Part shown: positions 1 to 21,263 of the stretch, in pieces | How the letters are laid out: the number at the start of each line of letters is the position of its first letter | Numbering within the stretch: the first letter of the stretch is position 1 | Virus record (IMG/VR): IMGVR_UViG_3300007734_000459 | Coordinates: 1 to 21,263 of that record | DNA length: 21,263 nucleotides | From: a virus | Direction: 5' to 3' (one strand) | The notes under the pieces: model-generated | The model's input: the letters and a program-made list of their open reading frames with translations, nothing else | Databases searched by the model: none | What the model was told of the DNA's origin: nothing | Position numbers and translations under genes: made by a program

Positions 1-230
1 GTGGTGGCGATTAGAGCCCAATTTCGGCATACCCCCCCTATTTGCGTAAAAACGCCACTTTTTTTGCGTTATTTCGCTAAAAACGCCACATTTTATGGCG
101 ATTCTGACTCAAAAACGCCATTTGTCATCATCAAAATAGTGGCGATTTCAGCGTAAAAACGCCATAAGTGGCGATATTGATGCGCAATCGCCACATTTTT
201 GATTTCCAACTTTTCATAAGTGCCACTTTT
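1..230. repeat. Non-coding iteron-like repeat cluster (TGGCG/CGCCA)
   Basis: No gene is visible left of the HNH stop codon. The stretch holds nine copies of the core TGGCG or its complement CGCCA: TGGCG at 5, 96, 140 and 169; CGCCA at 53, 84, 116, 160 and 189. A degenerate TGCCAC lies at 221. Four CGCCA copies belong to a direct repeat close to GCGTAAAAACGCCAY (44-58, 75-89, 108-121, 151-165). TGGCG copies are usually followed by ATT. Neighbouring copies often face each other, and GTGGCGAT (168-175) with ATCGCCAC (187-194) forms a perfect 8-bp inverted repeat. A C7 run (32-38) and a T run (59-65) are also present. Such arrays are typical of replication-initiator, partition or repressor binding sites; which applies here is inference. 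Confidence 0.8.
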
Positions 231-536
231 TTATTTCGCCTCGGCTTGCGTCTTTCGTGCGTGGCATGATGCACACAACGCTTGCAGATTCGATCTGACG
301 AGCCTCAGGTCTGGCGCTTGCGAGATAGGCACTTGGTGGTCAACGCATGTGGCTGCCTCAACCCTGCCCTCACGCAGGCAATGGCGACACAGCGGCTCCT
401 CCATCCGCACCTGCTTACTCAGCGCACGCCATGTCCAGTCGTAGCCACGCTTCTGACTTTGCTCTCGATGATCAGGTAGCCGCTGCTTCTTTGCCTGCGG
501 CGCACGCTGACCCAAGCGCGGCGGTCTATTCGGCAT
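231..536 (-). CDS. HNH endonuclease
   Basis: A 101-residue protein with the HNH (beta-beta-alpha metal) nuclease layout. CRHC (residues 50-53) gives the first zinc pair, VDHQVP (65-70) carries the catalytic Asp-His, SNLQ (82-85) the Asn, and CASCH (88-92) the second zinc pair and final His. The length is typical of small phage HNH proteins, which often lie next to terminase genes and assist DNA cleavage during packaging. The N-terminal third is basic (many R, K, Q). The start overlaps the end of the upstream HExxH gene by 11 bases, so it is probably translationally coupled. It is the last gene of the leftward array; the repeat cluster follows immediately. Confidence 0.88.
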   Translation of the reverse strand: MPNRPPRLGQRAPQAKKQRLPDHREQSQKRGYDWTWRALSKQVRMEEPLCRHCLREGRVEAATCVDHQVPISQAPDLRLVRSNLQALCASCHARKTQAEAK

Positions 537-813
537 GCCGATAGCCCGACTTCAACAGCACTCGAGCGATGTCTGTTGCGGTCGAGCGCACCGCCGCCTC
601 GTCGAGCAGCGGGAGCGCAGCGTGCAGCGTTTCGTGGATGATGGTGTCGATGCGTTGCGCTGGTGTCATCGATGCTCTGATGCAGATCGTGGGCCGTCTG
701 CCCGGTGGATGATCGCATGTGCCCCAAGCAGTGCGACTGATCTCGCTGCTCTTCACAAACTTCACGCGCCACATTATTCCACCGATCTTGCAGGTGAATC
801 CGTCACTGCGCAT
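526..813 (-). CDS. Small HExxH-type putative metallopeptidase
   Basis: A 95-residue protein containing HETLH (residues 60-64), the zinc-binding signature HExxH of metallopeptidases, within a predicted helix preceded by MTPAQRIDTII. I see no clear third zinc ligand, and the protein is much shorter than a complete SprT or zincin peptidase. It could be a minimal phage metallopeptidase of the kind annotated next to replication genes, or a zinc protein without peptidase activity. The start is chosen from a strong Shine-Dalgarno sequence (GGAGG, six bases upstream of ATG at 813); a second Met at residue 14 is possible. It overlaps the phosphoesterase stop by 11 bases and the HNH start by 11 bases. 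Substrate unknown. Confidence 0.72.
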   Translation of the reverse strand: MRSDGFTCKIGGIMWRVKFVKSSEISRTAWGTCDHPPGRRPTICIRASMTPAQRIDTIIHETLHAALPLLDEAAVRSTATDIARVLLKSGYRHAE

Positions 814-1723
814 CAGTCACCTCCCAATTCATGCGGGGTCGCATCACGCTGCGATTCGATGTGGTTGCCTTTTGCAATTCATAATCGACAAACAATCGAA
901 TCCACTTTTGGCGGCACGGCTTCGGGCCACTGCCAAGTTGCGCCTCGTATCCTTGCGCTCCGTCCTTGTATCCTTTTGCCAATGTGCCCACGCGAATGAA
1001 TGAGCAGAAGCGATTGTGCACGCGGTACGCGCCGTTCTGACTTGAGAGATACTCGCGCTGAACACCGATGATGTTTGAGTTGTGATCATGCCCGCAGACA
1101 ATCGCATCGCATGACTCAATCCAACTGAACATATTCTTTGCCGCGCTAAATCCACCGCCTGCGCCGTGAAAGTATTTCATAGTGAATGTGAGGTGATTGC
1201 CACCCGCTTCGAGTTGCACTTTCATCCATCCACCGTATCCACCCGCGCCGACCTGTGTTGTTTTGCATTTGCTTTTGAGTGCACGCACCGTGTGAGAAAC
1301 TGGACAGGTCTCGTGGTGACGAGTCCATGATGTCTCATGATTGCCAGCCCCAAAGAACACCCATCGCTCCGCAGCACCTGTCACTTCATCGCACAAGAAC
1401 GATGCCGTCTCATCGATGCACTCGTCGAAGTATGCGGTCGCCGCAAGGTTGGATCGCAGTCGTGCCTTGTCTTGTCTTGCATCGCTGCGCCCCTGGCACA
1501 GGTCATACCAATCGCCATTTGAAATAATCATTGCGTCACGCTTAACCGCGGCTTGTAGCAATCGCTTGAGCACTGGTCGATCGCACTCGCCGTCGAAATG
1601 CACATCGCTCAACACAAGAATCCATCGCTCCCAATTCTTTAACTGCGACGCGGTTTCTTTTACGATGTGAATGTTGCGACCGTGATGCGTGACAATCCAA
1701 TTTGGTTTCACGCTCTTGGCCAT
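803..1723 (-). CDS. Calcineurin-like metallophosphoesterase
   Basis: A 306-residue protein with the ordered motifs of the two-metal phosphoesterase superfamily (the fold of SbcD/Mre11 nucleases and phage phosphatases): DVH at about residues 40-42, GDWYD at 70-74, GNHE at 127-130, a lone His in YFHG near 186, and GHDH at 211-214. All metal ligands are visible, so it should be active. The substrate is not evident; single-domain phage members can be phosphodiesterases or DNA-end nucleases, and no SbcC-like ATPase partner is in the window. The start at 1723 is preferred because it makes a TAATG overlap with the resolvase stop; an upstream in-frame Met would put the N-terminus inside that gene. 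Confidence 0.87.
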   Translation of the reverse strand: MAKSVKPNWIVTHHGRNIHIVKETASQLKNWERWILVLSDVHFDGECDRPVLKRLLQAAVKRDAMIISNGDWYDLCQGRSDARQDKARLRSNLAATAYFDECIDETASFLCDEVTGAAERWVFFGAGNHETSWTRHHETCPVSHTVRALKSKCKTTQVGAGGYGGWMKVQLEAGGNHLTFTMKYFHGAGGGFSAAKNMFSWIESCDAIVCGHDHNSNIIGVQREYLSSQNGAYRVHNRFCSFIRVGTLAKGYKDGAQGYEAQLGSGPKPCRQKWIRLFVDYELQKATTSNRSVMRPRMNWEVTDAQ

Positions 1724-2067
1724 TACTTCTCCCCGATTAAGTTCAACAACTCGCGTGCGAATTGCGGAGCGTCGCTCACGCGCATCATCACGACCCAATC
1801 GTTCTCACCGTCCTGCCGAAAGACCACGACTGGCGTTTGTCCCGGCGCGGCATCCATCTCCGCCTGCTCGACCCAATCGGTCACGGCGACTCGGCAGTAT
1901 CGCTTGCACTCGACATGCAGATTGCCCGTGCCCTTGAGATCAGCATCGCCAGCGTCGCCGCAGTATTGCACTGAGCGTCGTGCCTCCGTGCAGTTCCAAT
2001 GCTTTGCGAGTTCAGCGGCGCACTCGCGCTCGCCGACTTTGCCTTTGGTACGCGAGTGGCTTCCCAT
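1723..2067 (-). CDS. Hjc-like Holliday junction resolvase / PD-(D/E)XK nuclease
   Basis: A 114-residue protein with the short PD-(D/E)XK pattern of archaeal-type Hjc resolvases: KGKVGERE (8-15) supplies the N-terminal Glu, GDADLKG (about 40-46) the central Asp, and VECKRY (52-57) the ExK catalytic pair. Length and motif spacing suit a phage resolvase that cleaves branched DNA before packaging. It lies between small unknown genes and the phosphoesterase, in the replication/recombination region. The stop is fused to the next start as TAATG. A weak AAGGG lies about 12 bases before the start. A general nickase or VRR-NUC-like role is an alternative. Confidence 0.75.
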   Translation of the reverse strand: MGSHSRTKGKVGERECAAELAKHWNCTEARRSVQYCGDAGDADLKGTGNLHVECKRYCRVAVTDWVEQAEMDAAPGQTPVVVFRQDGENDWVVMMRVSDAPQFARELLNLIGEK

Positions 2068-2112
2068 GTTTATATCGTCCCTTGTTTATTTTCGCTCGCA
2101 ATAGCCCTGCGA

Positions 2113-2373
2113 TTAACTTTCAGAAAAGTACGCACGATCCTTGTCCCACCGATAGCGACCGATGTAGACCCACTTGTTGTCGGGCATGCGGGTGTAGAGA
2201 GCCTCCGTGTATTCGCCCTTGAGGTGCAGCGGAACCTCACGGTCGAGGCACTCGCCGCGCACAACCCCGAGCCGAATATGCGTGTCGCTCTTGTCTGGCT
2301 GTATCGTGTCACCGCAACACGGCCCGCCGATGAGCACATATTCAACATCGTCATTCTCGGGATCGCTTTCCAC
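2113..2373 (-). CDS. Hypothetical protein, 86 aa
   Basis: Family not recognised. The protein is acidic at its N-terminus, has GGPCCGDTI near residues 16-24, and ends in an aromatic segment (KWVYIGRYRW) that looks like beta structure. The start taken is GTG at 2373, because no in-frame ATG lies close upstream and the reading overlaps the previous gene's end by 23 bases. The codon pattern is more protein-like than the competing frame across the same bases, which gives an Arg/Ser/Thr-rich shadow. A gap of 45 bases separates it from the resolvase gene. Function unknown. Confidence 0.6.
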   Translation of the reverse strand: MESDPENDDVEYVLIGGPCCGDTIQPDKSDTHIRLGVVRGECLDREVPLHLKGEYTEALYTRMPDNKWVYIGRYRWDKDRAYFSES

Positions 2374-2551
2374 CGTTGCATTTTCTCATCGAATCGCCCG
2401 CTCGCAATAGCGGCATGATCGGGTAGTGCTTCAGCAGTCGATGCGACTCCGTGCGGATGAACTTGATCTCGCCAGGCTTGCAGTGCAACAGGAAGAACAA
2501 GAAGTCCCGCGTCTGTGCAATCGTGCGTTGCTCCTCGTCTCGTGTTGTCAT
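2351..2551 (-). CDS. Hypothetical protein, 66 aa
   Basis: A small basic protein that I do not recognise. It has an acidic/polar N-terminus (MTTRDEEQRTIAQ), a short hydrophobic stretch (FLFFLL) too short to span a membrane, and a basic C-terminus. The start at 2551 is chosen because it gives an ATGA overlap with the stop of the coiled-coil gene. It belongs to the run of small coupled genes after the primase-helicase. Reality rests mainly on this gene packing. Confidence 0.55.
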   Translation of the reverse strand: MTTRDEEQRTIAQTRDFLFFLLHCKPGEIKFIRTESHRLLKHYPIMPLLRAGDSMRKCNGGKRSRE

Positions 2552-2799
2552 TTGACCCACTTACCCTTTGGCTCTTGGTTCGTGTTCGTTCGCGGCCTTA
2601 ACCCGCAATCGATCTCACGGATGTGATCTCGCTCTGCCTCGCACTGGCGCAACCTCGCCTCCACCGACTCGAACTCCCGCACCTTCACCTCCCACTCGAC
2701 AATCCAAACCACCACCTCCCGAAGCCGCTGTGCATCTCGCTCCGACCCGAGCGCGGCGACTCGGGTGGCGATCCTCAGGATGGAGTCGGCGTGTGTCAT
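2548..2799 (-). CDS. Small predicted coiled-coil protein, 83 aa
   Basis: An 83-residue charged protein. The central part (about residues 10-62, rich in R, E, V and L with repeated VEARLRQCEAERD-like spacing) looks like a helical coiled coil. The C-terminus is polar and basic. The start at 2799 forms an ATGA overlap with the primase-helicase stop, so translation is probably coupled to it. It may act as a small partner or dimerisation factor in replication, but this is inferred only from position. Confidence 0.6.
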   Translation of the reverse strand: MTHADSILRIATRVAALGSERDAQRLREVVVWIVEWEVKVREFESVEARLRQCEAERDHIREIDCGLRPRTNTNQEPKGKWVK

Positions 2800-4808
2800 A
2801 TAACTAGGACTTTCGGAAGTTCCTCTTCACTTCTTTCTTCTCCTTCCCTTCTTTCTTTTAGAAGGGAGGGAGAAGAAGGAAGAGGAACATCTTCTTCTTC
2901 CTCCTTCTTATTTGGGGGAGGAAGAAGAGAGACTTTAGAACCATATTTGAGTTGGTTTCCTGTCTTGCCGTTGCTCACGATTAGACCTTCTTCGACTGCC
3001 TCGTCGTTGATTTCGGCAAATGTGGTCTTGGACACTGGGATCTTCTTTCTGACCCGATTGTGAATCTTGGTCAAAGACTCAAAGATTCCTTGGAACATGT
3101 AATTGTGAGCCAAGTCTTCAGCCGTCAATTTAGGGCCAGTATTCCATTTCTTTAGTTTCGCCTCTTTCATTGGGTCGTAGTGAAACAGCGGCCACTCCCA
3201 TCGCAATACCTTTGGCATGATGGGTTGCCATGAACGCACTGCCGCGTCAAGAACGAAGTGCTTATCTTCTTCATGCTGTCTCACGATGAGATGCGTGTCA
3301 GCCGCCCGGCTAATACTGCCAGCGCCCGCTCCGACATCGGTCACGCCCTTCTCGCCTTGATTGCCTTTGCTGGCGTGGTGGATCAGAACAAAACAGCAAT
3401 CAAGTTTCTGCGACCATCCGTCAACCATGTTGTAAACATTTGCCATCGCTCCGTTATCGTTCTCACTAATTCCAGCGCAGATAAATCTGTAGAAGGCATC
3501 AAGAATGACCATGCCGTATTTGTTTTTCTCGATGGTGTCAAACAGCAACGGCCCAATTTTGTTGAAGTCGATTAGGTTGCCGCGAAGATTCAAAGTGTCG
3601 AGGTCTGAGAGTTCACCAGGGTCGACACCAAGCGCACGGCAAACTTCGGGCAATCGGCTTGCCGTTGTCTCTCCGTGCAACTCATTGTCAATGAGCAGGA
3701 CTCTGCTTTGATCACATTGAAAATTCAGCCAAGGCCGTCCCAAACTTGCATTAATTGCAAGGTTTAAAACCATCCAAGATTTGCCAGTCTTTGGCGGTGC
3801 GATGATGTTCATCGTCTCGCCCGAACGAAGTAGACCGTGAATAATTGGACGGCGCAATCCATTTTTATGTTCTTTTAATAATTGTAATATTGGCTTAATT
3901 ACTAACGCAGAATCTGCAACCATTGGCAGGACATTCTCCGCATCGCCGACGCACGCTAAACGCGGAAACTTAAACGCATTCGCAATCTGCCTCGGTATGT
4001 CGAGCAGATCAATTGGCGACAGCCCGAGCGTCTGCGCCCGCTCTTCGATTACTTTAATGGCATCGCCTTCATCCCATTGACGACCTTTAAGATCGCACGC
4101 CACCGTGAAGATGGTCTGTCGGCGACCCGCAGGCATGACATAGCCTTCGTTGAGGAATCGGTGCGACAAGTTGCTGAGAGACTTTGGCACTGGCGGCACG
4201 ACAACTCCCACTCGCTCCGACTCTCCATCCGTCGGGTCAGGAAAGTCCGCAAGCGAGTAGGTGTTGTCCGTGTCGACTGCGGCCACATAGCACAGCGGTC
4301 GGTGGTCGTACTTGGTATTCACAAAGCCCGGCAAGCGCATCAGGCGCGGAGCGTCGTGAATGCACTTGTCAGAGCCGAGCCGAGCCGCGAGTGCCTTCTG
4401 ATGCGCACAGTGAATATCCATGTCGAGGCACGGCTCAGAGAGCCGCCACCAAGCATGCACGCCGCCTCCAGTGGCAACAATCGCGGTCGGCTCAGGTATC
4501 AATGATTCTTCGATACGCATCTTGGCTTGCTCGATGGTCGTTCCACCGTCGAAGTCTGCGTACAGGCATCGAGCCATTTTCACATCCTTGGCCGTGCCGC
4601 CAGTCTTGTTGGCTCTCGGGTTGGCTCCGAAGTACATGTCCGTCTTGCCGCCGAGTTTCGTTAGATCGGCGATGAGGTCGGGCGCATCCTTGAGAGTCGT
4701 CCACTTCTGCACGCGCATTGCGCCAAGCGTGCGAATCTCGATGATGTCGTTTGCGTCGAAGATGTAGGGCAGCAGGCGATAAGCGTGGCTGATGACTTCA
4801 GTTTCCAT
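2796..4808 (-). CDS. Bifunctional primase-helicase (AEP-type primase plus RecA-fold helicase)
   Basis: A 670-residue replication protein. The N-terminal half resembles RepB-type archaeo-eukaryotic primases: YADFDG (residues 83-88) holds the catalytic acids, GGGVHAWW (114-121) the active-site His region, and RLMRLPG (155-161) the following conserved strand. The C-terminal half is a RepA/DnaB-like RecA-fold ATPase with Walker A APPKTGKS (337-344), Walker B GMVILDAFY (about 432-440) and a sensor-like LIHHASKGN (about 475-483). It would prime and unwind phage DNA. The start at 4808 gives a TAATG overlap with the preceding gene. The last 40 or so residues (from about 629) are low complexity, rich in P, E, K, R and S, and coincide with two long DNA hairpins. 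Confidence 0.9.
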   Translation of the reverse strand: METEVISHAYRLLPYIFDANDIIEIRTLGAMRVQKWTTLKDAPDLIADLTKLGGKTDMYFGANPRANKTGGTAKDVKMARCLYADFDGGTTIEQAKMRIEESLIPEPTAIVATGGGVHAWWRLSEPCLDMDIHCAHQKALAARLGSDKCIHDAPRLMRLPGFVNTKYDHRPLCYVAAVDTDNTYSLADFPDPTDGESERVGVVVPPVPKSLSNLSHRFLNEGYVMPAGRRQTIFTVACDLKGRQWDEGDAIKVIEERAQTLGLSPIDLLDIPRQIANAFKFPRLACVGDAENVLPMVADSALVIKPILQLLKEHKNGLRRPIIHGLLRSGETMNIIAPPKTGKSWMVLNLAINASLGRPWLNFQCDQSRVLLIDNELHGETTASRLPEVCRALGVDPGELSDLDTLNLRGNLIDFNKIGPLLFDTIEKNKYGMVILDAFYRFICAGISENDNGAMANVYNMVDGWSQKLDCCFVLIHHASKGNQGEKGVTDVGAGAGSISRAADTHLIVRQHEEDKHFVLDAAVRSWQPIMPKVLRWEWPLFHYDPMKEAKLKKWNTGPKLTAEDLAHNYMFQGIFESLTKIHNRVRKKIPVSKTTFAEINDEAVEEGLIVSNGKTGNQLKYGSKVSLLPPPNKKEEEEDVPLPSSPSLLKERREGEERSEEELPKVLVI
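2819..2888. repeat. Long imperfect polypurine/polypyrimidine hairpin in primase 3' end
   Basis: The pyrimidine arm 2830-2852 faces the purine arm 2860-2882 around a 7-base loop (TTCTTTT). Of 23 paired positions 21 are Watson-Crick and two are G-T. An alternative outer stem pairs GTTCCTCTT (2819-2827) with AAGAGGAAC (2880-2888). The element lies inside the coding sequence of the low-complexity primase tail. No T run follows on the minus strand, so it is not a canonical terminator. Confidence 0.85.
2893..2928. repeat. Second polypyrimidine/polypurine hairpin in primase 3' end
   Basis: TCTTCTTCCTCC (2893-2904) and GGAGGAAGAAGA (2917-2928) are a perfect 12-bp inverted repeat with a 12-base loop, only a few bases from the larger hairpin at 2819-2888. 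Both arms are strand-asymmetric (all pyrimidine, then all purine). Confidence 0.85.
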
Positions 4809-5383
4809 TAGACCAAATCTCCATCGCCATTTATCCAAGTAAATTCAATGCCATTTTGCCGCGCTGTATCCCACGACAACGATCTAAACACCGTGCCGTC
4901 TTCGTCATTTGTGTGACGCTTAAATAAATCTTGATTGTCGCGCATGACTTCAATCAGTTGAGACGAACGGATACCAGCTGCACATATAAAGTCTTTAGTC
5001 TTTTTATTAAAGTAAGACTGAACATGTAGATACGGTTTGATTGACTCAGAGTCCGCATCTATTAACTTTTTCCATTCTGTGTGCTGGCTCTTGTTTTTTG
5101 TTAGTTCCCGAATAGTCCATGTATTAAATGGTTCAACCCAACACTCTTGGGATCTATGCGCAATTCCTTTAATTGATTTGTTTTGGCTGACTTGAAATGC
5201 GTCTATGCCACAACTCATATCCAAAAACCTTTTAAATGAATCGTTTGATCCCTCGACCATTTCGATATTTCCACCGCCACAATATGGAGAAATTAAGGGC
5301 CATATAAATTTAAATTTATCGTTGCTGTTTAGAATTTTTGTAAAGCACGGAAGCGGATCAGATTGATCTATTTCAATTTTCAT
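4808..5383 (-). CDS. AT-rich hypothetical protein, 191 aa
   Basis: A soluble 191-residue protein with no membrane segment or signal peptide. Visible blocks are PYCGGGNIEMVEG (about 33-45), a segment GIDAFQV followed by KGIAHRSQ (about 59-79), TWTIREL (about 88-94), and a strand-like YLHVQSYF (about 117-124). The GIDAxQ...GIASR-like and TFTIR-like blocks faintly recall a conserved phage protein found near replication genes, which I cannot name. The gene is markedly AT-rich compared with the methyltransferase upstream and the primase downstream. It starts 11 bases inside the methyltransferase gene (GGAG seven bases before ATG) and ends in a TAATG overlap with the primase, so it is embedded in the operon. 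Function unknown. Confidence 0.75.
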   Translation of the reverse strand: MKIEIDQSDPLPCFTKILNSNDKFKFIWPLISPYCGGGNIEMVEGSNDSFKRFLDMSCGIDAFQVSQNKSIKGIAHRSQECWVEPFNTWTIRELTKNKSQHTEWKKLIDADSESIKPYLHVQSYFNKKTKDFICAAGIRSSQLIEVMRDNQDLFKRHTNDEDGTVFRSLSWDTARQNGIEFTWINGDGDLV

Positions 5384-6689
5384 TTTTATGCTCCGCTATT
5401 CGTCCCTTGGCAATAGCGACATAGTCAGCATTCGTATCCCCTGTGATACAGAATCGATCTGTGGCATACGCGGCAAGTGCTGTAGTGCCAGCGCCACAAA
5501 ATGGATCAACAACCAATTCGGATTCATACGACCCGAGTTGAACAAGTCTGCGCATCAATCCAAGCGGCTTTTGTGTCGGGTGGAACGATTGATCATCTTT
5601 GTGGGTCGATTGTGGAACAACATATTTTTGCACATCGAATCGCTCCTCTCCCCATTCCTCAGGAAGATTGAGATGCCTTGTTCCGCAATGCCAAAATGGT
5701 TCATAGGAAGATAAGAATGTCATGCTCCCGGTGCGCTTCTTTGCCAAGTTGGGTCTGTGCCAAATAGCCTGCCTCAACACTGGCCAACCAGTATCGACAA
5801 GAACCCGATGCAGTTGTGTTGTCTTGTCTGCGTCGCAGAACACAAATGCAGTAAAGTCGGGGCGCATCTTTGGTCGCAACAATCCCAACCAACTGCGCAT
5901 AAATTGCCAATACTCATCCTCGCTTGCCCACACATCCCAATCATTTTCCGTCACCGCATACGGTGGATCAGTTAGCAACAAGTGAACTGACTCGTCAGAT
6001 AGTGACGAGATCAGTTGCAAGCAATCTGATTTCCTAATGTCAATTCCCTTTGTCTTTACTGGTGTTGACTGCGCTAGTTCAATCTGCCGCGTCTTGAGTG
6101 CCTCGACTCGCTTCTCCTTCTTCATCTTTTGTTGCACTTCACTCACCTTGATCGTGCCCGCCTTGATGCGCTCAAACGCCTCGGGATTCTTGACCTTGAT
6201 CGCCTTGGCTAAAGACACCATGCGAGAACTGACGCTGACAACATCGGCGGCGTGGTCGCGGGCTTGATCGGCTCGTTTGAGTTTTATCTGAGGCAAATTT
6301 GCCTCAGATTGTTTTGACGGTCTACCAACAGTTTCGTCGTATCGCTTCTTCGCCTCCACCGCAAACATCGGCTCGAGTTCAACAGCCACGCACGCCCGCT
6401 GGCTTGCGTCAAGTTGCCGCCGCTTGATGTTGGCACTGATGACAAAGGTCACCGGGCTGTTGCCTTCGTACTGTTTGAACGACGGCTCAACGCCGCAGAT
6501 CGCGCACGCCGCCAATCGGTTGCGGCCGTCGAGCAACAGCCCCTCCCACATAACTATGGGCTGTTGCAAGCCGTTGGCTTTGATGTCGAGTGCCAGCGCG
6601 TCCAACTCCTCTGCGTTAAGCATCGGAAAGATCTCGGCGGCGGGATGTACTTTGAGTGCGGTCTTAGACCGTGTGAGTGTCGTAGTCAT
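5373..6689 (-). CDS. ParB-like domain fused to beta-class DNA methyltransferase
   Basis: A 438-residue fusion. The N-terminal region (about residues 10-110) has ParB/Srx-like motifs, notably LLDGRNRLAA (52-61). A helical linker follows. The C-terminal methyltransferase has DPPY (241-244, motif IV), HPTQKP (370-375) and DPFCGAGTT (395-403, motif I). Motif IV before motif I defines the beta class, which methylates adenine N6 or cytosine N4. No restriction enzyme gene is evident, so it is probably an orphan phage methyltransferase for protecting DNA or regulating genes. The start at 6689 is set by AAGGA six bases upstream; a Met five codons earlier lacks such a site. It is the first gene after the terminator-bearing gap. 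Confidence 0.93.
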   Translation of the reverse strand: MTTTLTRSKTALKVHPAAEIFPMLNAEELDALALDIKANGLQQPIVMWEGLLLDGRNRLAACAICGVEPSFKQYEGNSPVTFVISANIKRRQLDASQRACVAVELEPMFAVEAKKRYDETVGRPSKQSEANLPQIKLKRADQARDHAADVVSVSSRMVSLAKAIKVKNPEAFERIKAGTIKVSEVQQKMKKEKRVEALKTRQIELAQSTPVKTKGIDIRKSDCLQLISSLSDESVHLLLTDPPYAVTENDWDVWASEDEYWQFMRSWLGLLRPKMRPDFTAFVFCDADKTTQLHRVLVDTGWPVLRQAIWHRPNLAKKRTGSMTFLSSYEPFWHCGTRHLNLPEEWGEERFDVQKYVVPQSTHKDDQSFHPTQKPLGLMRRLVQLGSYESELVVDPFCGAGTTALAAYATDRFCITGDTNADYVAIAKGRIAEHKNEN

Positions 6690-6790
6690 GTTGCGTCCTT
6701 GCATTTATTAAAAGCGAGCGACGGAACCCGTGGAGGATCACCGCCGCCCGCCGTCCGGGGTTCATTTAAGTTTCTGACTAGTTCGCAGAC

Positions 6791-6816
6791 AAAAAAATAT
6801 GGTCAACAAACCACAT
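6791..6816 (-). terminator. Candidate intrinsic terminator after the SSB-like gene
   Basis: On the minus strand ATGTGGT and ACCATAT form a 7-bp stem (one G-T pair) with a TTGTTG loop, followed directly by a run of T (complement of A at 6791-6797). It sits about 35 bases after the SSB-like stop codon. The stem is AT-rich, so termination may be partial. The remaining gap to 6690 contains a GC-rich patch (about 6720-6765) with a weak GAACCC/GGGTTC inverted repeat and no convincing promoter. Confidence 0.55.
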
Positions 6817-6850
6817 AAAATAGTTACACAGTTGCAGTAGTCGACAAAAG

Positions 6851-7312
6851 TCAAAACGGTATATCCATATCTGCCGCAGGCACTGGGTCTGCATGCTTAG
6901 TCACGGCCGCAGGATGCGCAGGCAGATACGCCTTGACGATGTTGGAGACCTTGCCGACCTTGCTTGTGTACTGCTCAATCGATGCCATGATTTCGACATC
7001 GACCAGGCTTTGCTCGTTGAGCGAGCCACCCTTCTTGACTGCGGGCAAGTTGCAAGCGATGACCACCGTGTTGATTTCCCACGGCTTGTCGACTCCGATG
7101 GTCGCAAAGATGCGCTTGTTGTTGCCTTGGAACTCAGTATCAAGCCACAACTTCAGCGACATGCCATCCTTGTTGAACTCGCTCTTCTTGTACTGATCAG
7201 GCGCGAACTCTGCCTTTGTGATCTTGAATGTGTAAACGCCCTTGGGAAGAATGATCTCCTCAAACTTGCGATCGGTCTTTAAATCTTGCGGTGCATCCCA
7301 TATAAGTTTCAT
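6851..7312 (-). CDS. SSB-like single-stranded DNA-binding protein
   Basis: A 153-residue protein ending in DMDIPF, the acidic-hydrophobic C-terminal tip that bacterial SSB proteins use to recruit partners. The body is beta-rich (for example GVYTFKITKAEF and LKLWLDTEF) and is followed by a flexible Pro/Ala tail, the usual SSB layout. The body is not a clear match to classic SSB and could be a DUF669-type phage ssDNA-binding protein. It follows the exonuclease and annealing genes. The start at 7312 makes a TAATG overlap with the 117-aa gene. A likely terminator follows. Confidence 0.72.
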   Translation of the reverse strand: MKLIWDAPQDLKTDRKFEEIILPKGVYTFKITKAEFAPDQYKKSEFNKDGMSLKLWLDTEFQGNNKRIFATIGVDKPWEINTVVIACNLPAVKKGGSLNEQSLVDVEIMASIEQYTSKVGKVSNIVKAYLPAHPAAVTKHADPVPAADMDIPF

Positions 7313-7665
7313 TAAATTTCCTCTTTGTGTAAGTTGTTAATTGTTTCAAAACCTTTAAAACTTCTGCTTGACCAATGTGCATCACCCATTTGATTCCAAA
7401 ATGAAATTAACTCTGGAACTTTTAAAATTTCATTTAAAATCATGTCTTGAGTTATGTTTTTCTTTTCCAAAACACAATGAATTATTTCCATATAAATCCA
7501 CATTGCTTGATCTTTAGAATCACCAATTTCAAACGATGAAAAACACGCCCCTCCTGTAAATCGACAAGACTTTAATTCAGGAGTTTCACCGCCTTTAATT
7601 GTGTAGTCGCATATAAAAAATTTGCCGTCATCCCAATAAGTAGCTGCATTTTTTAATTCAATCAT
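7312..7665 (-). CDS. AT-rich hypothetical protein, 117 aa
   Basis: Not recognised. A soluble, acidic protein with a beta-like N-terminus (GKFFICDYTIKGG), a small-residue block FTGGACFSSFEIG (about 37-49) and a helical middle with many I, L, N and K. It is much more AT-rich than the genes on both sides, yet is joined to them by ATGA (upstream) and TAATG (downstream) overlaps. Position between the annealing protein and the SSB-like protein suggests a recombination or replication accessory role, by context only. Confidence 0.7.
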   Translation of the reverse strand: MIELKNAATYWDDGKFFICDYTIKGGETPELKSCRFTGGACFSSFEIGDSKDQAMWIYMEIIHCVLEKKNITQDMILNEILKVPELISFWNQMGDAHWSSRSFKGFETINNLHKEEI

Positions 7666-8429
7666 TTCTTACTCGCTTTCTTTTCTGCAATTTTGCTGTG
7701 ACCAGTCGCAACCTTTGCGACAAGTCGATCCCGAACATCCTCTTGCGAGGTGCTTCCCTTTTCCGCTGCGGCTCGCGCCGACGCGGCTGAAATCTTGTGA
7801 CCCAACTGACTTGCTAGATCGCTGACTTGCCCGGCAAGACCGTCGATCTGCTCGTCGAGCACTGACTGCTTTAACATCGCCATCACGCTGCTCGACCCAC
7901 TGCTCGCAATCGTCGCCGCTGGCAATGCAAAGCCGTGCTCGTTCCTATTCGGAGTAGCAGGCAACGCCACGGCCTCAATCGGCATCTCCTCTGCGGGTGT
8001 CGCTTCAATCTTCAGCAAGTGCGGAATGATTGCGCAAGGCGAGTGCCGATACGCACGACCTGTAGCCCGAGTGATGGCCATCGACCGCACCGAGAATGCG
8101 GCACGACCCCACGGCGCACGCTCCGCGCTCGACGCAATCGCCGAGCCACGGCTGACCGTCTCGCCTGTGTCAATGCGCACGATGGCTACGACAGCCATGT
8201 ACTCGACAGATCCGTCATCTGTCTCTTGCTTTGTGACCTCTAGTTCCGTGCTAGTAAAATTAAAGGCCCACGCCACGGATTGCCACCAAGACACGGTCGG
8301 GTACTCGCGCTGTGATATTTTTACAATCAGATGTGAGACTGTCGCTGCAATCTCTTTCGCAATCGCCTTTGCCCTCTGCATCTGCGCAAGCGGCGTCGGC
8401 TGATCTGTGATTACGATTTCCTGTGTCAT
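7662..8429 (-). CDS. Predicted single-strand annealing-type recombination protein
   Basis: A 255-residue protein. Diagnostic features are PTVSWWQSVAWAF (about 45-57), then AFSVRSMAITRATGRAYR (about 111-128) and IEATPAEEMP (about 140-149). The SMAxTRAT...RA...EATPAEEMP pattern is one I associate with phage proteins found beside RecE-type exonucleases and considered annealing (Erf/RecT-like) proteins. The C-terminal 100 residues are Ala/Ser-rich and probably disordered, ending in a Lys-rich tail. It directly follows the exonuclease gene with an ATGA overlap, the usual exonuclease-annealase order. The start at 8429 is chosen for that overlap. The exact family remains uncertain. Confidence 0.65.
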   Translation of the reverse strand: MTQEIVITDQPTPLAQMQRAKAIAKEIAATVSHLIVKISQREYPTVSWWQSVAWAFNFTSTELEVTKQETDDGSVEYMAVVAIVRIDTGETVSRGSAIASSAERAPWGRAAFSVRSMAITRATGRAYRHSPCAIIPHLLKIEATPAEEMPIEAVALPATPNRNEHGFALPAATIASSGSSSVMAMLKQSVLDEQIDGLAGQVSDLASQLGHKISAASARAAAEKGSTSQEDVRDRLVAKVATGHSKIAEKKASKK

Positions 8430-9271
8430 AGTTGCTCCTGTAATTTCTTCATCGCCCACGCTGGCAACCCGATGTCGACGACATCGTCCTGCGGCCATCC
8501 CGGGTACTTGTTCTCAGCGACACATTTCCACCACAGTTTCTGCAACTCGGGGAGTCGCTCGCTGTAGCAGTCCATGACTTCGTCGCTCATTCGGTAGACC
8601 GCAGTTCCAAATGGAGCCACGGACTCAACAACTAAAAACACGAACGAGAAATCGTCGGGCAACATGCGACCTGACGATTCCATTGCGGATCTCAGGACGG
8701 CCCGATACCAGGCTGCTTGCATTCCATAGCCAAAGTTGGCAATGCTCTTTTCAAAATCGCAGGCAAGGTCGCGTGTACTTTTGAGGTCACACACCATCCC
8801 ATGTCCGTTCCATGCGTCGAGCCGAGCCTTGGCGGGATAGCCGCCTATCTCGCCGAACACGCTGACCTCACGCTTCTTACAAGAACTTAGGCAATGCTTG
8901 ATGCGCCAATCCCGATTGCACGCGGCGATCATGCCGTCGACTTGTTGCGCCTGATCTGGCGTGATGATGCACCTTCCCTCGTTTAATGCGGCGAATGTGG
9001 CGTACTCCTCCTTGCCTGCTTTCGTGCGCTTGTCAACATCGGGACTCACGACCGCCTGCGCTAGATCATTCTCAGGCTCGAGCATGGCCGCGTGCAAAGC
9101 AGAACCCACTGCAAGCGCAGCAGATGACATCGGAGTTTCCATCATCTCCTTTGCGTGCATCGGTGTTGTGCTTTGCAACTTGCGACCGAGTGACGACCCG
9201 ACAGCGTCATCGCTGTGATACGCCTGCGCGGGCAAACTTTCGACGATGCAATTTCGTAGGTGCATTGTCAT
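8426..9271 (-). CDS. RecE-like (exonuclease VIII) PD-(D/E)XK exonuclease
   Basis: A 281-residue nuclease. Motifs in order: VGSALHAAM (about 55-63, the helix with the metal-near His), Glu of REVSVFGE (about 134-141), AKARLDAW (about 147-154, catalytic Asp), CDLKST (161-166, the D/E-x-K pair) and YGMQAAWYRA (about 182-191, the Gln motif of RecB/RecE-family nucleases). It would resect double-stranded ends to give ssDNA for the annealing protein encoded next. The start at 9271 gives an ATGA overlap with the previous gene; a longer frame upstream is Arg/Ala-rich shadow. Confidence 0.85.
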   Translation of the reverse strand: MTMHLRNCIVESLPAQAYHSDDAVGSSLGRKLQSTTPMHAKEMMETPMSSAALAVGSALHAAMLEPENDLAQAVVSPDVDKRTKAGKEEYATFAALNEGRCIITPDQAQQVDGMIAACNRDWRIKHCLSSCKKREVSVFGEIGGYPAKARLDAWNGHGMVCDLKSTRDLACDFEKSIANFGYGMQAAWYRAVLRSAMESSGRMLPDDFSFVFLVVESVAPFGTAVYRMSDEVMDCYSERLPELQKLWWKCVAENKYPGWPQDDVVDIGLPAWAMKKLQEQL

Positions 9272-9663
9272 GCTGCACCTCGCATCTGTCGCCACGCCAA
9301 GACGGCGCGTTGCATCAGCGATGATTTCTGCACTTCGCTTACAAGGTCGCGCTCGAGGATCTCGCGCACCATGTCGCCCTGCCCGAGCGAGACCAGCGGG
9401 ATCTCCGTCGGTCTGTCGCCCTGCAATATCCGCTCGCATGCGGTCATCACGCTTGACGGATCAGCCTCGGCGACAGGATCAAGAAGTCTGATCACATCGC
9501 CTAGACGGCTTGCGATCACGAGTTGAATCGCCATCGCTCCGTGTCGGAGTTGCTTCGCCTCGGCTGGCTTTGTCGCTTCGATCCTCGCGGCCAATCCGCG
9601 AAGCCGATCCATTGCCAGAATTACATCTTCCGCCCTGTCTCCCCAAGTTGAATCCTTGCTCAT
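9268..9663 (-). CDS. Hypothetical helical protein, 131 aa, overlapping the integrase tail
   Basis: A helical, charged protein with heptad-like segments (VILAMDRLRGLAARIEA and LVIASRLGDVIRLL), ending in SSLMQRAVLAWRQMRGAA. Family not recognised. A good ribosome site (AAGGA about seven bases upstream) supports the start at 9663. The first 185 bases also encode the end of the integrase in another frame; residue composition here looks like a normal protein, while the integrase frame over the same bases is Arg/Ser-rich, so this frame is probably the selected one. It ends in ATGA with the exonuclease start and is probably an accessory gene of the recombination cassette. Confidence 0.75.
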   Translation of the reverse strand: MSKDSTWGDRAEDVILAMDRLRGLAARIEATKPAEAKQLRHGAMAIQLVIASRLGDVIRLLDPVAEADPSSVMTACERILQGDRPTEIPLVSLGQGDMVREILERDLVSEVQKSSLMQRAVLAWRQMRGAA

Positions 9664-10789
9664 TCTGCATCCTTATCTGACTGACCAGTTGGTCAATCGA
9701 GTGGATCAGACGGTCAATCGGGCTTGCGTTACAAATCCCGCCAACCCGATTTGCGTCTGATTGCAGTTGATGAGAGTCCCCACGAGGGTTCAAGTGTTCA
9801 AGCCCGAAGCCCCCGCGAGGACACTCATCGACTGCATTGTTGTTAGTAGAGGGCTTGAACACGGGCGTATCAGAACATGGGTCTTTTGCTTTGTCAAGGG
9901 CTTGGAGTGTGGAATCTTTCCCGATTTGTGAAATTTTTTCTATGCCTGCTTTCAGAGTGGAATCCTTGTGCCGCAAGTAGCGGTGCGTTTGATCCACGCT
10001 TTTGTGCCTGACCAACTTCTGAATCAGGTCAGCCGGCACGCCCAACTCGAACGCGCTCGTGATGAACCCGACGCGCATCCTGTGCCACTTGCCACGGCCC
10101 TCGATGCCGCAACTTTTCATGTCACGATCAAGCCCCTTCTGCGTCGGGTAATCGGTGAACACCATCTCGCTCCCGACACTTTGTCGCGATAAGTGTCGCC
10201 ACTCCCGCAGCGTCGCTACCACGCTTGCCGATATTGGGAGTGTGTCGCGCCGTCGACTCTTATCTTTTGTGACCTTGATTTCTGCACGCTCGAGATCGAT
10301 GTCATCCCACCGCTGAAAACGCCACTCACCCCAACGCATGCCAGTGCCGTTGAGCAGTCTGTACAGCACGGCTCGAGCGTTGGCGTTGTTTCGAATACGG
10401 CCGTCAGGATGCCGCGCCGCACGCTCGGCGGCGACGATCAACCTATTGACCTCGTCCTGCGTCAATGCGTCTGCGCCTACGCCAGCGCGTCCACGCGGGG
10501 CAGGGATCGACACCCACGGATTGATGTTGAGCCTGCCTTGAACGACGAGCCAACCCGCGAACTGACGGCAAATAGACATCCGATTCCTAATTGTCTGCGG
10601 TGAAAGTTTGCGGCTCATGCTCATCGCACTCAACCATGACACGCAACTTGCGGGTGTGAGATTGTCGCCAGCGTGCTCGACCCACCGCCGCGCCCATCGC
10701 CCCGCATTCTTAGAATGATGGCGGTCGTAGCCCTGTTGATCAACGAGCCACACTTCCCAAGCGAGAACCTCGTCGGTGAGTGTCAGCAT
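9479..10789 (-). CDS. Tyrosine recombinase / phage integrase with long C-terminal tail
   Basis: A 436-residue integrase. A SAM-like DNA-binding N-domain (about 1-95) precedes the catalytic domain. Catalytic residues seen: Arg in GTGMRWGEW (about 152), Lys in VTKDKSRRR (about 175-177), HRMR (236-239), His in LVRHKS (262) and the Tyr nucleophile in THRYLRH (271). The set is complete. About 165 residues follow the Tyr, far more than usual: a segment with KDSTL repeats, a Gly/Pro/Asn-rich part overlying strong inverted repeats, and an Arg/Ser-rich end overlapping the next gene. The start at 10789 is chosen to fit the integrase N-domain; the ribosome site is poor. This gene marks the phage as temperate and divides the late from the early genes. 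Confidence 0.92.
   Translation of the reverse strand: MLTLTDEVLAWEVWLVDQQGYDRHHSKNAGRWARRWVEHAGDNLTPASCVSWLSAMSMSRKLSPQTIRNRMSICRQFAGWLVVQGRLNINPWVSIPAPRGRAGVGADALTQDEVNRLIVAAERAARHPDGRIRNNANARAVLYRLLNGTGMRWGEWRFQRWDDIDLERAEIKVTKDKSRRRDTLPISASVVATLREWRHLSRQSVGSEMVFTDYPTQKGLDRDMKSCGIEGRGKWHRMRVGFITSAFELGVPADLIQKLVRHKSVDQTHRYLRHKDSTLKAGIEKISQIGKDSTLQALDKAKDPCSDTPVFKPSTNNNAVDECPRGGFGLEHLNPRGDSHQLQSDANRVGGICNASPIDRLIHSIDQLVSQIRMQNEQGFNLGRQGGRCNSGNGSASRIGREDRSDKASRGEATPTRSDGDSTRDRKPSRRCDQTS
9762..9862. repeat. Interleaved inverted repeats in the integrase 3' region
   Basis: Pair A: 9762-9779 with 9819-9836 (18-base arms, 16 matching). Pair B: GTGTTCAAGCCC (9794-9805) with GGGCTTGAACAC (9851-9862), perfect over 12 bases. 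The arm order is A, B, A', B', with spacers of 14, 13 and 14 bases, which is the topology of an H-type pseudoknot rather than of nested hairpins. Nearby are a TGACCA-GT-TGGTCA dyad (9682-9695) and a direct repeat GGTCAATCG (9691-9699, 9712-9720). Possible roles are attachment or arm-type sites, or a structured RNA in the integrase transcript. Confidence 0.85.
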
Positions 10790-10906
10790 CAAGGGGGAAT
10801 TGTAGGCAAGCAAACCACAAACACGAAATAAAGTGCGGAAAGTCTTTAACATTCCCCGCCATTCGGTCGAAATTTATTCGTGCTTTAGCCGCCACATTTA
10901 AGAAGT

Positions 10907-11437
10907 TTACCCGCCACTCAACTTGTGGATGATCGATTTCGCCACGCCCGCCACCGCGTCCACCGCGCTGGCGACCGTTGCGCCAGTGCCTTCGACTTTG
11001 CCCCACTTGGCGAGCGGGCACTCGACCCCTGCCAGCGTCACCTTCACGGTGAGCAGCGCACGCGGGTTGTTGCCGCAGCCGCACTTTGTGCACCAGCCCA
11101 CGCCGCCCTCATCCTTCATGCCCTTGTATTCCACAGCCCGATGTTCGCACGCCATGCAGATTGCCAGTCGCGCCGCCGCGTCGGCTTCACTTGCGGGGCC
11201 TTGCGTGGCGTGGGTCAGTTCAATGGCAGCGTATGCCAAAGCCTTTGATTTTGTTTCCGCTATTGCGGCGATGCGGGAGAGTTCGAGTTTTGATAATGGT
11301 GCAATCAATGCGCCATTGACTTGGCGGTGCGGACATTGCGCGCAAACACCTAATGATGGCTGGCCGCCGTAGTGACCAGCCGCGCAACAGCCGCCGCCGT
11401 TTATTCCGCACTGACTCCAGTGGTCGCAGGAGATCAT
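10907..11437 (-). CDS. Cysteine-rich, probably zinc-binding protein, 176 aa
   Basis: Twelve Cys are visible. The N-terminal cluster is C4, C10, C17, C18, C32 and C35 (CAQCPHR). The second cluster, CMACEHR (94-100), WCTKCGC (115-121) and ECPLAKW (139-145), resembles the treble-clef-like C-x2-C...C-x2-C-x-C...C pattern of small proteins often found at the distal end of phage tail modules. The C-terminal 25 residues are Ala/Val-rich and probably helical. The start at 11437 makes an ATGA overlap with the AT-rich Cys-rich gene upstream. It is the last gene before the integrase; 117 bases without a recognised gene separate them. A role in tail fibre or host interaction is inferred from position only. 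Confidence 0.78.
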   Translation of the reverse strand: MISCDHWSQCGINGGGCCAAGHYGGQPSLGVCAQCPHRQVNGALIAPLSKLELSRIAAIAETKSKALAYAAIELTHATQGPASEADAAARLAICMACEHRAVEYKGMKDEGGVGWCTKCGCGNNPRALLTVKVTLAGVECPLAKWGKVEGTGATVASAVDAVAGVAKSIIHKLSGG

Positions 11438-12156
11438 GATAAAACAAAAGCAACGGAAACAGTCCTATTCAGATAAAAATATGATACATACCCTGGCGGG
11501 TTACGCCCCTTATTGACATTTATTAAATTACATTGGTTATCTTGAGTAAAACCGTAATCTCCGTTAAAATCATGAATGTTATAAGCATTATATGTACAAC
11601 AAGCATCATTTGCATCATATGTAGGACAGGCGCAATCATCAAAATAACTATTTATAGTAAGTTGAATAAATGTATTGGAAAACAAATTTCCGCTAATGTC
11701 ATAACAAGTTTCATTTGTCCCAACAAAATGACATGCTGTATTTGCATTTATAACAGATGGAGTGTTAAAGCAAAATGTAGAAGTATTGGTATGGTAGTTA
11801 GGTGAAATTATTGCAAATTGCATTTCAACCACGCAAGGCCGATATAATGTTTCTATTAAATTTACTCCAAAATATATGGCAAAATAAAGTGGTCTAGATG
11901 GGTAATATGTGCCTATATTGATTAAAGATGGGCGATATACAATTCTATTTTGAACCCCATATCCATCGCCTGAGTCGTAAGTGAAACAGCATTTATATGC
12001 AGTAACAGTTTGAGCAGGCACTGTATAAGTTAAAGGATTTCCATTTATGACTAGATTTACTGTAAAAGTTTGAAAAGTCATTTGATAACTAGAGGGCAAA
12101 CAATTACAAATAGGAGTTGCACAACAGCAACATCCCGCCGCAGGCATCAAACTCAT
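11434..12156 (-). CDS. AT-rich, cysteine-rich protein of unknown function, 240 aa
   Basis: A 240-residue protein with 17 Cys, starting with MSLMPAAGCCCC and containing further pairs or near-pairs (CNC, KCC, CAC, ACC). It is rich in Asn, Tyr, Thr and Phe and poor in Lys and Glu, and has a beta-rich, extracellular look with no convincing signal peptide or membrane helix. Base composition is far more AT-rich than in both neighbours, suggesting recent acquisition. The start at 12156 gives ATGA with the lipoprotein stop; the stop overlaps the next start the same way. Position after the tail and lysis genes and before another Cys-rich gene fits a receptor-binding or virion-surface protein, but I recognise no family. 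Confidence 0.78.
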   Translation of the reverse strand: MSLMPAAGCCCCATPICNCLPSSYQMTFQTFTVNLVINGNPLTYTVPAQTVTAYKCCFTYDSGDGYGVQNRIVYRPSLINIGTYYPSRPLYFAIYFGVNLIETLYRPCVVEMQFAIISPNYHTNTSTFCFNTPSVINANTACHFVGTNETCYDISGNLFSNTFIQLTINSYFDDCACPTYDANDACCTYNAYNIHDFNGDYGFTQDNQCNLINVNKGRNPPGYVSYFYLNRTVSVAFVLS

Positions 12157-12656
12157 TTGGTCGACCTTCCCCACGCCGCCGCGAAAAGTGGATCGCTCGC
12201 TCGCTTTGCCGCCACAAATTCTCGCGCCGTTGCGGGGTCGTCACTCAGCATCTTGCCGGCTAGGTCTGCTTCGTTCTGCACGCGCCGCGGGATCCAACCG
12301 ATGGCGACGCGAATGAGCGTTCCGAGTCCTGTCTGCCATAGCAACGCCACCAGCGCGACCGCCACGACGGCTCCTAGACCCCACTGGATCAGCGTCATCC
12401 AAAATGGCACGATGTCTTTCACGCCCGAGACGGCTATGGAAATTTGGCGTGTTTCGTTCAAGATGATCTCCGCGTCGGCTTTAATAGTGACGGCTGCGGC
12501 GACAATCTCGGGTTGAGCGGAGTGCGTAATGATGAACGCACTCCGCTCAGAGATCGAGTGTGCGCTACTTGCGGCGATGCTTGCGCTGGAGGCGATCTCC
12601 TTCGTCGCTGAACAGCCCGCTGTGAGCACGGCGAGAATTATCGCTTTGTAAACCAT
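12153..12656 (-). CDS. Lipoprotein with internal membrane helix (unimolecular spanin candidate)
   Basis: A 167-residue protein. The N-terminus MVYKAIILAVLTAGC has a lipoprotein signal with lipobox LTAGC (modified Cys at 15). An Ala/Ser/Ile-rich segment of about 65 residues follows, then a strong membrane helix at about 83-108 (MTLIQWGLGAVVAVALVALL), then a charged tail of about 55 residues. A lipid anchor plus a later inner-membrane helix is the design of u-spanins, which link outer and inner membranes at lysis; the long cytoplasmic tail is unusual for them. The start at 12656 is set by the signal peptide and lies 19 bases inside the 37-aa gene; its ribosome site is weak. Other membrane protein roles are possible. 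Confidence 0.68.
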   Translation of the reverse strand: MVYKAIILAVLTAGCSATKEIASSASIAASSAHSISERSAFIITHSAQPEIVAAAVTIKADAEIILNETRQISIAVSGVKDIVPFWMTLIQWGLGAVVAVALVALLWQTGLGTLIRVAIGWIPRRVQNEADLAGKMLSDDPATAREFVAAKRASDPLFAAAWGRSTK

Positions 12657-12751
12657 GCTTTGATTTCGTTGAAACCGAAGATCGAGCCAACCAACCAACC
12701 GCCAACCACGCACAAAGCAGTCCACCACAAAGTTCCAAGTAGTGCATCCAT
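12638..12751 (-). CDS. 37-aa membrane miniprotein (holin-like candidate)
   Basis: A very short gene beginning MDALLGTLWW and ending WFTKR. Residues 3-26 form one hydrophobic segment rich in L, W, V and G, followed by a short basic end. It is supported by the best ribosome site of the region, GGAGGA six bases before ATG. A competing frame starting at the TAATG at 12765 gives a 66-residue protein with a less natural Arg/Ser-rich end; I prefer the 37-aa frame. It sits between a membrane protein and the lipoprotein and overlaps the latter, so it is probably part of the lysis or membrane cluster. Confidence 0.6.
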   Translation of the reverse strand: MDALLGTLWWTALCVVGGWLVGSIFGFNEIKAWFTKR

Positions 12752-12757
12752 GATCTG

Positions 12758-12763
12758 TCCTCC
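12758..12763 (-). promoter_or_regulatory. Strong Shine-Dalgarno deciding the 37-aa start
   Basis: GGAGGA on the minus strand, six bases upstream of ATG at 12751. It overlaps the alternative TAATG start at 12765, so ribosomes ending the 91-aa gene are placed right at this site. Confidence 0.7.
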
Positions 12764-12764
12764 A

Positions 12765-13040
12765 TTATTTGGTAATCAACTTATCTATGCGCAATGCCAA
12801 CGCGGCAATCGCTTCAGTGTGCTTTTCATCTATTGCTTGGCCGCGTATCACGGCCTTAGTTAGTTCTGATGCTGTCACCGTCAGCGACTTCGTGTCCTCT
12901 GCGATCCGTGTCAACACCGCATTCTTCTCTCCGAGCGACGAAACATAAAGACCCAAGGCGATCAGGATGCTGATGAGTTGCCCAACGAGCACAGTCGTCT
13001 GCAACGGTGTCAAGTTTTTTTGCTGTTTTACTGGAGCCAT
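12765..13040 (-). CDS. Small membrane protein with coiled-coil tail (holin candidate), 91 aa
   Basis: A 91-residue protein: short polar N-terminus, one membrane helix at about residues 13-37 (LQTTVLVGQLISILIALGLY is its core), then a heptad-patterned helical tail (LTRIAEDTKSLTVTASELTK) ending RIDKLITK. One membrane helix plus a coiled coil is seen in some single-span holins and in tail-module membrane proteins. The neighbours (37-aa miniprotein, lipoprotein) support a lysis cluster, although no endolysin is recognisable in the window. The start at 13040 gives TAATG with the preceding stop; an earlier Met lies inside the previous gene. Confidence 0.65.
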   Translation of the reverse strand: MAPVKQQKNLTPLQTTVLVGQLISILIALGLYVSSLGEKNAVLTRIAEDTKSLTVTASELTKAVIRGQAIDEKHTEAIAALALRIDKLITK

Positions 13041-13522
13041 TATGAGCACGCTCCGTCGATTGCGTTGGAGACGCAGAATGTAAAAGTCATTTTAGAATCG
13101 GCAGATCGGCTCATCAGCATCTGCACACAAGTTCCGATGGCAATTGGCTGCAATGCAAACCCTGTCGGGATGTTTGCGTGCGTGATGCCCGGGCCGTCCT
13201 TTGCCCCGCTAGTCTGTTGCAACGCCTCGACCGTGTTGTATGCGTAGATACCGCCTTGCGTCATATACGACAAATTTGAGCCGCTAATCGCCTCGAATAC
13301 ATTTGAGGCATTGAGCCACGCCGCAGACCATTCGTATCGCCATCTGCGATTAGCGATAACAATGTCGTAATTCATAATCCTTGCAATGAACACGCTCGGT
13401 CGTGCGTCCCTGTTGCCTCGGGTGTCGATCGAGGATTGCTCGTTGACCTTCTTGGCCATTGCGTTGAATCCGCGCGAAGTCAACGGCCCAAATTTGCCTG
13501 TGATATTGGGCTTGATGTTCAT
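13040..13522 (-). CDS. Putative tail-region virion protein, 160 aa
   Basis: A 160-residue protein of no family I can name. It is beta-rich with many aromatic residues (MNYDIVIANRRWRYEWSAAW at about 51-70) and ends in IDGACS. The block HANIPTGFALQPIAIGTCV (about 116-134) looks like the surface-exposed end domain of phage adsorption proteins. It follows the tape measure and one other gene, the place of distal tail proteins, and is coupled to the previous gene by TAATG (start at 13522). Assignment as virion component is by context. Confidence 0.65.
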   Translation of the reverse strand: MNIKPNITGKFGPLTSRGFNAMAKKVNEQSSIDTRGNRDARPSVFIARIMNYDIVIANRRWRYEWSAAWLNASNVFEAISGSNLSYMTQGGIYAYNTVEALQQTSGAKDGPGITHANIPTGFALQPIAIGTCVQMLMSRSADSKMTFTFCVSNAIDGACS

Positions 13523-14394
13523 TAGGTGCTCACGATGCCAAGCGCAGTAAATGCTGTCGTATCGGGGAACGGCTGTCGCCACCAAACTGTTGTCGCCGTT
13601 TCTTTATTTGTTGCGCTGACTGGCGATGTCGGAGTTGGTCGACTCGTGATCACGCCATGCAGATCCCGCATTGCGATCTGACGCATGTGATAAAGCGTGG
13701 GGTCATAGTTGAATGAGTAACTGATCTCATATTGATTCGGGCCAATGCGACTCGTGTTTGCGCCTGTGAATACGAGAGTGCCAGCGGCGCAAGAAAATGT
13801 GTTGCCAGTTGCGCCAAAAACAAACGCCGCGCTATTGCGCTTGCCTGCGATCGCCATGATCGTCGCGTATTGCGGTCTGCCATTTATCACATTTCGGATT
13901 GAAACCGTGCAGATTGGAAGCAAGAACGATACTGGCTCTCCTGCGGAATCAGCCTTTGTGCCCGCAATGTCAACATCGTCCTGCACTCCGCCCGACGGAA
14001 CTGTTGAGCCAGTGCGCCAAATATCGACAGTCTGCTCCGAGATCGAGGTTTCGATGCTAGTGAATCCCACACGGTTCTCGGATTTCTGATCTGCCACCGC
14101 TGGCGTTGCGCCGTCGCCCATTGTCGATTCAAAATTCATATCGACAGTCCACTGCTTGTCGCCTGCGTCCGTCACAGGCTTTAAAGTTTGCGAGACGAAC
14201 GCCATGTACGGCGCGGCCACTGATTCGCTGCCAGCACCAAACACTTGATATGTCGGCGCATCGTTGGCGATGTCGGCAACATTGATCGATTGCCCGGTGG
14301 TGTCGTAGACAATAAATGAATGCGAGCCTGACCATTTGCCCTTATCAAATGTCGCAGACCGCGAGACTTGAGTCCAAGATAGAACGATGGTCAT
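13522..14394 (-). CDS. Putative distal tail protein, 290 aa
   Basis: A beta-rich 290-residue protein directly after the tape measure gene, where distal-tail or hub proteins are encoded. It starts MTIVLSWTQVSRSATFDKGK and contains VSIRNVINGRPQYATIMAIAG at about 163-183 followed by NSAAFVFGATGNTFSCAAGTLVF, a repeat-free strand-rich stretch, and YDPTLYHMRQ near residue 232. I recall similar uncharacterised tail-region proteins but cannot assign a family. The start at 14394 makes an ATGA overlap with the tape measure stop. Confidence 0.65.
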   Translation of the reverse strand: MTIVLSWTQVSRSATFDKGKWSGSHSFIVYDTTGQSINVADIANDAPTYQVFGAGSESVAAPYMAFVSQTLKPVTDAGDKQWTVDMNFESTMGDGATPAVADQKSENRVGFTSIETSISEQTVDIWRTGSTVPSGGVQDDVDIAGTKADSAGEPVSFLLPICTVSIRNVINGRPQYATIMAIAGKRNSAAFVFGATGNTFSCAAGTLVFTGANTSRIGPNQYEISYSFNYDPTLYHMRQIAMRDLHGVITSRPTPTSPVSATNKETATTVWWRQPFPDTTAFTALGIVST

Positions 14395-15665
14395 GTTGTG
14401 GCTCCTGCGGTCTTGGCTTGGTCGGCAATGATTCGCAGTAACTCGACAGAATCATTTGCAGCCTGCAATGCTTCTTGAGCCAGGCTCAACTGCTTTTCAA
14501 TTGAGAAGTCAGCCGCGCCTGCGACCTTCACATCTCCGATTGCGGAACTGACTCCAGTCGTTGAGGAGAGATTGGCGGCTTGTTCTTCTAAGCCTGCTTT
14601 GGTTTTATCGAAATCTTCTTGCGCCCTTAGTTGATCTTCGTCGCTTTCGGCGATCATGTCATTCAGATTTTTTTGAACTGCCAATTCATCGCTGATTTTC
14701 TTTTCTTGCGCGAGTCTTGCCGCCGTAACACCTTCAACATAGGCGTAGTATTTCAACGCCTCGTCCATTTGATCCTTGGTAATAGCACCGAGAGACACCG
14801 CTAACTGGAGTTCGTTCTCCATGTCTTGCAGGAATCTTTCCTTTTCGTGGCCAATAGCAAGTTCTGCCGATCCTCTTTTCTTGATGTTGTCGATGATGTC
14901 TTTTGCGTTTGCTCCAGCGTCGATCTTTTCTTGCTCCGCTATATTGTTAGCGCGGCGTTTTTGATATTCATCCATCAACTTGTTCAATTCTTGTTGATCC
15001 GCAATCTGCCTTCGCGCCGCTTTTCCTTCGTCAAAATTATTACCCATGTCCAATTCTTTTTTTCTTTCAGCATCCTCTCTTACCTTTTGACTGGCGACAA
15101 TTTTCTGTTGATATTCCGCTTGATCCTTGGCGGCTTTTGATCTGCTTGGATCGTTGTTTATGTCGGTTTGAACCTGTTTAAAGACGATGTCGTTGAGATC
15201 CTTCTTTGCCTTTGCGATGGCGTTCACATCATCTAGAATTTTCTTATTGATGGCATCTTCTGTTTTTGCCCATTCAATCAACCCACTGTCGGCGTTGTTG
15301 AAAAGTCCCTGTATCGCTCTGCCCAATTCAAAAAATGCGCCAGCAACAGGAACATTCTTGATCGCTGTTTCAAAAGTTTCTTGAAATTTCTTCATAACAT
15401 CGGGAAATGTTTTGAGTGAACCATCCGCAAAACCTTTGACAAAAGTTGTGGCTAGAGCAGCGCCTGCTTCAACAAGTGAAATCACGCCCGCGCCCTTCAA
15501 CAAACTTTTCCCAAAATTTCCTAGTTGCTTCTGATTGATTTTGTCTATGCTCGAGCCGATGCCAGTCTCCATCTTCTTGGCAGCCGACTGCGACGCTTTA
15601 ACGCCAGCCATGAAGTTTTCGTTGTTCATGTAGGTGTTGACTACGAATGATCCGACTGTGGCCAT
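14391..15665 (-). CDS. Tail tape measure protein (short)
   Basis: A 424-residue protein located immediately after the G/GT tail chaperones, the invariant position of the tape measure gene. It begins with a beta-like segment, has a hydrophobic helix region (about 55-82, GAGVISLVEAGAALATTFVKG), and is then mostly long charged helix with coiled-coil character. The C-terminal region has further helix. Tape measure length sets tail length; at the usual 1.5 angstrom per residue this predicts a tail of roughly 60 nm, short for a siphovirus. The start at 15665 forms TAATG with the GT stop. No lytic domain is evident. Confidence 0.85.
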   Translation of the reverse strand: MATVGSFVVNTYMNNENFMAGVKASQSAAKKMETGIGSSIDKINQKQLGNFGKSLLKGAGVISLVEAGAALATTFVKGFADGSLKTFPDVMKKFQETFETAIKNVPVAGAFFELGRAIQGLFNNADSGLIEWAKTEDAINKKILDDVNAIAKAKKDLNDIVFKQVQTDINNDPSRSKAAKDQAEYQQKIVASQKVREDAERKKELDMGNNFDEGKAARRQIADQQELNKLMDEYQKRRANNIAEQEKIDAGANAKDIIDNIKKRGSAELAIGHEKERFLQDMENELQLAVSLGAITKDQMDEALKYYAYVEGVTAARLAQEKKISDELAVQKNLNDMIAESDEDQLRAQEDFDKTKAGLEEQAANLSSTTGVSSAIGDVKVAGAADFSIEKQLSLAQEALQAANDSVELLRIIADQAKTAGATT

Positions 15666-16326
15666 TACTTAATTCCCATCTGTTGCTTTAGTTTTTGGAG
15701 GGCACGCTCTGGCGTTTGTTTTTTAACTTCGACATATGGCATGAAGTCTTGCGGGCTGAACGACTTTGATGAGCGTGACGACCGATTTGCGTTGGCGACA
15801 GTCGACGCAACAATGCCCGCGCCGAGGTCACCGCGCTGGCGTGAGTCGAGGCATCCCACGATGCTCTGATATGCAATCCATTCTTGGAGTTCTCGTGATG
15901 ACATTCGATCTCCTAATTCTGCAACGGTCATTTTCAACTCAGCCGCCAGCATGAACATGAACAATCGCAGCGGGCGGCTTCTTAGTTTTTTTCGAGTTCC
16001 TCTGCGTCCTTTGCGCCAAGACCCGACAGGCGTTGGCAATGCTCATACAACTTGTCGATCACGCTCGCAGGCATTGCGCCCACTTCCGCAATCTCCGCAT
16101 CCGTGAACAATCGCACGCCAGCCTCGTCGGTTAAACACCTCACGACGAGACTGGCGCGGATGTTCTTCACGCCCTTCTTGATGTCACGCTCGCTATACAC
16201 GGCTTGCTCCCATAAATCCCGTTCCGAGGCCGAGAGACCTCGAAGCGAAACGAGTCCGTCGATACCAGCAACCTTGACAGTGGCAGTCGGTATTTTGAGT
16301 GCAAGCAGTTGGTCGCGGATTGACAT
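15665..16326 (-). CDS. Tail assembly chaperone GT fusion by -1 frameshift
   Basis: Predicted 220-residue product made when ribosomes slip -1 at AAAAAAC near the end of the G gene: 114 residues of G followed by 106 residues from the overlapping frame starting LRSRPLRLF. The T part contains MSSRELQEWIAY and DLGAGIVASTVAN then FSPQDFMPY, typical of the phage chaperone family DUF4035. In lambda and relatives, G and GT bind the tape measure and recruit tail tube subunits at a fixed ratio. The T frame is in the -1 phase relative to G, has no obvious independent ribosome site, and ends in TAATG with the tape measure start. Confidence 0.88.
15941..15991 (-). promoter_or_regulatory. Programmed -1 ribosomal frameshift signal
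   Basis: The slippery heptamer A-AAA-AAC lies at 15991-15985 in the G reading phase, directly followed by the G stop codon TAA. Six bases after it, AGCCGCC (15979-15973) can pair with GGCGGCT (15947-15941) to form a 7-bp GC-rich stem with a 25-base loop. Heptamer, phase, spacing and stem all fit the canonical -1 signal of tail chaperone genes. Confidence 0.9.
15982..16326 (-). CDS. Tail assembly chaperone G
   Basis: A 114-residue acidic, helical protein (begins MSIRDQLLALKIPTATV, contains GLSASERDLWEQAVY) of the tail assembly chaperone type encoded between tail tube and tape measure. It ends ELEKN just at the frameshift heptamer, so most ribosomes make G and a fraction make GT. AGGAG lies five bases before the start, and 12 bases separate it from the tail tube gene. 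Confidence 0.88.
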   Translation of the reverse strand: MSIRDQLLALKIPTATVKVAGIDGLVSLRGLSASERDLWEQAVYSERDIKKGVKNIRASLVVRCLTDEAGVRLFTDAEIAEVGAMPASVIDKLYEHCQRLSGLGAKDAEELEKN

Positions 16327-16338
16327 GATGGCTCCTGA

Positions 16339-16782
16339 TTAGATTGCGGCAAGTGTGAAAGCAGCCGAACATTTGATGCTGAACGAGATCGTCAGAACAG
16401 CGTCGGTCGCAGCCTTGACGCTGAACCCGGTCACAACGCCGACGCCGCTGACGGTCATGCCGCCAGTCGATGCCGCGCCGAACGAGATCAAATATGAACG
16501 CAAGGCACGATCAGTCGCAGCAGTTGCAATTGCAACTTGTTGCGCATCGTCGTAGTCGAGATTCAGTTCGATTGCGATTGAGCCTGCATCCAAAATTCCA
16601 GCCTTGTACCGCTTCACGGCATCGCTGATCGATGTGCAATCCAACGATGATTGCGCAACGCCGTCAAATGACAGTGATGTCACTTCGCCGATTGCGGCGT
16701 TGGCTGTTGGACTTGAGTATGCGTCGGCTGTGCCAACCGCTCCGATTTTGATTGTTGTGCTGTATGAAATTGTTGCTGCCAT
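16339..16782 (-). CDS. Major tail tube protein
   Basis: A 147-residue, Ala/Ser/Thr-rich, beta-strand protein with ISYSTTIKIGAVG at the start and IAIELNLDYDDAQQVAI at about 68-84, matching lambda gpV/HK97-like tail tube proteins in size, pattern and place (after the tail terminator, before the chaperones). It polymerises around the tape measure to build the tail. AAGGA lies about nine bases upstream of the start, a spacer of about 30 bases separates it from the previous gene, and the uncoupled site probably allows high expression. Confidence 0.85.
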   Translation of the reverse strand: MAATISYSTTIKIGAVGTADAYSSPTANAAIGEVTSLSFDGVAQSSLDCTSISDAVKRYKAGILDAGSIAIELNLDYDDAQQVAIATAATDRALRSYLISFGAASTGGMTVSGVGVVTGFSVKAATDAVLTISFSIKCSAAFTLAAI

Positions 16783-16812
16783 GTGAGTGATTCCTTTTGT
16801 TGGGGGTGAAGA

Positions 16813-17277
16813 TTAAAGACCAGTAGTCAGGCTGACCGGGACTGGCGTAGTGGCGACATAATAAATTTTGATATTGACTGAACAGACAAAGACACCAGCG
16901 TTCTCGCCGCCATCCGATCCGAGATCGAATGTCATGGAGTCGTTGGTGATGATTACGGATTGAATGACCATCGTGGCACTCGTCACAAGAGTGATGCTGC
17001 CCTTTGCTTTGTCGAGGTCGTATCGCACATGGTCGGCAATGCGGGCCGCATCAACTAGCGATGTCCCGACGCAGTCGACGACAACCGACGCTCTGCGCAA
17101 TGTGTCCTTGCTCGTGAGTGTCGGAGAGACAGCGTCGTCGCTTTGCGCACCGACGACGATGAATGGAAAAGAGGTGGTTGGAGGCGCGAGTGATTGAAAG
17201 ATATTTCCCGCGCCGACAAAGCCAATGACTGTCGGAGCCTGTTGCAAAATCTTGTGGATGGCTTCGACGAATCTCAT
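16813..17277 (-). CDS. Tail terminator / tail completion protein (DUF3168 type)
   Basis: A 154-residue protein with an N-terminal helix (FVEAIHKILQQAPTV), FPFIVVGAQSDDA at about 37-49 and VVVDCVGTSLVDAARIADHV at about 65-84, the pattern of DUF3168 proteins that cap the tail tube and join it to the head. Position between the gp10-like gene and the tail tube is canonical. The start at 17277 gives ATGA with the previous stop. Confidence 0.85.
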   Translation of the reverse strand: MRFVEAIHKILQQAPTVIGFVGAGNIFQSLAPPTTSFPFIVVGAQSDDAVSPTLTSKDTLRRASVVVDCVGTSLVDAARIADHVRYDLDKAKGSITLVTSATMVIQSVIITNDSMTFDLGSDGGENAGVFVCSVNIKIYYVATTPVPVSLTTGL

Positions 17278-17834
17278 GGGTTCTTAAGCCTGCTCTCAAT
17301 TTGATTGCCCCATCTTTTCAAACCGTTTTTGACTTCTTCGCGGAGCGTCAGTTCAACGCTGAACGAGAGTTGATCGAATACTTGTTTGAAAATCTGCCAA
17401 CCTGTGAACGCCCGAGCGGGGTCTTTGTAACGGCCGAACTCGATGAGCCAGGAATTTTGAGTTGACCCGAAGATGCGTGCCCACACCGACAGACCATTGT
17501 TGATCACTTTCGGCTTGATCCTGTTTTTGAGAATGTTGGCGGCGATATTCGTGCGGCTCTCGCCTTGCGGATGCGACACATTTCGCTTGCCCTTGACTTG
17601 CTTGCCAGTCCAGCCGCTCGTGTATCCACCCGCCCAACGCCAAGACGCTTGCGCTTCTGTTTGCTTTCCGTCCCACGCGCCGCGCTTAGTTGCGAAAAGG
17701 CGAGCAGCCGTGATTCGCATCGGCTCCATTGCCTTCTTTTCAGCCTTGGAAAGAATTGCGAATAGATCGTCGACGCTCAGTTTGTGCATCGTATTTTCAA
17801 ACTGCTTAAAACCGTCGACATGCTTGCGGGTCAT
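17274..17834 (-). CDS. HK97 gp10-like tail component
   Basis: A 186-residue basic protein. The C-terminal half has SWLIEFGRYKDPARAFTGW (about 128-146), corresponding to the EFG...PARPF-type signature of HK97 gp10-like neck/tail proteins, followed by a helix. The start at 17834 is chosen for the TAATG overlap; a Met six codons earlier lies in the previous gene. It probably acts at the head-tail neck. Confidence 0.82.
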   Translation of the reverse strand: MTRKHVDGFKQFENTMHKLSVDDLFAILSKAEKKAMEPMRITAARLFATKRGAWDGKQTEAQASWRWAGGYTSGWTGKQVKGKRNVSHPQGESRTNIAANILKNRIKPKVINNGLSVWARIFGSTQNSWLIEFGRYKDPARAFTGWQIFKQVFDQLSFSVELTLREEVKNGLKRWGNQIESRLKNP

Positions 17835-18181
17835 TACTGAACCTCCCTGCAAGTCATCTCGAGCGTGTGACCTTCTTGGCGGTAGTCGACGATTGAGATG
17901 ATCTCGAATGTGGCGGTCTTGGATGCGTTGTTGGCATCGCGGCTGATGCTGGCTGTGAATCGGTCGTAGTGGTTGATGCCTGGATAAAAGTTGGTCGTGA
18001 TCTTGTGGGTGACCAACTGATCAAGTTTCATGTGGTTGGTTTTTTCGTCGGCGGTGCAATCCTTGATCTGCCCGAAGATGGTGTCGCCAGTCGTGAATGT
18101 GTAGGTCGGCGTGCCGTATGTATTCAGCGTTTGCGTGCGGGTCTTGATCACAAGCGGAGTCCGCATGAGTCCGCTGTTCAT
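17834..18181 (-). CDS. Head-tail joining (head closure) protein
   Basis: A 115-residue beta-rich protein. It has the short N-terminus then LVIKTRTQTLNTYGTPTYTF, and later HKITTNFYPGINHYDRFT, a pattern typical of phage head-tail joining proteins (SPP1 gp16/HK97 gp7-like) that close the head after packaging. Residue length and order after the gp6-like gene agree. ATGA overlap at the start and TAATG at the end. Confidence 0.82.
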   Translation of the reverse strand: MNSGLMRTPLVIKTRTQTLNTYGTPTYTFTTGDTIFGQIKDCTADEKTNHMKLDQLVTHKITTNFYPGINHYDRFTASISRDANNASKTATFEIISIVDYRQEGHTLEMTCREVQ

Positions 18182-18834
18182 TGGTACTCACCCGACTTGT
18201 ATTGGGCGATCAAAGCCTTGACCGTGCCGGGCACTTCGTACTGTTGACCCGGTGCAAGTGTGGATCGATAGTCATACAGCGTCGAGCACTGCATCAAGAT
18301 TGCGTGCTTGAGCGCGATAGGTATCGCAGTTGCGCTGGAGCCGTGACCAGCCACATAGACAACTGTGACCACGCCTGCGCCGCCGCTGATGAGTGACGGC
18401 CATGATTTGCCGTCGAGTAATTGGATGCGTCCAATGCCGTTGTAGGACTTCACGGTGTAGTCGGTCGACGCTGACAAGGTCTGCGTGTTGCCAGCCGTGT
18501 CGACATACTGCACGCTCGTCACGCTGACCAGCGGCGAGCGCGGCAGTGCGATCTCGTAGGATGATCCGTTGTAGACCTCGCCGCTCGAGCCTTGCACTAG
18601 CGTGTTTTGCGGAAATGCGCTGTAGACCGATGTGAATGTCGTATTTGGAATTGCGATGCCGCAATAATTTTCGATCATCATGCGGGCTGTCGTGATAATC
18701 GAGGTCGACCCGCCGCTGCTTGCAGCCAGATAGGTGTCATCGAGCGAGTGGAATATGCGCAGATGCGCCTTGACCTGCGCAGTCGACACTGGCTCGAAAC
18801 TCGGAGCGGTCGTGATCGTGGTGTTGACTCTCAT
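18178..18834 (-). CDS. gp6-like head-tail connector protein
   Basis: A 218-residue protein. Near the start, FEPVSTAQVKAHLRIFHSLD followed by a helix ending MIENYCG is the signature of the HK97 gp6 / phage QLRG connector family, which forms a ring between portal and tail. The middle is beta-rich (SYEIALPRSPLVSVTSVQYV), as in longer members of this family. The start at 18834 is selected because it makes an ATGA overlap with the small head gene; the longer frame upstream is Arg-rich shadow. Confidence 0.87.
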   Translation of the reverse strand: MRVNTTITTAPSFEPVSTAQVKAHLRIFHSLDDTYLAASSGGSTSIITTARMMIENYCGIAIPNTTFTSVYSAFPQNTLVQGSSGEVYNGSSYEIALPRSPLVSVTSVQYVDTAGNTQTLSASTDYTVKSYNGIGRIQLLDGKSWPSLISGGAGVVTVVYVAGHGSSATAIPIALKHAILMQCSTLYDYRSTLAPGQQYEVPGTVKALIAQYKSGEYQ

Positions 18835-19031
18835 CGCGGTGTCGCTCCCTTCTTTACTGCCTTGCATGGCACGGCCCGCGAACAGCACTGCATATCGTCG
18901 GAGTCGGCACGCTCGGCGAGACCGAGTGCAAGCCACTCGATCGCTGTGCGCTCGTCGACGGCGACAACTTCGCCCGGCGCGTGTGCGCCAGTCGCTGTCA
19001 CGACTCCTTGGATCATCTTCACATTCGGCAT
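18831..19031 (-). CDS. Small head-region protein, 66 aa
   Basis: A 66-residue protein beginning MPNVKMIQGVV, with GEVVAVDERTAIEWLALGLAER as its main helix-like block (residues about 20-41). Short phage proteins with a strand, GEVVEVDE-like turn and a xxWLxLGLAExx helix are common between capsid and connector genes and are thought to be minor head proteins. The start at 19031 is favoured by the GAGG four bases upstream, which lies within a stem-loop. It ends in ATGA with the connector gene. Confidence 0.7.
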   Translation of the reverse strand: MPNVKMIQGVVTATGAHAPGEVVAVDERTAIEWLALGLAERADSDDMQCCSRAVPCKAVKKGATPR

Positions 19032-19035
19032 AAAT

Positions 19036-19063
19036 CCTCGGCACGCATTTCTGCGAGCCGAGG
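19036..19063 (-). promoter_or_regulatory. Stem-loop covering the ribosome site of the small head gene
   Basis: On the minus strand CCTCGGC-T-CGCA-GAAA-TGCG-T-GCCGAGG forms an 11-bp stem with one T-T mismatch and a GAAA (GNRA) tetraloop. It begins 23 bases after the capsid stop codon, and its 3' arm contains GAGG, the only ribosome site of the next gene. No U run follows, so RNA stabilisation or translational damping is more likely than termination. Confidence 0.8.
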
Positions 19064-19086
19064 GTTGATTCAATTTAGTTCAGTAA

Positions 19087-20346
19087 TCAGACTGCGCAAG
19101 TAAGAACGCTGAACGCGTCTTTGAGCGTGATGGAGAAATCCACACGATTCGTGGCCAAATATCCAACTTGTCCCGATGAGGCAAACAATTCTTTCAAGAC
19201 GCGCATGCTGTATGAACCGCGTTCTGCGAGCACGGAATAATTTCCGAAGTCGCCGATCACGCCGATCTTTGCAGTTGTCGCACTGACCGGCATTGCGGCT
19301 GATGCGTAAACAGGAATACCCATCAATCGATCAGGCTCACCAAGTGCGCCTGAGTTTTGCCAGAAGTAATTCACAGTGCCAGCAAGTGAGCCAAGTTGAC
19401 GCAACTTGCCAAGAGTCGCATCGTTGACCAAGATGCTGGCATTCGTGCGGTACTGACGAGGCAGTGAGTAAACCCAATCGATCACTTCAGCGGCTGTGAT
19501 TGCACTGTTTGACGCAGTCGTCTTGCCAGTGGCAATCGTAGTAGCCGCCGAGCCTGTACCCAACAAAGTATTTGCAGGACCGTTGGTTGCGACTGTTGGT
19601 CCAACAAACGCGGCTTCTTCCGCTTGAGCAAACAGACGAGCGAAAGACTCGGTGAGAATCGCCTCAATGCTAAATCCTGCGCCACGCGCTGGAGCATCTT
19701 CGACGAGTTCATTCGAGACCTTCAAGAGAGCGGTCAACTTTTTAGGTGTCAATGTGATCTTGTCAAAAGTTTGACCAGTCTCCGTGATTGTGTTTCCTTC
19801 CGCTGCAAAAGTCGCACTGCCTGCCGCGTTATCCACGGCAAACTCACGCGCATAACTGCCGATGGTGATTACCTTGGCAATCTGTCGGATTGCGGTCATC
19901 GTCTTGAGACGAGTGGTGATCGCATTGTGGAACTCGAGTGGTGGCAACACCGTTCCTCCGCTTGCCTCGCTGATTGCGCGGATCTCTAGCGGGTTGGTGT
20001 ATTCACCTGAACGGATGTAAGAACCCCAAGCGTTTCGATATTCGTCGGTGTCGGTGTTGCGACCAAACTTGCTAGATGCATTCTCAGCACTAGGCAAATG
20101 TCGAACTTGTTTCGCAGCCTCGGGAGCGTCGGCTTTAAAGCCCGCGCCAATGTTCATCAGTTCATCGCTGCGTTGTCGTTGCGCTGTGAGTGATGCGTAT
20201 TGCATCTTCAACGCGCTGTACTTCGCTTCGAGAGCGTCGGACATGCCTTCGCCGCTGTCATTTGCGTCGTCGCACATCTTCTTCATTTCTGCGTACACTG
20301 CGCCCATTTTCTCTACTAGTGCCTTGTATCCACTATCGTTTGTCAT
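19087..20346 (-). CDS. Major capsid protein, HK97 fold (complete copy)
   Basis: A 419-residue HK97-type capsid protein. The first 110 residues are charged and helical (a scaffold-like delta domain, MEKMG/KKMCDD region), then come the E-loop/P-domain strands (about 130-230), the family hallmark LLKVSNELVED (about 212-222) and the A domain, ending FSVLTCAV. The start at 20346 is set by AGAAGGA eight bases upstream; the longer frame would read through a structured leader. No maturation protease is visible in the window. It follows a second HK97-type capsid gene with a 99-base spacer and precedes the small head protein and connector genes. Confidence 0.92.
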   Translation of the reverse strand: MTNDSGYKALVEKMGAVYAEMKKMCDDANDSGEGMSDALEAKYSALKMQYASLTAQRQRSDELMNIGAGFKADAPEAAKQVRHLPSAENASSKFGRNTDTDEYRNAWGSYIRSGEYTNPLEIRAISEASGGTVLPPLEFHNAITTRLKTMTAIRQIAKVITIGSYAREFAVDNAAGSATFAAEGNTITETGQTFDKITLTPKKLTALLKVSNELVEDAPARGAGFSIEAILTESFARLFAQAEEAAFVGPTVATNGPANTLLGTGSAATTIATGKTTASNSAITAAEVIDWVYSLPRQYRTNASILVNDATLGKLRQLGSLAGTVNYFWQNSGALGEPDRLMGIPVYASAAMPVSATTAKIGVIGDFGNYSVLAERGSYSMRVLKELFASSGQVGYLATNRVDFSITLKDAFSVLTCAV

Positions 20347-20367
20347 AGTAAAAATCCTTCTTGTTGT

Positions 20368-20421
20368 GTCGAGCGAGAGTCGATCACCCCAACGCTGGGG
20401 CAACAGACACGCACGCTCGAC
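20368..20421 (-). promoter_or_regulatory. Two-tier stem-loop in the spacer between the two capsid genes
   Basis: Outer arms GTCGAGCG (20368-20375) and CGCTCGAC (20414-20421) are perfect 8-bp complements. They enclose an inner hairpin CCCCA-ACGC-TGGGG (20387-20400). On the minus-strand RNA the structure ends about six bases before the AGAAGGA ribosome site of the complete capsid gene. A further ACAGAC/GTCTGT pair (20403-20408, 20429-20434) offers an alternative fold. Confidence 0.75.
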
Positions 20422-20445
20422 GGTGAATGTCTGTGAAATAATTCG

Positions 20446-21263
20446 TTAACCGCGATACACGCCGTATGCGGCATTGATGTCTGTGAGAACGCCAGCGCAT
20501 CGCATGCTTACGACGAACGCTGTTTGATTTGTTTCGCCAAAGGTCTCGACCAAGCGAGTGACTTGTGCGCCTTCCGTTGTTGAGAAGAATGTGTAGCGGG
20601 AGAGATCGCAGAGGATTGCGATAAATTCGCCAGTGTCGGGAGTAAGACCTACTCGAGATGCCCCACATAATTCTGCCCAAATCAGTGGTCGTGCAAACAA
20701 TTTGGATTCCGTGATGAACATCGGATTTGACCACGACGCTATAGTCATTGTGTTTGCAAGAAAATTTCTATTTATTTGAGAATTTAAAATAAAAGAGCAT
20801 CGGTTCCAATATGCCGCCTGCATGAAATCCATACTGTTCAGGCTCATCAGTGAAACAAGTCCGAGACCACTAGCGGATGTGAAATTTCCGTTAGTAGATC
20901 CAATCAATGTCGTCGTCGTCATACTGCGTGTGCTGTATCGCTTCAGCGTGCTCGCCAATCCGTGGCAAGAGTCGGAGCCAGCGGTCGTGCCTGTACCCGC
21001 AGTGACTGAATCAGTCGCATTGCCAAGCAAGATTTGGCGATTGATTTCCTTGCCGATGTCTTGCGCCGCTTGACGAACAATCCAACTTTCAACGCTGGCA
21101 TCGCCTTGACCCGCAGAATCTTCAAGCAATTCGTTTGACACTTTCACCATGACGCTGATGCGCTTGAGCGCGAGAGTGGCCGTGGCTGAGCCTGTGTTGC
21201 TTGTGCCGGGGAGTGCGATGGTCGGGACTGTTGCTTGCGTAGCCGCTGTCGTTGCGTCAATCA
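20446..21263 (-). CDS. Second HK97-type capsid protein (5' end outside the window)
   Basis: The reading frame is open to the window's right edge, so the N-terminus is missing; 271 residues are visible. The segment LKRISVMVKVSNELLED then VESWIVRQAAQDIGKEINR is the classic P-domain/spine-helix signature of HK97 capsid proteins. The rest is a Ser/Thr-rich A domain ending GVLTDINAAYGVYRG. It resembles the complete capsid gene only at family level (shared VSNELxED), so the pair is divergent rather than a recent duplication. Either could be the major subunit; the other may be a minor subunit, vertex protein or decoy copy. Its upstream neighbours (protease, portal) are outside the window. Confidence 0.85.
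   Translation of the reverse strand, partial: IDATTAATQATVPTIALPGTSNTGSATATLALKRISVMVKVSNELLEDSAGQGDASVESWIVRQAAQDIGKEINRQILLGNATDSVTAGTGTTAGSDSCHGLASTLKRYSTRSMTTTTLIGSTNGNFTSASGLGLVSLMSLNSMDFMQAAYWNRCSFILNSQINRNFLANTMTIASWSNPMFITESKLFARPLIWAELCGASRVGLTPDTGEFIAILCDLSRYTFFSTTEGAQVTRLVETFGETNQTAFVVSMRCAGVLTDINAAYGVYRG

Follow-up and report, generated by a model that had tools for sequence, protein, structure and literature searches.

In bacteriophage T4, the genes of the two HK97-fold capsid proteins lie in the order 23 then 24. The hexamer protein gp23 and the vertex protein gp24 are about 20% identical, the T4 protease removes 65 residues from the former and 10 from the latter, and mutations enabling gp23 to make pentamers map to the axial domain (PMC9958956). 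A paper from 2025 describes T4 as the only virus in which two HK97-fold proteins are known to have separate roles (PMC12407261). A literature search for phages with two HK97 capsid proteins returned only T4 and the two-component encapsulins, with most subscription journals and preprints outside its scope. In the Rhodobacter gene transfer agent (RcGTA), the spikes attach to the pentamers of the capsid at their axial domains (PMC7296036).

The window analyzed here is an IMG/VR virus record of 21,263 bases, in which all recognisable phage genes lie on the minus strand. At its right end, two adjacent genes both encode HK97-type capsid proteins. Gene A (19087-20346, minus strand) is complete and encodes a major capsid protein of 419 aa. 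Gene B (20446-21263, minus strand) is 5'-truncated by the end of the record at 21263 and lacks its first ~106 residues. Downstream of A, PHROG matches identify a set of head-tail genes (16339-19044, minus strand) for the adaptor Ad1, head closure, neck/tail completion, the tail terminator, and the major tail protein. Upstream of B, relatives carry genes for an S78 prohead protease and an HK97-type portal; in one of them (L052), the portal matched PF04860 at 4.7e-92 and the protease matched PF04586 at 2e-35. Across relatives, the order is portal, prohead protease, B, A, and connectors. This is the HK97-type siphovirus head module, with the portal and protease read in L052 and the connectors read after A in the window, which ends inside B.

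Between A and the Ad1 gene, a small ORF (18831-19073, minus strand) is kept in most loci (56-100% over ~43 residues) and had no match in Pfam or PHROG. Other genes in the window encode a DNA methylase (5373-6704, minus strand; N6_N4_Mtase, 2.4e-30), whose N-terminal part looks ParB-like by eye, a tyrosine integrase (9479-10852, minus strand; 2.6e-18), and a RepB-primase/AAA protein (2796-4838, minus strand). The latter two suggest a temperate phage. A host/prophage search across genome contigs gave a single weak match. This group consists of small tailed phages that are uncultured, and their largest records are below 28 kb.

Protein A is a full-length member of the HK97-fold phage capsid proteins. 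It matched Pfam Phage_capsid (PF05065) at 5.3e-49, above the curated cut-off and over positions 1-279 of 280, as well as TIGR01554 at 2.2e-65 and the 'major head protein' category in PHROG. Among PDB sequences, its profile matched the RcGTA capsid at 1.4e-42 and HK97 at 1.1e-4. The motif VSNELVED is encoded at about 19696-19719. The start codon of A is most likely the ATG at 20346, giving 419 aa rather than the 438-aa TTG ORF, since a Shine-Dalgarno-like AAGAAGGA (20355-20362, minus strand), itself conserved, stands 8 bases ahead of it and the same ATG is found in relatives. The N-terminal ~98 residues of A (20053-20346, minus strand) occupy the place of the HK97 scaffold domain and were modelled by AF2 as two helices with a local pLDDT of about 70-80. 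This scaffold (delta)-like domain is absent from B, which aligns only from residue 99 of A onwards. The overall AF2 model of A was unusable owing to a shallow alignment, and the fold assignment of A rests on sequence.

The truncated copy of B matched PF05065 at 7.4e-14, again above the curated cut-off, and PHROG also classes it as 'major head protein'. Its closest full-length relative (L003:19-1152) is 89% identical and matched PF05065 at 2.5e-16. An AF2 model of this relative was of modest confidence (pLDDT 57, pTM 0.61). Within that limit, its best Foldseek matches in the PDB were HK97-fold phage capsids, proheads, and encapsulins, including the RcGTA capsid (E 6e-12, the lowest value) and the HK97 capsid (3e-9), and its best viral structure matches were annotated HK97 capsid proteins. 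The motif VSNELLED, encoded at about 21118-21141 in the window, lies just before the long spine helix in the model. The family match and the fold together place B among the HK97-fold phage capsid proteins. Membership of the T4 gp24 family was not found, as a B profile searched against all PDB sequences matched only the RcGTA capsid (0.006). In INPHARED at 1e-5, there was no relative of the B of the window or of L038, and a B2-type query returned two records at ~24%, at least one of which is an ordinary head protein.

Full-length relatives of B are mostly 329-394 aa long. The B proteins inspected begin with M..LDRG..EEYR.LF..Y or a similar sequence, and their capsid fold starts no more than about 10 residues in, at the point where mature A would begin. 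The scaffold-like domain of A is absent from every B examined. The B proteins of L141 and L207 carry a glycine-rich repeat-type insertion (GGSGYTSAPTVAITGGGGS) ahead of the VSNEL region, which may form an additional surface domain within the E-loop.

The first-pass annotation of the window had described A and B as two HK97-type proteins that share the motif VSNELxED and differ widely in the rest of their sequences, and had regarded such a pair as unusual. The matches above and the following results bear out all of these points. A and full-length B share 28% identity across their best-matching ~200 residues, and profile-profile comparison aligned A 99-408 with B 11-374 at 99.4% probability. In a control set of 150 actinobacterial genomes, PF05065 occurred at 26 places, no two of them adjacent. 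A tblastn search with A hit 289 places in 287 phage records, so that nearly all of those phages have one such gene, and seven relatives of A in annotated phages are each accompanied by no second capsid gene.

Structure prediction and a search for the same gene pair in other phages had been proposed as checks. The former gave the HK97-fold matches of B, and the latter revealed that the pair is widespread. IMG/VR was scanned with either protein, the spacer DNA, and alignments as queries, and the loci were reduced to 80 distinct A/B pairs, all 80 of them with B preceding A. Where A stands alone, the locus is cut off at a contig edge, with the exception of L150. This locus encodes a weakly related A and lacks an upstream B (L150:3713-4972), and is possibly a single-capsid sister lineage that would be useful as an outgroup. 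Across the pairs, A falls to ~41% identity and the B types to <30%, which indicates that the pairing is old. Neither internal stop codons in B nor clear losses of B were seen in relatives. In a joint tree, A forms one group (99/94) and B another (100/100); the single capsid proteins of other phages are nearer to A, and B sits on a long branch. Either a duplication of A or a capture may have given rise to B.

The B gene is also a site of frequent exchange. Collinear genomes with about 80-95% DNA identity over their main aligned stretches lose detectable similarity inside B, and in pairs with B1/B2 swaps the edges of similarity lie near the start codon and the stop of B. On the A tree, at least 7 changes of B subtype are needed among 18 rows, and 11 changes between B1 and B2 in the wider set. 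Metagenomic chimeras at the conserved spacer could mimic some of these exchanges, and L017 and L030 come from one sample; the exchange pairs L013/L021, L014/L023, and L008/L028 come from different samples.

Variation within B is concentrated in a segment between the spine helix and the C-terminal strands, which is the axial domain (residues ~221-320 in L008 numbering; 20617-20919, minus strand). Among close B relatives, the mean pairwise difference is 0.36-0.52 at residues 221-320 versus 0.0-0.2 elsewhere, and the matching region of A is much less variable. The dS of this segment is 1.57 versus 0.22-0.41 elsewhere, a jump indicating that the segment has been exchanged mainly through recombination and is not simply under selection to change. 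Outside it, B is under purifying selection, with a pN/pS of about 0.1-0.3.

A shell with two HK97 subunits is the best reading of this locus, since the pair is kept in all loci, B is under purifying selection outside the axial domain, and B has no scaffold-like domain. From the sequences, the use of both proteins in the shell is likely. The first-pass annotation had suggested a two-subunit shell, with distinct pentamer and hexamer proteins as an example; the two subunits stand, and the division into pentamers and hexamers is what we infer from the comparisons below. A would be the main subunit and would build the hexamer lattice; its N-terminal scaffold-like domain is one that the prohead protease encoded nearby is expected to cleave off. 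B would be a minor subunit with no scaffold of its own that enters procapsids driven by A and forms separate capsomers there, most likely the pentamers at the non-portal vertices. The axial domain of B would lie at the center of the capsomer and, in some lineages, seems to be paired with a head-spike fibre whose gene comes shortly after A. The virion would then contain both proteins, A in cleaved form and B at the vertices.

The vertices are proposed for B on the basis of a third gene linked to B type, taken together with the spike-pentamer binding of RcGTA and the T4 parallel. In some relatives, A and the small conserved ORF are followed by gene C, which matched NCBIfam GTA_spike_fiber ('phage head spike fiber domain-containing protein') at 4.8e-38. 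In the first set, all 8 loci with B2b or B3 had gene C, compared with 0 of 21 other loci with room for it, the window being among the 21. The loci with gene C are L058, L060, L065, L023, L024, L025, L026, and L036, and L023 has it although its A belongs to another lineage. In the wider set, gene C changes 3 times on the B tree versus 6 times on the A tree. Gene C thus follows B type better than A lineage, with few independent B-C events behind this count and with a domain that is not head-specific, as GTA_spike_fiber also matches well-known cellular control genomes. Some B2 loci without gene C (L209:5455-7206, L212, L216, L123:3089-4018) have another gene with weak fibre-like matches in the same position. 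Variation in the axial domain could have other causes, e.g., host or grazer contact on any capsomer.

We assign a probability of roughly 0.55 to the reading in which B forms the capsid vertices and A the hexamer lattice. A broader proposal is that a large lineage of such phages depends on a dual-HK97 shell whose vertex protein would be a recombination cassette with a hypervariable axial domain. Matching head-spike fibres would be exchanged along with it, so that modular corners are set into a fixed lattice. This proposal is tentative, and we rate it at somewhat less than even odds.

Mixed capsomers of variable or irregular composition, in which A and B co-assemble as in the shell of Family 2B encapsulins, would be another way to use both proteins. 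Random hetero-pentamers of two HK97-fold proteins do occur elsewhere (PMC12407261), and the constant joint occurrence of A and B would suit them. However, coevolution would be expected in such capsomers, whereas the axial domain, which makes the within-capsomer contacts, is the most exchanged part of B and is conserved in A. B is moreover swapped frequently against a nearly unchanged A, as would be expected of capsomers made of B alone more than of close mixtures. We consider the mixed arrangement unlikely.

The spacer between B and A (20347-20445) contains an 81-nt structured RNA element (20355-20435, minus strand), and 34 stretches of the viral collection have this element at the same B-A position. 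Its 13 distinct sequences have a mean column identity of 95%, and its conservation exceeds that of both flanking genes. The element has two nested stems, an outer stem (20414-20421 with 20368-20375, minus strand) and a hairpin (20396-20401 with 20386-20391, minus strand), in which 4 pairs are changed on both sides; their covariation score was reached by 0 of 500 shuffles. A possible crossing stem (20428-20434 with 20403-20409, minus strand) is invariant among the sequences, and the element may be a pseudoknot (ACAGACA with TGTCTGT). The single-sequence fold gave z = -2.55, and an Rfam scan of the spacer found no family above its threshold. An intrinsic terminator was considered and dropped, as no T run directly follows the stem. 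The position of the element just ahead of the ribosome site of A suggests a role in the control of A translation or in mRNA processing. The first-pass annotation had proposed that a stem-loop spacer could set the ratio of A to B. A conserved structured element does exist in the subgroup of the window, but in L038 and L040-L042 the spacer is 18 bases long and lacks the element, which rules it out as the general means of setting the ratio.

With a conserved RNA element between them, the two genes could be controlled separately, and B could be an alternative capsid protein for another head, differing in size or condition, or a switch subunit. Against this, B has no scaffold domain, the module showed a single protease gene, A does not occur without B on contigs with room for it apart from the weak relative in L150, and the genes are co-directional and ~100 bases or less apart. 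We consider this reading improbable. Slightly less probable again is that B acts outside the shell lattice as a capsid-fold accessory, e.g., inside the head, at the portal vertex, or in assembly. A fold may serve more than one purpose, and B is shorter than A and variable, but the parts of B that make lattice contacts (N-arm, E-loop, spine, and C-terminal strands) are under purifying selection. Finally, the greater divergence of B and its exchange by recombination might be expected of a functionless redundant or captured copy or of an assembly artefact, both highly improbable and rejected here, as was the captured second gene of the first-pass annotation in so far as it would be dispensable or decaying, because the pair is intact in 80 of 80 loci over deep divergence (A down to ~41% identity) with no internal stops, no clear losses, and low pN/pS outside the axial segment, and was seen in many independent metagenomes.

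Among known systems, the one-capsid module of HK97-type siphoviruses has the same order of portal, S78 prohead protease, capsid, and Ad1; it has one capsid gene, whereas the A/B phages have two. The RcGTA head is the best solved-capsid match of A and the best fold match of B, and it bears a fibre with a domain related to that of gene C in some relatives. However, RcGTA makes pentamers and hexamers from one capsid protein (PMC7296036), unlike the two of the A/B phages. Family 2B encapsulins resemble the pair in that two HK97-fold shell proteins are encoded together (PMC12407261). They are cellular nanocompartments with mixed hetero-pentamers and cargo, whereas A and B belong to a phage head module; an encapsulin operon of this kind was rejected, as portal, protease, connector, and tail genes adjoin the pair.

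The likeness to gp23 and gp24 of T4 extends to two diverged, neighbouring HK97-fold genes with a prohead protease in the module. All 80 pairs keep two such capsid genes side by side, and the predicted N-terminal propeptide is long in A and short in B (~98 and ~10 extra residues, judged from the genes). In T4, the axial domain decides between pentamer and hexamer (PMC9958956), and here the axial domain of B is its most variable part among close relatives. There are also clear differences. The gene order in this group is minor then major, and the phages are small and have an HK97-type head module, whereas the T4-type head has a separate scaffold. B is an exchange cassette for which no sequence relation to gp24 was found, and its putative vertex role is deduced from genes. 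By analogy, the chances are slightly better than even that B works like gp24, and we do not file it as a gp24-family protein. An always-kept pair lends itself to testing how dedicated vertex proteins evolve and what maintains them, and supplies many independently exchanged vertex candidates for comparison. By comparison with these systems, the dual-capsid pair is most likely a variant of the division of labour that the literature credits to T4 alone.
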